NCBI RefSeq assembly: GCF_029688845.1
Contig: NZ_JARUKW010000023.1
Span: forward strand, 1-58,133
DNA: 58,133 bases
Source of the DNA: Natronococcus sp. A-GB1
GTDB lineage: Archaea; Halobacteriota; Halobacteria; Halobacteriales; Natrialbaceae
Direction of reading: 5' to 3'
The position numbers were made by a program, and so were the translations under genes. Below the pieces are notes generated by a model. The model saw nothing but the letters and a program-made list of their open reading frames with translations. It ran no database searches and was not told where the DNA came from. Below, piece by piece: positions 1 through 58,133 of this stretch. How positions within the stretch are numbered: position 1 is the first letter of the stretch; every line of letters starts with the position of its first letter.

Positions 1-470
1 AGGAAAGCGAACTGCACCGTCTCTTAGCCGTTATGGAAGTGGGGGAGAGGGTGGAAACATCGCCACAGACGCGATCGTGGGGTAAAACGCTCTGTAGCGA
101 CATACCGATGATAGGGTGATAACCACCTAACCATGCTGCAGTCGTTTGCAGCGTCGAAGTGAACATCTTGTCGAGCCGAAGTTAACCAACTCACCGACGC
201 CGCAGAATCTATCCCAGCACAGAACCACCGCAACGCCGAACAATCACTCGAGGTTTCCCACCCGACCTCGAGTTGTGCGTTCTCGATGAGAGGGCATTTA
301 TCGTCGGATCCGACAGTGGTTTTTGAATCCTGACTAGCAGTCCGTGCGATTCACGGGACGCTCAATTGTTGCTGGCTAGTTCAGCACTTCAGGCCAGTTG
401 GAACTCTCCACTGCTTCATCCGCCGGACTGAAGGTGCTGCCTGTCTCTCTATTAGAGAAGACCCAGTATA
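1..470. other. no gene recognised at left edge
   Basis: I see no convincing coding region here. The longest open frame, on the minus strand near 24-233, has a Trp/Cys/Arg/His-rich translation unlike an acidic haloarchaeal protein. The last 30 bases before 471 contain an AT-richer stretch that could be the promoter of the TRAM gene. Confidence 0.5.
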
Positions 471-887
471 ATGGAAATTTCTGAAAAACTACTGTGTGTA
501 TTTAGTGCCGGGGTCGAAGAGCAAGGCGACTCATACGTAATCGAAGTCCCGAAACGCGAACTCAGGGATGGTGATGTGGAATTAGACAAAGTGTACCGAA
601 CAGTCCTCTCTCAAACTCACTCATCGACTACAGATTCAGACAACCGATCAGAGCAAAACCAGGAGTCACCTAAAACCTCCCATCCTGAGCCGCCGGCCAC
701 GGAAGGCGAAACACGGACCCTCGAAATCGAGGACATCGGGGAACAGGGCGACGGCATTGCTCGTGTCGAATGTGGATACGTGATCATCGTTCCCAGTACG
801 AAGCGGGGAGATCGTGTCAAGGTCGAAGTCACCGACGTTCGGGAGAACGTAGCCTTCGCCGAAATCCTCGAGCGCGAGGATCCGTAA
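471..887 (+). CDS. TRAM-domain protein
   Basis: This 138-residue acidic protein ends in a TRAM domain (about residues 78-136), recognisable from GEQGDGIARVECGYVIIVP followed by GDRVKVEVTDV, a small OB-like beta barrel that binds RNA. The first 45 residues include VIEVPKREL and an Asp-rich segment, and a Ser/Thr/Asn/Glu-rich linker of about 30 residues joins the two parts. Haloarchaea encode many stand-alone TRAM proteins, and archaeal TRAM proteins have been proposed to act as RNA chaperones. The specific RNA target cannot be read from sequence. It stands alone, with no co-directional neighbour within 1 kb. Confidence 0.85.
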   Translation: MEISEKLLCVFSAGVEEQGDSYVIEVPKRELRDGDVELDKVYRTVLSQTHSSTTDSDNRSEQNQESPKTSHPEPPATEGETRTLEIEDIGEQGDGIARVECGYVIIVPSTKRGDRVKVEVTDVRENVAFAEILEREDP

Positions 888-1246
888 TACGTCAACGAAA
901 ACTCGATTCGAAACTCCGAGAGTTCCGATTGGGCTATGTTCTGGCCTGCTGAGATCGACTCGGTAGGTCAGCCAAGTTTGAAGAAATTCAAGGGCTAGAC
1001 AGTTAATCGAAGCAGGACTGCTGTCATCGCCAGCTGGTGGACCGACACTCTTCCTCCGAGTCTGAGAACATCATATTTCGAGGAAAGGTTTCCTCCAGAT
1101 GCGTTCAAGATCGCTCTAGCTATGCTCCATTTATGAAATACACCCGTCGATTTAGACGTCTGAATAAATACAGTGATTCGAATATCGGACAATTCTATCC
1201 AGGTGGTCTCTGCTTTGGACATGAGACCGACCTGAACCCCATCCGC
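888..1246. other. intergenic, no gene seen
   Basis: About 360 bases between the TRAM gene and the end of the interrupted zinc-finger gene. The plus-strand frame that runs through 1037-1567 is Arg/Ser-rich and largely antisense to a more protein-like minus-strand frame, so I do not call it. Confidence 0.4.
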
Positions 1247-1630
1247 CTAGTTCAGTTCGCTCTCCTCGAGCGGCCAGTCATTCCTCGTCTGTTTCCTCAC
1301 TCCACATCGAGCTTGCCGTCCAGCCTCGGTATCTGGCCAGTTGACGCGCTGGTACTCGACAGCGTCCTCAGTGTGGGAATACTCGAGGATTTCTGCACAA
1401 GGAGCGACGTCTTCAGCAGTCGGGTTAGGACGCCCGAGGACACAACGGAGAAAACAGGTTATGCTCTATCGGTAGTCAGTTGCGCCATGATCAACCCGGG
1501 AGGGCTGGATCTTCCCGTGCTCTTCGAACTCGTGGGCGTTGAGCCGCCGCTGAAGATCGGCACTTGAGTGGACAACAAAATACGTTTCACAGACGGAACA
1601 CTTGTCAACAAGCAGATCGTTTGAAGCCAT
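1247..1630 (-). pseudogene. small zinc-finger protein interrupted by one amber codon
   Basis: Reading from an ATG at 1630 gives 54 residues starting MASNDLLVDKCSVC, then a TAG at 1466-1468. The same frame then stays open for 72 more codons to a TAG at 1247-1249. The second half reads like ordinary haloarchaeal protein (AEDVAPCAEILEYSHTEDA, then VNWPDTEAG, LEESELN) and has no usable in-frame start near its beginning. The simplest view is one gene of about 127 codons with a single nonsense mutation. Alternatives are that the 54-residue product is the real gene and the remainder is a decayed neighbour, or stop-codon readthrough. The family is not recognised beyond its Cys/His motif. Confidence 0.5.
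1466..1630 (-). CDS. 54-residue C2H2-like zinc-finger protein
   Basis: This is the open 5' part of the interrupted gene. It carries CSVC (Cys11, Cys14) followed by NAHEFEEHGK (His33, His38), a Cys2-His2 arrangement with a longer loop than classical fingers. Tiny proteins of this kind are common on haloarchaeal plasmids and are usually thought to bind nucleic acid or protein partners. It may still be translated on its own even though the downstream frame is cut off. Confidence 0.5.
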   Translation of the reverse strand: MASNDLLVDKCSVCETYFVVHSSADLQRRLNAHEFEEHGKIQPSRVDHGATDYR

Positions 1631-2102
1631 ACTTTTGTTCGGATTGGATGTCGTATGTCGACTTATTGCCTCGCTGCGTTTGAACTCGTCGTCTTATTGT
1701 ACGTCATTTATTGGTATTTTCGATCAACATCCGTGTTGATTCCATCAAGTGTTGGTAGTCGTCACTCGTCTCTTCGAGTTTGTGATTAGCCTCAGGCAGC
1801 CAGTCAGTTGCTAACTATCAAGCGTACTTCTCAGCCTCTGATCTAACCTGCCCGTAGGTAGCTGAGAATCGATCGCCCGGCGGACAAACGTTAGCTGACG
1901 AGGCACTCAACGAGATAGTGCCTATCACACCAGATCGTTCGCTGACAGACCAGTCCCCAACCTCGAGTTTCAGTTTCACTGTGGTTGGCTCGCCTATATA
2001 CAAATCCGGCTACGATACTGGCAATAGGGGGAGCGGACACACCACCACCCTGTTGCAAGTCACACGCGCTCCCTCCTTTCCACACACTGCCTCTACCAAC
2101 TC
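1631..2102. other. intergenic, no gene seen
   Basis: About 470 bases between divergent small genes. The open frames here (for example 1818-2003 and 1918-2175) are Ser/Pro/Thr-rich and overlap one another on both strands, which is typical of non-coding haloarchaeal DNA. The promoters of the minus-strand zinc-finger gene and the plus-strand zinc-protein cluster should lie here. Confidence 0.4.
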
Positions 2103-2255
2103 ATGTCCACGGCGAACCCACCATCTCTCGGTACATGCCCGTTCTGCCAAGCCGAGATCACGACGGCCAACGTAATCGTTGAATACGAAACAGAAACAGG
2201 ACCAGCAGTATACGCCGAGTGCCCCAAATGCCGGGACGTCGTAAACCCGGAGTGA
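2103..2255 (+). CDS. 50-residue zinc-ribbon protein
   Basis: ATG at 2103 opens a 50-residue frame with two Cys pairs, TCPFCQ and ECPKCRD, spaced like a zinc ribbon, with acidic residues between them. It heads a run of three tightly spaced plus-strand genes (next starts at 2266 and 2422) and is probably co-transcribed with them. No enzyme motif is present. Such micro-proteins are thought to be adaptors or regulators. Confidence 0.7.
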   Translation: MSTANPPSLGTCPFCQAEITTANVIVEYETETGPAVYAECPKCRDVVNPE

Positions 2256-2265
2256 CTCCCTCTCT

Positions 2266-2418
2266 ATGCTATTTGAACGTGTAGACCGAGTGCTGTCCTG
2301 GACACAGCAGCCAGAAGTCGTGTACGAATGTCGCCACTGCGGAACCTCCGTGAGTGAGGACACCGAAGCCTGTCCTACCTGCGGATCAGACGCAATCGCT
2401 ATGTACCGGATATCCTGA
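2266..2418 (+). CDS. 50-residue double-CxxC zinc protein
   Basis: ATG at 2266 lies ten bases after the previous stop. The 50 residues contain YECRHCGTSV and EACPTCGSDA, two zinc knuckles. The first 20 residues (MLFERVDRVLSW) look amphipathic. It sits in the same run as the 2103 and 2422 genes, separated from the latter by only three bases, which argues for one operon. Confidence 0.7.
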   Translation: MLFERVDRVLSWTQQPEVVYECRHCGTSVSEDTEACPTCGSDAIAMYRIS

Positions 2419-2421
2419 TCC

Positions 2422-2649
2422 ATGACTGAGGACTACGACCGGCTCTTGGAGGTTGTCGCGGAGAATCCAGGTGCCACTCTCGAGGAAATCACGGACCTCG
2501 CACGTGACCGCAGTATCACCAGCACCAGTGTCCCGGACCTCGTCTCGACGGCGGTCAGCAATGACGATCTTCTCAAGGCAGACGGCCGGTACTGGGTGAT
2601 GCGGACAGGCAAGTACCGGTGGAACCGGTATGACCACCCCGAAACCTGA
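2422..2649 (+). CDS. 75-residue winged-helix-like protein
   Basis: The sequence begins MTEDYDRLLEVVAENPG and has the alternation of a winged helix: helix (LLEVVAENPGATLEEI), turn, second helix (VPDLVSTAVSN), then a wing-like strand pair (LLKADGRYWVMRTGKYRWN). It is third in a tight run with two zinc micro-proteins. The length and start are clear. DNA binding is inferred from fold-like periodicity only. Confidence 0.65.
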   Translation: MTEDYDRLLEVVAENPGATLEEITDLARDRSITSTSVPDLVSTAVSNDDLLKADGRYWVMRTGKYRWNRYDHPET

Positions 2650-2691
2650 CTTTCCGATTCTTCCAGGTCTGCAGTCCACCCGCTGTCCTCT

Positions 2692-3099
2692 TCAGAGGGA
2701 TGTGCTAGTATCGAGTCCGACTGTCAACTGGTGCTGTGTCTGAATCCCAGTATAGAATCGCTGCACGATCTCGGACTGGTGCTTCGGACACGCCATCGGG
2801 AGGATAACCCCGTCCTGAACCTGGACCAGAGGATGCGGCACATTGTACGGAGCGAGACGGCAGCTAGGGCACGACACTCCGCCGGCCGGTCGATGATGCA
2901 GGAGATCGGCAGTGTCCTCGGACGTCAACCCACAGACCGATGAGAACTGCTCGAGGTGCTCATCGCAGCTGAGGACAGGGATCGTAAGCTGATCCAGGAG
3001 GAGAAACGACACCTCTTGCCCCCCGCCAGATTGGACGGCAGACTGGCACGCCTTACATCCGATAGCCGACAGCGACTGCTGGACATCAGGTGATGCCAT
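2692..3099 (-). CDS. 135-residue Cys/His-rich protein
   Basis: I chose the ATG at 3099 (MASPDVQQSL) over one seven codons upstream because family-like sequence starts there. The protein has repeated metal-site motifs: GCKACQ, LSCDEHLEQF, VSCPSCRLAP and MACPKHQ, so it may bind two zinc ions. It converges on the plus-strand small-gene run. I do not recognise the family, and no catalytic motif is visible. Confidence 0.65.
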   Translation of the reverse strand: MASPDVQQSLSAIGCKACQSAVQSGGGQEVSFLLLDQLTIPVLSCDEHLEQFSSVCGLTSEDTADLLHHRPAGGVSCPSCRLAPYNVPHPLVQVQDGVILPMACPKHQSEIVQRFYTGIQTQHQLTVGLDTSTSL

Positions 3100-3225
3100 C
3101 GTGTATCCGCGGGCCGCCACACAGGTAAGTCATGGGGTGCTACCTTTCCACGGACCGTCGCCAGGTTATCGTTCGATCACCGAGTGGTTCTCCGGCAGTC
3201 GGCCAGCTGGAATAGCACATAACGG

Positions 3226-3513
3226 TTATTCAGAGATGAGGTCGTCCACGTACTGGTCTTCCCAGTCGCGGCGGGCCTCGATATCTCGCGCTCCGCGCTG
3301 CGTTATCGAGTAGATGTTGGTGCGGCGGTCGGCCTCGCCTTTCTCGACTAATCCTTTGTCGACGAGCGTGTCAAAATTCGGTTAGAGCCGGCCGTGATGG
3401 ATTTCCTTCTCATAGTAGTCCTCAAGCTCGTCTTTGATTGCCAGGCCGTGTGGCTCCTCGAGGAGTCCGAAGCAAGATACTCGAGAGTCTCGACAACGTT
3501 GCTACTCAGGTAG
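3226..3513 (-). pseudogene. broken PadR-family regulator (copy 1)
   Basis: The minus strand encodes a PadR winged-helix regulator: LLEEPHGLAIKDELEDYYEK, then EIHHGRL-stop-PNFDTLVDKG, then EADRRTNIYSITQRG and RRDWEDQYVDD. The conserved Tyr of the HHGRLYPN motif is replaced by TAA. The N-terminal end is also degraded, with a stop and no intact start before residue 20 of the family. The gene is therefore dead. A second damaged relative lies at 7147-7360. Confidence 0.75.
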
Positions 3514-3541
3514 CAATTTACTGATCGAATTAGCGAAAGCC

Positions 3542-3586
3542 CTTAACCAACAAAGGGTGACGACTCCCCCTCGTGTGTTGGTTAAG
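3542..3586. repeat. inverted repeat TTAACCAAC type (copy 1)
   Basis: CTTAACCAACA at 3542-3552 and TGTTGGTTAAG at 3576-3586 are perfect 11-base arms around a 23-base spacer. A very similar structure lies at 48887-48927, directly ahead of a gene. Here no intact gene follows within 500 bases. It may be an operator or recombination site left behind by a lost gene. Confidence 0.6.
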
Positions 3587-4030
3587 AAGCAGTGATGCTC
3601 CCATCTTTACTGCCCAGAGATGAGTCCCTATAGCTCGAGATGCGTAGCGTGCTCAGAACGAAAGTCATCTCGAGATATTCTCCCGCTCAAATCACAAAAC
3701 GACAGGGTGGGGGAACAGTAGGTGGGATGCTGGTGCAACGACTCAGCAGCGAAGGAAGGGGGGAGACGTTCCTTCAGCTGACTGGCAACTGGAGATTGCA
3801 CCTATGCCCTTGCGGGCACTCGATATCATGGCCTGAAGGGATATTGAACGCATAGATTGTGGAGCCAAATTAGAGAATGTTAACGCGAATTAGTGGACTG
3901 TTCTTCGCTATCCAGACGCTACCGAACTAACAGGTAATACGTTCCAAATCGCTAGTCGTTCGCTGAACGATCTTTCTCGTTGTCGGTGAGCAACCCGAGG
4001 AACCGTTTGGTCTCACACCCATCGTAGACA
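3587..4030. other. intergenic, no intact gene
   Basis: About 440 bases with no supported gene between the inverted repeat and the IS630 remnant. A 71-codon plus-strand frame at 3640-3855 lacks haloarchaeal amino-acid composition and is not called. Confidence 0.4.
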
Positions 4031-4119
4031 TTAGAAATGGTTGCTCATTTCTGAAATAGAGGATTGACCAAGAGCGGTATCGATCGCTGTTGTCAGTTCA
4101 GCAAGCGAATCAAAGAACC
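4031..4119 (-). pseudogene. C-terminal remnant of an IS630-type transposase
   Basis: The minus strand reads FFDSLAELTTAIDTALGQSS and SISEMSNHF, then stop. This resembles the usual tail of haloarchaeal IS630-family transposases. It is cut at 4119 exactly where the IS6 element begins. The matching N-terminal remnant lies on the other side of the IS6 element in the same orientation, and the catalytic core is missing. Confidence 0.65.
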
Positions 4120-4864
4120 GGCACTGTCTAGTTGAGCCAGTTTGAGAAGTGAGCAGGCCGTTGAGTTGATTTGGATTAATGCTCGCAGACCTGCTCAGCG
4201 AGAGCTACGATGCGGATTTAGAAGAATCTTGGGAGAACGAGCGGACGGCGACGCCCGTCAGGGTATTCGCCGTCCGTCTCCATCAGACCGGTTGTTCTCT
4301 TCGGGAGACAACAACGATTCTCGCTGAATTAGGCGTTGAGCGCTCTCACGGAGCGGTCTGGAACTGGGTACATCGGTTGGCTGACAGCGGGCACGACCCG
4401 CCTGAGGCCCAGCCGAAGCGGGTCGCGGTTGACGAGACCGCTATCAAGATCAATGGCGAGTGGTCTTGGTTGTACGCTGCAATAGACACCGAAACGAAGC
4501 TGATTCTCGATGTCGCGTTGTTTGGTCGGCACGGAACCGATCCGGCAGCTGCGTTTCTGCATCGACTCGACGAGAAATACGATCTCTCCGACACCGTATT
4601 TCTCGTCGATCAATTCGGCTATCGGACTGCCCTTGCTCGATTAGGGTTGTGCGGTCGGGTCAACTATACCGAGCGAAACCTCATCGAAAAGTGGTTTCAC
4701 ACCCTCAAAATGCGCATCGACCGCTTCCACAACTCGTGGGTGGGCAGTCGGGCGAGTGCACGCGAATGGTTTGAACAATTCATGCACTACTATAACCGCC
4801 AGAGACCGCACCAAACTCTCGACGAAAAGACGCCGATCGAGGAGGTGCAGAACTAGACAGTGCC
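4120..4864 (+). mobile_element. IS6-family insertion sequence, 745 bp
   Basis: Perfect 14-base terminal inverted repeats, GGCACTGTCTAGTT at 4120-4133 and its complement at 4851-4864, bound a single transposase gene that nearly fills the element. The size fits IS6 family members. The eight bases flanking each end (AAAGAACC and CTGAGAGC) do not match, so no target duplication is visible, which suggests an adjacent deletion after insertion. Confidence 0.9.
4179..4856 (+). CDS. IS6-family DDE transposase
   Basis: The 225-residue transposase has an N-terminal HTH region (VRVFAVRLHQTGCSLRETTT, then VERSHGAVWNW) and an RNase-H-like catalytic core with the DDE residues at about Asp85 (AVDETAIKI), Asp144 (FLVDQFGY) and Glu170 (RNLIEKWFHTLK). 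Length and motif order match complete family members, so it appears functional. It lies wholly between the inverted repeats. A decayed fragment of a related transposase is found at 39537-39650. Confidence 0.92.
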   Translation: MLADLLSESYDADLEESWENERTATPVRVFAVRLHQTGCSLRETTTILAELGVERSHGAVWNWVHRLADSGHDPPEAQPKRVAVDETAIKINGEWSWLYAAIDTETKLILDVALFGRHGTDPAAAFLHRLDEKYDLSDTVFLVDQFGYRTALARLGLCGRVNYTERNLIEKWFHTLKMRIDRFHNSWVGSRASAREWFEQFMHYYNRQRPHQTLDEKTPIEEVQN

Positions 4865-5068
4865 CTGAGAGCTTTCGTTTTCTCCCAGACCAATGTACAT
4901 CGGTCACAGCCTGTTCTTCGACCGGTACCGTGCCACTCAGCAAGTTCGGTCTGTGTGACGCCGTTTTGTACGCAATTGCTTCTAACAACCGTTGTGTCGG
5001 CTTGTTTCCCTCGACATGTCGAGAGCATCCTGGAGTTCATCGACAGATATCTCGTCAAGATGGTCCAT
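4865..5068 (-). pseudogene. N-terminal remnant of an IS630-type transposase
   Basis: From an ATG at 5068 the minus strand gives MDHLDEISVDELQDALD. After a frameshift it continues as VEGNKPTQRLLEAIAYK, and after another shift as GVTQTELAEWHGTGRRT, then EEQAVTDVHWSGRKRKLS in a third frame. This is the helix-turn-helix half of an IS630-family transposase with at least three lesions. It is truncated at 4865 by the IS6 element, whose other flank holds the C-terminal tail of the same kind of protein. Confidence 0.65.
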
Positions 5069-5139
5069 TTGACTACTCAACGTTTTTGGGCGGAAAGTTC
5101 TAACGATTACTACAGTACCGGAACTACCGATAGTAGTAG

Positions 5140-5613
5140 ATGAACCTTCATAATGAGTCCGAAGGTGCAGTCAAAGGTGAGGATATCGCCGAGCAGATTA
5201 ATCGCAATCCAGGAACGATTCGCAACCAAATGCAGAGTCTGAAGGCGCTTCAGCTGGTTGAGGGAGTACCTGGACCGAAAGGGGGTTACAAACCGACCGC
5301 AGCAGCCTACGAAGCCCTCGAGATCCAGCAGATGGACGAACCTGCATCAGTTCCGCTCGAGCATGATGGCGAGTCCCTCGAGGACGTTGTCATCGAAGAG
5401 ATCAATCTCTCGAGTGTTCACCATCCCGAGCTTTGTCGGGCAGAAATCCACATCCAGGACTCGATCGAGGACTTTCACGAGGGAGAGATGGTTACCGTCG
5501 GTCCGACTCCACTTTCGAATCTTACCCTCGAAGGAACCATCGACGGCAAGGACGACACGAACAACGTGCTTATTCTCCAAATTGACAATATGGAGACACC
5601 AACGGAAAACTAG
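5140..5613 (+). CDS. winged-helix regulator with C-terminal sensor-like domain
   Basis: The 157-residue protein starts within a DNA-binding winged helix: VKGEDIAEQINRNPGTIRNQ is the helix-turn-helix, and GPKGGYKPTAAAYEAL the wing. Residues 75-155 form a second beta-rich domain (VHHPELCRAEIHI, VTVGPTPLSNL, GTIDGKDDTNN). The first helix of the winged helix looks short: the ATG at 5140 is preceded in frame by three TAG codons and lies just beyond IS630 debris, so the gene may have lost 10-20 N-terminal residues. The family seems widespread in haloarchaea, but the regulated genes are unknown. Confidence 0.7.
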   Translation: MNLHNESEGAVKGEDIAEQINRNPGTIRNQMQSLKALQLVEGVPGPKGGYKPTAAAYEALEIQQMDEPASVPLEHDGESLEDVVIEEINLSSVHHPELCRAEIHIQDSIEDFHEGEMVTVGPTPLSNLTLEGTIDGKDDTNNVLILQIDNMETPTEN

Positions 5614-5734
5614 CTCATTGAACTGCCTGTAGCCTATCCGTCTCGTCTTGTAGTGAGTATACCGCAACGATCAAAAACACAAGCAATGACACCATGGCCA
5701 AAGAATATCAGTGGGGGAAGCGTGTGAAAGGACA

Positions 5735-6007
5735 ATGATTGAGACACCGCCTACCGACAGGAGCAAGCCGACAGGAACTACTCCGAGAAACGAGCTCACA
5801 ACCGATGTTGTCTACGAAGTCGCCAGAGTTTCGAATACGGATCCAATTGATCTGCCACCGCTCTATAATGCAATTGATCCCGATGCCCTGAACGCGCTCA
5901 TCGCGGACAGCTGTGACTCTACACTTGAGTCGATTACTTTCCAGTACGATGGCTATACTGTTACCATCAGTGAAAACGGTGATATCACCGTTTCCTCAAC
6001 CACATAG
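5735..6007 (+). CDS. HalOD1 output-domain protein
   Basis: I start at the ATG at 5735 because GAAAGGAC lies just upstream. A GTG eight codons earlier is possible. The 90-residue protein shows the HalOD1 pattern: VVYEVARVSNTDPIDLPPLY, then LYNAIDPDALNALI, and a C-terminal strand set ITFQYDGYTVTISENGDITV. HalOD1 proteins are small haloarchaeal proteins also found fused to sensor domains and are presumed output modules. It converges on the tfb gene, with a gap of about 70 bases. Confidence 0.85.
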   Translation: MIETPPTDRSKPTGTTPRNELTTDVVYEVARVSNTDPIDLPPLYNAIDPDALNALIADSCDSTLESITFQYDGYTVTISENGDITVSSTT

Positions 6008-6078
6008 ATTTGTGAGAGAGGATGAGCACGGCACCAACAGTCAGAGTACAGAGCAACAGTTACGATCTCAAAAGACAG

Positions 6079-7035
6079 TTAGTGAAGCTCCATTGCTTCG
6101 ATCTGCTCCTGGTATCGATTCCGAATCGTTACTTCAGTCACCTGCGCGACCTCGGCGATTTCACGTTGTGTTTTCTTTTCGTTGCATAGAAGACTGGCGG
6201 CGTAGATCGCAGCAGCGGCGTACCCAGGCGGAGACTTTCCGGAGAGCAACCCTTGCTCTGCGGTGGTATCGATAATCTCTCTGGCTTTCGACTGGACTTC
6301 CTCACCTGAACCAATCTGAGAGCAAAACCTTGGGATGTATTCTTTCGGATCCACTGGTTGCATCTCGAGAGAGAGTTCCTGCGCGATATAGCGATACGTT
6401 CGTCCGATTTCTTTCTTGCCCACTCGTGAGACGTCGGCAACTTCTTCTAAACTACGTGGGATACCTTCCTGTCGGCAGGCAGCATACAGGCAGCCTGTCG
6501 CAACGCCTTCGATTGAACGCCCACGAATGAGATCTTCGTTCAGCGCCCGCCGATAGACAACGCTGGCGACCTCACGAGTCGACCGTGGTACGCCAAGCGC
6601 CGAAGACATCCGATCAATCTCACTGAGTGCGAACTGCAGATTGCGCTCACCAGCGTCTTTTGTTCGAATCCGTTCCTGCCATTTGCGCAAGCGTCCCATC
6701 TGGGTGCGCTTTTCCGAGGACAACGAGCGGCCATAGGCGTCTTTGTCTTTCCAGTCGATCTTTGTCGTGAGGCCCTTATCATGCATTGTTTGTGTCGTTG
6801 GCGCTCCGACTCGAGATTTATTGTTTCGTTCCGAGTGATTGAAAGCCCGCCACTCCGGTCCGTGATCGATGTTTCTCGTCTCAACAACTAACCCACAGTT
6901 CTCACAGACCAGTTCAATTTGATCATCACTCGTCGTAAGCGCGCTTGAACCGCACTCATCGCACGTTTGCTCATTCGCCGACTCCCGATCTTTTTCGACC
7001 GATCTTGATTCGCGCTGACGCGTAGCACGCTCCAT
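6079..7035 (-). CDS. tfb: transcription initiation factor TFB
   Basis: At 318 residues this is a full-length archaeal TFB, the TFIIB homologue that bridges TBP-bound promoters and RNA polymerase. The N-terminal zinc ribbon has CDEC (Cys25, Cys28) and CENC (Cys44, Cys47). The B-reader region is GPEWRAFNHSERNNKSRVG. Two cyclin-fold repeats follow (RMSSALGVPRSTREVASVVY and SKAREIIDTTAEQGLLSGKS with TVRNRYQE-like ends). A TATA box complement at 7061-7070 places the transcript start near the ATG, so the mRNA is probably leaderless. Haloarchaea carry many tfb paralogues, and this accessory-replicon copy may serve a subset of promoters, perhaps with the TBP at 54854. Confidence 0.95.
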   Translation of the reverse strand: MERATRQRESRSVEKDRESANEQTCDECGSSALTTSDDQIELVCENCGLVVETRNIDHGPEWRAFNHSERNNKSRVGAPTTQTMHDKGLTTKIDWKDKDAYGRSLSSEKRTQMGRLRKWQERIRTKDAGERNLQFALSEIDRMSSALGVPRSTREVASVVYRRALNEDLIRGRSIEGVATGCLYAACRQEGIPRSLEEVADVSRVGKKEIGRTYRYIAQELSLEMQPVDPKEYIPRFCSQIGSGEEVQSKAREIIDTTAEQGLLSGKSPPGYAAAAIYAASLLCNEKKTQREIAEVAQVTEVTIRNRYQEQIEAMELH

Positions 7036-7060
7036 ACGAAAGAATCTATGTCCAGAGAGT

Positions 7061-7070
7061 CTTAAACCCC
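7061..7070 (-). promoter_or_regulatory. TATA box of tfb
   Basis: GGGGTTTAAG on the minus strand lies 26-35 bases before the tfb ATG, the spacing expected for a leaderless haloarchaeal transcript. Confidence 0.5.
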
Positions 7071-7146
7071 TGTTTTATCAATAGCAGATATACGGCCAAT
7101 ACGGTTCGTGCAATCCGAGCTCTTGAGTTTTCTACTAGAAGAGACC

Positions 7147-7360
7147 TCAGTCGAACAGATCAGCAACGTACTGGTTCTCCCGCTCTCGGTGAGCTTTGAT
7201 TTCACAACGTCCACGCCGGGTGAGGTAGTAGACGTTCGTTCGCCGATCAAACTATCCTTTATCGATCAATCCTTTGTCAATGACTGTATCTAGGTTTGGA
7301 TACAGACGACCGTGGTGGATCTCCTTCTCATAATAGGTCTCGAGTTCCTTAACGTGATGA
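7147..7360 (-). pseudogene. broken PadR-family regulator (copy 2)
   Basis: The minus strand encodes ELETYYEKEIHHGRLYPNLD, VIDKGLIDKG, a TAG stop, then FDRRTNVYYLTRRGR and ENQYVADLFD. Here the HHGRLYPN motif is intact but a TAG interrupts the region before DRRTN, and everything upstream of the HHVKELE segment is lost. It is related to the remnant at 3226-3513 and likewise cannot make a full regulator. Confidence 0.7.
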
Positions 7361-7432
7361 GGGTTGCTTTGCTGCCTGTTGCTTTCTCAAGCCGGCTTAG
7401 CTAACACTACCTTAGGGGTGAATTGCTTTTCC

Positions 7433-8653
7433 CTAAACATCGTACTCAGAATCCTGATAATCAATAAGATCGTCCCACATACCGTCGCGCCTCATTGCGA
7501 AGTCAACGTTTTCTTCGTCAACGACTGTGACTCCAGTATCGAAGTTTTTCATTGGGATACCGCGTTCCATATACATCCATGCTAATTGAGTTGGGATATA
7601 TCCCTGGCTATACCCATCTTGACCGGATGAGAAGTCGAGATAACCTTGTTCAATAGCTCCGAGCGTAGCATTGTTAAGATCAAAGCCACCAACGACCATC
7701 TCATCCTCAAGACCCTCGTTTTCGACAAGTGTGGCACCTGCGATTCCACCCCACTGACCAGTCCCAGCAATAACGTTGATATCTGGATTGGAACGGTAAG
7801 CGTCGTCAATCCGATTCGTTGCATCGGAAAGATCCTCACTTACGTTAAGTGTTTCGAGAACTTCAATACCATCTTGGTCTTCAAGTGCCGCCCGAATCCC
7901 TTCAGCGCGCGCTTCAAGCGCTGGATGACCTGGTACACCAATAGTTGGTTGAACCACCAGCTGCTCATCACCTATTTTTTCCTCTGCTCGTTCATGGGCT
8001 TCCAATCCAACAGCCATCCCCGCTGAGACCATATCTTGTCCAACATAAGGTTGGACGTATCCGAACTCTTCTACCATGAAATCAAAGTCCCAGTCATCGA
8101 CAGTCGTATTGAAATGAATAACCGGGATATCATTGTCGACTGCTCGCATGACTGGAGATTCATACATTGGTCCATCCTGAACACTCGTCGCTAGAACAGA
8201 CTCGCCTGCCTCAAGACGATCAACCGTAGTGTTCAGCATTTCGACCTGCTCCTCGTTATCGTGACTGCTTGGACCAAGGAATTCACCTGTCCAACCAATC
8301 TGATTCAGTCCATCATTGACCCCAGCGATCACTGAAGTGAAGAATTCGTCGACTACATGGCTAACGAACACCATCTCTCGTTCTTCATCGAGCGGATTCT
8401 CAAAGTCGATATCATCTTCAGTTGGTGGGGGAACGAATGGAATTCGCAATGCTTCCGGCAGTTCACCACTATCGTCGACCGGATCACCACCGGTGTCGCC
8501 TTCTGCCTCTGCTTCTGCACGAAGGTCACTACAGCCAGCTAACCCGGCAATCATCCCAGCTGCCCCGAGCTGCTTCATGAGTTTTCGTCGCGAAACCCCT
8601 AGCTCTATCGACACAATTCCGTCTTCTTGCCTAGGCTTGACATCCTCTGGCAT
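7433..8653 (-). CDS. sugar ABC transporter substrate-binding lipoprotein (CUT2 type)
   Basis: The 406-residue protein has a twin-arginine signal (SRRKLMKQ) and a lipobox ending LAGC, then an acidic linker, so it should be exported folded and anchored outside the membrane. The mature part is a type I periplasmic binding fold of the ribose/galactose family: VSHVVDEFFTSVIAGVNDGL, AVDNDIPVIHFNTTVDDWDF, INVIAGTGQWGGIAGA and MVVGGFDLNNATLGAIEQGY. It should pair with the ATPase at 10352 and the permease at 11657. The ligand cannot be read directly, but the neighbourhood suggests a cyclitol, polyol or sugar acid. It has its own promoter and an upstream GTTTGA-type palindrome. Confidence 0.88.
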   Translation of the reverse strand: MPEDVKPRQEDGIVSIELGVSRRKLMKQLGAAGMIAGLAGCSDLRAEAEAEGDTGGDPVDDSGELPEALRIPFVPPPTEDDIDFENPLDEEREMVFVSHVVDEFFTSVIAGVNDGLNQIGWTGEFLGPSSHDNEEQVEMLNTTVDRLEAGESVLATSVQDGPMYESPVMRAVDNDIPVIHFNTTVDDWDFDFMVEEFGYVQPYVGQDMVSAGMAVGLEAHERAEEKIGDEQLVVQPTIGVPGHPALEARAEGIRAALEDQDGIEVLETLNVSEDLSDATNRIDDAYRSNPDINVIAGTGQWGGIAGATLVENEGLEDEMVVGGFDLNNATLGAIEQGYLDFSSGQDGYSQGYIPTQLAWMYMERGIPMKNFDTGVTVVDEENVDFAMRRDGMWDDLIDYQDSEYDV

Positions 8654-8680
8654 ACTCTATCTCCCTAAACAGACTCGGGC

Positions 8681-8690
8681 ATAATAAATG
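8681..8690 (-). promoter_or_regulatory. TATA box of binding-protein gene
   Basis: CATTTATTAT on the minus strand lies 28-37 bases before the ATG at 8653. A GGGAG Shine-Dalgarno-like stretch lies between the two. Confidence 0.5.
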
Positions 8691-8758
8691 TTCACATTTG
8701 ACGGCTTCCAAAACGGTATTGGCTCGATACTAGGACAGTGATTACAGGATTGGAATTT

Positions 8759-8775
8759 GTTTGAGGCCCTCAAAC
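8759..8775. promoter_or_regulatory. IclR-type operator candidate
   Basis: GTTTGAGGCCCTCAAAC is a perfect palindrome with 7-base arms around a 3-base centre, about 105 bases upstream of the binding-protein start. It shares GTTTGA/TCAAAC half-sites and total length with sites at 9242 and 22401. Confidence 0.55.
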
Positions 8776-9123
8776 ACCTGAGCGAGCATAGTAGTAATAA
8801 GGCCAAACGATCCGTCGAAGCGGCCTTCTAAGAAGTACGGACGGGGATCACGTGTTATCAACTCGAGCGATAAACCGTATTCAGTTTGTAGGTCTCAAAT
8901 AGACAATATTGCAGCTGCTTACCCTTCCATAATATATCCAATTCGGTTAGAGACTTTAGTACCCCTTCAGAAGGTTTTGAATCATCAAAGATTCAGACAA
9001 AATGATTAGTGTTAACAGTTTCTACCCCCGTATAGCTGTATCAGAGGTGAGATGATATCTGGACGCAGTGGAAACCACTACTTCGACGGGCCACGGTCGT
9101 GTTTGAGCCCCACGCTGAATCCT

Positions 9124-9195
9124 TTTACAATAGTACTTATGTATACAGATAGGATGGAGGCAAACGGCCTTTGTATACAAAGGTACTATTGTAAA
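9124..9195. repeat. 24-base imperfect inverted repeat
   Basis: Arms 9124-9147 and 9172-9195 pair at about 22 of 24 positions. Each contains TTTACAATAGTAC and a GTATAC core, around a 24-base loop. The 12-mer TTACAATAGTAC recurs at 22457-22468. It could be a transcription terminator hairpin, a regulator site, or a small mobile-element relic. Confidence 0.55.
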
Positions 9196-9241
9196 GTTCT
9201 AAAATGGTAAAAGGAAGATTGCAAATCAATATACAGTGTTC

Positions 9242-9258
9242 GTTTGAGAGGTTCAAAC
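9242..9258. promoter_or_regulatory. IclR-type operator candidate
   Basis: GTTTGAGAGGTTCAAAC has 6-base arms around a 5-base centre, about 70 bases upstream of the reductase start. The identical 17-mer is found immediately after the iclR gene at 22401-22417. Confidence 0.6.
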
Positions 9259-9328
9259 AACGGTTCGCAAGTGAGGAGTAGAACGAATTACCCTCTAAGA
9301 TAGCTAGACTTAAGAAGGTGCATTCAAA

Positions 9329-10147
9329 TTGTCGTATGTGCTCGATCAAGACTCCTACAGGCTCGGTTTCGGAACGTATAGTCTGACAGACAAAGAGGGA
9401 ATCAATGCAATCACAGCCGCAATCAACGCCGGCTATAGACATCTTGACACTGCTCGTCTGTACGGAAATGAGGAGGAAGTGGGTGAGGCAATACGTCGTG
9501 CGAATGTTGAGCGCAGCGAACTATTCGTCGCTACAAAGATCGCCCACTTTGAAGAACCCGAAAAGACTCCTGACTACATTCGATCCGGCGTGCAAGAGAG
9601 TCTCGACAAACTCGGTATCGAGACGATCGATTTACTTTATCACCATTGGCCTCGCGGTCAAGACGATATCAAGACGGTGCTACCCGTATTCAACGAGCTT
9701 GTCAACCAAGACATTGCCAGTCAGGTCGGTGTAAGCAATTATACGCCGAACGATCTGGACTTAGCCGATGACCTACTGGACGTGCCACTATCTGCTCTCC
9801 AAGCCGAAATGCATCCTCTTCTGCCTCAACAAAACCTCCGCGAGGCTGTGCAGGATCGCAATGCACATTTTGTTGCTTACTCCCCAATTGCTCAGGGCGA
9901 AGTTTTTGACGTCCCGGAAATAACGGAAGTCGCCAAGAAACACAGCACCAACGCAGCGACAGTCAGTCTTGCCTGGCTCCTATCGAAAGACAGTGTAATC
10001 CCCATCCCTCGGTCGAAATCATCCGAACACATTCGGAGTAATCTTGGTGCGCTTGATCTCGAACTTGACGACGAAGACATTGAACGTATTGACAGCCTCG
10101 ACCAGCAGAAACGATACGAAGACCCATCGTGGATGGAGTGGGAGTAG
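9329..10147 (+). CDS. aldo/keto reductase
   Basis: The 272-residue protein is a complete AKR TIM barrel using NAD(P)H. The catalytic tetrad is visible: Asp and Tyr in HLDTARLYGNEEEVGEAIR, Lys in FVATKIAHF, and His in DLLYHHWP. The cofactor-binding end is VIPIPRSKSSEHIRSN. The start is a TTG at 9329 preceded by AAGAAGGTG at a good distance. A GTG three codons later is the alternative. It probably interconverts a sugar or keto-acid aldehyde and its alcohol. The upstream palindrome suggests shared control with the ABC transporter. Confidence 0.88.
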   Translation: MSYVLDQDSYRLGFGTYSLTDKEGINAITAAINAGYRHLDTARLYGNEEEVGEAIRRANVERSELFVATKIAHFEEPEKTPDYIRSGVQESLDKLGIETIDLLYHHWPRGQDDIKTVLPVFNELVNQDIASQVGVSNYTPNDLDLADDLLDVPLSALQAEMHPLLPQQNLREAVQDRNAHFVAYSPIAQGEVFDVPEITEVAKKHSTNAATVSLAWLLSKDSVIPIPRSKSSEHIRSNLGALDLELDDEDIERIDSLDQQKRYEDPSWMEWE

Positions 10148-10351
10148 GAGGGAAAACACGAACTAATTTGTTGTCTCTTCATTTGATTCCTGAAGCACAC
10201 GCACATCCATTGAGACTCGAGTCCATGTTTTGCATTTTAGTTGTCGAGTACCATCCCAGTTTGTTGCTGACCGCTGTCCGAATACCCATTGTATATAAAA
10301 CGGAGCTATTCGTCAAAATTTACGAGGTCAGCCCCGATCCCACAACAAGCA

Positions 10352-11209
10352 TCAATGATCGTCTGGTGTCAACGCTCCCGTCATGTAGGCAACAAGATCC
10401 TCACGATCAACATTACCGTCATTATCTAGTATAGTGACGAGGTTACCTTGCCGAAGGATCGCGATCCGATCGGCTACATCCAGGACCTCCTCCATATTGT
10501 GGGTGACAAAAAGAACAGTCTTTCCAGATTCTTGAAGACTATTGATAAGATCCAAAATCTTCTGGGAGCCATCAACCGAGACCTCAGCGGTCGGTTCGTC
10601 AAGAATCACGAGATCGGGGTCAGAGATTAGAGCACGAGCAACAGCAACCGCCTGTTGCTGTCCACCTGAAAGGTCGCCGGTCGTAGCAGTTGGATCAATC
10701 TCGAATCCAATTTCCTCAAGTGCTTCTACCGACTTTTCGTTCATATATTCGCGATTAATACGTCGCAAAAGTTTCCCTGTGGGTCCGTCTTCGAGGGGCT
10801 CGCGACCCATAAAGACGTTTGCAGCAACATCGTGTTGTTTTGAAAGCGACATGTCCTGAAAGACGGTCTCGATACCCGCATCTTGTGCATCAGCTGCTGA
10901 TCCCAGAATGACTTTTTCGAGTTCACCATTGCCTCCTTTGACGAAAAAGTCACCACGCGTAGCCGGGATGACCCCCGAAAGGAGCTTAATAAACGTCGAT
11001 TTCCCAGCACCATTATCACCGACGATCGAGAGAATTTCGTTCTCTTGTATCTCTATGTCAATCCCATCAAGTGCGACGATACCCCCGTAATGTTTCGTCA
11101 TATCGTTAGCCCTGATGAGCACGTCCTCGTTGTTAATCGTCCTGGCGGTACTAATTGAGTCCGAACCGGTAACTGTCTCGTCTGAGTCGCTATCTTCGGC
11201 CTTCGACAT
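10352..11209 (-). CDS. sugar ABC transporter ATPase (single domain)
   Basis: This 285-residue cytoplasmic ATPase has Walker A GDNGAGKST, Q-loop FQDMSLSKQHD, signature LSGGQQQAVAVARAL, Walker B LVILDEPTAEVS and switch VLFVTHNMEEV. CUT2 systems such as ribose RbsA normally have two fused domains. This one has a single domain, like the fructose FrcA type, so it would work as a homodimer. The first 25 residues are an acidic Ser/Asp-rich tail. A TATA-like CATTTAATATG lies about 25-30 bases upstream, so it can be transcribed separately from the permease gene. Confidence 0.9.
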   Translation of the reverse strand: MSKAEDSDSDETVTGSDSISTARTINNEDVLIRANDMTKHYGGIVALDGIDIEIQENEILSIVGDNGAGKSTFIKLLSGVIPATRGDFFVKGGNGELEKVILGSAADAQDAGIETVFQDMSLSKQHDVAANVFMGREPLEDGPTGKLLRRINREYMNEKSVEALEEIGFEIDPTATTGDLSGGQQQAVAVARALISDPDLVILDEPTAEVSVDGSQKILDLINSLQESGKTVLFVTHNMEEVLDVADRIAILRQGNLVTILDNDGNVDREDLVAYMTGALTPDDH

Positions 11210-11656
11210 GGTCTAGCACGCGTGGTCCATCATATTAAATGTGCCGTCGTGTCGAGAAGAGGTGCACGGTTATTCGTTTGTCGTTAAGCGTAAAATGAAA
11301 TGCTGTAGGTTCGCATCACGGTTTTCCTATTGTGTTCGGGTTCTTGCCTCTGGTAGATCGGAAAAGCATCTGAAGTTATGTTCGAATCTGCGTCTAAAGA
11401 TGTATACTGTACATTCATTGTTTCTTTAATTCTAATATTAGTACAAACACCGAAGGGTTTCTTAATACATTGACTGGGTTCATTCGTGCCCAATACACCA
11501 TCAGAGGAAACGGCCGAATTGAGCCTTCGGGATGAGCGCGTAGAGTACCATCTGCAAAGTAGAGAATCAGCCAAGTGTTATCTCAAGGTGATGGTGAGCG
11601 GCACCAGACACCGACACGAATCGAATTCAGCAAAACTAATCAATAAAAGAAGGATC
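11210..11656. other. gap inside the transporter cluster
   Basis: About 450 bases separate permease and ATPase genes that normally adjoin. Part of it may encode a short plus-strand product (see 11486-11665). Otherwise I see no gene. The region is AT-richer than its flanks. Confidence 0.4.
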
Positions 11657-11665
11657 TCAGGTTAG
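11486..11665 (+). CDS. possible 59-residue hypothetical protein
   Basis: A GTG at 11486 opens 59 codons beginning VPNTPSEETAELSLRDERVE, acidic at first and basic at the end. A TATA-like TTTCTTAATA about 27 bases upstream would give a leaderless message. The frame overlaps the convergent permease gene by nine bases. No family is recognised, and the basic tail makes a decayed or spurious frame possible. Confidence 0.28.
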   Translation: MPNTPSEETAELSLRDERVEYHLQSRESAKCYLKVMVSGTRHRHESNSAKLINKRRISG

Positions 11666-13276
11666 CAGAAGCTGGATGATTACGAAGCCGCCAACAATTC
11701 CCCAGCAGACGACCGTGCCAGCAACGGTGAACAGAGCGTTTTGGCTCGAGAATCCGAAGAGCGATTCTGCTGCCCTGTAGAGCAAGTAGAGTGCAGGTAA
11801 GGAAGCAACTACGAACGCCGCAAAGACGACCTCCAGCAGGAAGGCAAAGCCAGCGAGCACGACTGGAACGAACAATAACACTGCAGGTGCAAAACTGAAC
11901 ATAACTGCTTGGAGCGTAATATCGAAGTCTTCGATCGATTCCAGAGTGTTACCGACCGTGTGAACGAAGACAGCCGTGAGAAATGTGAGCCCCGAGACAA
12001 TTCCGAACATTAGGACAGGCATCGTGCCAATCATTCCTGGGCCTGCATCGACAAACGCTAAGGAGAATTCCCATCCGGTCATAAGGGAGGTGACACCGAC
12101 TGCAACCAGCGCAAGAGCCGTAAGAACCAATGTATTGATTGCGAGGAAAGTCAGCGGCATCTCGACTCCCCGAACGTCGGTCCGGACCTTTTTAAAGAAC
12201 GAAACGGGGGAGGTGACGATCGATCCTACTGGGTCGACGTATTGTTGCTTCACCACTGAGAGTCGCGTCCGTTGGCTGGCTGCCTCAATGAAGACAGCAG
12301 CGATGATGAAGACCCCCGTAAAGATCTCGAATAGTTGAGTACCGAGTCCAGCTAATACCAGAATGTTCTCCGTTAAGGCGAACACGAGAGCGCCAAGAAG
12401 AGCGCCAAGCATGGAACCTTCACCACCGAAGAGGTTCGTGCCACCGATGACGACCGCAGCGATAACGATTAGTTCAATTCCCTGTCCGGTTGTCGGCGAG
12501 ACAGCCTGCGTAAACCCAACCTGCGAAATACCGGCGAACGCCGCCAGTACAGCGACAATCATGAAGTTCGCGATCTTGACTCGATCTGTATCGATCCCGG
12601 TTCGACTCGCACTGTCAGGATTGCCGCCGGTAAACTGGGAGCGGTAACCGAATGGAGTTCGATTCAAGATGTACCAACCAGCAATTAGAAAGATACCGAC
12701 CCAGACAATCTGTACGGGGAACTGGTTGATAACAGGTATCCAACCTGCTTCCCAAACACCCCCAAAGTAGAACAGTAATTGTGGATAATCAGCTGACGGA
12801 ATAGATTGAGTCATATTGCCGAGGATCACTAACAGAACCCCCTGTAGAAGTGTGAGCGTACCAATCGTAACGATCAGCGATGGAAGTCCAAACTTCGTGA
12901 CCAACAGGCCCTGGAAGATACCGTATATTGCTGCACCGAACAAAACCAGGAGGACAGCCAACAGAAACGGGTATCCATCTGTGTACATCGTCACTACAAG
13001 TGCACCGGCGACCCCCATCAACGAACCAACGGACAGGTCAAACTCCCCGGAGACCATCAACAGCGTCATACCGTACGCGATGATGGACACCACTGCGGCG
13101 TTTCGTACGATCCCAAGGATATTGTCTGAGGTGAAGAACACATCGGATCGAACGAGTCCACCAACCGCGATAAGCACGATCACCGCGAGTAACGCGCCGA
13201 ATTCGCGGTATTGGAAGAGGTTGGTTATGGATGCTAGTCTCCGCTCTACGGGGACAGTCGCTCCCTCGCTTGCCAT
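11657..13276 (-). CDS. CUT2 sugar ABC permease fused to Yip1-like tail
   Basis: I start at the ATG at 13276 (MASEGATVPVERR) because the TATA box at 13301-13306 predicts a transcript beginning there. Residues 20-330 form a RbsC/AraH-type permease (GEFDLSVGSLMGVAGALVV, FGLPSLIVTIGTLTLLQGV, IAAVVIGGTNLFGGEGS). From about residue 345 a second membrane module follows, starting VDPVGSIVTSPVSFFKKV and carrying five or so hydrophobic helices, which resembles a Yip1-family domain. Ordinary permeases of this class stop near 330-350 residues. The tail may organise or regulate the importer. It should assemble as a dimer with the ATPase at 10352. Confidence 0.87.
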   Translation of the reverse strand: MASEGATVPVERRLASITNLFQYREFGALLAVIVLIAVGGLVRSDVFFTSDNILGIVRNAAVVSIIAYGMTLLMVSGEFDLSVGSLMGVAGALVVTMYTDGYPFLLAVLLVLFGAAIYGIFQGLLVTKFGLPSLIVTIGTLTLLQGVLLVILGNMTQSIPSADYPQLLFYFGGVWEAGWIPVINQFPVQIVWVGIFLIAGWYILNRTPFGYRSQFTGGNPDSASRTGIDTDRVKIANFMIVAVLAAFAGISQVGFTQAVSPTTGQGIELIVIAAVVIGGTNLFGGEGSMLGALLGALVFALTENILVLAGLGTQLFEIFTGVFIIAAVFIEAASQRTRLSVVKQQYVDPVGSIVTSPVSFFKKVRTDVRGVEMPLTFLAINTLVLTALALVAVGVTSLMTGWEFSLAFVDAGPGMIGTMPVLMFGIVSGLTFLTAVFVHTVGNTLESIEDFDITLQAVMFSFAPAVLLFVPVVLAGFAFLLEVVFAAFVVASLPALYLLYRAAESLFGFSSQNALFTVAGTVVCWGIVGGFVIIQLLLT

Positions 13277-13300
13277 GGAACAACAATCCCCACCATGCAA

Positions 13301-13306
13301 TATAAA
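13301..13306 (-). promoter_or_regulatory. TATA box of permease gene
   Basis: TTTATA on the minus strand, centred 27-28 bases before the chosen ATG at 13276, implies a leaderless message and decides the start. Confidence 0.55.
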
Positions 13307-13584
13307 CATTTGGTTTGGCGCGAGAGCACACAGTACACAATGCAGTTACCGATGGCTTCAACGTCTATTTTGCCGAGAGCCTTCCCATTGGGCGTACGGC
13401 TGCTTGCTGAGTTCCTAATCGACCTCAAGAAGACCGACCATAGCGGTTGATCATCGAACTATTCGGAAGAGAAGCAGTACGATAGGCTAGAACCGAGATG
13501 AACGTACCGAAGACGATCCCTGTGGTCAACAGTAATCGATACTCGAACTGCTGCTAAACCGAGAGCCAAAAAGTCGAAGGTGCG

Positions 13585-15318
13585 TTACTCGTCTCGCTCG
13601 AGATCGGCGAGGTCCCATTCGCCGGTGATGATCGCTCCGGAATCAGGGTTATCCGGCTCAACGACTGCCTCGACCAGGGCGGGCCCGTCGTACTCGAGCG
13701 CATCGGATAGCGTCTCGGTAAGGTTCTCAGGTTTGACGACGCGCTCGGTGAACTCAACGCCGAAGGCATCGGCCATTTGTACGAAGTCGGTCCCTTCCTC
13801 GAACGGGGTGTTCAGAACGCGATCCCAGCCATATTTATTAACCTGTAGGTTCCGAATCGACTTCCAACCGTCATTGTTGAGGACGAGCCAGGTAACATCG
13901 ACATCGTGCTCGACCGCACAGTCGACCTCCTGGTTACACATTAGGAAACTCCCGTCACCTTCAACGTCGACGACCTGTTTATCGGGCTGGGCTAGCTTTG
14001 CGCCGATTGCAGCAGATACGCCGAATCCCATGGTCGAGAATCCACCACAGGAGATGTTCGTTCGGGGTTCGTACACGGGGAACTCCGGATTCGTCACCTC
14101 CTGGGGCTGACCGGCGCTCGTGACGACAATTCCGTCCCGATCGAGCGCCTCTCGCAGGCTCGCGAGCGCGCGGGAGATCCCCATTGGCACCTCGTCGGTA
14201 TGGCGCTCTTCTACGAGCTCGCGCCACTCAGCCCACAACTGCTGGATCTCGTCGTAGTACTCATTATCTTCGGTGTCTACTGGATCGGTCCGGTCGGCAA
14301 TACCCTCGTGGAGCTGCCGCGTAACGACCTTCGCATCGCCGAGGATACCGACTTCAACCGGATAGTTCTTGCCGATCTCCTCATTATCGATGTCGACGTG
14401 AATCAGTTTACTCGGTGGAATGTCAAAACTCACGCCGTCTTCGAACGACGACGTATGGAGGTCGGAGAACCGACAGCCGATCGCGAGAACGACATCCGCG
14501 CTACTTGCGAGTTCGTTCCCGGCGGTTGATCCAATCCACCCCGCATAACCAACGAAGAGATCATGATCTTCGGGAATAATTCCCTTAGCCTGGAACGTCG
14601 GGATAACCGGCGCTTTGAGGTGCTCGGCGAGATCCTGCACTTCGTCCCAAGCTTCACCGAGCATACAGCCGCCGCCAGGAACGATAACTGGTCGATCGGC
14701 CTCGGCAAGCAGATCGGCGGCTTCCGAGACGGATTCAGGATCGCCGCCGGGGCGGCTGTGGGTACGTGTCTCCGCTGGTTCAGGGATCTCAACGTCCGCA
14801 GCGGCACCCTGCACGTCCATCGGGAGATCGACGTGAACTGGCCCTGGCCGACCTGTCGTTGCGACTTGGAAGGCTCGGCGGAGCACTCGGGGGAGTTGCT
14901 CGACATCGTTAACGACGAAGCTCTTTTTCGTAACCGGCTCCATCACGCTCGGGAAGTCGCCGGGTTTCTGGCGTTCGATCTCCTGCAGAATCCCCTGCCC
15001 GTACTCATGTGTCTGAGGTGCGCCTGTGAAGACAACCATCGGGATGGAATCAACGTAGGCGGTCGCCACACCGGTTACCGTGTTCGTTGCTCCGGGACCG
15101 ATCGAGGTAAACACTGCGAGCGGGTCACCGCTCGCACGCGCGTAGCCGTCGGCCAAGTGGGTCGCTCCCTCCTCATGGCGAGGCTGAATGACCTCGACAG
15201 CCGAGTCGTTGAAAGCGTCCAGGAGGTTCGTGCTTCCGTGCCCGGGAATTCCAACGAGGTACTCTACACCTTCCTTCTCCAGATACTTGGCGATGATTTC
15301 GCCACCAGTAAGTCTTGG
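13585..15318 (-). CDS. TPP-dependent enzyme, acetolactate-synthase-like
   Basis: The ATG at 15318 (MPRLTGGEIIAKYLEKEG) is preferred over one 12 codons upstream that overlaps the TATA region at 15351-15362. The 577-residue protein has the three-domain layout of the acetolactate synthase superfamily: the Pyr domain with catalytic Glu in QPRHEEGATHLADGY (about residues 50-51), a central DHS-like domain (DVVLAIGCRF), and the PP domain with VEGDGSFLMCNQEV and LVLNNDGW. Plausible activities are C-C bond making or breaking on keto acids, or hydrolysis of a cyclic diketone as in IolD, although it is shorter than typical IolD (about 640). The exact substrate is unknown. Plasmid location next to sugar genes argues against branched-chain amino-acid synthesis. 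Confidence 0.83.
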   Translation of the reverse strand, partial: PRLTGGEIIAKYLEKEGVEYLVGIPGHGSTNLLDAFNDSAVEVIQPRHEEGATHLADGYARASGDPLAVFTSIGPGATNTVTGVATAYVDSIPMVVFTGAPQTHEYGQGILQEIERQKPGDFPSVMEPVTKKSFVVNDVEQLPRVLRRAFQVATTGRPGPVHVDLPMDVQGAAADVEIPEPAETRTHSRPGGDPESVSEAADLLAEADRPVIVPGGGCMLGEAWDEVQDLAEHLKAPVIPTFQAKGIIPEDHDLFVGYAGWIGSTAGNELASSADVVLAIGCRFSDLHTSSFEDGVSFDIPPSKLIHVDIDNEEIGKNYPVEVGILGDAKVVTRQLHEGIADRTDPVDTEDNEYYDEIQQLWAEWRELVEERHTDEVPMGISRALASLREALDRDGIVVTSAGQPQEVTNPEFPVYEPRTNISCGGFSTMGFGVSAAIGAKLAQPDKQVVDVEGDGSFLMCNQEVDCAVEHDVDVTWLVLNNDGWKSIRNLQVNKYGWDRVLNTPFEEGTDFVQMADAFGVEFTERVVKPENLTETLSDALEYDGPALVEAVVEPDNPDSGAIITGEWDLADLERDE

Positions 15319-15546
15319 CATCGTCTCTATTGATAGGTTGATACGGTAGCTCATAAATATTTGCCCTCGCAGATCGTCGAACAGGCGGAATCAATGAGGA
15401 TTGTGCGTACCCCTTCTGTCTCTGATCACCGACGCACCCACGAAGGATCCGTAACTAGGTCAGATGGATTCTCAAAGCGTATTTGATCGGGGCCGACAGT
15501 TACGGGTGAAGGACAATGTCGATTAGCGAATTTTCGATGGTCAAGC

Positions 15547-15984
15547 TCACTTAGACTGCTGCCGAACAAAGGTAACCGGGCATGGGGCATTAAGTAAGAG
15601 ATCTTGTGCTGTACTGCCGAACAGGGCTTTTCCGGTCGGGCTCCGTTTCTGACCCTGAACAAACAGGATATCAGCATCAACGTCCTCGGCTAACGAAACG
15701 TACGGATCGCCGGTTTCGCCGACAGCACCACGTATCTCATAGTCGATGGATTTCTCATCAAGTCGTTTACTTATGTTACGAACTTCCTTGTTACGTTCAG
15801 CAAGTTCGTCAGGTGAGGCCTGCCCATCGAAATCAGCGAGAGCCGCATCATAGGAGGTTTCGGTGTGTGCTACGCCGATAACGATGGTCGCATCCGAAGG
15901 CACGGCAACATCAAGCGCGCTATCCACCAGTATCTCGTGATCACCGTCTGGTTTCAGTGCTACGAGAATCGTGTTGATTGGCAT
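15547..15984 (-). CDS. UspA-family universal stress protein
   Basis: The 145-residue single-domain UspA begins MPINTILVALKPDGD and ends with the nucleotide-binding motif GQKRSPTGKALFGSTAQDLL plus APCPVTFVR. Such proteins bind ATP or AMP and often accompany transporters in haloarchaea. A TATA-like TATTATTTAC at about 16010-16019 lies upstream, indicating an independent promoter. A paralogue with nearly the same C-terminal motif is at 38478. Confidence 0.9.
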   Translation of the reverse strand: MPINTILVALKPDGDHEILVDSALDVAVPSDATIVIGVAHTETSYDAALADFDGQASPDELAERNKEVRNISKRLDEKSIDYEIRGAVGETGDPYVSLAEDVDADILFVQGQKRSPTGKALFGSTAQDLLLNAPCPVTFVRQQSK

Positions 15985-16314
15985 TACGAGTTATTAGAGG
16001 TGCTCCTTTAGTAAATAATATAGGGTCCATCGAGCAGCGATATTGTTCTGCTAAACACCGCCCAGAAGAGAGGCAGTGAGTCGATTCTACCCCTAATCGA
16101 GTCTCGCCTCAGTCAGAGTACAGTTGATATTGGACGATAAAGAAGTGCCGATTAACTTGGTGTACTTTCGTCAGAGACAACATCGCGTCTAATACAATTC
16201 AAGCGCGAAAGTCCACCAAAATAAAGAGCCGGGAGTTCCCCATTCGGTCGTTAGCTTCCTGCGCAGTCGTTGTTCCTGAATTCTCCTGGTTGCTCCGATC
16301 TAGCAAAATTCCGC
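15985..16314. other. intergenic, promoter of UspA gene
   Basis: About 330 bases without a gene. The first 35 bases upstream of the UspA start hold its promoter. Short complementary 7-mers (ACTTTCG and CGAAAGT) occur near 16165-16215, but I make no functional claim for them. Confidence 0.4.
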
Positions 16315-17325
16315 TTACAGTGACGAAATTACCTCGTCGCCCATAATCTCGAAGAACTCCTTCGGATTCGGACTCGTGTTCCCGATGGCAATCCGATCGA
16401 ATCCCATTTCGGCGTACTCTTCGAGTTGGCTCGCGATCGTTGCGGGATCATCGGCGATTAGGAATTTCTCTTCGATCTGTTCGCGGGTGGCCTTTTGACC
16501 TTCCTGTTCTATTCGCTTTGGGTTGTCCATCGCGCGGTCGAAGACGTTCTGCGTAGTCGCCCACCAAGGGCGAGTTGACTCAACGGCGCGTTCGTAGTCC
16601 TCGTTGTAAGACGCGATCACAAGCAGTGTCGTCTCGATAGCATCCGGATCATTCCCTTCTTCCTCAGCGTATCTTCGGACCGCAGGATATAGTCTCTCAG
16701 TGTACTCTTCGCCCTTTTTGACGGTGATGAAGCCGTCGGCGTACCGGGCGGCGAGTCGCGCCGTACTCGGTCCGTTTGCCGCGACATGAATCTCGGGAGA
16801 TTGCTCGGGAAGCGTGTACAATTTCGCCTCGTTCAGTTCGAATCGATCTCCATCGAAACTCACGAACCCGTCTTCGCCGATAAGAGCAGCGTCGACCCAC
16901 TCCTCATCGCCCCACAGGGCGCGAATACACTTGAGCGACTCCTCGAGTCGGTCGCGCCGTTCGGTGTACTCCGGCCAATCGAATCCTAAGGGGGTCTCAT
17001 TCATCGCTTCACCGGTGCTCAGACCGAGTACTACACGCTCATCGTGCATCGTCTGAAGCGTCGCGAACGCTTGTGCGATATCCGCTGGATGATATCGACC
17101 GGCTGTCGGTGTTACGCAGGTCCCGACCGGAACATCGAACCGTTCTGTCGCGGCACCGAGCCACGACCAGGCGAATCCAGCTTCGGCGTCGGTGTGGAAC
17201 CATGGATGGAAATGATCCGACGTCCAGACGAAATCAAAGCCGTTGCGTTCGGCAGCAGCACCGTATTCGAGGAGTTCAGGAGGACTGTACTGCTCTTGAT
17301 GGGCCATGTAATCGATACTGACCAT
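16315..17325 (-). CDS. F420-dependent (LLM-class) oxidoreductase
   Basis: From the ATG at 17325 the protein is 336 residues, the usual length of F420-dependent glucose-6-phosphate dehydrogenase-like enzymes. Family motifs are WTSDHFHPWF, VPVGTCVTPTAGRYHPA, VVLGLSTGEAMNE, IHVAANGPSTARLAARYADG and FDRIAIGNTSPNPKEFF. The enzyme is a TIM barrel transferring hydride between a substrate alcohol or lactol and deazaflavin F420, a cofactor haloarchaea make. It follows the sugar-acid dehydratase gene by 78 bases on the same strand and is likely its operon partner, suggesting it oxidises a sugar or its lactol. Other substrates cannot be excluded. Confidence 0.85.
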   Translation of the reverse strand: MVSIDYMAHQEQYSPPELLEYGAAAERNGFDFVWTSDHFHPWFHTDAEAGFAWSWLGAATERFDVPVGTCVTPTAGRYHPADIAQAFATLQTMHDERVVLGLSTGEAMNETPLGFDWPEYTERRDRLEESLKCIRALWGDEEWVDAALIGEDGFVSFDGDRFELNEAKLYTLPEQSPEIHVAANGPSTARLAARYADGFITVKKGEEYTERLYPAVRRYAEEEGNDPDAIETTLLVIASYNEDYERAVESTRPWWATTQNVFDRAMDNPKRIEQEGQKATREQIEEKFLIADDPATIASQLEEYAEMGFDRIAIGNTSPNPKEFFEIMGDEVISSL

Positions 17326-17403
17326 TGATACGTTTTCTCTAATGGATCGCACCACCAAAATCGTTGTTGTCCGAATGACTCCTCGAAAGGCAATCGTTGG
17401 TGC

Positions 17404-18645
17404 CTATCGATCGGCGTGCTTCCGGTGTTCCTCGACTACATCCCAGTCGAGTTCGATTCCGAGACCAGGCGAATCGGGAACTGCGAGACGGCCGTTTTGG
17501 ATAAGTGGTTCATCCTGTGCGACGAGATCATCCCACCATGGAACTTCGCGGGCGTGATACTCGAGAGCAACGAAGTTCGGCACTGTGGCACCGACGTGTG
17601 CAGTCGCGACTGTCGCAACTGGACTCCCGATATTGTGCGGAATAAGGGCTTGGTAGTACCCTTCCGCCATATCTGCAATTTTCTTCGTTTCGGCAATTCC
17701 TCCCGTTTTGGGAACGTCAGGTGCAAGGAAGTCTACCGCTTGCTCCTCAATGAGGTCGCGAAAGCCGTGGCGACCATATCGGTTCTCTCCAGTTAGAAGT
17801 GCCGCGTCTGTACAACGCTTTAGTTCCCGCATTGCATCGGTATTTTCGGGCGGGAGCGGGTCCTCAACCCAAGCGAGATCGTAGGGTTCGATGGCGCGAC
17901 AGAGGCGACGTGCCGTCGACGGACTAAAGTTCCAGTGGAGGTCGACTGCAACCTCCGCGTCATGCCCGATCTCCTCGGTGACCTCCTCGACGATCCGTCG
18001 CTTGTGCTCGACTTCGGGCGGGTCGAAATGTCTGGAGAGAGTATCGATTTCTCGGCCAGAGGGAACGTCGAGATCGAACTTGACAATGTCGAACCCATCG
18101 TCAACTGCCATTCGAGCAGCCTGAGCATACGCCTCGGGCTCGTAGGTGGCTTCTTCCTGTCCCTCTTCAGCAGAGGCGACCATCGCCTCCCCAGCGTGGC
18201 AGTCAGCATAAACACGGACTTCCTCACGTAGTTTGCCACCCAGCAGTTGGTACACCGGTTGGTCAAGCAATTTTCCGGCAGCGTCCCAAAGTGCGAGCTC
18301 TACACCACTGATCGCGATCGTTCCAACACCCCACTGGGATCCCCGTCCGGAGAGGCTCTCTCGCATGAGGTGATACAGCCGCTCAACGTCAAGCGGGTTC
18401 TCGCCAACGAGAACCGGACGGAGATAGTCCGTGATAATCTCGTGAACACCGGGTGAAGGATACGCTTCGCCGATACCCGTAACGCCCTCATCGGTCTTGA
18501 GAAGAACGATCGTCCACGGAAAATTCCCGTCGATGACGAGCGTTTCGATATCAGTTATCTCCGCCGTTGGTCCGTCTCGATTCGGCGTCTCGTCGAGATC
18601 AGACCACATCGTCGCTGCGAGCGTGGATGCGAAATCTTCGTACAT
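17404..18645 (-). CDS. enolase-superfamily sugar-acid dehydratase
   Basis: The chosen ATG at 18645 (MYEDFASTLAATMWSD) gives 413 residues. An internal ATG at 18609 is possible, and longer upstream frames lack family sequence. It belongs to the mandelate racemase/galactonate dehydratase group: capping domain ITDIETLVIDGNFPWTIV and GEAYPSPGVHEII, barrel with DIVKFDLD, metal ligands in AVDLHWNFSP, WVEDPLPPEN and TGENRYGR, and the C-terminal His region LIPHNIGSPV. Such enzymes remove water from aldonates to give 2-keto-3-deoxy acids. Its divergent neighbour is an aldolase able to cleave that product type. The exact aldonate (gluconate, galactonate, altronate, mannonate or pentonate) is not determined. 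Confidence 0.87.
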   Translation of the reverse strand: MYEDFASTLAATMWSDLDETPNRDGPTAEITDIETLVIDGNFPWTIVLLKTDEGVTGIGEAYPSPGVHEIITDYLRPVLVGENPLDVERLYHLMRESLSGRGSQWGVGTIAISGVELALWDAAGKLLDQPVYQLLGGKLREEVRVYADCHAGEAMVASAEEGQEEATYEPEAYAQAARMAVDDGFDIVKFDLDVPSGREIDTLSRHFDPPEVEHKRRIVEEVTEEIGHDAEVAVDLHWNFSPSTARRLCRAIEPYDLAWVEDPLPPENTDAMRELKRCTDAALLTGENRYGRHGFRDLIEEQAVDFLAPDVPKTGGIAETKKIADMAEGYYQALIPHNIGSPVATVATAHVGATVPNFVALEYHAREVPWWDDLVAQDEPLIQNGRLAVPDSPGLGIELDWDVVEEHRKHADR

Positions 18646-18837
18646 GGATTGTATCGTGGTAGTTCGGTTGGATCCGTTTACGACTATCACGATCGTTCTG
18701 TGATCGCGTGTCGCACTATCATAGCAATTGAGAAGGGGGATGTTATAGTTTCCGGTGAAGTAGTGTTCGGTGGGAGTTGCTTTATTCAAAAGATCGGATT
18801 CACTCCGATAGAAACACGTACTAATCATGCCGCCGAT

Positions 18838-18846
18838 ATTTTTATA
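18838..18846 (+). promoter_or_regulatory. TATA box of aldolase operon
   Basis: TTTTTATAC lies 36-44 bases before the ATG at 18882, predicting a transcript start near 18870. It is about 160 bases from the small gene's coupled partner, so it serves the small gene first. Confidence 0.5.
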
Positions 18847-18881
18847 CGTGTCGAGAAAGGACAGGAGTATACGATTCAACG

Positions 18882-19010
18882 ATGACGACGACCGTCTACC
18901 CCGGCGAAGGGGGGACTGCACAACACCCCTACTTGGAAAACCTCCGCTGGACCAGTGGAGCGTACTGTCCCCGAACAACTGCTGAGATCCCTCTTGGAGG
19001 TACAAAATGA
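18882..19010 (+). CDS. 42-residue protein coupled to aldolase gene
   Basis: ATG at 18882 opens a 42-codon frame, MTTTVYPGEGGTAQHPYLEN, then LRWTSGAYCPRTTAEIPLGG and TK. Its TGA overlaps the aldolase ATG in an ATGA arrangement, a hallmark of translational coupling. It sits directly behind a TATA box, so it is the first gene of the operon. The sequence is Gly/Pro/Thr-rich with one Cys and no membrane segment. I do not recognise a family. It could be a small partner of the aldolase, a binding peptide, or a translated leader that sets aldolase expression. Confidence 0.6.
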   Translation: MTTTVYPGEGGTAQHPYLENLRWTSGAYCPRTTAEIPLGGTK

Positions 19011-19804
19011 GTCATTTGAAAGAAGCTCTTGAAACGGGCGACTATCCCGTCGGCAACTGGCTTTCGATCGGAGACCCCGCCGTTGCAGAGGTGAGTGCCG
19101 TTCTCGGGTTCGATTTCATTCTCGTTGATACGGAACATACGACGATGAGTCTCGAGACGGTCGAGAATATTTCTCGAGCGATCGACGCACGAGATGCACC
19201 AACTGAAGCGATCGTCAGGGTTCCTTGCAACGATCAGGCACGGATTAAGCGCGTACTCGATATCGGCATCGCTGGCGTGATGGTTCCGATGGTCGAATCA
19301 GCCGATGAAGCCGAACAATTGGTCGAAGCTGTTAATTATCCGCCAGAAGGGAATCGGGGCATTGCGAGCGGTAGAGCAACAGAGTACGGTATGGAGTTCG
19401 TCGATTACGTCTCTGAAGCCAACGGCTCGATCGTTACGATCGCACAGATCGAATCCAAGACCGGCTTGGCAAACGTTGAGGAAATCGCCGCCGTCGACGG
19501 GATTGACGCACTGTTCGTCGGCCCGGCCGACTTATCCGGTGCACTGGGCGTCTTTGCTGAGTGGGGGGCAGCCGAGCTCCAGGATGCGATCGACCGCGTT
19601 TTGAAGGCTGGGAATCAACACAATACACCGGTCGGGACCCTTACTGTCTCGCAAGAACAGATCGAGGGCCGCGTCGAATCTGGCTTCGATTTTCTTATCG
19701 TAGGCAAGGATACGTCATATCTCGCCGACGGGAGCCGTAGTGCGAAGGAGCGCTACGAGAAGGCTGTCGCAGAACATACCGGACCGGTCGTTGAAAACGA
19801 GTAG
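19007..19804 (+). CDS. HpcH/HpaI-family aldolase
   Basis: The 265-residue TIM-barrel protein has the class II pyruvate aldolase pattern: VGNWLSIGDPAVAEV-like start, FDFILVDTEHTTMSLETV (the VDTEH loop with catalytic His), AIVRVPCNDQARIKRVLDIG, GVMVPMVESADEAEQLV, TIAQIESKTGLANVEEIAAV (metal-binding Glu) and DALFVGPADLSGALG (metal-binding Asp). These enzymes split 2-keto-3-deoxy acids into pyruvate and an aldehyde. The divergent dehydratase at 17404 would supply such a substrate. Citrate-lyase-like activity is a less likely alternative. Confidence 0.88.
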   Translation: MSHLKEALETGDYPVGNWLSIGDPAVAEVSAVLGFDFILVDTEHTTMSLETVENISRAIDARDAPTEAIVRVPCNDQARIKRVLDIGIAGVMVPMVESADEAEQLVEAVNYPPEGNRGIASGRATEYGMEFVDYVSEANGSIVTIAQIESKTGLANVEEIAAVDGIDALFVGPADLSGALGVFAEWGAAELQDAIDRVLKAGNQHNTPVGTLTVSQEQIEGRVESGFDFLIVGKDTSYLADGSRSAKERYEKAVAEHTGPVVENE

Positions 19805-19914
19805 CGGATTTGGCCTCTTTTAGAGTCCCTGACTACGTGGCCAAGCGTATCTGACGGAAATCCGACCGAAGGTTACGTAAAAATCAGGACAGCTATCAAT
19901 AGACGGGTAGCAGC

Positions 19915-21414
19915 TTAGCTGTACCAGCGCTCGATCTGAATCGTTTTCTCCGTGTAGAAGTTGACCGCGTCTTCCCCCTGGGCGTGAAGATCGCCGAAGA
20001 ACGACTCCTTCCGACCGCCGAAGTGGAAAAAGCCCATTGGTGCACAGACACCGACGTTGATCCCGATATTTCCGGCGTCGACCTCGTATTTATACTGGCG
20101 TGCCTCGCTTCCGGATTCCGTGTAGAGCGACGAGGCGTTCCCATACTTGGTGGAGTTGACCATCTCGATCGCTTCGTCGAGATCGTCGGCAGACGCGAGA
20201 CAGAGAACCGGCCCGAAAATTTCTTCTTGGGCGATCTCCATGTCGGTCGTGACTCCCTCGAGCAACGTCGGTCCGAGGAAGTGGCCGTCCAGTTCGGCGT
20301 CGGGATGATCGAAATCACGGCCGTCGAGGACCAGTTCTGCGCCTTCGTCGAGCGCGTTATCGATCAGGTCGAGAACTCGATTCCGCGAATCAGCAGTAAT
20401 CAGTGGTCCGACATCGGTCTCTTCATCGACGCCGGCACCCACAGTCAGATCTTCGGCGGCTTCGATCAGCTGCTCGCGAAGGGGATCGTAAGCGTCGCCA
20501 ACTCCAACGACGACGTCGTTGGCGAGGCAACGCTGACCGGCGTTTCCGTAGACCGAGCCGATAATGTTCGGAACGGACGCTTCGACTTCCGCATTCTCGG
20601 TAACGACAGCGTAGTTCTTCGCTCCACCCTGAGCTTGAACACGTTTACCGTTCTGGGCGGCTGTTTCATATACGTGTTTGGCGATGGGTGAACTACCGAC
20701 GAATGAGACACCAGCGACGTCGGGGTGCTCGAGCAGGGTGTTGACCGTATCGGCGCCACCATTGACAAGATTAACGACGCCGTCAGGGAATCCGGCCGCA
20801 TCAACGGCTTCGAAGATAAGCTGTGAACTAAGAGGTACCTTTTCGCTCGGTTTGAGTACGAACGTGTTTCCGGTCGCAACCGCGTACGGCAGGAACCACA
20901 GCGGAATCATTGCTGGGAAGTTGAACGGGGTGATAGCGGTGAAGACACCCAGTGGCTGCCGAACAGCGTATTCGTCCATCTCGGGTGCGACATCCTCAAC
21001 GTTTCCACTCCCCTCGCGGAACATATTGGGCATTCCGCACGCCACTTCAACGTTTTCGATACCACGACGGACTTCCCCTCGTGCCTCCTCCACAGTCTTT
21101 CCGTGCTCATGGGAGAGTGCGACCGCGATCTCGTCGATTCGATCCTCGAGTTCCGTCTTGAGGTCAAAGAGGGGTTGAATTCGCTTGGTAACCGGAGTCT
21201 GACGCCAGCTCTTGAACGCTTCGTCGGCTGTCCGGACCGCCTCATCGACCGCATCTTCCGTCGAAAACGGGACTGTCGTCAGTTCCTCGTTAGTCGCGGG
21301 ATCAACAACGGGCTGTGACTCACCACCACTTGGGGTAACCCATTCTCCGCCGACATAGTTGTCGACGCTATCCGTTGCTATTGGCAAGGCAAACTGCTCT
21401 TGTTGCTCGGACAT
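19915..21414 (-). CDS. mmsA: aldehyde dehydrogenase, methylmalonate-semialdehyde type
   Basis: From the ATG at 21414 (MSEQQEQFALPIATDSVDNY) the protein is 499 residues. It matches the CoA-acylating MmsA/IolA subgroup by motifs YVGGEWVTPSGGESQPV, ALSHEHGKTVEEARGEV, RQPLGVFTAITPFNFPAMIP, QAQGGAKNYAVV and the Cys loop NAGQRCLAND. Family members oxidise malonate or methylmalonate semialdehyde to acetyl- or propionyl-CoA, the final step of inositol breakdown in bacteria. Use on another short aldehyde in this island is possible. A strong TATA at 21439-21450 gives a leaderless message. It is divergent from the iclR gene, a typical regulator-target arrangement. Confidence 0.87.
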   Translation of the reverse strand: MSEQQEQFALPIATDSVDNYVGGEWVTPSGGESQPVVDPATNEELTTVPFSTEDAVDEAVRTADEAFKSWRQTPVTKRIQPLFDLKTELEDRIDEIAVALSHEHGKTVEEARGEVRRGIENVEVACGMPNMFREGSGNVEDVAPEMDEYAVRQPLGVFTAITPFNFPAMIPLWFLPYAVATGNTFVLKPSEKVPLSSQLIFEAVDAAGFPDGVVNLVNGGADTVNTLLEHPDVAGVSFVGSSPIAKHVYETAAQNGKRVQAQGGAKNYAVVTENAEVEASVPNIIGSVYGNAGQRCLANDVVVGVGDAYDPLREQLIEAAEDLTVGAGVDEETDVGPLITADSRNRVLDLIDNALDEGAELVLDGRDFDHPDAELDGHFLGPTLLEGVTTDMEIAQEEIFGPVLCLASADDLDEAIEMVNSTKYGNASSLYTESGSEARQYKYEVDAGNIGINVGVCAPMGFFHFGGRKESFFGDLHAQGEDAVNFYTEKTIQIERWYS

Positions 21415-21438
21415 ACATATAGCCGATTGTGGCACCCA

Positions 21439-21450
21439 TATAAATATATT
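21439..21450 (-). promoter_or_regulatory. TATA box of aldehyde dehydrogenase gene
   Basis: The minus strand reads ATATATTTATAT here, 25-36 bases before the ATG at 21414, matching a leaderless start. Confidence 0.55.
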
Positions 21451-21630
21451 ACGCTCACTGCGAGACTGACAAGCGAACTCGTAATAGCAGTAATGGAGAG
21501 GAGACTGGCTGAGGCTTCCATCGAGCTCAGCGGGAGTCGGTGGTACAAGCCGCATGGGACCGTCGATCATCTCAGCCGTGATTGTTTGGAAGATGCAAAC
21601 AATTTTGGGGGTGCAGACGGAGCAAGAAGT

Positions 21631-22398
21631 ATGGCAAAGCCAGACTCGCCACGGACGATCCAAGCGGTCGAGATCAATCTCAATATCATCAACTTCCTCC
21701 ATGAACACGAGCGTGCCCGAATTACCGAGATTGCGAATGAGCTGGAGTGGACCAAGGGTACGATACACTGCCACCTTGCCACACTACTCGAGAACGAATA
21801 CGTGGTCAGAGACGGTGAACACTACAAGCTTGGACTCCGGTATCTCGAGCTTGGAGAAAGCGTCAAAGAGCGACTTGGGGTCTACGACGTCGTTACCGAC
21901 GAACTGGACGATCTGGCCGAAGAGTGTGATGAGCTGGTTCAGTTTGCAACGGAAGAACATGGACGTGCGGTCTATCTCTACAAGAAGGGAGGAGAACGCG
22001 CAGTTCAGACGGCTTCGTCGGTTGGGAAGCGGGAGTACCTTCACTGTATCTCGCTCGGAAAAGCCATCCTGGCATACTATCCCCGCGAGCGGGTTGAAGA
22101 GATCATCGACGAATACGGGCTCCCCGGGTACACGGACCAAACGATCACCAATCGGGAGGAACTCTTCGACCAACTCGAGACGATTCGTGAGCGCGGATAC
22201 GCGTTCGACGACGAAGAGAAAATAGAGGGACTTCGTTGTGTCGCAGCCCCCGTCAAAGCTAGCAAGGACGAGGTTCTCGGTGCCGTAAGTATCTCCGGTC
22301 CCTCGAGCCGAATGACTGGAGAACGCTATCGCGAAGAACTTCCGGACAAAGTCACCCGCTCTGCAAACGTGATCGAGATAAACACAAAGTTTTCTTGA
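21631..22398 (+). CDS. IclR-family transcriptional regulator
   Basis: The ATG at 21631 (MAKPDSPRTIQAVEIN) gives 255 residues, standard IclR length. Longer in-frame extensions upstream overlap the divergent promoter and do not resemble the family. Residues 10-70 are the winged helix (ARITEIANELEWTKGTIHCH). Residues 80-250 are the effector domain (EEHGRAVYLYKKGG, EYLHCISLGKAILAYYPRE, GLRCVAAPVKASKDEVLGAV, ISGPSSRMTGERY). The effector is probably a pathway intermediate. In Haloferax, IclR-type proteins such as XacR control sugar-acid pathways. Likely targets are the divergent mmsA-like gene and genes with the GTTTGA-N5-TCAAAC palindrome. Confidence 0.9.
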   Translation: MAKPDSPRTIQAVEINLNIINFLHEHERARITEIANELEWTKGTIHCHLATLLENEYVVRDGEHYKLGLRYLELGESVKERLGVYDVVTDELDDLAEECDELVQFATEEHGRAVYLYKKGGERAVQTASSVGKREYLHCISLGKAILAYYPRERVEEIIDEYGLPGYTDQTITNREELFDQLETIRERGYAFDDEEKIEGLRCVAAPVKASKDEVLGAVSISGPSSRMTGERYREELPDKVTRSANVIEINTKFS

Positions 22399-22648
22399 TA
22401 GTTTGAGAGGTTCAAACGTCTATTTAGTAAGTCCTGCGAGTTCGTCGGGCACAAGATTACAATAGTACTGGTGTATTTTGAAAATCTGTTTTCATGAATC
22501 GACCACGATCCTCTCCGATAGTTACCTCACGATCATAACTATGATGTATATTTGTATCTCTCAAACATGGTTAGAAGTCCGCATATAGAAACGGGAGTTC
22601 GAACACGACGACACAAAACGCGTTAGTCGGTCGGTCTCGCTACCGATT
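22399..22648. promoter_or_regulatory. regulatory module between convergent genes
   Basis: A 250-base gap between the 3' ends of iclR and the MFS gene holds GTTTGAGAGGTTCAAAC (22401-22417) and TTACAATAGTAC (22457-22468). The same two elements, about 46 bases apart, occur upstream of the reductase at 9184-9258. Operators are not expected after two stop codons, so the site may control an undetected RNA or remain from a lost gene. Confidence 0.5.
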
Positions 22649-23824
22649 CTATAGTCCAAGTTCGAATATCCGGTTCACTCCAAGAGCGATGAGGACGGCT
22701 GTTAACAGAAGGAGAAATAGCGAAAAAGCGATACCCCACGATGAGATCGTTGCGACAGTCCCAACGACAGCACTACCGGTCGCGCTCACTATCATATACG
22801 TTGTTCGCACGAGGCCGAATCCTGTCCCCCGTTCGTCGTCAGAGAGATAATCCATAAAGCGAGGAAGGATCGCCGCCCCCCAGCTCATAGAGGTTCCGAT
22901 GAGAAGGATCGCAATTCCAATGAGAACCATCTCTGAACTAACGATGAGGAGGCCGTACCCAAAAATTCCCAATAACGCACACGCCGCCGCGACGACCTCA
23001 CGTCCGAATCGATCAGATGAAGAGCCGATTATCGGCTGGGTGATTCCCTGAACCACAAAATAGGCCGAAAACAATACACTCGCCAAACCAATAGAATAGT
23101 CATGATGCGCGATTAGAAATGCGGGAAGAAACGACGCCGTCGCTTGCCAGACGAATTCGAAACAGATCGCGAGTAAAGCAGTGAAGGCGATTTGCGGGCG
23201 AAGCAGTAGTCGTTTAATAGGTTCGAAAGCAACCCGCTCACGTACTGGCTGGTTCGGCCGTTCAGGTCGTACTTTTCGGACCTTCCAGGTAAACGCTACA
23301 GAAACCGGTACAGCTACTAGAGTGGTGAGAGCGATAGAATAGCGCCATCCCATCCAGCTGGCAACTGCAGCGGCAGCGACCGGTGTAAGAAGACCTGCAA
23401 GGGGAGCGCCCGAACTATGAATGCCGATTGCCAGACCAATATTTTCGAATTGCTTGGTCAATAGCGTAGTAGCAACGCTATAGTGCAATCCAGCAACCGC
23501 TCCCAGTAGGAGTGTTAACACAAAGAATATCCAGATTGATGGAGAGAGAGCGAGCAATCCACCCACAACCGCTGTGAAGCTAATAGACGTCAGAATAACC
23601 TCTCTCTCCCCGTAACGATCGGCAAGAATACCGGACGGAAACTGCGAAAGAGAGTAAGACATCCAGAGTCCTGTGAGCGCTAGTCCCGTGACCGACGAGG
23701 AGACCCCAAACTCCGTCTCAATCGCGGGAATTACTGGACTGATCACAAGACGGGCAACCATTGTCGCAAAGAACGCAAGTGTGCATAATGTGAGAACCGT
23801 CGATCGATAGTTCCACCAACTCAT
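22649..23824 (-). CDS. MFS transporter
   Basis: The 391-residue protein has about twelve hydrophobic helices and the motif-A loop GILADRYGER between helices 2 and 3, with a second copy GSSSDRFGRE between helices 8 and 9. Helix 1 contains LCTLAFFATMVARLVISP. It is a secondary transporter of the inner membrane. The sugar-porter motifs are absent, so an organic acid or aldonate is as likely as a sugar. It converges on iclR and is divergent from no close gene. It could import or export a pathway acid. Confidence 0.85.
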   Translation of the reverse strand: MSWWNYRSTVLTLCTLAFFATMVARLVISPVIPAIETEFGVSSSVTGLALTGLWMSYSLSQFPSGILADRYGEREVILTSISFTAVVGGLLALSPSIWIFFVLTLLLGAVAGLHYSVATTLLTKQFENIGLAIGIHSSGAPLAGLLTPVAAAAVASWMGWRYSIALTTLVAVPVSVAFTWKVRKVRPERPNQPVRERVAFEPIKRLLLRPQIAFTALLAICFEFVWQATASFLPAFLIAHHDYSIGLASVLFSAYFVVQGITQPIIGSSSDRFGREVVAAACALLGIFGYGLLIVSSEMVLIGIAILLIGTSMSWGAAILPRFMDYLSDDERGTGFGLVRTTYMIVSATGSAVVGTVATISSWGIAFSLFLLLLTAVLIALGVNRIFELGL

Positions 23825-24011
23825 CTCTTTTTCTTTCCTGATCCGTTCGGAAAGCCCTACTGATTCCGAAAGTTGATGCGTAGGTCCTACACCCCTTCGG
23901 GTGCTCTTTTCCCCTACTTACCTTGGCACAGACACGGGAATATCTGGCACACCGAGTCAAGACACACGGAATCTATCCTCTCGAGTCGTCCTTTTTCTAA
24001 TAACGTTGTAT

Positions 24012-24797
24012 TCAGAACGTTTGCCAGCCGCCATCAACATACAACATCTCGCCGGTAATATAGTCTGCAGCATCGCTTGCTAGATAGAGGACGGCCGGCG
24101 CGATATCTTCGGGGTATCCAGGCCGGGAAAGCGGAATCGGCTTAGCTAAGTCACCCTCAGCTACGGACTCCTCTTTCTGTTCGGCACCTGCCCCGAACTC
24201 AGTAGCGATATGACCAGGGGCAACAGCGTTAACACGAATATCATCGTCAGCAAGTTCCAGTGCCGCACCCTGAGTGATCATCTTGATTGCTCCTTTCGTC
24301 GCGTCGTAGGGGATCTGGTCAGCTTGGGCGTGGGTCGAGCTGATCGAGGCGGTATTGACAATAACACCGCCGTTGTCACGTTCGCGCATATCAGCCGCCA
24401 CAGCTTTGCTACCGAAGAACACGCCACCTGCGTTGATATCGAGAATTCGGTCGAATTCATCGGGAGACACCGATTCAATGGGGCCTCGTGTGAACCAGCC
24501 GGCATTGTTTACCATCACATCCACACCGCCAAACTCGCGTGCTTTTGCGATGACTGCTTCGAATGCGTTCGGTTCGGAAACGTCCGTTTCAACGAAGACC
24601 CCCTCCCCTCCGTCAGCCTCGATACGTTCGTGGGTAGGTAATTCAGCGTCGGTGTCCTTCGGTTCCGATCGAATATCTGCGTTCAGAACAGTCGCGCCAG
24701 CTTTCCCAAATTCGAGAGCGATCGCACGACCGATACCCGAACTACCACCGGTAACAATGACAGCTTCATCGCTGAAGTCGAAGTTTACATCTCCCAT
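24012..24797 (-). CDS. SDR-family oxidoreductase
   Basis: The 261-residue classical short-chain dehydrogenase has the NAD(P)-binding TGGSSGIGRAIALEFGKAG, the NNAGWF motif, catalytic Ser in NTASISSTHAQ, YxxxK as PYDATKGAI, and a C-terminal VLYLASDAADYITGEMLYVDGG. It ends WQTF. Such enzymes oxidise sugars to lactones or reduce keto sugars and keto acids. In this cluster it is a candidate for sugar or polyol oxidation, or for reduction of a keto-hexuronate. Substrate is undetermined. Confidence 0.92.
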   Translation of the reverse strand: MGDVNFDFSDEAVIVTGGSSGIGRAIALEFGKAGATVLNADIRSEPKDTDAELPTHERIEADGGEGVFVETDVSEPNAFEAVIAKAREFGGVDVMVNNAGWFTRGPIESVSPDEFDRILDINAGGVFFGSKAVAADMRERDNGGVIVNTASISSTHAQADQIPYDATKGAIKMITQGAALELADDDIRVNAVAPGHIATEFGAGAEQKEESVAEGDLAKPIPLSRPGYPEDIAPAVLYLASDAADYITGEMLYVDGGWQTF

Positions 24798-24992
24798 AGG
24801 CGTATGAAGGGTTGAAACCGTCTTACAAATAGCTATGGGTTTCTATAGAACTGCCTATATCACAAGTCAGCCACCAAGGCGTATTTGGAGTAAAAGTACA
24901 GATTTCACCGAACTGGCACCCTTGCGAGACGACTCTCCGTAGTATATCGATCTCGTGAAACAATATGTCAACGACGACCAATTCAACCAAAT

Positions 24993-24999
24993 GTTTATG
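24993..24999 (+). promoter_or_regulatory. TATA box of Gfo/Idh gene
   Basis: GTTTATG-like sequence about 26-32 bases before the ATG at 25025 predicts a nearly leaderless transcript. Confidence 0.45.
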
Positions 25000-25024
25000 A
25001 TACCCTACTGCGATTCTTTCTCAT

Positions 25025-26080
25025 ATGAGGTTCGGAGTCATTGGTGGCGGTTTGATCGCACAGATTATGCACCTCCCGTCGCTGGCTGAACTGCCAGCAG
25101 CAGAGGTTCACGCACTCGCTGATCCCGGAGAAAATGTGACCGACGAGCTCGGTGACCGATATAATATTGACCACCAGTACCAGGATGGTAGCGTTCTCAT
25201 CGAAGAGATCGGTGACGAACTCGACGCTATCGTTATCTGCACGCCGATGCACACGCATGCAGACGTAGCCGTCCAAGCCTTGGAAGCAGACATCAATACG
25301 TTCGTGGAGAAGCCAATCGCACTCTCGCTCGAGGACGCTGATCGGATGGTCGAGGCGGCGAAGGACAGTGATGCGACGGCGATGGTCGGATACATGAAAC
25401 GCTACGAGCAAGGGTTCCAGGCAGCAGCGGACCGCGTCACTGATATGGATGTGACGCTGGTCAACAACTTCGTGTTCGCACCTGATGTCGGCACGATGGT
25501 CAACGAGACGTATGATATCATTCACCCCAACCTCTCTGAGGAGTTCATTGAACAGTCTAACAAACAGCGCCGCGACGACGCTGCACAGGCGCTAGATACC
25601 GATGATGATACTCTCATCAAAGCATTCGATTTCCACCTCGAGAGTATCTGCCACGACGTGAACGCGCTCCGAGGACTGTTCGGCGAGATCGAGGAGATTG
25701 ACCACGTCGCACTTCGCGAGGACGGCGACTTCCTGACGACACAGTTCACATTTGCTAACGGTGAACTTGGTGTCCTTGAGTCGGCCGCAACGGACCGCGG
25801 CTGGTACGACGAGACGATTCGCGCCGATACACCCGAGTCTATGCTAGAAATTTCCTTCACGAACCCGTTCATTAGGGATGGGAACTATGAGGTTCGCATC
25901 AAAGAAGGAAAAGCACCTATCGACGAGACCCGATCGACGTACGCCCACGAGACGCCGTTCAAACGCGAGTTGGCCGAATTCATCCGGTGTATCGAGGAGA
26001 ACGACGAACCGCTGACAACGTTCGCAGACGCTCGCAAGGATCTGAAATTCATTGCCAACTTATTCCGTGAATACCAGTGA
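25025..26080 (+). CDS. Gfo/Idh/MocA-family dehydrogenase
   Basis: The 351-residue enzyme has an N-terminal Rossmann fold (MRFGVIGGGLIAQIMHLPSL), the CTPMHTHADVAVQALEA loop and the catalytic EKP at about residues 95-97. The C-terminal domain includes KAFDFHLESICHDVNALRG, which carries the His/Asp pair expected at the active site. Members oxidise a ring hydroxyl of sugars or cyclitols with NAD, myo-inositol 2-dehydrogenase being the best known. Neighbouring TIM-barrel isomerases and the zinc dehydrogenase at 28122 support a cyclitol or related polyol, but glucose-like or pentose substrates remain possible. Confidence 0.9.
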   Translation: MRFGVIGGGLIAQIMHLPSLAELPAAEVHALADPGENVTDELGDRYNIDHQYQDGSVLIEEIGDELDAIVICTPMHTHADVAVQALEADINTFVEKPIALSLEDADRMVEAAKDSDATAMVGYMKRYEQGFQAAADRVTDMDVTLVNNFVFAPDVGTMVNETYDIIHPNLSEEFIEQSNKQRRDDAAQALDTDDDTLIKAFDFHLESICHDVNALRGLFGEIEEIDHVALREDGDFLTTQFTFANGELGVLESAATDRGWYDETIRADTPESMLEISFTNPFIRDGNYEVRIKEGKAPIDETRSTYAHETPFKRELAEFIRCIEENDEPLTTFADARKDLKFIANLFREYQ

Positions 26081-26237
26081 GAAATGGCAATTCGTCGATG
26101 TGGATGGTCGCTATCGGCTGATCGCTGAATAACAGCGTCAGAGCATCTCAATAGCCTTCATTTCTGGTACCCGATTTTAGTGAATTACACGTACAAGGTA
26201 TTGACGTGAGTTCTCGTCCCTACCGGTGCATCGACGA

Positions 26238-27059
26238 CTATCGACTATCGCTTGCCCTCCGCCAATAATCGATATTCTGTTTGGCGTGGACTAGTGTATC
26301 CATCGTTTGCTTTTCCATTTCAATGGTAATGTGGCCGTCGTATCCGATAGCGTCGAGAGCGTCCGCGACACCAGCGAAGTCGATACGTCCCTCTCCGAGG
26401 TCGGTATAGGAGTAGTACAAAAGTGCCACGTTCGCGAGGTTGAAATTCCCAGACGTGAGCGCCTCAATGTGGTCTTTGTACCCGGGCGTCGGTTCAACAT
26501 CTTTCAGGTGAACGTATTCGATGCTGTCGGCAAACCGTTCGATGCCATCGGTTACATCTCCCTCTGGGTAGTGTTCGCTGTACGGATACTGGTGGGCCGT
26601 ATCCCAGAGGAGTCCGAGATTGTCCGGACACCGTGCCAGCCAAGACTCCGTTTCCTCGGGACGCTCGATGTGGGTCGCACTGTGGTGGTGCAACACCGGC
26701 GTAATACCCGCGTCCGCTGCAGCGTCACAAACACGCGTAATCCATTTTTCAACTGAATCGTCCTCGACTAGGCCGCGCTGTGGCGGGAGCATCCCGATGA
26801 ACTCTGCACCAAGGTCAGCCGCCGTGTACGCACCCTCGGCAATGGTCTTAGCTTCATCCTCGGACTCGAGCCAGCCACCCATTAGCATGTAGAGGTCCAA
26901 ATCGTGTTCGTCCAACTTTTCGCCGACATAATTTGCTCCGTAAGCGTTCACCTCTCCGAGACTCATCTCGAGGCCGTCGTAGCGGCAAGCCGCGATTTCC
27001 TGGAGCCCTTCCTCGAACGATCCTTCGTCATACATGATGGTAGTGTAGCCGATACCCAT
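26238..27059 (-). CDS. sugar isomerase/epimerase TIM barrel (copy 1)
   Basis: From the ATG at 27059 (MGIGYTTIMYDEGSFEEG), supported by a TATA-like CTATTTACACG at about 27087-27097, the protein is 273 residues. It is a xylose-isomerase-like (AP endonuclease 2) barrel. Likely metal ligands are Glu in DGLEMSLGE, Asp in LLWDTAHQY, His in YVHLKD and Glu in HITIEME. The family includes IolE, IolI and IolO of inositol pathways as well as hydroxypyruvate and tagatose epimerases. It is about 90 bases from a paralogue on the same strand, and the pair probably arose by tandem duplication. Confidence 0.85.
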   Translation of the reverse strand: MGIGYTTIMYDEGSFEEGLQEIAACRYDGLEMSLGEVNAYGANYVGEKLDEHDLDLYMLMGGWLESEDEAKTIAEGAYTAADLGAEFIGMLPPQRGLVEDDSVEKWITRVCDAAADAGITPVLHHHSATHIERPEETESWLARCPDNLGLLWDTAHQYPYSEHYPEGDVTDGIERFADSIEYVHLKDVEPTPGYKDHIEALTSGNFNLANVALLYYSYTDLGEGRIDFAGVADALDAIGYDGHITIEMEKQTMDTLVHAKQNIDYWRRASDSR

Positions 27060-27149
27060 ACTTCGCATAGAATGCCGAGCTACACGTGTAAATAGATTGT
27101 GTTGAAAATCACTCACGTCTCTGTCCCGCATTTGGAGTGCTGGCAATGT

Positions 27150-27968
27150 TTATCGAGACATAGCTGATCGCTCGGCTGCGTCTCGCAGAGAGTCGAGATT
27201 TCGTTTCGCATGGACGAGTGTTGGTCCGTCAACCGTGTCGACTTCAACCGTTCGATGGCCGTCGTAATTAATTTCGTCGAGCGCCCTCGTAATACGGGAG
27301 AAATCCAGAACGCCGTTGCCGAGGTCGGTGAACGCTCCAAAGTACGTCATGATGCTATCGTAATCGACCTTGCCCGAACTCAGGTTCTCGACGTGGATAT
27401 CGAAGTCCGATGGCGGGGCGATGTCTTTGTAGTGAACGTAGGCAATGTTGTCAGCGAACCGTTCAATACCGTCTGTGACGTCACCGTAAGCGTAGTAGTG
27501 GCCGGTATCAAACAACAATTGGAGTTCGGTCGGTCCATCGTCAAGCCACCGCTGGATCTCATCCGGTTGTTCGACGTGCGCTCCAGCGTGATGGTGGATA
27601 ACTGGCGTCACATTATTATCCGCGGCAGCCCTCCCGATATCGTCGAGCCACTCTCCGAACGTCGCATCATCGACGACGCCACGCGGCGGAGGGAGGATAC
27701 CGAGAAAGTTCGCCCCCAGATCTGCCGCAACGTTGATGCCATCTACCGCCTCGCGTACGTCCGCCTCCTCGTTTAGCCAGCCAGCCATCACGCAGTACAG
27801 ATCGATGTCGTGCTCATCGAGGACTGTCACAAGGCGGTCGCGACCGATTTCTCTTATCTTCGGAAGGCCGATTTCGACACCGTCGTAGCCGCATGCGGCG
27901 AGGTCGCCGATACCCTCCGTAACGATACTCTCCGGATCGTATGTGAGTGTGGCATACCCAATACCCAT
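27150..27968 (-). CDS. sugar isomerase/epimerase TIM barrel (copy 2)
   Basis: This 272-residue paralogue of the 26238 protein starts MGIGYATLTYDPESIVTEG and keeps the same landmarks: DGVEIGLPK, ADLGANFLGILPPPRGVVDD, VIHHHAGAHVEQPDE, LLFDTGHYYAYGDVTDGIERF, YVHYKD and RTVEVD. The putative metal ligands Glu, Asp, His and Glu are conserved. The two copies differ enough (roughly half the residues in aligned stretches, by eye) to have distinct substrates, for example successive steps in ring opening and epimerisation of a keto-cyclitol. Confidence 0.85.
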   Translation of the reverse strand: MGIGYATLTYDPESIVTEGIGDLAACGYDGVEIGLPKIREIGRDRLVTVLDEHDIDLYCVMAGWLNEEADVREAVDGINVAADLGANFLGILPPPRGVVDDATFGEWLDDIGRAAADNNVTPVIHHHAGAHVEQPDEIQRWLDDGPTELQLLFDTGHYYAYGDVTDGIERFADNIAYVHYKDIAPPSDFDIHVENLSSGKVDYDSIMTYFGAFTDLGNGVLDFSRITRALDEINYDGHRTVEVDTVDGPTLVHAKRNLDSLRDAAERSAMSR

Positions 27969-28121
27969 GATCAGACCATCAGCAACTACTTACTAAAACT
28001 TTGGCTATCTTGATCTGTTGCCAGTCCCGTGTTTCGAAGGCGACCAGAGACGAGTCGTTAGGGTTCGTAGGAACATACCATAGATTTTTACGTGATGCTA
28101 CTAATACTGCTATATACGGCC

Positions 28122-29276
28122 ATGAAAGCCTTAGTGATTGATGCGGAGTGGAATCCGAAGCCGGAGTACGATCTCACGGATAACGAACGAGAGACGCAGA
28201 AAGTACACAATAGCGCACAGGTATGGCAACACCCAAATCTATCAGTTGAGGAGACTGATCAACCTGAACCCGATGACGACGAGGTCCTCATCAAAGTCGA
28301 GTACGTCGGTATCTGCGGAAGCGACTGTTCGATGATCGAGACGGACGAAGAGGGGTACATGCACTATTCGGCATATACACAGTTCCCAAATATTACCGGC
28401 CACGAGTTCTCCGGCGTTGTCGTTGAGACCGGCGACGACGCGAATCTCTTCGAAGAAGGAGAACCGGTAACCTCCGAGGTAGTCGACTACTGCGGTCGCT
28501 GTCAACAGTGCCGACGAGGTCACCATGGCCACTGTGAGAACTTTGAGCAAGTGGGATTCACCGTTCCTGGCGCGTTTGCTGAATACGTCACCGTCCCCGA
28601 GAAAATCGTCTGGAGCGTTGCGTCGCTTGAGGAGGCATACGAAGACGAGGACGAACTCCTTAGAGCGGCCGCGACCATCGAGCCCAGTACCATCACGTTC
28701 TACGGGATGTTTGGGCGAGCCGAGGGCATTCAGCCGGGCGACTATCACGTCTACCACGGGTTGGGGCCTATCGGCCTCACTGGAATGAACGTCTCGCGAG
28801 CTTCCGGTGCGGCAGATGTTATTGGTTTCGAACTAGGCGAAGAACGTCGCGAGATCGCTAAAGATCTCGGGTTTGAGCACGTGTACGATCCTCGTGAGGT
28901 CGACCCTGTCGAAGCTATTTATGAGGCCACCGACGGGCGAGGTGCAGATGTCCACCTCGAGACGGCCGGCGCTGTCCAAGCAACCTATCCCGTGATCGAA
29001 AACTCGCTGGCCGAGGAAGCTAATGTCGTCCATATCAGCAATGCTGCCAGTAAGCCAGAGTTCGGGACGCGGAAGTACCAGGGATCGAGCGCCCAAGTGT
29101 ACGGATCGGAAGGGCATACTAGCAATGAAGTATACCCCCGCGTTATCCGGCTGATGGGGGCCGGCAAGATCGATAATCTACCTATCGTCACCTCCACGTA
29201 CCCTCTTTCGCAGGCGGATCAGGCTATCGAGCGGGCAGCCGAGCGTGTTGAGGGGAAGGTCCTAGTCGACGTCTGA
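28122..29276 (+). CDS. zinc alcohol dehydrogenase, scyllo-inosose 3-dehydrogenase-like
   Basis: The ATG at 28122 (MKALVIDAEWNPKPEYDL) gives 384 residues. Medium-chain dehydrogenase features are the catalytic zinc ligands Cys65 (GICGSD) and His94-Glu95 (GHEFSGVV), structural zinc Cys124, 127, 130 and 138 (CGRCQQCRRGHHGHC), and the nucleotide loop HGLGPIGLTGMN. The unusual N-terminal stretch before the zinc site (ETQKVHNSAQVWQHPNLSVE) resembles, from memory, the Thermotoga enzyme TM0412 that oxidises scyllo-inosose in a noncanonical inositol pathway. If so, it would act just after the Gfo/Idh dehydrogenase. A threonine or sorbitol dehydrogenase-like role is the fallback. Confidence 0.8.
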   Translation: MKALVIDAEWNPKPEYDLTDNERETQKVHNSAQVWQHPNLSVEETDQPEPDDDEVLIKVEYVGICGSDCSMIETDEEGYMHYSAYTQFPNITGHEFSGVVVETGDDANLFEEGEPVTSEVVDYCGRCQQCRRGHHGHCENFEQVGFTVPGAFAEYVTVPEKIVWSVASLEEAYEDEDELLRAAATIEPSTITFYGMFGRAEGIQPGDYHVYHGLGPIGLTGMNVSRASGAADVIGFELGEERREIAKDLGFEHVYDPREVDPVEAIYEATDGRGADVHLETAGAVQATYPVIENSLAEEANVVHISNAASKPEFGTRKYQGSSAQVYGSEGHTSNEVYPRVIRLMGAGKIDNLPIVTSTYPLSQADQAIERAAERVEGKVLVDV

Positions 29277-29542
29277 GTTCCGGAGCAGAAATCCACTAAT
29301 GAATCCGTCGTACAGTTCGCAGATACCGTCAAAGCGGAGGTTCTCGAGATCCCCGGGCACTCGGCGAAGCGCTGAACAATCGGGATCTCCATAGCCGGTT
29401 ACCGTCCGACCCGATAGTGCCGGGAACGCGCTCGAGCGAACTCGCATCGGGTGGTGTGATCAGCAGGGACGGACGATCGGCGCCGCGAGTGTCCGGTTCG
29501 ATCCGCCGTGACGAGCAGCGGCTTCACGACGAGACCGCTTCG

Positions 29543-29821
29543 CTATCCGCCAGTCACTGGCGGCGTGATCGCGAGGCGATCGCCGTCGACAAGTTCGGTG
29601 CCACTACCGTCGAGGTGAGTTACGTGGACACCGTTATGTAACACTGTAATGCTCGATGCAACCTCACCGTCATCGAGGAGCATACCGTCGAGCGCGGAGT
29701 ATTCACCCTCCAACACGGAAAGGACGTCTCTGACCGTAGTATCCGCCTCGAATTTACGTGTTATCGCTCGCTCACCGACCGCCTCGCGAACCGTGGCGAA
29801 AAACCGAAGTTCGATGTTCAT
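29543..29821 (-). CDS. MoaD/ThiS-family sulfur carrier (copy 1)
   Basis: The 92-residue ubiquitin-fold protein begins MNIELRFFATVREAVGE and ends AITPPVTGG, with the C-terminal Gly-Gly needed for thiocarboxylate formation by an E1-like MoeB. MoaD-like proteins supply sulfur to molybdopterin or tungstopterin and frequently accompany aldehyde:ferredoxin oxidoreductase genes. It is the third gene after the oxidoreductase and a diverged MoaD copy, separated from the latter by only 11 bases. A SAMP-like protein-tagging role is an alternative in haloarchaea. Confidence 0.85.
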   Translation of the reverse strand: MNIELRFFATVREAVGERAITRKFEADTTVRDVLSVLEGEYSALDGMLLDDGEVASSITVLHNGVHVTHLDGSGTELVDGDRLAITPPVTGG

Positions 29822-29832
29822 TTGCGCTCGTC

Positions 29833-30114
29833 TCACGGACCGGTTCTCGGCGGTGTGATGGCGATCTCGTCACCGTCGGCTAGTTCGGTGTCAAAGCCAT
29901 CGAGATTCGTAACCTGCTCTCCGTTTCGGAGGATGGTGATGTGGTGCGCGAAATCCCCGTCTTCGTTACGGAGCACTGCTTTGAGATCGGGATACTCCGC
30001 TTCCAGTCCGTCGAGAACGTCCTCGACTGTCGTCCCGGGTTCGAACTCGCGGGTCATCGTCTCTGTACCAATCACCTCTTGGACCGTGGCGAAAAAGCGG
30101 AGTTCAAGGTTCAT
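29833..30114 (-). CDS. MoaD/ThiS-family protein lacking C-terminal GG (copy 2)
   Basis: This 93-residue paralogue (MNLELRFFATVQEVIGTETM) overlaps the oxidoreductase stop by an ATGA junction, so it is translationally coupled. Its C-terminus reads AITPPRTGP: the second glycine is replaced by proline. Without Gly-Gly it should not be adenylated or thiocarboxylated in the normal way. It may have become a structural partner of the oxidoreductase, or be processed at its end. The intact copy lies just downstream. Confidence 0.85.
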   Translation of the reverse strand: MNLELRFFATVQEVIGTETMTREFEPGTTVEDVLDGLEAEYPDLKAVLRNEDGDFAHHITILRNGEQVTNLDGFDTELADGDEIAITPPRTGP

Positions 30115-31973
30115 TGATGGGAAAGGACTTCGGCCATGTCTTCTAACTCGAGTCGCTCGACCGTCTCAGTTGTCGGGTGACCGTTGTCGTTCCACCCGCG
30201 GAATTCATAATATTCCGTGAGCATGTCCTCGAGTTCCTCGGGCGGACAGTACATTCCTTCTGACGGGCCAGCCGGAATCGGTTCGTTCATCACGCGATAG
30301 GGCAGCGTATCCGTGTCGCGATCAGCAATACCACGAGCGGTGTTGATAAGCCGTTCGAGATTATAGACACGTTCGCCAATACGCTCGACGTCCTCGACCG
30401 AGAGGTCCCATCCGGTTGCGAGACTGACCGCCTCGGCGTAGTTCTCGTTAACCCGGCCGCCCCACCCACCCTCGCTGACGAATCGGCACTGCGTTAATGA
30501 GTCGCCCAAGGCGGTGAAGTGCTGGATTCGAGCCGCGAATTCGGCCGTTCCCTCGATGGTCTCGTCGTGTTCACCATCGTACTGGAGCGTCGGACGAGTA
30601 TCGTGATGGGAGCCACCTCGGGTCGCAGTAGCGTAGCCGATGCTCATGCCCTTTAGGCCGCGGGCGGAGTGAGCCGGGAATTCCAGGCCCTTACAGCCGT
30701 AAAGATACTGCTCGGCTTCGTCGGCCAGTGACGCTGCGAGCCGGAACGACCCCTCTGCAAGTTCGTTACCGAACCCTTCGCGACGGGCCACTCGCTCGGT
30801 GAGTTCGATCAATCCATTAGCATCGCCGAACTCGAGATGCGGTGAGATGTCCTTCTCAAGCAAACCCTTCTCGTAGCACTCTCGAGCGAACGCGACCGTG
30901 ACACCGAAAGAGATCGTATCAAGACCTAAGCGATCGCACTGGTCGTTCACCTTGATCGCGTACTCGGGGTCGTAGACCTCTTGCATCGTGGCTGTCCCGA
31001 ACAGCGTTTCGAACTCCGGAATCTTCGCCTCAGTGAGCCCTTCCGCCTCTATCGAGACGTGCTTACCACATTTGACGGCACAGTTGGCGCAGGTCGTATC
31101 GTCGGTGACGTACTCCTCCCGGAGGGTTTCGCCGCTGATGGCTTCTGCGTTCTCGCGATCGGTCTGTTCGTACTGCAAATTACGCTGGCCGAGTTTGCCC
31201 ATCTCATTGACGGGATTGACCAGGCCTGCGGTTCCGTAGTTTTGGAGCATCTCGGTATCGGCCATCAGCCGACCCATCTGCTGGACCGCCCGCTGGCGTA
31301 AGTCGCCCTCGGGATCCGGCTGGAAATCTCCCTCCTGAACGGCGATGGCTTTCACGTTCTTCGATCCAAGGACGGCGCCACTTCCGCCACGACCGGCAAC
31401 ACCCTCCCGAAGTTTAGACTCGTGAAGCAAACAGGCATACCGGACTCGATTTTCTCCAGCCGGCCCCGCCGCGAGGACGTGTGTGTCGTAGCCGGTACCT
31501 TCCCGGTCGCGAATCGCCTGACACGTCTCGTAAGTTTCCTGACCTGCGAGGTTTTCGGCAGACTTTACCTCGGCGCCATCCTCGGTGATCAACACGTACG
31601 TGAGCTCTTCGGCCCGACCATGAAGAACGATCACCTCGAAACCGGTCGTTTTCTGAGCTCTGGGTAGCGTACCGCCAAACGTGGAGTCAAAGAAGCCATC
31701 AGTCAACGGACTAATAAACCCGAGAACGCCACGCGACGTCGACTGGAACGCTGTCGCGTTCATTGGACCGACAGCCATGGCGAGGACGTTTTCGGGGTCG
31801 AACGGGTCAGCATCGACGGGAACATGCGCGGCGACTTGCTTGGATACGAATCCGTTCCCGCCAAGGAATCGCCGAGCGTCGTCTGGGTCTATCGCTTCGA
31901 TCTCCGTCTCCCCAGTATCGAGGTGGATGTGGAGGATCTCGCCCCCATATACGGGTGGTAATGTTTCGGACAT
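30111..31973 (-). CDS. aor: tungsten-dependent aldehyde:ferredoxin oxidoreductase
   Basis: At 620 residues this is a full-length AOR-family enzyme. The N-terminal domain includes GGEILHIHLDTGETEI, FISPLTDGFFDSTFGGTLPR and RVRYACLLHESKLREGVAGRGGSG, which binds the pterin. The iron-sulfur ligands are CANCAVKC around residue 295, with a fourth Cys in SLTQCRFVSEGG. Family members oxidise aldehydes to acids with ferredoxin as acceptor, bypassing nucleotides. Here the aldehyde could be glyceraldehyde or another aldolase product. It heads an operon with two MoaD-like genes. A TATA-like element at 32004-32011 lies about 30 bases upstream. Confidence 0.93.
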   Translation of the reverse strand: MSETLPPVYGGEILHIHLDTGETEIEAIDPDDARRFLGGNGFVSKQVAAHVPVDADPFDPENVLAMAVGPMNATAFQSTSRGVLGFISPLTDGFFDSTFGGTLPRAQKTTGFEVIVLHGRAEELTYVLITEDGAEVKSAENLAGQETYETCQAIRDREGTGYDTHVLAAGPAGENRVRYACLLHESKLREGVAGRGGSGAVLGSKNVKAIAVQEGDFQPDPEGDLRQRAVQQMGRLMADTEMLQNYGTAGLVNPVNEMGKLGQRNLQYEQTDRENAEAISGETLREEYVTDDTTCANCAVKCGKHVSIEAEGLTEAKIPEFETLFGTATMQEVYDPEYAIKVNDQCDRLGLDTISFGVTVAFARECYEKGLLEKDISPHLEFGDANGLIELTERVARREGFGNELAEGSFRLAASLADEAEQYLYGCKGLEFPAHSARGLKGMSIGYATATRGGSHHDTRPTLQYDGEHDETIEGTAEFAARIQHFTALGDSLTQCRFVSEGGWGGRVNENYAEAVSLATGWDLSVEDVERIGERVYNLERLINTARGIADRDTDTLPYRVMNEPIPAGPSEGMYCPPEELEDMLTEYYEFRGWNDNGHPTTETVERLELEDMAEVLSHQ

Positions 31974-32219
31974 CGCTAGATAGTCCCACCGTTGTTTTGC
32001 GGAGTATTAAGTTTGGAGGGAGAGCTTCCGATCACATCGAGAATCGTACGACTAGCGAGCGACATGATGAGACGAACAACGCTAACACGGTGGGCGCAGT
32101 CCACCACATTATCGACAGTAACGGGGTGTAAGCAATCGGTCTGCAACAGTGACACTCCAGCTACGACGAACCCAAAAGCCGAAAAAACCTTCATACAGGA
32201 GCGTCTCTATCGAGTAGAG

Positions 32220-34586
32220 ATGCCCGTACTCTGGTTAGACGAGGTTAATGCCAACGATCTGGAAAAGGTCGGTGGTAAAGGTGCTTCCTTGGGCGAATTG
32301 ACGGACGCAAATCTACCAGTCCCGCCGGGATTCGTTGTGACTGCCGGGACCTACCGCTCGTTCATTGAGGGGGCTGGAATCGACGAGGAGTTGTTTGAGG
32401 CCGTTGATGTCGACGCAGAAAACACGTCGGCGTTGGCCGACGCCGCTGACCGTGCCCAAGAACTTATTCTCGATACTCCGTTTCCCAACGATCTCCGCGA
32501 GGAAATCCTCGAGTCGTACCACGAAGTCGGCGAAGACGAGGCATTCGTTGCCGTTCGGTCATCAGCGACGGCCGAGGACCTGCCGGATGCCTCCTTTGCA
32601 GGCCAGCAAGAGACGTTCCTGAACGTGACGGAGGACGACTTACTCAATCGCGTGCGCGAATGCTGGGCTTCGCTGTTCACACAACGGGCAATATACTACC
32701 GCCAGGAACAGGGTTTCGATCATTCCGCCGTGAATATCGCGGTTGTCGTCCAGCAGATGGTCGACGCCGAGAAGTCCGGTGTCATGTTTACAAGCCATCC
32801 TTCGACCGGTGACCCAACCATGATCATCGAAGCCGCATGGGGATTAGGCGAGGCTGTCGTCTCCGGTGCCGTCTCCCCAGACAACTATATCGTTGACCGC
32901 GACAACGGCGACGTTGACACCACTGTTGCCGAAAAGAAGGTAATGCACGTCAAGGACGGAAAGACCGGCAAAACTGTCGAACGTGAGGTTCCGGAAAAGA
33001 AACGGAACGCGCGCGTAATAGACGGCGAAGAGATCGACGGTCTCGTCGAACTCGGCGAACGCGTCGAGGACCATTACGATAAACCTCAAGATGTCGAGTG
33101 GGCTATCGCCGAGGGAGACGTCTACATGCTCCAATCACGGCCGATCACTACAATCGAGGAGGACGGTACTGAAGTTGAAGTCGCCGACACGGTCGATGGC
33201 TCTATCGACGCTATGGAGGAGATCACCGATGGTAGCGGCAGCGTTCAAACTACTGACGGTACCAGTTTCGGCATAGCTGATACCGGACCTGATACCGACT
33301 CCACAGGTCAGGTCATCGTCGACGGCCTGGGCTCGAGTCCAGGGACGGTCAGCGGGGCAGCCCGAATCGTGAAAAAGCTCGACGACTTGGCCAAGGTCGG
33401 GGAGGGCGATATCATCGTTACAGAGATGACGATGCCCGATATGGTGCCTGCAATGAAGCGGGCTTCGGGGATTATTACGGATGAAGGCGGGATGACCAGC
33501 CACGCAGCCATCGTCTCCCGCGAACTCGGCGTCCCCGCAATCGTCGGCACGACCAACGCCACGACGACGCTGGAGGACGGCCAAGTCGTCACGCTCGACG
33601 GCGACAAGGGTGCCGTCCTCGAGGGTCAGACGACCGAATCGGAGGAAGAGGTCGAACCCGTCGAGGAGGTGCGCCCGCAGTCGCCAGTTAAGCCGATGAC
33701 TGCGACCGAGGTCAAGGTCAACGTGTCCATCCCCGAGGCAGCCGAGCGCGCGGCCGCGACCGGCGCCGACGGCGTCGGGCTCCTGCGAACGGAGCACATG
33801 ATCCTCTCGCTGAACCAGACGCCAGCGAAGTTCATCGAAGAGAACGGCGAGGACGCCTACATCCAGGAACTCGTCCAGGGCGTCCGCGGCGTCGCCGACG
33901 AGTTCTACCCTCGACCTGTCCGTGTTCGAACGCTGGACGCCCCGACCGACGAGTTCCGTCAGCTCGAGGGCGGCGAGGACGAACCCCACGAGCACAATCC
34001 GATGCTGGGCTACCGGGGCATCCGCCGTTCGCTCGATCGACTCGACGTCTTCGCCCACGAGCTCGAGGCGTTCCGCCGGCTGTACGAGATGGGCTACGAC
34101 AACGTCGAGATCATGTTCCCGCTGGTCAACGACGCCGAGGACGTCTACCGCACCAAGCGGCTCATGACCGAGGCGGGGATCGACCCCGAGAAGCGCACCT
34201 GGGGCGTGATGATCGAGACCCCCGCCTCGGCGCTGGCCGTCAAGGGGATGGCCGACGCGGGGATCGACTTCGCCTCCTTCGGGACCAACGACCTCACCCA
34301 GTACACGCTCGCGGTCGATCGCAACAACGAGCACGTCGCCGACCGCTTCGACGAGCTCCACCCCTCCGTGCTTCGGCTGATCGGCGACGTCATCGAGACC
34401 TGTCGCGAACACGACGTCGACACGAGCATCTGCGGCCAGGCCGGCTCGAAACCCGAGATGGTCCAGTTCCTCGTCAACGAGGGAATCCACTCCATCTCGG
34501 CGAACATCGACGCCGTCCGCGACGTCCAACACGAGGTCAAACGCATCGAACAGAAGCTGCTGCTCGAATCCTGTATGAACGAATGA
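32220..34586 (+). CDS. ppsA: phosphoenolpyruvate synthase
   Basis: The ATG at 32220 (MPVLWLDEVNANDLEKVGGK) gives 788 residues, the normal PpsA length. Longer upstream frames lack family sequence. Domains are the ATP-binding PPDK part (residues 15-340, VRSSATAEDLPDASFAGQQE), the phosphohistidine swivelling domain with GGMTSHAAIV (His near residue 427), and the PEP/pyruvate barrel (470-780, GVGLLRTEHMIL, TNDLTQYTLA, CGQAGSKPEM). It converts pyruvate and ATP to PEP, AMP and phosphate, closing the route from aldolase-derived pyruvate to gluconeogenesis. The 3' half from about 33500 has nearly all G/C third positions, unlike the 5' half and the neighbours. Confidence 0.94.
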   Translation: MPVLWLDEVNANDLEKVGGKGASLGELTDANLPVPPGFVVTAGTYRSFIEGAGIDEELFEAVDVDAENTSALADAADRAQELILDTPFPNDLREEILESYHEVGEDEAFVAVRSSATAEDLPDASFAGQQETFLNVTEDDLLNRVRECWASLFTQRAIYYRQEQGFDHSAVNIAVVVQQMVDAEKSGVMFTSHPSTGDPTMIIEAAWGLGEAVVSGAVSPDNYIVDRDNGDVDTTVAEKKVMHVKDGKTGKTVEREVPEKKRNARVIDGEEIDGLVELGERVEDHYDKPQDVEWAIAEGDVYMLQSRPITTIEEDGTEVEVADTVDGSIDAMEEITDGSGSVQTTDGTSFGIADTGPDTDSTGQVIVDGLGSSPGTVSGAARIVKKLDDLAKVGEGDIIVTEMTMPDMVPAMKRASGIITDEGGMTSHAAIVSRELGVPAIVGTTNATTTLEDGQVVTLDGDKGAVLEGQTTESEEEVEPVEEVRPQSPVKPMTATEVKVNVSIPEAAERAAATGADGVGLLRTEHMILSLNQTPAKFIEENGEDAYIQELVQGVRGVADEFYPRPVRVRTLDAPTDEFRQLEGGEDEPHEHNPMLGYRGIRRSLDRLDVFAHELEAFRRLYEMGYDNVEIMFPLVNDAEDVYRTKRLMTEAGIDPEKRTWGVMIETPASALAVKGMADAGIDFASFGTNDLTQYTLAVDRNNEHVADRFDELHPSVLRLIGDVIETCREHDVDTSICGQAGSKPEMVQFLVNEGIHSISANIDAVRDVQHEVKRIEQKLLLESCMNE

Positions 34587-34904
34587 GCATATGGAGGTCG
34601 AATAAGATGGTTCCGTTGTTCGGTGGAGAGCGCGGTACCTAGCCTATCCGGTCATTTTCACACCTAACGGAATCTCCCGATTAGTAGCCACAGCGGCCGT
34701 GAGTGTTTTGTGCTGCCCCTCGTCTCGACCAAGTTAGTGGCCTGCTTTAGTACTCGCTGGCCGGAAGAAGCACTTGCGTAGCTCCGCGTCGGCTATCTCG
34801 AGGTTTCGTACTCGGTGCGGGACAGCCAGAGCGCGGTGCCACCGGAAGAACAGCGGCTCCCGTGTTTCAATAGCTTTGTAATACAGCGGCTCTAATTGCA
34901 GTCC
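34587..34904. other. intergenic, promoter of flavoprotein gene
   Basis: About 320 bases without a supported gene. The final 30 bases contain TTTGTAATAC (about 34875-34884), a plausible TATA element for the flavoprotein gene. Short Arg/Pro-rich minus-strand frames look like non-coding GC-rich sequence. Confidence 0.4.
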
Positions 34905-36074
34905 ATGACTGAAAATGTCGTTGTGCTCGGCACTGGATATGCTGGCACCGGTACAGTGAAATCGCTTCAGTCGATGGTCGGGAATGATGTAGAAATAACT
35001 TGGATTTCAGATGTGGACTACCATCTGGTCCTTCACGAGTCCCATCGCGCGATCCGTGACCCTGATGTTCGCTCGGACATCACGTTCCCCGTTGACCAGA
35101 TCGCAGATCAGTCAACCCGATTCATTCAGGACGAAGTTGTCGATCTGGATGTTGACGAGCAAGTCGTTGAACTCGCTGAAAGCGATAACGTGGAGTATGA
35201 CTACGTCCTTATTGGACTTGGCACTAAGACCGCATATTACGGTATTCCCGGCCTCGAAGAGCACTCTCTGACGCTGAAGAGCCTCCACGATGCCCTCGAA
35301 ATAAACCAGGCCATTACGAAAGCCAGTCAAGAAGCGACCCAAGATGAGCCTGCACAGGTCATTATTGGCGGCGCGGGCCTCTCAGGTATCCAGACCGCCG
35401 GCGAAATCGCGGAGTTCCGTGATATCCACCGCGCGCCGATCGAAATCCACCTAGTCGAAGCGCTTGAGGAAATCTTCCCTGGAAACGAATCCGAGGTTCA
35501 GCAGACGCTACGCGACCTGCTCCAGGACGCCGGTGTCCAGATTCACACGGATAATCCGATTACCGAGGCCAAAGAAGATGTCATCGAATTCGACGAAGGA
35601 AAACCCCTCAAGCATGATGTGCTCGTTTGGACTGGAGGCATTACAGGTCGCGATGCACTCAATGACGCCGACCTCGAGAACGAACACAACCGCGTCGATG
35701 TGAAGTCAAACTTCCAGACCGACGACAGCCACGTCTTCGCAATTGGCGACTCAGCAATTATCGATCAGGGCGACCAGATCGCCCCTCCGACAGCCCAGGC
35801 TGCATGGCAGGCCGCGGAGGTTGCCGGTGAGAACATTGCCCGTGCTATTGAGAACCGACCGCTAAAGACCTGGGAGTTCGAAAATAAAGGGACCGTTATC
35901 TCCGTTGGCGAAAAGGCCGTCGCTCACGGTGTCAAGCCCGCATTCGGTGTCTCATTGCCGGTCAACACCTTCGGTGGCACTCCTGCCAAGCATCTAAAGA
36001 AACTTATTGCCGCTCGCTGGATCGCCGACATCACCTCTTGGAACGAGGCCCGCAAATCTTGGCCATCACTGTAA
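34905..36074 (+). CDS. NADH dehydrogenase-like FAD flavoprotein (NDH-2 family)
   Basis: The ATG at 34905 gives 389 residues starting MTENVVVLGTGYAGTGTVKS, with the FAD-binding GxGxxG. A second Rossmann motif, IIGGAGLSGIQTAGEIAEF, should bind NAD(P)H. The ATG-like FAD signature is DDSHVFAIGDSAII. Residues PTAQAAWQAAEVAGENIARA are typical of type II NADH dehydrogenases and sulfide:quinone oxidoreductase relatives. The C-terminal LKKLIAARWIADITSWNEA is amphipathic and may tether it to the membrane. It would regenerate NAD from the dehydrogenases of the island by passing electrons to menaquinone. Alternatives in the same family cannot be excluded. Confidence 0.85.
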   Translation: MTENVVVLGTGYAGTGTVKSLQSMVGNDVEITWISDVDYHLVLHESHRAIRDPDVRSDITFPVDQIADQSTRFIQDEVVDLDVDEQVVELAESDNVEYDYVLIGLGTKTAYYGIPGLEEHSLTLKSLHDALEINQAITKASQEATQDEPAQVIIGGAGLSGIQTAGEIAEFRDIHRAPIEIHLVEALEEIFPGNESEVQQTLRDLLQDAGVQIHTDNPITEAKEDVIEFDEGKPLKHDVLVWTGGITGRDALNDADLENEHNRVDVKSNFQTDDSHVFAIGDSAIIDQGDQIAPPTAQAAWQAAEVAGENIARAIENRPLKTWEFENKGTVISVGEKAVAHGVKPAFGVSLPVNTFGGTPAKHLKKLIAARWIADITSWNEARKSWPSL

Positions 36075-36086
36075 TCCCAGAAGAGA

Positions 36087-37547
36087 TCAATCGTCTACGC
36101 GATCGATACGGTCGGACTGGTCGATCTGTTCACTGATCGCCATCTCTTTGCCACCGACGCCACTTTTACGCAAGTCGTCCTCGATTTCCTCGAGGGTCCG
36201 TCCTTTCGTCTCAGGGACGAATGCGTACACGAACACGAATCCGACCGCTGCGATCACCGCGAATACGCCAAAGGCGACAATGGGGCCAAGATCGAACAGC
36301 ATTGGGAAAAATTGTGCGACGAGGAAGTTCGAGAACCAGAGAACCAGTGTTGTGACACCCATTGCAGCTCCCCGAACGTTGAGCGGAAAGATTTCAGAGA
36401 TGACCAGCCAGACGACCGAACCGAGGCTAACTGCGTGGAAGGCAACGAACAGCATGAGACTCGCGATCGTGACGGGACCAATAATCCCTCCCATTCCGGG
36501 CAAGTAGTACGCCAGGGCGAGGATATTCAACGAGGTGAACATACCGACAAGACCAACGAGTAACAAGGGTCGGCGGCCGACTCGATCGACCAGAAACACG
36601 GCAGCAATCGTGAGCAATACGTTAATCGAACCGATGCCAATCGTTCCGAAGAGTGATGCGATGTTGCCGTATCCAGTTGACTCGAGGATTGTTGGGGCGT
36701 AGTACACTACTGCGTTGATCCCAACAATTTGCTGGAGAGCCGCAAGGCCGAGACCAACAACCAGAACTGGACGAAGCCATGGTTGAAGCAAGTCCCGGAA
36801 GCGCCCCTCGTCGCGTTTCGACATTCGAACGATATCATTTATTTCATCCTCAATATCCGTCCCATTCCTGATCCGGCTTAAAACGGATCGAGCTCGCTGT
36901 TCGCGGTTCTGTTCGACAAGCCACCGAGGACTCTCCGGCATGAAAGCGATCCCAACGAAGAGGATTACAGCGGGAAACATGCCAAGTCCGAGCATTAATC
37001 TCCATGAGACACCGGCACCGAGAGCTGTGCTTGCAATGATCTGGTTCGTAATGTACGAGACGAGGATTCCACCCGTAATTGCGACATTGTTGAGGGTAAC
37101 GAGTGAACCGCGGATCTTCGCTGGCGCAATCTCTGAGATATATAGCGGCCCAACTACAGAGGCAAACCCGATTCCGACTCCATCAAGGATTCGCCCGAGG
37201 ATCAGGATTTCAACCGTGGGGGCGATCGCCATGATGAGTGATCCGACGAAGAAGAGAACGGCTCCCATTAAAATAAGACGCCGCCGTCCCAACCGGTCCG
37301 CGAGCCGGCCACCGAAAGCTGCACCAACGATCGCCCCAATCATCGCACCACTGACAACGGTGCCCTGCAAGAAGGAATCCGTCTCAAGCTGAGGGAACGT
37401 ATCGGTCATGTACAATAGCGCTCCGGAGATAACGCCAGTATCGAATCCGAACAACAAGCCGTTCAATGCAGCAAGCGCAGCTAAGATGATAACGAACGGC
37501 CCGGTCTCATCACCTGCGTCCGGCAGGAGCCGTTGGATCAAATTCAT
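36087..37547 (-). CDS. sugar/polyol MFS transporter (sugar porter family)
   Basis: The 486-residue protein shows twelve membrane helices and the sugar-porter signatures: GFDTGVISGALLYM in helix 1, GGRLADRLGRRRLIL, GRILDGVGIGFASVVGPLYI, PESPRWLVEQNREQRA, DRVGRRPLLL, and PETKGRTLEEIEDDLRKSG at the C-terminus. The family includes glucose, xylose and myo-inositol proton or sodium symporters. It converges on the flavoprotein gene with only 12 bases between. It gives the island a second, lower-affinity uptake route beside the ABC system. Confidence 0.92.
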   Translation of the reverse strand: MNLIQRLLPDAGDETGPFVIILAALAALNGLLFGFDTGVISGALLYMTDTFPQLETDSFLQGTVVSGAMIGAIVGAAFGGRLADRLGRRRLILMGAVLFFVGSLIMAIAPTVEILILGRILDGVGIGFASVVGPLYISEIAPAKIRGSLVTLNNVAITGGILVSYITNQIIASTALGAGVSWRLMLGLGMFPAVILFVGIAFMPESPRWLVEQNREQRARSVLSRIRNGTDIEDEINDIVRMSKRDEGRFRDLLQPWLRPVLVVGLGLAALQQIVGINAVVYYAPTILESTGYGNIASLFGTIGIGSINVLLTIAAVFLVDRVGRRPLLLVGLVGMFTSLNILALAYYLPGMGGIIGPVTIASLMLFVAFHAVSLGSVVWLVISEIFPLNVRGAAMGVTTLVLWFSNFLVAQFFPMLFDLGPIVAFGVFAVIAAVGFVFVYAFVPETKGRTLEEIEDDLRKSGVGGKEMAISEQIDQSDRIDRVDD

Positions 37548-37562
37548 CGTTTGGCTAGACCT

Positions 37563-37604
37563 CCCGAAAGGAGACTTACATCGCCCGAAAGGAGACTTAC
37601 ATCG
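37563..37604. repeat. 21-bp tandem duplication
   Basis: The unit CCCGAAAGGAGACTTACATCG occurs twice back to back, 37563-37583 and 37584-37604, just upstream of the sugar porter start. It is probably a recent slippage duplication in the 5' regulatory region. Confidence 0.8.
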
Positions 37605-38477
37605 TTACTCGTACCCACATTCCACACGCTACTGAATACTTGTGCTGCGAGTCGGCGGCCCATGTTGTCAGACCAAGGGGATATCATTAATAAAGACTTC
37701 GATTACCCAACGGCTTGTTTCAGGTACGGTTGGAACCGAATCACGCGATTGTGTTTGTGCTTCTCGAATAGTAGACAGGCCCAGTAAGCCGGTCGAATCA
37801 CGCACTAGAAATAGTAGGTGACTCAACGATCAGGAGTTGTTCTACCCACCTTGTTCCCGAATTTGCCATAGTACCGATCAGGCATGAGGACGGAACCGAA
37901 CCGCTAATCGACTTGCCTACGAGGCACCTCGAAGGTGGATGAGAACACTTGTAGTTCGAAAGTACGAGCGTTACAGCACCCTTCAAGTTACCAACAGTAC
38001 GACTTCGCCGTTATTGCTTCAGTCATATCTGTTTGCGTGCTTCAAATACATGCGTGTGCTGACACCGATAGCAACGCTCCAAATCTCACAGAGTAATCGG
38101 CCGATCAGGTTGTGATTCTAGCGCCTACCCCTTTCCGGGTCGTTAGAGTCATGCGATCGTGGCGGGCCTGTTTTTACACTCGTATAATCGTAAAGGCCCC
38201 GATGAAAAGAGTCACTACGGCGATTGTGATGGCGGAACTGTTTGAAGGATCCAAACAGTATCCTGCCATAAAATCCATAGTCATCGTGGGCTTGAGAAGG
38301 ATCACTTTCACTGATGTCGCTTTTTTCGCTGAATCGCAGGTTTGGCCGAGACGAAAATTGACAATGAAAACGATCGAATGCACCCGATTCGCTGCTACAG
38401 GGAAATCCAAAACCTGTGCAAAGAGCCTGCGATAGTAGGAGAATATCTATCGCTTGTCTGAATTGGTTCGCCGGTTC
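37605..38477. other. gene-poor region
   Basis: About 870 bases without a convincing gene. Overlapping frames on both strands near 37798-38435 have mixed composition and no recognised motif. One palindrome, ACTGTTTG-N7-CAAACAGT at 38237-38259, resembles the GTTTGA-type sites of the island but has a different centre. Confidence 0.4.
38237..38259. promoter_or_regulatory. palindrome with GTTTG half-sites
   Basis: ACTGTTTG and CAAACAGT form perfect 8-base arms around AAGGATC. It contains the GTTTGA half-site seen at 8759, 9242 and 22401 but a CCAAAC right half, so it is a weaker candidate for the same regulator. It lies downstream of the UspA gene rather than at a promoter. Confidence 0.35.
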
Positions 38478-38963
38478 TCACTTCGCATCACGGACAAACG
38501 TGACGGGACAGGGCGCGTTCAGTAGTACGTTTTGTGCCATGCTTCCGAAGAGTGCTTTTCCAGTCGGACTGCGTTGCCGACCGCCGATAATAACGCGGTC
38601 AGCGTCACTCTCAGTAGCGATTTCGACGATACCATCCCCTTTATTCTCGGTCGTGGCTCGCACATCGTAATTGATCGCGTTTTCCTCAAATAGACCAATG
38701 ATCGCCTGGATGACGGACATTTGGGCTGCCAGTTTATCAGGATCGACGTACTCCCCTCCTTTATTAGCGATGTTTTCGACAGTTTCGGTGTAAGACTCCG
38801 TATCGAAAACGTGGACAACGATAACCTGAGAGTTATCCGTGACAACCTCTTTAACGGTATCGACAAGGTCGGCGACACGCTCTTCGTCACGTCCGCCGAC
38901 GGCAAGAACAGCCGTTTCAAGTGTAGGTTTGTCTTCACTACTGGTGTCTGAACTGGTGTCCAT
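38478..38963 (-). CDS. UspA-family universal stress protein
   Basis: The 161-residue protein has an acidic Ser/Thr-rich N-terminal tail and one Usp domain (LETAVLAVGGRDEERVADLV) ending in the nucleotide-binding loop GGRQRSPTGKALFGSMAQNV and APCPVTFVRD. This C-terminal part is nearly identical to the UspA at 15547. A TATA-like TAGTTATTTA at 38991-39000 predicts a leaderless transcript starting next to the ATG. Its role is probably stress or energy sensing linked to transport. Confidence 0.9.
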   Translation of the reverse strand: MDTSSDTSSEDKPTLETAVLAVGGRDEERVADLVDTVKEVVTDNSQVIVVHVFDTESYTETVENIANKGGEYVDPDKLAAQMSVIQAIIGLFEENAINYDVRATTENKGDGIVEIATESDADRVIIGGRQRSPTGKALFGSMAQNVLLNAPCPVTFVRDAK

Positions 38964-39354
38964 ATAGCTGAAAGAGACAGCAGTCGGGCGTAAATAACTA
39001 ACTATGACCAGTAGTATCGTGCTGGTTCAACAAAACCGCGAAATAGATAACAACGCTGAACCAGAAGAGGCGAACCGACATCAGTCGCTGTTGAAGTCAC
39101 ACCACGAATCCAGTCGGTGCCATACTGACCAGCGTAACATTCGAGACGTTTGTCCACCCGTTGGTCATCGTAGTTTAGTACAGGCCTGAGAACAGCCGGT
39201 GTTGTCACGAGCTCTAACGGACATCCTGTATCATCATTAGCGCTTTCGCACAGTAGTTGATACGACCCCGTTGTACTTGTCGGGCATCGGGCGGGGAGAC
39301 ACACTATTGTTCGGTTCGGCAGTCGGTGCATCGGGTTATAAGCCCGAATTCAGC
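38964..39354. other. intergenic, no gene seen
   Basis: About 390 bases. Apart from the UspA promoter at the left end, I see only weak minus-strand frames without recognisable motifs. Confidence 0.35.
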
Positions 39355-39537
39355 TTATAATTCGACGAGAATCTTGATGTGTTCCGTTTCAGGGTCAAGC
39401 AGCGGCATGATCCCATCTTTAACGAGATTCTCGAGTGAGATCCGATCGGTTACAAACAGGTAAGTATCGATCGTGCCGTTGGTCAACGAGTCGACAATCG
39501 CATCGAACTCGCTCTTGAACAGCCGTGGGGGAGACCC
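39355..39537 (-). pseudogene. C-terminal fragment of an unrecognised regulator-like protein
   Basis: The minus strand reads PPRLFKSEFDAIVDSLTNGT, then IDTYLFVTDRISLENLVKDG and IMPLLDPETEHIKILVEL, then stop. It looks like the tail of a sensor or regulator domain. Upstream the frame runs into IS6-related sequence at 39537, which supplies an artificial start. The N-terminal part is gone, so this is a relic. I cannot name the family. Confidence 0.4.
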
Positions 39538-39650
39538 GTTAAAACGTTCACCATCCGCCCCTACCAAGCCGGTTGTCCTCTTCGGGAGACAACCATGATT
39601 CACCCCGGATCAGGCATTGAACGTGCGCATGGAGTGTCTTCTCGGATTTT
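39537..39650 (+). pseudogene. fragment of an IS6-family transposase
   Basis: The plus strand encodes KTFTIRPYQAGCPLRETTMI, then GSGIERAHGVS, clearly parallel to VFAVRLHQTGCSLRETTTIL and GVERSHGAVWN in the intact transposase at 4179. Only the HTH part survives, with substitutions and no inverted repeats seen. It marks an old insertion beside the integrase gene. Confidence 0.6.
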
Positions 39651-39664
39651 ATCCGGTTGTGGTC

Positions 39665-40882
39665 CTATTCGAACGCATCTGCTAACCGCTCGCGCATAAA
39701 CTCCCGGCGATACTTCCGACGCTCGGTTTCCGAGAGGTAGTTTTCCAGGACAACGCTCGCGTCGGAGCTTCCCTGGTCGCCCGCGATCACGTCAAGATTC
39801 TCGAGTAGCTGTTTTTGGGCATCCATGTACGTCGTATACCAGAACCGTCGACCCATTTTCGAGGTCGGCGTCTCGCCACGGACGGTGACGCCAGCGCGGT
39901 TTGCAAGCCGCTGAAACCGCAATTGGACTGTCTCGCCGACGATATGGCCACTTGAGGACGCCGTCGAAGGGAACAGATACCCGTTCCACCCATCATCTCG
40001 AGCGCCGAGCATGTCGATTCTATCCGCCAGTTGCTCGCGACCGTAGACTAGCGCGACCGTCCCCGGGCCGTTCTTTCGTTCCTCAAAGTAGATATGTGGA
40101 TCTTCGCCCTTGAGGACCACCTGAGAAACGTGCAATGATGCGACCTCGTTCCGTCGAAGGCCCCACGCACACAGCGCAAGCACGAGCAGTTCCTCCTCAG
40201 AACTCTCGACAGCTCCGTACAGCCGCTGGACGTCCGCACTTGAGAGCGGCTGGTTGTCTTTCTCTTCACGGTTCCAGTTGTACTCCTCGCTGATTCTCGA
40301 GGTCGGGTTGAACGCCGCGATCGCTCGACGCTCGAGGTGGCTGTAGAACTGATTGACGTCGCTCAGATAGCGCTGTTTCGAAGCATCAGTCCCAAGATCG
40401 GCGTCGAGTTCGTCAAATACCGCCAGGACACGACGAATCTCGGCAGCCCGTTCGGCAGCATCGACAACACGGTCCACGAGGTTGGCTTGGCCGTGAAGTT
40501 CGTCGTATAGTTGCGCGTAGGTCGCAAGTCGTGAGCGTTTCGTCGCAACTGTGGTGTCGGCGAGCCCTTGTCGGCGCTCGAGCGTTCGGATGAACGACTC
40601 GAGCTCCTCAGTAGTGGTTTCATCATCGATACTCCACGGATAGCCTTCCTCAGACTCATCTAGGTAACCCACAGACTCGAGAAACTCGGAGAAGGTCATC
40701 TCATGGTGCTCTCGAAGCGTGTAGGTGAGTCCGCCGTAGCCGACGTCGAGTAGGTCCTGGTAGCTGGGTTTTTCCTCGAGATCGTGACCAGCGCGTCGCA
40801 GCTCGAATTCGATTTTGGTATTCCAGAACTCGCGGAGTTCCTCAAGGGATTTGTGTGACCACCGGATCTGCTCGCTACTCAC
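39665..40882 (-). CDS. tyrosine recombinase/integrase
   Basis: The 405-residue protein has an N-terminal SAM-like core-binding domain (TTEELESFIRTLERRQGLAD, then LSDVNQFYSHLERRAI-like helix) and a C-terminal catalytic domain. The first Arg is in ALCAWGLRRNEVASL. The HxxR position appears as KMGRRFWYTTYM, with Lys in place of His. The Tyr nucleophile lies in VVLENYLSETERRKY. Such haloarchaeal recombinases integrate elements or resolve plasmid multimers. The partition operon follows upstream, and a dif-like inverted repeat lies 100 bases before the start, which favours plasmid resolution. Confidence 0.85.
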   Translation of the reverse strand: MSSEQIRWSHKSLEELREFWNTKIEFELRRAGHDLEEKPSYQDLLDVGYGGLTYTLREHHEMTFSEFLESVGYLDESEEGYPWSIDDETTTEELESFIRTLERRQGLADTTVATKRSRLATYAQLYDELHGQANLVDRVVDAAERAAEIRRVLAVFDELDADLGTDASKQRYLSDVNQFYSHLERRAIAAFNPTSRISEEYNWNREEKDNQPLSSADVQRLYGAVESSEEELLVLALCAWGLRRNEVASLHVSQVVLKGEDPHIYFEERKNGPGTVALVYGREQLADRIDMLGARDDGWNGYLFPSTASSSGHIVGETVQLRFQRLANRAGVTVRGETPTSKMGRRFWYTTYMDAQKQLLENLDVIAGDQGSSDASVVLENYLSETERRKYRREFMRERLADAFE

Positions 40883-40982
40883 GCGAAATCACCTCGAGAA
40901 ACCCGTTTTCTCTGTGTTGTGGTAATTCTAAGCGTATCATTTTCGTACGGTTCGCTACTCATGGCATTCACTAAAAACTATC

Positions 40983-41021
40983 GTGTATTTGGTTGTCGCA
41001 ACCTGGACAACCAAAATACAC
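40983..41021. repeat. dif-like inverted repeat, candidate recombination site
   Basis: GTGTATTTGGTTGTC (40983-40997) and GACAACCAAAATACAC (41006-41021) are inverted arms with one extra A in the right arm, around the 8-base centre GCAACCTG. Two 10-15 base recombinase-binding arms flanking a 6-8 base crossover region is the geometry of tyrosine recombinase core sites. It sits about 100 bases from the integrase start. An operator for the integrase gene is the alternative. Confidence 0.55.
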
Positions 41022-41171
41022 AGAATAGGTGCCGGATATGTCCAGAGTGCCATAAATCATATGTGGCTATATAGAACTCCCTGTCTCTGTAGAAGATGCT
41101 AACCAGGGTTTAACAGGGCTAAGGCGTTCGATCACGAAGAAGATGGTAATCGATGTACCCGCTATCAAAAG

Positions 41172-41609
41172 TCAGTCGAGTAATCCAAATCCTTCATCGC
41201 GCATTAGTTCAGCAACATCTTCTGGGTTCTCAAATGCGTACTTGAGGGCGAATTCTCTCGCATCTGTTTTTGGAACTTCGTCTGTTTCGAGAGCGCTAGC
41301 AAGGGCACTCCGAAATTCGGACTCTTGATCGCTTACTTCCGACCTCAGATGGACCTCGAGCCGATTGTCTCGTTCGTCTCCAACGTTAGACCGACGGACA
41401 AAGTATGGGTACCCTTGTGGGTCCTGCTGAGAATCAGTGACAGATGTGGATTGACTGCTAGTCGTTTCTGAGGTGCTCTGTACCTGCTGGGACTGAGGCG
41501 TCACTTGTTCAGCGCTGCTCTCGCCATTAGCCTGCGATTTGGACTCTGATTCAGTTTCGGCATCATCGCTTGTTTGGCTGAAATCCAAATTTCCAGATCC
41601 TTCCTTCAT
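41172..41609 (-). CDS. ParA-partner protein, probable partition adaptor
   Basis: The 145-residue protein begins MKEGSGNLDFSQTSDDAETE and has a low-complexity Ser/Gln/Thr linker (about residues 15-65) followed by a folded C-terminal part (YPYFVRRSNVGDERDNRLEV, then REFALKYAFENPEDVAELMR). Its ATG overlaps the parA stop in a TAATG junction, so it is translationally coupled. A small, partly disordered second gene after parA is the usual place for a centromere-binding adaptor. No HTH or RHH motif is obvious, so the DNA-binding role is inferred from position. Confidence 0.65.
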   Translation of the reverse strand: MKEGSGNLDFSQTSDDAETESESKSQANGESSAEQVTPQSQQVQSTSETTSSQSTSVTDSQQDPQGYPYFVRRSNVGDERDNRLEVHLRSEVSDQESEFRSALASALETDEVPKTDAREFALKYAFENPEDVAELMRDEGFGLLD

Positions 41610-42601
41610 TAGACCGTCACCTCTGTTTCAACGTCGTCATGAAGATCGAAGGTTCTTTTCTCGTGCCCCTCGATATCAAGTACTAATTCAGGATCAATTT
41701 CAGCGTCGAACGTCTCGCTTGCAATAAATGCGGCCAGTTCATAGATGTCCCGGGCTGTCTCAAGTTCGCGGTCGCGAATTCGTCGCTGACCGGGCTCGCT
41801 TACCATCTCTCCATCTTTTTCGAAGGTTTTCCAGCGCTCTTCGAGAACCTTGTATGCAGAACCACGCGCTTCCCACATCGTATCCATCAAACTCTCGCGG
41901 TCTGGAATCGCAACGGGAGTCGCATAGTTATCTGTGTTTTTGAACCGCTTAGAGTACTGTTGATGAGCGTTGGTCTGCCCGACACCAGAGGGAACGACAC
42001 ACGAAAGCCCAACCTCAATTCCCAGTTGCGTCTCCATGTTCGTGACGAGTTCCTCGAGCCCGTCGAGACTCAGATTGCCTTTTCCAGCTGGTTTGACTGG
42101 TGCAACCAGTGTCCGCATAGCATAGATCGCATTGTACAGAAGATCTTCCGCTCGAGCGTTTGGATCGATGAGAACAGCATCGTACTGCTCATGAAGTTGC
42201 TGCTCGTTCCATAACAGATCATACAGCAACTCGTACCGTGGAAACTCCTCTTTGGTCATGTTCTTCATCCCTGTCTCATAGGCGATTTTCTGCTCAAGAT
42301 TAGACGTGAAGTCACCAAGCATATCGTGACTTGGAATTACATCGACCCCTTCATCTGAAGTTTCAATGAGGTCTTCAAATGCCCCATCAGGCATTTCCAG
42401 GACGTGCTTTACGAGATTGTCCGCATCCGGATCACTTCGGTGTTCGCCAACGTCAAACAGGGTTGTGAGATTTCCCTCTTGTGGATCGAGGTCAATGGCG
42501 CAGACGTCCAGCCCCATTCGCTCTAAACTGACTGCGAGGTTGGCTGTCGTCGTTGTTTTGAACGTTCCGCCTGACTCTGAATAGACGACTGCTGTTATCA
42601 T
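41609..42601 (-). CDS. parA: ParA-family partition ATPase
   Basis: The 330-residue ATPase starts MITAVVYSESGGTFKTTTTA: a deviant Walker A in which the usual leading lysine (KGG) is Ser (SGGTFKTT), while the main Lys is kept. Further motifs are CAIDLDPQEGNLTTLFDVG (Walker A' Asp) and DAVLIDPNARAEDLLYNAI (Walker B). It should drive plasmid segregation with the coupled gene at 41172. The TATA-like GATTTAAGT at about 42626-42634 gives a leaderless message, and a 13-base-period repeat array lies immediately upstream. Confidence 0.88.
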   Translation of the reverse strand: MITAVVYSESGGTFKTTTTANLAVSLERMGLDVCAIDLDPQEGNLTTLFDVGEHRSDPDADNLVKHVLEMPDGAFEDLIETSDEGVDVIPSHDMLGDFTSNLEQKIAYETGMKNMTKEEFPRYELLYDLLWNEQQLHEQYDAVLIDPNARAEDLLYNAIYAMRTLVAPVKPAGKGNLSLDGLEELVTNMETQLGIEVGLSCVVPSGVGQTNAHQQYSKRFKNTDNYATPVAIPDRESLMDTMWEARGSAYKVLEERWKTFEKDGEMVSEPGQRRIRDRELETARDIYELAAFIASETFDAEIDPELVLDIEGHEKRTFDLHDDVETEVTV

Positions 42602-42697
42602 CAGTACCAGGTACAGTCACTCATTACTTAAATCTGTGTCAGACATTTGGGGCAGATTATAGGGTCATATAATACTAACAGACACACATAATACATA

Positions 42698-42814
42698 TCT
42701 GTCCCAATAGTACATAACATACGTCTGTGGTTTATGTCTGTTACAGAGGTCTGTTATCTTACTCCGTACCTTCTATCTGCTACAGTTATCTGTAATAGGC
42801 ATCTGTTACAGCCT
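42698..42814. repeat. 13-bp-period TCTGTTACAG array, putative centromere/operator
   Basis: Units starting with TCTG recur at 42698, 42724, 42737, 42750, 42776, 42789 and 42802, all multiples of 13 bases apart, with degenerate units at 42711 and 42763. The best units read TCTGTTACAGA (42737-42747) and TCTGTTACAG (42802-42811), themselves palindromic. Position just upstream of the parA promoter fits a parS-like site that doubles as operator. Further TCTGT/ACAGA half-sites lie at 42633 and 42678. Confidence 0.7.
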
Positions 42815-43048
42815 CTAGAAGCGAATATCCATATTAGGGGTCAGATCACCGGATCCAAGTAGCGTTGATCTTTTCAGGCAGTAATGAGACAAGCACGACG
42901 GAACGACCGTCCACACCGAAGTTTCAATCTTTTTCGAGATGGTGGCGGTCTCTTTCTCAATGAAATGACCAATGAGATCTCGTAGCGCGTTGGTTAATCT
43001 GTGCGAATCGTCTCGAAGTTGTCCAGGTTAATTACCAAACCGAACATC

Positions 43049-44428
43049 TCACTCAGCAGAAGCATCCACAACGTCAGCAAGGTCGTAGAGCACAACATCA
43101 TCTCGAGTCGTGGCCTGCTGGCGAAGATCATCAGTATATCCAGATCGGCTAAACAGAACATACTGTATCGTCGCATCCGCTGGCTCGCCTGACCAACGAA
43201 CGTGTCCGGCAGTTCGCTCTAGGTCTGCAAGAACACCCTCACTGACAGGAGATGACGTGAACTTACACTCACCAGCGACTAGTCCGTCGTCAGTCAATCC
43301 GAGGACGTCCAATTCGTGCTCTTTGAACCACCATTGACCGACAGTATGGAATGGGCGGTCGATCAGATTAGGGAGGGCTCGCTGGCAAAGTCGTTCAAAA
43401 AGTGGGCTAACATAATCCGATAGCTCAGGAGCAACAAGCTCGTCGTATGCGTCGTCGCCTAACAACCGAAGCCGATCCTGATTCCCATAGACGAACCGAA
43501 ACCAGAACCTGAACAGTGGCGCAGAGAGACGATATCGACCTCGCTTTGACGATGTCGGTGATTCAGTTACCGGGATGTGACGTTCAACAAGCCGAAGCCG
43601 ACGTAGTTTCTGAAGATACGTACTCAGTGACTGGGACTCGACGCCAGCCATTCCAGCGATTTCGTTGGGAGTTCGGCGGCCATGCGCCAAGGCTCGGAGA
43701 ATACTGAAGTAGGTATTCGGTTGTCGAAGCTCTGTTCGAAGAAGAAATTCCGGTTCAGAGTACAGGAGACCACGTTCTGAGAGAATAGACTGCTGGACAT
43801 TTGCTGCAAGTGCCTCAGTGGGGTCAATGGTCTGAAGATAGTATGGCGTTCCACCGTAGATCGCCCACGCTATAACAACGGCTTCATCGTCGTACTGTGG
43901 GTAGAACTCCTTTGTGTTCCCGACAGAGAGAGGTTTCAGGTCAATAGTTGCTGTTCGACGGCCATACAATGGACTGTTGCCAGCAAGCACTTCATCCTCC
44001 ATTACGCTAATTGAGGAACCGACAAGTACGAGCGTTATTCCAGTCTCCTGAAGTTGCGTGTCCCAGACTCGCTGAACCCGTGAAGGAAGTGAATCATCTT
44101 CCTCGAGGAGAAACGGAAACTCGTCGATAACGACGACTGCATTCTGATCACCTAATGCACCGAGTAGTGCTTCCCAGTCTCGGCGAATATTTTCGAGGGA
44201 AGGAAATTGGTCTGTAACTACGTCAACAAACTGCTCGAGTTGATTTTGTGCAGTCGACTCGATCGCCTGGTAGTAGACTGCATCATCCCGGTCAGCAATC
44301 GACTGACGGACGAGCTCGCTCTTACCGAGTCGACGTCGCCCGTATAGGACAACGAATTCAGCGCGGTCCGAATTGTATCGGCTCGTTAGTTCCTCAAGTT
44401 CCTGTTCTCGATCAACGAACGAGTCCAT
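43049..44428 (-). CDS. archaeal AAA ATPase with C-terminal nuclease-like DUF234 domain
   Basis: The 459-residue protein has Walker A GRRRLGKS at residues 30-37, Walker B VVVIDEFPFLLE with Asp102-Glu103, and a sensor stretch LVLVGSSISVMEDEV. A winged helix follows (RRTPNEIAGMAGVESQSLST). The C-terminal domain has KEHELDVLGLTDDGLVAGEC then KF, a Glu-Asp-ECK pattern of PD-(D/E)xK nucleases. This is the archaeal ATPase/DUF234 architecture common on mobile elements, of uncertain role (DNA maintenance or defence). Three 14-base palindromes lie just upstream of its TATA at about 44449-44458, indicating tight control. Confidence 0.87.
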   Translation of the reverse strand: MDSFVDREQELEELTSRYNSDRAEFVVLYGRRRLGKSELVRQSIADRDDAVYYQAIESTAQNQLEQFVDVVTDQFPSLENIRRDWEALLGALGDQNAVVVIDEFPFLLEEDDSLPSRVQRVWDTQLQETGITLVLVGSSISVMEDEVLAGNSPLYGRRTATIDLKPLSVGNTKEFYPQYDDEAVVIAWAIYGGTPYYLQTIDPTEALAANVQQSILSERGLLYSEPEFLLRTELRQPNTYFSILRALAHGRRTPNEIAGMAGVESQSLSTYLQKLRRLRLVERHIPVTESPTSSKRGRYRLSAPLFRFWFRFVYGNQDRLRLLGDDAYDELVAPELSDYVSPLFERLCQRALPNLIDRPFHTVGQWWFKEHELDVLGLTDDGLVAGECKFTSSPVSEGVLADLERTAGHVRWSGEPADATIQYVLFSRSGYTDDLRQQATTRDDVVLYDLADVVDASAE

Positions 44429-44464
44429 AGTATGGGTTCATTCGTGTAGAGTATATAGTATCCT

Positions 44465-44515
44465 GGTTTTGGAAAACCGGATTTTAGAAATCGTGATTTC
44501 GGAAATCATGATTTC
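44465..44515. promoter_or_regulatory. three 14-bp palindromes upstream of ATPase gene
   Basis: GGTTTTGGAAAACC (44465-44478), GAAATCGTGATTTC (44487-44500) and GAAATCATGATTTC (44502-44515) are each perfect 6-2-6 inverted repeats. They sit just upstream of the TATA-like CTATATACTC and 37-87 bases before the ATG at 44428. The last two are near-identical, as expected for a regulator dimer binding in tandem. Confidence 0.6.
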
Positions 44516-44560
44516 TATGATCTGATCATGCTGCGACAGATCCTTCCCCGAAGACAGAGA

Positions 44561-45251
44561 CACCTCTATCGATTTGTTCTACCCGGAAGACAATACGGCT
44601 GTAGGATGAGATAGGATAGAAATGATTTTCAGATACTATTTAGACCACACCCACACCTCTATCGATTTGTTCTACGCTGGATGAAGGAGGTGGGGACGTG
44701 AGAAAACAATAAATTTCATAGAGAGGAGAGAGGTCTGATACCTCGTGCTGTACCCATTTATATACCTATACTCATCATCTTTCCAGAGCAAGCGTTGAGA
44801 TAGAACAAATCGATAGAGGGGTCTGTCTGAATCTGGAGAGACATTAGGGAAGTAGTAAACGACGACAACTCCAGTGGCGATACACGACTCGATAGCTATT
44901 AAATCAGAAAAGGAAGGCAAGCCAGCAGACTTCGTCCCACTAAAACAAATCGATAGGGGTGTGTTCTTCTAGCTAGGCTAGTAACTAGAACTAGAAAGAA
45001 CTAGAAGTAAGTAGCAAAGATCGACGATACTATAGAATCATTAGCAGAGAGACGATAGGAGGAGGTCGACACCCCTACCCACTCTTAGAAGAAAACAAAT
45101 CGATAGAGGTGTGAGAGTGTCTCGTTATCTCTACGAGCAATACAACAAAGCACCCTACAACAAATCGTCAGAGGTTCACTGAGCAATAACTGGATCATCC
45201 TAGTTTCCAGCCTTTAAGCCCTATAGCTATAGAAAAGAAATCGACAGGGGG
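44561..45251. repeat. origin iterons, 7 copies of an 18-bp motif
   Basis: Consensus AACAAATCGATAGAGGTG. Minus orientation: 44561-44578 and 44654-44671. Plus orientation: 44804-44821, 44944-44961, 45094-45111, then degenerate copies 45159-45176 (CGTCAGAGGTT end) and 45234-45251 (ATCGACAGGGGG). The change of orientation brackets the AT-rich core. These are probable Orc1/Cdc6 binding boxes. Confidence 0.85.
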
Positions 45252-45285
45252 AATATTTTAGTACTGGGATTGAGTGTCATTGAAT

Positions 45286-46605
45286 ATGCCCACAGATCCC
45301 GGTCCCAAAGAAACATCCGAGTCTACGGGTTCTATCAAAGATTTAATCCTCGAGCAAGAAGAATCCGCAACGCTCATCAAGAACCGATCTCTTCTCGAAC
45401 CAAACGAGATCGTTGACGAAGAGCGTATCGTCGGCCGTGATTCCCAACTCACCGACATCACTCAGCATCTCCGTGTCGCTATAAGGAACGAGCGTCCGCC
45501 AAATCTCCTTCTCTATGGCCCATCCGGGACCGGAAAATCACTTATTATCAATGCAGTCTGTTCGAACATCGTCGAACTCTGCGAAAGCCGTGATATTAGA
45601 TTTGGTGTAATTCAGATGAATTGCCAGAACATTGGCACTCTTGGATCTGCTGTCTACGAATTAGCCCGAAAAGTTGCAAACGATGCTGAAGCAACTGTTG
45701 AGGTCCCAGAGCATGGAATTCCGAACAAGAAAAAGTGGCGTGAACTCTATCGTTTGATCAATGAACACTATGATACTGTTGTCTTCATACTTGATGAGCT
45801 CGATATGCTTGTCGGTCGTCGAGATAAGGATGAACCTGCTTTTTCTCGCCTTCTCTACCAGCTTTCTCGCGCCAATAGCACAAACGAAATCTCAGCTCAG
45901 GTGTCTGTGACTGCCATCACTAACGACACAAAAATGATGGAAAACGTAGGTAGCCGAGCACTGAGCTCCTTCACGCCTGAAGACGTCCACTTTAGTGATT
46001 ATGATGCCAATCAGCTTCGGGCAATCCTTCGTGCCCGGGAGGACGCCTTTCATGAAGGCGCGCTCAGTGACGACGTAATCCCTCTAGCAGCAGCCTTCGC
46101 CGCACAGACCAACGGAGACGCACGGAAAGCAATCGACCTCGTGCGAACAGCCGGATCCATCGCGGAAAAAGCGAGCGCAGACCAGGTTCGTGAGGAACAT
46201 ATTCGGAAGGCTCAGGACAAGGTCGAAAAGAATCGCGTTTTAGAAGTGACTCGTGGAATCAGTACTCAGAAAAAGTTGTGTCTCTTTGCGACGGCTGCAG
46301 TTGCTCGCGAAACTGGAACTGGAGCTGCTAAGAGTCCGCATGGGTATCGAGTATATCAGTATCTTACGGGCACTCTTAGTTCTGACCAGTATCACCAAGA
46401 GACGTATGTGAACAAAATGAAAGAGCTCACAACGTATTCTCTAGTTGAGACAGAGCGGAAGAGTCAGGGGCCCCATTCTGGAAGTTATCTCGAGTTCACG
46501 TTTGGTGAAAATCCAAACACAATTATCGAAACACTGCGAGAAGACTCACGTCTTAATGACGTACATGACGAGGAGCTTCGTGCAGTGGTAAACACCCAGC
46601 TATAG
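45286..46605 (+). CDS. orc1: Orc1/Cdc6 replication initiator
   Basis: I prefer the ATG at 45286 (MPTDPGPKETSESTGS). A GTG four codons upstream is possible. The 439-residue AAA+ protein has Walker A GPSGTGKS (residues 78-85), Walker B VVFILDELDMLVG (Asp170-Glu171), sensor 1 VTAITNDTKMM, sensor 2 region NGDARKAIDLVRTAG, and a C-terminal winged helix (KSPHGYRVYQYLTGTL, then LTTYSLVETE) for origin recognition. It is flanked on both sides by the 18-bp iterons and should be the cognate initiator of this replicon. Confidence 0.94.
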   Translation: MPTDPGPKETSESTGSIKDLILEQEESATLIKNRSLLEPNEIVDEERIVGRDSQLTDITQHLRVAIRNERPPNLLLYGPSGTGKSLIINAVCSNIVELCESRDIRFGVIQMNCQNIGTLGSAVYELARKVANDAEATVEVPEHGIPNKKKWRELYRLINEHYDTVVFILDELDMLVGRRDKDEPAFSRLLYQLSRANSTNEISAQVSVTAITNDTKMMENVGSRALSSFTPEDVHFSDYDANQLRAILRAREDAFHEGALSDDVIPLAAAFAAQTNGDARKAIDLVRTAGSIAEKASADQVREEHIRKAQDKVEKNRVLEVTRGISTQKKLCLFATAAVARETGTGAAKSPHGYRVYQYLTGTLSSDQYHQETYVNKMKELTTYSLVETERKSQGPHSGSYLEFTFGENPNTIIETLREDSRLNDVHDEELRAVVNTQL

Positions 46606-46621
46606 CAATAACTCCCCTCGG

Positions 46622-46738
46622 AACAAATCGATAGAGGTGGGTGTGTGGTGGAAGCCCTGTCCTCTCGAACCTGGGAACAAATCGATAGGGGTGACTCCGA
46701 TGATTGGGAGCTTCTCACACAACAAATCGATAGAGGTG
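46622..46738. repeat. downstream origin iterons, 3 copies
   Basis: Three plus-orientation copies of AACAAATCGATAGAGGTG lie after the orc gene: 46622-46639, 46676-46693 (one base changed, AGGGGTG) and 46721-46738, about 50 bases apart. They match the upstream set, so the initiator gene is enclosed by its own binding sites. Confidence 0.85.
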
Positions 46739-46769
46739 TGTCTGAAGCTGCTAATTTATCTACTTGAAT

Positions 46770-48746
46770 TCAAATTTCAGTTATCATCTCATGTCTGTCC
46801 TCGAGTGCTTGTGCGTCTTCGTCAAGTAGCGCAACGGTGAGATACGGGGCGTACGACTCGAAGTACTCTACAATGGTTGCGATACGTTCGGAATCAATTG
46901 CCTCGAGCGAATCGAGCAACATGAACGGAACCGTCTCGTGAACGTCGTGGACCAAATATCCTGCAAGCGCAAAGACGAGCCCAGTAACCTCGCGCTCGCT
47001 CTCGCTGAGGTGGTTGATCGAGTCTTCGTAGGCTGTCCCCTCCTCAGTACTGCGGACGATCTTGAGGTCGAACGACGATTTCGTCACTTTGCGTCGGCCT
47101 TCGCGAACGTCGCGTGTTGTCTGATCGATCCAGATCCGATCGAGATTACTGTACCCGAGGATCTCTAACAAGCTCTCCATGTGCTCGTTGAACTCCTCGA
47201 CCGCACTGTCTTCGATTTGATCGATACGGGTTCGAAGATCGGCTAACTCTTCGGTTGTCTTCTCACGCCGATCTTGAAGCCCTTCGCGGTCATCAAGCCG
47301 TTCTTCGATCGACGTGATTTTGTCTTCGACATCATCGCGCTCGCTTTCCTTTCGTTCAATCTCGAACTCGAGCTGGTTGACTTCGCGGTGTTGCTCGAGA
47401 ATGTCCTCGGAGTCGTCGGTCTCGAGGTCATCGATCTCTGTCTCGAGTTCAGTAATCTCTTCTGTGAAGGCTTCCCGATCGTCCGTAAGATCCTCGACGC
47501 GGTCACGCCGGCGCTCGATTTCGTCGTCGATCGACTCGAGACGGCGATTGGCTCGCTGATACTCGGATCGATTCTCCTCGATTTCGTTAAGCGTCGCTCG
47601 TTTCTCCTCGAGGTCGTCATTGATTTCCGAACGCTCGTTGAGCCGGTCCTCGTATACAGACTGAAGCTGTTCGATCGTAGTTTCGATTTGGTCGGTGGCG
47701 ACCGAGGAACCACAGGTCCAACACGTGACGGTCCCCGAATCGGCATCGGAGAGTAGCTGGTCGGTAACGGGACCATCATTGTTGTCCGCCTCGCCACCAA
47801 GGAACTCTCCAGGATCCTCTAGCAGCTGTTCGTTGAATTGGATCGTCCGCTGAAGCTGCGAAATTTCTTCATTGAGTTCGTTTTTCTCCGTTTGGAGCGT
47901 CTCGATTTCAGCTTCGAGGCGACCGAGATTCGCTTCTCCACCTGCTTGCAGCTCCTCGAGGTCGGCTTCGACTTCCTCGTGCTCGTTTTCCAGCGCCTCG
48001 ATACTCTCGCGTTCGGTCTCGATCCGGTTTCGAACTCGTTCGAGCTCTGAACGCGTGTCCCGAAGCTCATTGAGTTTCTCATCGAGTTCGGATTGTTCCT
48101 CACGTCGGGTTTCGACGTCAGTATTCGCAGCTTCGAGTTCTTCTTCAGCAGTTTCGAGTTCGTCGCGGAGTTCTTCGACTTCGTCAATCAGTCGCGTTCG
48201 CTTGGCCTCGAGGTCGGGGAGTTAATTCTCGAGGTTATCGAGTTCGTCGAGTTCATTGTCGATCTGGGTTTTCCGCTGCTCGAGCTGCTGGATTTCAGCT
48301 TTGATCGCATCGGTATCGACCGGCCGCATGATCAGATCACGGAGGTCGTCACCGCGAGCAACAGCCTGGCGGGCCTCGTTTGATTCGAGCAGGAACGCGA
48401 ATAGATCCGCGATCTCCGGATTATCGAGATACGGGTCGCCTTCAGTAACGATCGTGCCGTTCCGCCGATGAAGCGTCTGCTGGTAGGTTTCCTCACCGAA
48501 CTCGAGAGTAGCTTGTCCTTCCTTGCTGTCCGCTTTGAGGCTCGCTTGGTCGCTGCCGAGTGCCGCCATAATTCCCTGGAGCAGCGACGTCCGATTTGTT
48601 GCATTACGACCGGAGAGAACGGTCACTCCCTGTTCGAACGACACCTCTGTTTCATCGATGCCCCCGATATTACTGACTGAGAGGCTTGCCTGCTCTGGAG
48701 GAGATTGTTCCGTAGCGTGCTGGCTTGTTCTCATAGGTGTAGACAA
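46770..48746 (-). pseudogene. archaea-specific SMC-related protein broken by one stop codon
   Basis: A single minus-strand frame runs 659 codons from the ATG at 48746, interrupted only by TAA at 48222-48224 (codon 175). The head has GVTVLSGRNATNRTSLL, a Walker A with Arg for Lys. Long Glu/Arg/Leu-rich coiled coils follow, with a zinc-hook-like CWTC at codons 342-345. The C-terminal head has signature HLSESEREVTGLVFALAG and Walker B PFMLLDSLEAID. The stop falls after DELDNLEN in the first coiled coil and leaves an intact frame behind it. Unless read through or re-initiated, the protein is lost. The family is an SMC/Rad50-like chromosome-organisation group of haloarchaea. Confidence 0.8.
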
Positions 48747-48886
48747 TTGATCCGTAGGTAGGTATTTATTGGTTAGCCAGCGATATGATCCATATCTGCC
48801 TTTCTCTGAGATCTGGAGGGTAATTTTGGAGTCGACCTGAATCTATCTGGCTGGGAACCTGTCGGACATCCTTGAGAGTATAGCGA

Positions 48887-48927
48887 GTTAACCAACAAGG
48901 CTAAGAAAAGCCCCGCCGTTGGTTAAC
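48887..48927. repeat. inverted repeat TTAACCAAC type (copy 2)
   Basis: GTTAACCAAC (48887-48896) and GTTGGTTAAC (48918-48927) are perfect 10-base arms around a 21-base spacer that itself contains GGCT and AGCC as a small inner stem. It ends seven bases before the ATG at 48934, so it overlaps the likely transcript start. It matches the repeat at 3542-3586 in arm sequence and spacing. Confidence 0.65.
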
Positions 48928-48933
48928 CAATAG

Positions 48934-49230
48934 ATGGCCGATCCGCCGAAGTATATCCTCGAGGGCCTCGAGAAGCAGTCACCAGAGACGCTGCGAGAGA
49001 TCGCCCAAATCGCTACCGAGATGGCGGATAAAAAAGAGCGCCAGCTCGAGGCAGAACTCGAGGAACAGGAGGTTGCCGATCGGCCAAAGGATCTCGATCG
49101 TGACGACGCACCATCCAGTGCGACGTTGACCACGAAGGAGATCAACGGGAATCAGTACTACTACTGGCAGTGGCGTGAGGGAGACAAAATCAAGTCAGAA
49201 TATATTCGGCCAGTAGATCCAAAGCGATAG
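48934..49230 (+). CDS. 98-residue acidic helical protein
   Basis: The protein begins MADPPKYILEGLEKQSPETL and has a charged amphipathic helix (LREIAQIATEMADKKERQLE, then AELEEQE) and a conserved-looking C-terminal beta element NGNQYYYWQWREGDKIKSEY. The C-terminal aromatic pattern recalls small haloarchaeal proteins of the DUF6788 kind. This is from memory and not certain. A strong inverted repeat lies immediately before the start and probably acts as operator. Function is unknown. Confidence 0.75.
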   Translation: MADPPKYILEGLEKQSPETLREIAQIATEMADKKERQLEAELEEQEVADRPKDLDRDDAPSSATLTTKEINGNQYYYWQWREGDKIKSEYIRPVDPKR

Positions 49231-49309
49231 ATCTCATCGCACTTGTACCATGCCTATTAGACGTGAAGAGAATGAGTTGCTACGAAACCGGATATACTGA
49301 GCATGGGCT

Positions 49310-49741
49310 TCAATAGGGTTGGTATTGGGGTTTCACGTCGCCATCTGCAACAATACTTCTGTATTCTTCTCTCCCCTTTTTTGAATTGTATTTGTTTGTC
49401 TCAACATCTACTAATCGGTATTTTGCGCTTCCGGTATAGCTACAATGTCGACATTCGAATTTAGCGTTTGCAATGCTCTTGTCTTCAGACATCATTGTCA
49501 AATGTGATATGTGTGGCTCTTCACCACAACGTGGACACTCCGCTGGAAGGTGAGCGAACTGATGTCCTTCGCTGACGGTAATTCGATTCGGCTCAGATGT
49601 CTTTTGCTCCTCTACCGTTCGTTGAATAGTCTCTGAGATCTCCTTGATAACAGCATCACGCTTCTCTTCATCTTTAGGAAAATCAATACCCTCTACTGTA
49701 ATCTTCAGTTGATTTTCAGTTGACAAATCGTCACATTCCAT
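49310..49741 (-). CDS. 143-residue zinc-ribbon protein
   Basis: The protein has an N-terminal helical part (KDEEKRDAVIKEISETIQRT) and a central zinc ribbon with AECPRCGEEPHIS and FECRHCSYTGSAKYRLVD. It ends VADGDVKPQYQPY. Base composition is noticeably more A/T-rich than the metabolic island, like its neighbour at 49879, suggesting recent acquisition of both. No known family is recognised. Confidence 0.7.
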   Translation of the reverse strand: MECDDLSTENQLKITVEGIDFPKDEEKRDAVIKEISETIQRTVEEQKTSEPNRITVSEGHQFAHLPAECPRCGEEPHISHLTMMSEDKSIANAKFECRHCSYTGSAKYRLVDVETNKYNSKKGREEYRSIVADGDVKPQYQPY

Positions 49742-49878
49742 GTGTGAGCATCTGGTCCCTAGTATTGTAGTCTTCCGATTGTAATTGTCGTGAAGTACAT
49801 ACCTGTTTAATAAGAGACCTTATACCAGGATATAATAAAAAGAATTAGAAAGAGCTACGGGTTAGTTACTGTAATCGT

Positions 49879-50997
49879 ATGTCTAATATTTCACGAGAGC
49901 TACTAATAGACCTGACAAAAACCGATCAAGATGAAGTTCCCTCTAAGACTATTCGTTTGCTGAAAGCTGTCCGAGAAACACGGATGAAAGCTGGCGAACT
50001 CACTACTGAATGTGACGTATCTCGCAGTACAGTCTATGATATACTTGCTCCCCTTGTTGATGCTGGACTCATCGACCAGACCAATGATGGGTCTCTTCTG
50101 ACTGGTGCTGGTGCAATCGTCCTGCGTCTCTTTATGCGATTAGATACACAGGAACGATCTGCACTCGCTCGATTACCAATTTCTTCTTCTCGGAGGGATC
50201 TCTTAGATCTGCTTGCAACTCGGCCAGCGACGAAGAGCGAACTTAATGATTGGTGTCAGAATCTCTCATATTCTGCAATTCGACTTGCTACTGACCAATT
50301 TCACGAGAAAGGATTAATTCATCTCAATAAGTCACGACAGTACGAACTCACGAATGATGGACGTACTGCCATCGAATGTGAGCGCCGTCTCTTAATTCAG
50401 ATCGAAACAATTCTTGATAATATCTCGTTTTTTCGTCACACTACAATTTCGTGCGCTAGCTTTCCGGTTCACGCCATCGATGAAACGTGGCTGGTTACAG
50501 GACCAAAAGAGTACCCACGAGCGGAGCGAAATGAGTATGTCTCGTTTTTGAAATCGCTTGACCCAACAGAGACCGACCAAATTTGCCTTTTTTCGGCATA
50601 TTACGACCACGAGATGGCCGAGTTATATCTCGATAGATTTCTGGACGAAGGCGTACAAATCGATATCATTAGTCCGCAGAGCGCACTCTACAATGTACCT
50701 ACTGCACGGCCCAAAGCACGGTTAGTTCGAAATGCGCTCAAAGCACCTAATCTGAGCTGGCAATTGTGTTCTGAGTCTATCCCAGTTGGATGCACTCTCA
50801 TCGATCGCGATTATGTTGTCTTCTACCCTCGACAGCCACTAGGTGCGGTTTCTGAATCTGGGACACTTTTTTCAGAAGATCAGGAGGTTATCGAGTGGGC
50901 TCGCGAGTTGTTTGCGGCATATATGTCAAAATCAAAGCCACCAAGACAGCAGATTTTACGGACAATCTGGTCTCTCGGGTTTGACCTTCCACCGTAG
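49879..50997 (+). CDS. double winged-helix transcriptional regulator
   Basis: The 372-residue protein has two predicted winged helices: residues 20-75 (MKAGELTTECDVSRSTVYDI, then VDAGLIDQTNDGS) and 105-165 (RRDLLDLLATRPATKSELND, then FHEKGLIHLNKSRQYELTND). A C-terminal alpha/beta domain (about 210-340, LFSAYYDHEMAELYLDRFLD, VQIDIISPQSALY, VGCTLIDRDYVVFYP) resembles effector or FilR1-like domains of archaeal regulators. The coding sequence is relatively A/T-rich. No metabolic partner adjoins it. A role in sensing and repression is inferred. Confidence 0.75.
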   Translation: MSNISRELLIDLTKTDQDEVPSKTIRLLKAVRETRMKAGELTTECDVSRSTVYDILAPLVDAGLIDQTNDGSLLTGAGAIVLRLFMRLDTQERSALARLPISSSRRDLLDLLATRPATKSELNDWCQNLSYSAIRLATDQFHEKGLIHLNKSRQYELTNDGRTAIECERRLLIQIETILDNISFFRHTTISCASFPVHAIDETWLVTGPKEYPRAERNEYVSFLKSLDPTETDQICLFSAYYDHEMAELYLDRFLDEGVQIDIISPQSALYNVPTARPKARLVRNALKAPNLSWQLCSESIPVGCTLIDRDYVVFYPRQPLGAVSESGTLFSEDQEVIEWARELFAAYMSKSKPPRQQILRTIWSLGFDLPP

Positions 50998-51640
50998 ACA
51001 ACCAGCTAAAAATTTGCTTACGTGTCAGAGGGTTGTCTCAGATGTGAGTGCCACTGAACAGTGTCCACGCCGGTAACTAATTATCACCTTCTCTTCGTAT
51101 GAATTGACATTGGATACGATGGCAGTAACGGATCGAAAAAGACAGACAGCAACCTACGATCGAGAAATTATACCCAGAGGAGGGTGCAGCCCTCGGTATA
51201 TTTCCTTTCAGACTTCTCGAGTGAGTAGTCCGTTTAGAGCACTGGCTAATGATCTCTGTGAGATCGGACGTGTGAGTGAAGCACACGTCCAGGTTTTGTC
51301 GCCCATGTTGATTTCCTGGAACGACATATGTATAGACAAATTCCTTCATTAAGGCTCTTGCGGCCGTTGGGAGCCTCTCTGGATAAGCTGACTGGCGACT
51401 ATCCTCGATATTGTCGAATACTCTCGATATTAAGCGCCGTTACTCCGGACTCGGGTGCAGTCACCTCGCTTCAAATTGGTACCTTGAGCGGTGACTGCCC
51501 CCGACGGAGGGCGTCGTTCGGTCTGTGGATGTCCGATCAGTCGCCTTTGAGACGAACCGATTTCGAACACCGATTAGCTCGACGACGGACAGCTCGGCAG
51601 CGGTTGCGTCTGAGACTGTCCGTCACCAAGACCTGCAATC
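50998..51640. other. intergenic region before the large unknown gene pair
   Basis: About 640 bases with no supported gene. It holds a perfect 9-base hairpin at 51266-51290. Given that a possible replication or maintenance protein follows, this region could contain its control or origin sequences, but I see no iterated repeat in it. Confidence 0.4.
51266..51290. repeat. 9-bp stem hairpin
   Basis: GGACGTGTG (51266-51274) and CACACGTCC (51282-51290) pair perfectly around AGTGAAG. It is followed by AGGTTTTGTC. It may be a regulator site or a terminator of an unseen transcript. Confidence 0.5.
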
Positions 51641-51943
51641 ATGACGCCATCAAACCTTTCGTATCAACGGAACAAAGGCTTTGCCCCTACAGGAGGCAGC
51701 CGATTAGACGACGATACCGCTACGGAACAGCCCAAACAACCAAACAATTACCAGCAAACGGATAGTGGCAACCTCCCGTCCCCTCCTGATGTTGAGGGAG
51801 AGGTTACCTGCCATTCGGTAAGTGAAAGCAAGGGCCCGGTCTGTGGCACAGTCAACCGACTCTGTGTCGTACCCCAATTGCGGGTGTTGGAGGAACGAGG
51901 TCGGTGTCGTGATGACCTGCAGCAGATGGTGGTCTCGCGATGA
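51641..51943 (+). CDS. 100-residue protein coupled to the large unknown gene
   Basis: The protein begins MTPSNLSYQRNKGFAPTGGS and has a disordered Gln/Pro/Asn-rich first half and a second half with HSVSESKGPVCGTVNRLCVV and RVLEERGRCRDDLQQMVVSR. Its TGA overlaps the ATG of the 921-residue gene (ATGA at 51940-51943), indicating translational coupling. No family is recognised. The conserved coupling suggests a functional partner. Confidence 0.6.
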   Translation: MTPSNLSYQRNKGFAPTGGSRLDDDTATEQPKQPNNYQQTDSGNLPSPPDVEGEVTCHSVSESKGPVCGTVNRLCVVPQLRVLEERGRCRDDLQQMVVSR

Positions 51944-54705
51944 GTGCGGGAATCACTGTTCGTCAAAGTGACCTGATCTCGGCAGACGCTCAGATTGGAC
52001 CTGATGTCGCTTGGACTGCACCCCGACTCCATCGTGAGTTATTCGATTCCCACACCAAGATGGGACAACAACTCATCCATGCAATTGCGACCGTCCTCGA
52101 GAATCAGGATGACCCGTATCGCGTACTCGAAGAGATTGGTGTCCATGCGCTCGATGGAACCTACGCCGATCTCTGTATCGGGGCGATGAGCGGGGACAGA
52201 GAGGATCTGTGGGAACTCCTTCGTATCAGTCGACAGCTCGGCTCCGGCCAAACGTCACTCGACCTCCGTTCTCCTCGCGGTGACCTTGAGCAAGCGGCAA
52301 TCCCAATCCTTGCTGCAAGCAGCGTTACGCCTGAGATTGCGATCCGACTCGACGCTCGATTTCTCGACCGGAAGACCAAACATCGTCGCGATGTCCTTGA
52401 GCTCTGTCTCGCATTAGCCGAAGGCTGTCGAGTTCATCTTGTTGTGACCGGTCAAGTTGGGAGAATACTGTGGGAGGACCATCGGAACCAACTCCCGGTA
52501 AGCGTTACAGAGCCGTTCGATCCACGTACCACACCCTCTCCCGGTACGCCACAATCAGTTGCAGATCGGGTCAAGACTGCACGCAAAACCCTCGACACCG
52601 ACGGAACAGCAACGGCAGTTCTGCGTGCGCTCCGTCTCGAGAACGCTGAGATGCTCAGTTACAATGCTCTCTCACGAGAGCTCAGTCTTACCGAAGCAAA
52701 CCGGCGACAGATCGCCCTGAAGCTCGATAAAAAACTCGAACTCGCGGAACGGATCAACTATCCTGACGGGGGACGAGGATTATCGCTCAGACCGGCTGGC
52801 CGCGCGTATCTTGACGCACTCGATCAAGAGATCGGTAGACAGCAGTCTCTTCCGGGTACTGCTGCCGACGTTACGTCACCCCCAAAGTCGTCCGACTATT
52901 GCCGTGTAACCCTGCGCGCACACGAGGGGGTGGAGGACAGCAGGGCCGATCAACCGACTGGAGACCGGCCCGCCGGTGAAGCAGCGACGGTCGCTTCGGC
53001 CGACGACTACGCCCCGAAGCACGTCCAGCCGGTGTATGTGGAGACACCGTCTGCCGAGGCCGCTCGTGCAGCCGCAGAATCCGGTGAAATTGCCCTCGTC
53101 GACGCTCCGGCTCAGAGTCTGAAAGGGAGGGACGGAGAAACAGACGCTCGAGTAATAGGCTGGAGCTACGATGGCTCTGGTGAACTCACTGTCTCTGCCA
53201 CCTACGTCAATCCCTGCCAGTACACGACGTGTATCGCAAGAGCGTTAGCGAGTCACTGGACGTGGGATCGAATCCTTACCGCGGATGTCTTGGAGGAACT
53301 CTTCGCGGACACCAGCCGTCGCATCCTCAGTGATGCTCGGAATATCGGCGGTCTCACCGACGAACGCTATGAGAATCCCGAGCGGTTCATCGAGTTCTAC
53401 AGAGAGCAGGAGGAACTGCTGTGTAAACTCACTCGAGAACTCGCAGCCGGAGACTATACGGACGAGTCAGCAAAACGGAGCGAGATAACGCAGTTCGCTA
53501 AAGGACTCGCTGGCTCGATTGTACAGCTGCTCGATCTCGTTGGTGTTGAGCTGAGTCGTGAAGTTCGCCTTCCCGAGTTTTCGCGCAACTGGTCGGGCTC
53601 GAAGCGCCGGCGAACACTCTGTCGAACCCTCGCACACAGCTGTGCGATCGAGTCGCTGTACGGTCATCACGTTGCGTATCGGCATCTATACGAACAGCGT
53701 GATAACCGTCGCGAAGCGGCGATGGATCTGCGGGTTGATGCTCGCGATCCACTCGGCGAGCTCGTTGGTTCGCTCGTGGTCGTTGGCCCTGGTGTTTCCA
53801 GTCTCGAGGATGAGTTACGATCGGCACTCCGCTCTCCAAGTAATCTCCACGACGACGCCCCGGAAATCGCGGTTCGGATTCCCGTTCGGACAGCCACCAC
53901 GCGGAGTATCGTCGCTCAAACTGTCCGCCGAATGTGCGACCGAAAGCATCTGGAGCCGACCCGTGAAGCTGTGTCGTTGTTTCACGGGCTTCTCTCAAGT
54001 GGCTACGACGTGGCTCGAGCGATGTACTACGGACTAGAACAGGAGGATCGGTGGCGGGAGATACACATCGACGAAGTTCGGCGTTCGCTGGCCCATCTTG
54101 ACCCTGATCGGCTGCTATCAGAGACTGATGTGACTCCCACTATGCAAAAGGCGTTGAGCGTATTGTTCGGGGCTGATTATCCGCTCTCCGGAGCTGAAAT
54201 CGCTCGTCGAGCAGGGATCTCCTCTGAAAGCTTCCGGCAGAACCGGAAAGGGTTCGTCCTCGCCGATTTGTTACGCGAAGTCCCCGAAGGATGGCGGCTA
54301 TCGCTGTCGTTCGCTGATGAACGATACGGAAGGGACGTCCTTCCGTGGCTTTTCGTTGATGAGCCGAAGGAGCAACCGCACCTTCCGTCGCTTGATTTCC
54401 GGACACCGATGGATGTTCTCTACGAACTTGCAACGTCTCTCGTCGATAAGCCTGCTCGATTCGGCGATCCCGATGATGTTCTCTATTGGGGGTTCTCGCT
54501 CCCCCCTGATCCAGAGGGGGTTATCGATCATCGACAGTCAGCTCTCGAAGCGTTGTGCAAGGAGTGGTCGTGGCTCGATGCAATCCTGCCGATGATCAAA
54601 GCGGCGTGTGAATCGCCGGAATCTGATCCTGCGTCTGATCCGGTACTGATGGGATCGACTGTTTCTCAACAACCGCTTCTACAAACTCCCGGAGAGAGAG
54701 CGTGA
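51940..54705 (+). CDS. 921-residue protein of unknown function with HTH segments
   Basis: The sequence starts MSAGITVRQSDLISADAQIG. Residues 15-190 look like a compact alpha/beta domain (RLDARFLDRKTKHRRDVLEL, VHLVVTGQVGRILW). A winged-helix-like segment follows at about 225-290 (MLSYNALSRELSLTEANRRQ, YPDGGRGLSLRPAGRAYLDA), and another near 730-790 (SGAEIARRAGISSESFRQNR, VLADLLREVPEGWRLSLSFA). Between them are an acidic linker and a large helical region. No ATPase, nuclease or polymerase motif is evident. Size, HTH segments and plasmid context allow a replication or maintenance protein, comparable in length to haloarchaeal RepH-type proteins, but I cannot confirm homology. Confidence 0.7.
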   Translation: MSAGITVRQSDLISADAQIGPDVAWTAPRLHRELFDSHTKMGQQLIHAIATVLENQDDPYRVLEEIGVHALDGTYADLCIGAMSGDREDLWELLRISRQLGSGQTSLDLRSPRGDLEQAAIPILAASSVTPEIAIRLDARFLDRKTKHRRDVLELCLALAEGCRVHLVVTGQVGRILWEDHRNQLPVSVTEPFDPRTTPSPGTPQSVADRVKTARKTLDTDGTATAVLRALRLENAEMLSYNALSRELSLTEANRRQIALKLDKKLELAERINYPDGGRGLSLRPAGRAYLDALDQEIGRQQSLPGTAADVTSPPKSSDYCRVTLRAHEGVEDSRADQPTGDRPAGEAATVASADDYAPKHVQPVYVETPSAEAARAAAESGEIALVDAPAQSLKGRDGETDARVIGWSYDGSGELTVSATYVNPCQYTTCIARALASHWTWDRILTADVLEELFADTSRRILSDARNIGGLTDERYENPERFIEFYREQEELLCKLTRELAAGDYTDESAKRSEITQFAKGLAGSIVQLLDLVGVELSREVRLPEFSRNWSGSKRRRTLCRTLAHSCAIESLYGHHVAYRHLYEQRDNRREAAMDLRVDARDPLGELVGSLVVVGPGVSSLEDELRSALRSPSNLHDDAPEIAVRIPVRTATTRSIVAQTVRRMCDRKHLEPTREAVSLFHGLLSSGYDVARAMYYGLEQEDRWREIHIDEVRRSLAHLDPDRLLSETDVTPTMQKALSVLFGADYPLSGAEIARRAGISSESFRQNRKGFVLADLLREVPEGWRLSLSFADERYGRDVLPWLFVDEPKEQPHLPSLDFRTPMDVLYELATSLVDKPARFGDPDDVLYWGFSLPPDPEGVIDHRQSALEALCKEWSWLDAILPMIKAACESPESDPASDPVLMGSTVSQQPLLQTPGERA

Positions 54706-54821
54706 TGCTCTCGATAACTGCCCGGTCTGTACATCCCAAATCACGGCAACACGGATCCGGTCGTGCTCGAGTTATCGAGACTACGTTTGGCTGCAAGACT
54801 GAAATAGTAGAAACATTGGCA

Positions 54822-54828
54822 TTTATAG
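54822..54828 (+). promoter_or_regulatory. TATA box of tbp
   Basis: TTTATAG lies 26-32 bases before the tbp ATG at 54854, consistent with a leaderless or nearly leaderless message. Confidence 0.5.
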
Positions 54829-54853
54829 TACCTACATACGTGCTTGGTGACAC

Positions 54854-55414
54854 ATGACAGGCCCACAGGACTCAATCGAGATTGAAAACGTAGTCGTATC
54901 ATCCGGCATTGGGCAAGAACTCGACCTCCAGAGCGTCGCAATGGACCTTGAGGGAGCTGACTACAATCCTGAACAGTTCCCGGGTCTTGTTTATCGTACC
55001 ACAGACCCCATATCTGCTGCCCTGATCTTCCGTTCCGGGAAGACCGTATGTACTGGTGCCAAAAGCGTTGAGAACGTCCACGAGAGTCTGGAAATCGTTT
55101 TCGAGGAACTTCGTGACCTGCACATTGAGGTTGAAGAGGATCCAGAGATCATCGTTCAGAATATCGTCAGCAGTGCCGATCTCGGGCGAAGCCTCAATTT
55201 GAATGCGATCGCGATTGGTCTTGGTCTCGAGAATATCGAATACGAACCAGAGCAGTTTCCGGGACTGGTTTATCGACTTGACGAGCCTGATGTTGTTGCT
55301 CTCCTCTTTGGCTCCGGAAAACTGGTTGTCACTGGTGGGGAGGAGGTTGACGACGCTAGACAAGCTATCGATGTAATTGTCGAACGTCTCGAGGACCTCG
55401 GTCTACTCGAGTAG
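54854..55414 (+). CDS. tbp: TATA-box-binding protein
   Basis: The 186-residue protein is a complete archaeal TBP with the two-fold pseudo-repeat: IENVVVSSGIGQELDLQSVA with PEQFPGLVYRTTDP, and IVQNIVSSADLGRSLNLNAI with EPEQFPGLVYRLDEP. Each repeat ends in the strand pair ALIFRSGKTVCTGAKS or ALLFGSGKLVVTGGEE. It binds the TATA element and recruits TFB. Haloarchaeal genomes hold several tbp genes, and one on the same replicon as a tfb (6079) may form a dedicated promoter-recognition pair. Confidence 0.96.
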   Translation: MTGPQDSIEIENVVVSSGIGQELDLQSVAMDLEGADYNPEQFPGLVYRTTDPISAALIFRSGKTVCTGAKSVENVHESLEIVFEELRDLHIEVEEDPEIIVQNIVSSADLGRSLNLNAIAIGLGLENIEYEPEQFPGLVYRLDEPDVVALLFGSGKLVVTGGEEVDDARQAIDVIVERLEDLGLLE

Positions 55415-55673
55415 TATCACCCAAGTCGCCCAGTGGTCTTGGGCATCCCATTTCGAGTCGTTTTGACATTGAAGTGAGCTGCGATTGAGAGTGGATTACT
55501 GAAACAGTCAATGATCTGGTCACAGTTCTCAGATCTCGATGGAATTTCCATAGTCGTGTCTGGTACTGTCGGTCCTACATTGATCGGAGATGTCTTCCCA
55601 CCCATGAATAACCCTTAAGTAACATATTCATGAGGAAGACTGAAGGAAGAAACGGTCTTACCAACTACTGACA

Positions 55674-56264
55674 ATGGATCGCAGAAATGCACTTTTGACG
55701 TTCACCGCTGGTACGATCATCACGCCTCTCTCCGGCTGTCTCGATTTCGCTGGTCTTCGTCCGGATAGGGATACTGACCAAGACTCAAACGGCATCGAGG
55801 AGAATTCGGTCGCCGATAATCACGAAAATGACCAGCAGACCGACGAACTGAACGACGACTCCGAGGTAGATTCGAACACTGGAGCGGATGATGAGTCCGA
55901 TGCTAACGATGAGGTGGATGGCGATAAGTCACTGGGTCCCGACGAGGTTGAGCAGCGCGACGCAGGTGAAGATGTCCTCGAGTTCGGCGCTCTCCAGATC
56001 ATCGACTACGAGGAGCAGATTGAGGAATTCGAATATGATGAGCAAGTCAGCTATACGGGAGCGGTCAAGAACGTCGGTGACGAAGCGTACGGATCGGTGA
56101 CGATTGAAGTGAGAGTCTACGACGAAGACGATGACGAGTTAGGAAGTCACCGCGATCTAACGCCTGAACTCGAGGGGGGCGAAACGTGGCGTTTCGAGAT
56201 TGCACCCCATAGCCGACCTGAGGAGATCACCGATCACGACATCGCTGTGACAGGCGAACGGTGA
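55674..56264 (+). CDS. secreted lipoprotein with FxLYD-like domain
   Basis: The 196-residue protein has a signal region MDRRNALLTFTAGTIITPLS ending in a lipobox at GC, so it should be lipid-anchored outside the cell. The two arginines make Tat export plausible. An extremely acidic Asp/Glu/Ser linker follows (residues 30-95). The C-terminal 95 residues form a beta domain (GALQIIDYEEQIEEFEYDEQ, VSYTGAVKNVGDEAYGSVTI, LEGGETWRFEI) of the FxLYD type found in extracellular archaeal proteins. The ligand is unknown. Confidence 0.82.
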   Translation: MDRRNALLTFTAGTIITPLSGCLDFAGLRPDRDTDQDSNGIEENSVADNHENDQQTDELNDDSEVDSNTGADDESDANDEVDGDKSLGPDEVEQRDAGEDVLEFGALQIIDYEEQIEEFEYDEQVSYTGAVKNVGDEAYGSVTIEVRVYDEDDDELGSHRDLTPELEGGETWRFEIAPHSRPEEITDHDIAVTGER

Positions 56265-56279
56265 GTCGCTAAACTCATT

Positions 56280-56777
56280 CTACCCTTGGTCTTGATTCTG
56301 CCACTGCTCCTGAAGTAGGAGGACGTTGTCGCGGATCGCTTCGACCCATTCATCGAGTGTGTCGTACTTCTCGTGAGGGTCATAAAGGATACTTCGCAAC
56401 TGCTCGTTTTCTTGCTCGAGTTTTTCTACACGCGCTTCGAGGTCGTCGAATCTGCGTCGGACTGCTCGCTCCTCGATTGGGGTCAGTTCGTATCTCTCTT
56501 GGGCCTCGCTGAGGACGTCTCTCCCTATATCAGCTATCTGGTATGTGTATCCCTCTTGTGGAACTTTTCCGTCGGGTCCAGTGTCAGTTCGATCGACCAG
56601 ATTCTGTGCCATCATCTCGCGAAGGTGGTGGTTGATCAGGCTCGAGTCGAGTTCGGTGTCCTGGGTGATCAGTGACTTCTGGACGGTACCACCTCGAGTC
56701 CGAATCGACATGAGAATCCTATGTCGCTTTGGCGAGAGATTCTTTGCAATTTCCCACGGCTCATGATTCTGTGCCAT
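56280..56777 (-). CDS. winged-helix transcriptional regulator with coiled coil
   Basis: The 165-residue protein begins MAQNHEPWEIAKNLSPKRHR. It has an N-terminal winged helix (ILMSIRTRGGTVQKSLITQD, LDSSLINHHLREMMAQNLVD, wing YTYQIADIGRDVLSEA) and a C-terminal Leu-heptad coiled coil (DLEARVEKLEQENEQLRSIL) for dimerisation. It converges on the lipoprotein gene with 15 bases between. The regulated genes are unknown. Autoregulation through the 56778-57400 region is possible. Confidence 0.82.
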   Translation of the reverse strand: MAQNHEPWEIAKNLSPKRHRILMSIRTRGGTVQKSLITQDTELDSSLINHHLREMMAQNLVDRTDTGPDGKVPQEGYTYQIADIGRDVLSEAQERYELTPIEERAVRRRFDDLEARVEKLEQENEQLRSILYDPHEKYDTLDEWVEAIRDNVLLLQEQWQNQDQG

Positions 56778-57400
56778 ACCTACGTATCAATACCTCTAGT
56801 TATAAAACCACATGTGATTACATACAATTCCGGGTTACCGACTACATATAGTCCGGCTACCCCCACAACGCTAATCTCGAGCAGGCCGCGTTGAGGCTCC
56901 GCGACTATAGCCTCGAGGGAGTATCAACGAAGCGAGAAGAGAGTGAAACATCGACTAAGCTATAGCAGGTCAAATCTCAACCAAAGCGGTAGAGCGCCAA
57001 CAGCAGAATGGACATCGAGGAGCTCAGTAAGGAGTGGAGGGCAACGAGCAATAGCAGTGTGGACTATCACCTCGAGAGCAAGGGAGACTATCTGACTGAG
57101 CACCAGCAAAGTGGACTATCAACGAGCTGGTATATAGGTGGACTCTCACCTCGAGTGTAGGCATGCGATCCTGGGTAATCTGAAGGTAGTGTCTGGGGGT
57201 CAACTCTGGCTATAGCATGGAGAGCGAGCACGGAGCGAAGCGGAGTGCGAGCGGCCAGTCGGTAGTGGTGTGGCGCGGTGCTGACTGGGTCGGTCGGTGT
57301 CGATCGCTGGCTCGAGCAGTAGTGGCTGTTGCAGTCCTCAAGTTCACAAATTGGTTGAGATCCCGAAAGAACCATCACTTTGAGGTATGATTATAGTCTT
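56778..57400. other. divergent intergenic region with degenerate repeats
   Basis: About 620 bases between divergent genes, with no supported coding sequence. It contains recurring short strings TGGACTATCACCTCGAG, TGGACTATCAACGAG and TGGACTCTCACCTCGAG around 57060-57155, and several CTATAG and CTCGAG words. They may be regulatory or just low-complexity drift. The promoter of the Tat-exported protein is in the last 40 bases. Confidence 0.4.
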
Positions 57401-58133
57401 ATGAAAGACTCATATACGCGTCGTCACTTTCTTCGAGGTGGTACGGCGACGTCAGTGGCGCTGATAGCGTCTCTGGCAGGATGTATGGCCTTTGACGGTG
57501 GGTCCTCCATGGGTGAAGGGAACCCAGCCAACGCTGGAGCGACGAACATCGACACGGGGGTAACAACGGTGATCGACCCGGCGGCCTACGAGGACCGGTT
57601 CAGCAACGTAGTGGACATCACCGACGATCCCTACAATGCGGATCCGACGGGGGAGGAGGCGATCGACGATGCCCTAATGATGGCTTGGGAGGACGACACG
57701 CTGATCGTGTTCCCACAGGGGCAGTACAAGATGAATCAGGGGTTCCGTCGGACCGGCTGGCGAGATGTTGGTCTAGTCGGACAGAACGCCGTGATTCGGC
57801 ACGGTGAAGTCGACGCGATCAACGGGCATACGGTCGATGAAGGAGAGTACCGCGGCGGGACGATGCTGTTTCGAATCGGGACGATGAGCCAGCCTCACCA
57901 GGGCGAGTTCGTCTTTGGCGGGTTCATCTTCGACTGGGCTCGAGAAAACGCGGGAATGCGGGGACTGTATGCGATGATCAACGACCGGGCGGAGATTCGC
58001 AATATCGCGTTCAATGGCGTCCATGATCTTGGCTCTCATGGAAACATGCGAGTCGCGACGACGTCTCGAGACGCCTTTGCGTTGGTCGATTCGGTCGATA
58101 TGAGCGGCGGCGGGATGCACTATCATGATACGA
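57401..58133 (+). CDS. Tat-exported lipoprotein, possible beta-helix polysaccharide enzyme (partial)
   Basis: ATG at 57401 opens a frame that runs off the window edge, so only about 244 N-terminal residues are seen. The start MKDSYTRRHFLRGGTATSVA is a twin-arginine signal, followed by a lipobox ending LAGC. The mature part contains NVVDITDDPYNADPTGEEAI then DDALMMAWEDDTLIVFPQGQ, which matches the opening of pectate-lyase-like right-handed beta helices where a deduced polymer substrate is bound. GLVGQNAVIRHGEVDA and IRNIAFNGVHDLGS fit the coils. A glycan lyase or hydrolase role is inferred. The catalytic region is beyond the window. Confidence 0.72.
   Translation, partial: MKDSYTRRHFLRGGTATSVALIASLAGCMAFDGGSSMGEGNPANAGATNIDTGVTTVIDPAAYEDRFSNVVDITDDPYNADPTGEEAIDDALMMAWEDDTLIVFPQGQYKMNQGFRRTGWRDVGLVGQNAVIRHGEVDAINGHTVDEGEYRGGTMLFRIGTMSQPHQGEFVFGGFIFDWARENAGMRGLYAMINDRAEIRNIAFNGVHDLGSHGNMRVATTSRDAFALVDSVDMSGGGMHYHDT

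Follow-up and report, generated by a model that had tools for sequence, protein, structure and literature searches.

The par locus and its repeat array

The window, which is the whole 58,133-nucleotide stretch of Natronococcus sp. A-GB1 DNA analysed, carries on its minus strand a parA gene (41609-42601) encoding a 330-aa Walker ATPase matched by Pfam AAA_31 from residue 5, and directly downstream a gene for a 145-aa partner protein (41172-41609, minus strand) whose start overlaps the parA stop. The ParA P-loop lies near residue 10 (about residues 9-17, near 42551-42577) and the protein lacks a DNA-binding domain at its N-terminus. ParA proteins carry a signature lysine in a deviant Walker A box, KGGxxK. 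This lysine was replaced in 94 of 94 ParA relatives with a readable P-loop, by Ser in 48 and Ala in 46, the P-loop taking the form ESGGTFKT or EAGGVGKT; with the signature lysine missing, the ATPase cycle may differ.

From its N- to its C-terminus, the partner comprises a K-x-G-x-G motif, a low-complexity linker of acidic character and a conserved domain of 79 residues (residues 67-145; 41175-41411, minus strand), the last proposed to mediate DNA binding and dimerisation. Its conserved lysine-bearing tail reads K-x-G-S-G-x-L-x-F, with K2 of the K-x-G motif invariant; this tail is disordered and bears a conserved basic residue, and in an AlphaFold2 model the linker has a pLDDT below 50. Members of the family were present in 120 of 194 Halobacteria genomes and 49 of 65 sampled genera, and sampling of genomes from outside the order turned up none. 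The partner matched nothing in profile searches of Pfam, NCBIfam, PHROGs and PDB sequences. On many haloarchaeal plasmids (e.g. NZ_CP149789.1) RefSeq labels the partner 'acyl-CoA dehydrogenase', a label supported by no family search. The partner sequence shows a V-x-F-x-L stretch, which in some relatives contains proline, and after it two helices and a REAA motif, a pattern suggesting that the partner is probably a ribbon-helix-helix (RHH) protein. In AlphaFold2 models, helices at about 26-41, 48-61 and 63-72 within the domain were confident while the expected strand region was not, and Foldseek searches with these models returned no significant structural match, so the RHH fold is taken here as an inference from the sequence. 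A histone fold, indicated by weak Foldseek matches (E 2.9 and above), was rejected as these were not significant.

Upstream of parA lies an array of about 14 units in one phase with a 13-bp period (42631-42812, minus strand), delimited by grid words and by a profile. An earlier sequence-only reading had described a strict 13-base grid at 42698-42814 (plus strand), comprising nine slots of which seven start with TCTG. This grid is real: TCTG occurs in phase on the plus strand (grid 42698 + 13k) at 42698, 42724, 42737, 42750, 42776, 42789 and 42802, the two remaining slots reading TACA (42711) and TCCG (42763). Across the nine units one 4-mer recurs in phase seven times; in 2,000 dinucleotide shuffles, scored for any 4-mer at any period of 8-25, no more than four such copies arose, and at every other period in the window, the harmonic at 26 excepted, the in-phase TCTG count was three or fewer. 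Autocorrelation over 42633-42814 was 0.49, 0.47, 0.45 and 0.40 at lags 13, 26, 39 and 52 against a background of about 0.25. Tandem Repeats Finder did not list the array, the units of which are only about half identical.

The coordinates first given were nevertheless too narrow. The phase extends to 42633 (TCTGTGTCAGA), with in-phase CAGA half-sites at 42646 and 42672, and a profile of 13 columns, derived from other plasmids after holding out the window locus and its 99% relative, scored highest on the parA-sense strand of the 58-kb window at 42735-42812 (z 9.2) and 42631-42708 (z 6.8). Taken together these stretches indicate an array about 182 bp long that overlaps the parA promoter, so that contact between array and promoter, as claimed originally, is established by the extended array, although the earlier coordinates did not show an overlap. 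The promoter itself (GTCTGACACAGATTTAA, 42628-42644, minus strand) consists of a conserved GTCTGAC box and a TATA-like TTTAA and doubles as the last array unit; the held-out profile also detected a weak extra unit downstream of the TATA box (42605-42617, minus strand, score 6.9). In the parA sense the array unit is TCTGTTACAGA plus 2 bp, with the strongest units from 42735 on, and the best unit, TCTGTTACAGA, lies at 42737-42747, with no strand assigned, and holds the only exact TCTGTNACAGA of the 4.5-Mb genome. Half-sites TCTG and CAGA alternate in orientation every 6-7 bp and repeat every 13 bp. As the same reading had anticipated, this period is not an integral number of helical turns: 13 bp corresponds to 1.24 turns, placing each successive unit about 86 degrees off the last.

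No second array was detected elsewhere in the window by the held-out profile; a candidate at 45850 within orc1 (z 5.3) was rejected because no regular words were apparent on reading. Two other repeats were observed. Words of TCGA recur every 21 bp at 47341-48290, as many as seven of them in phase, and are probably a coding repeat; a short tandem of GATTTCAGAAATCAT at 44480-44515 lies just upstream of an ATPase_2/DUF234 gene (43049-44428), of which it is perhaps the operator.

A 13-bp period before parA across Halobacteria

Comparison with other haloarchaeal par loci, proposed as a check in the sequence-only reading, revealed the same period. Scanning species genomes with ParA yielded 37 loci from many haloarchaeal genera, at which upstream arrays were visible both by eye and by autocorrelation. 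When more distant plasmid loci were added to give a set of 55 parA upstream regions, lags 13 and 26 had mean z values of 5.35 and 4.28, with all others within 1.4; lag 13 ranked first in 41 and second in 11, and z exceeded 3 at lag 13 at 49 of the 55 loci, whereas of 1006 control windows taken at these loci only 4 did so. To avoid choosing loci, 40 ParA loci were drawn from 61 genomes of the same family, and here the partner was found at all 40 with lag 13 first or second in 39. A third sample of 40 loci, started from the partner domain across the whole class, gave a corresponding result (ParA adjoining at 40/40, lag 13 first or second in 39/40, mean z 5.06). In both samples the partner gene sits directly downstream of parA and overlaps it. 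The exception in this last sample, L135, possesses ParA and partner but no clear array (z 0.9 at lag 13). It is a chromosomal copy, on the chromosome of genome G116, that has kept the GTCTGAC box, and may be an integrated plasmid in the process of losing its centromere. In the Natronococcus genome, four distant ParA paralogs that lack a clear partner gave lag-13 z values of 2.0, -2.3, -1.6 and 1.5. Two par loci with identical upstream regions (L036 and L040) reside on a single Halospeciosus flavus plasmid (NZ_CP122313.1), and in one of them the partner runs on into a different C-terminus, as if a frameshift had occurred. Scans of viral contigs produced a single contig with the parA-partner system (L065, IMGVR_UViG_3300046058_000043, 53.5 kb), and the system was not found in phage records.

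At 38 loci of the same class as the window locus the grid is fixed relative to a parA promoter unit, TCTGACACAGATT, starting 41-46 bp from the ATG, and the grid fades after 7-8 units, its coherence being at background level by about unit 8; some plasmids carry additional clusters of units farther upstream. Pooling 228 units from these 38 loci gave TCTGTTACAGA with two additional bases; each period contains a single pair of dyads, and a per-locus dyad test was only moderately positive (36% at p<0.05). Other classes use the same 13-bp step with other words, for example ATCTWAGAT-like, TATAGCTATAC, GTCTAACTA, TTCAYNA and GGATTAGGTGAAT, and the two systems of the Natronococcus genome itself differ, with TCTGTNACAGA at C16 and a TCTAAG-type word at C2. 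Words that vary at a constant period are as expected if protein geometry sets the spacing and plasmid identity sets the words.

The promoter element has a distribution of its own. A GTCTGAC-N5-TTTAT box, in many cases some 42 bp ahead of the ATG, is common to four ParA-family genes of this genome (window 42628-42644, minus strand; C22:7588; C33:3663; C55:202657), three of which are without an array or clear partner, and the box is found also at most parA loci of other classes. It may represent a site through which a host factor ties par expression to the cell cycle. Misregulation of par paralogs has been seen in a Halobacterium cdrS mutant (PMC7439475); the promoters of ftsZ and dacZ in this genome spoke clearly neither for nor against a link between the box and CdrS.

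Candidate roles of the array and the partner protein

These data support the parS/operator interpretation offered by the initial reading, given the conservation of the array before parA, its register with the promoter, its co-occurrence with the partner and its plasmid-specific words. Our preferred interpretation, which we regard as quite probable from comparison of sequences, is that the array serves both as plasmid centromere (parS) and as operator of the parA-partner operon, and that the 41172 partner binds it. A narrower role, in which the array only autoregulates parA and its partner with the true centromere at another place on the plasmid, would account for the overlap with the BRE/TATA region and the promoter register; one or two sites would suffice for this, whereas 7-14 units are present, reaching up to 180 bp from the promoter, and further upstream clusters on some plasmids, together with the finding of no second array in the window by the held-out profile, also count against it, so that we judge it unlikely. 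That the array consists of replication iterons, bound as part of an origin by Orc1/Cdc6 or a Rep protein, is suggested by an orc1/cdc6 gene about 2.5 kb away in the window and by the fact that repeat arrays are typical of origins. The neighbourhood of an initiator gene is, however, not constant, with an orc1/cdc6 relative at only 9 of about 97 loci (stretches of 2 to 9 kb) whereas parA and partner are always present, and the array keeps register with the parA promoter; an iteron function thus seems very unlikely.

Two further candidates concern the identity of the binder. A regulator encoded on the chromosome, such as an RHH protein resembling CdrS, might be invoked from the GTCTGAC box shared by several parA promoters of one genome and from the par misregulation in the Halobacterium cdrS mutant, but only the single box fits such a factor. 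The array words differ between C16 and C2, and one host factor is therefore unlikely to read both, leaving a regulator of this kind a highly improbable binder of the array. ParA itself could recognise the sites, as type Ia autorepressors do, and its co-occurrence with the array is as strict as that of the partner; the position of its P-loop, however, leaves no room for an N-terminal helix-turn-helix, and ParA explains word similarity less well once the partner is accounted for, making this very improbable. Array-word similarity correlated with partner similarity at r 0.83 (0.32 given ParA), against 0.15 for ParA given the partner, values which carry limited weight as arguments from covariation because the covariation of words and partners is confounded with common descent. 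A ParA without an N-terminal DNA-binding domain corresponds to the type Ib layout (PMC5016525), which points to the small partner as the centromere binder.

If the partner is indeed the binder, its dimers would occupy the half-sites cooperatively and wind round the helix; the turn per unit and the alternating half-sites are compatible with a protein helix around the DNA. The loaded array would then recruit ParA-ATP through the lysine-bearing N-terminal tail and long acidic linker of the partner, and partner on the array would trigger the ParA ATPase, moving plasmid copies apart much as in the bacterial type Ib systems omega/delta and ParFG. The same protein layer would cover the BRE/TATA region and so repress parA and the partner gene. 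A broader proposal, for and against which we consider the balance about even, is that of a Halobacteria-wide partition family in which the centromere is defined by the 13-bp step into the parA promoter, the free word acts as the incompatibility address of the plasmid, the binder falls outside all described families and ParA functions without the signature lysine.

Comparison with known partition systems

For DNA partition in euryarchaea, the array and the partner provide a testable candidate cis site and binder, relevant to haloarchaeal plasmids in 49 of the 65 sampled genera. The array word could sort these plasmids into compatibility groups, and the misleading RefSeq label would give way to a partner function. 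A literature search of partial coverage yielded no description of a haloarchaeal centromere or of the partner, which is no proof of novelty; the archaeal centromere-like sites described so far in the literature examined are those of SegAB and AspA (PMC5120986, PMC7617429).

In bacterial type Ib systems the repeats are coated by an RHH protein, the N-terminal tail of which triggers ParA (PMC9499535, PMC5016525). The haloarchaeal locus resembles pSM19035 delta/omega/parS and TP228 ParF/ParG/parH in its small ParA lacking an N-terminal DNA-binding domain, in the small partner next to parA with a flexible tail bearing a basic residue, and in contiguous short repeats overlapping the par promoter (PMC9499535, PMC5016525); in pSM19035 four contiguous 7-bp repeats are the minimum required (PMC9499535). 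It differs in its step of 13 rather than 7 bp, its alternating half-sites, its archaeal promoter, a partner without detectable homology and a ParA without the signature lysine. The WATCACW heptads of omega-type parS, with their 7-bp step, are not those of this array, in which the words are TCTGTNACAGA and others. As Ser or Ala replaces the signature lysine in all 94 relatives with a readable P-loop and the partner is a putative RHH protein, we do not claim membership of type Ib.

Among archaeal systems, SegAB of Sulfolobales likewise combines a ParA-type ATPase with a small site-specific binder and sites upstream of the operon, the SegB site being a 13-bp palindrome, TCTAGA-S-TCTAGA (PMC12284271). 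SegB sites occur singly at dispersed chromosomal positions, whereas the haloarchaeal sites form an array, and no SegB chain was among the PDB matches of the partner-domain profile at E values up to 10. The AspA-ParB-ParA system of pNOB8 similarly partitions an archaeal plasmid, its site-specific binder spreading over some 200 bp upstream of the operon (PMC5120986), but employs three proteins, a winged-helix AspA and one 23-bp palindrome in place of the two-gene operon and 13-bp array found here. Finally, in the type II ParR/parC system an RHH protein, ParR, occupies tandem iterons located around the par promoter (PMC5016525), a likeness that would extend to the putative RHH partner and its array but not to the motor, which is the actin-like ParM in type II and a Walker ParA at the haloarchaeal locus.
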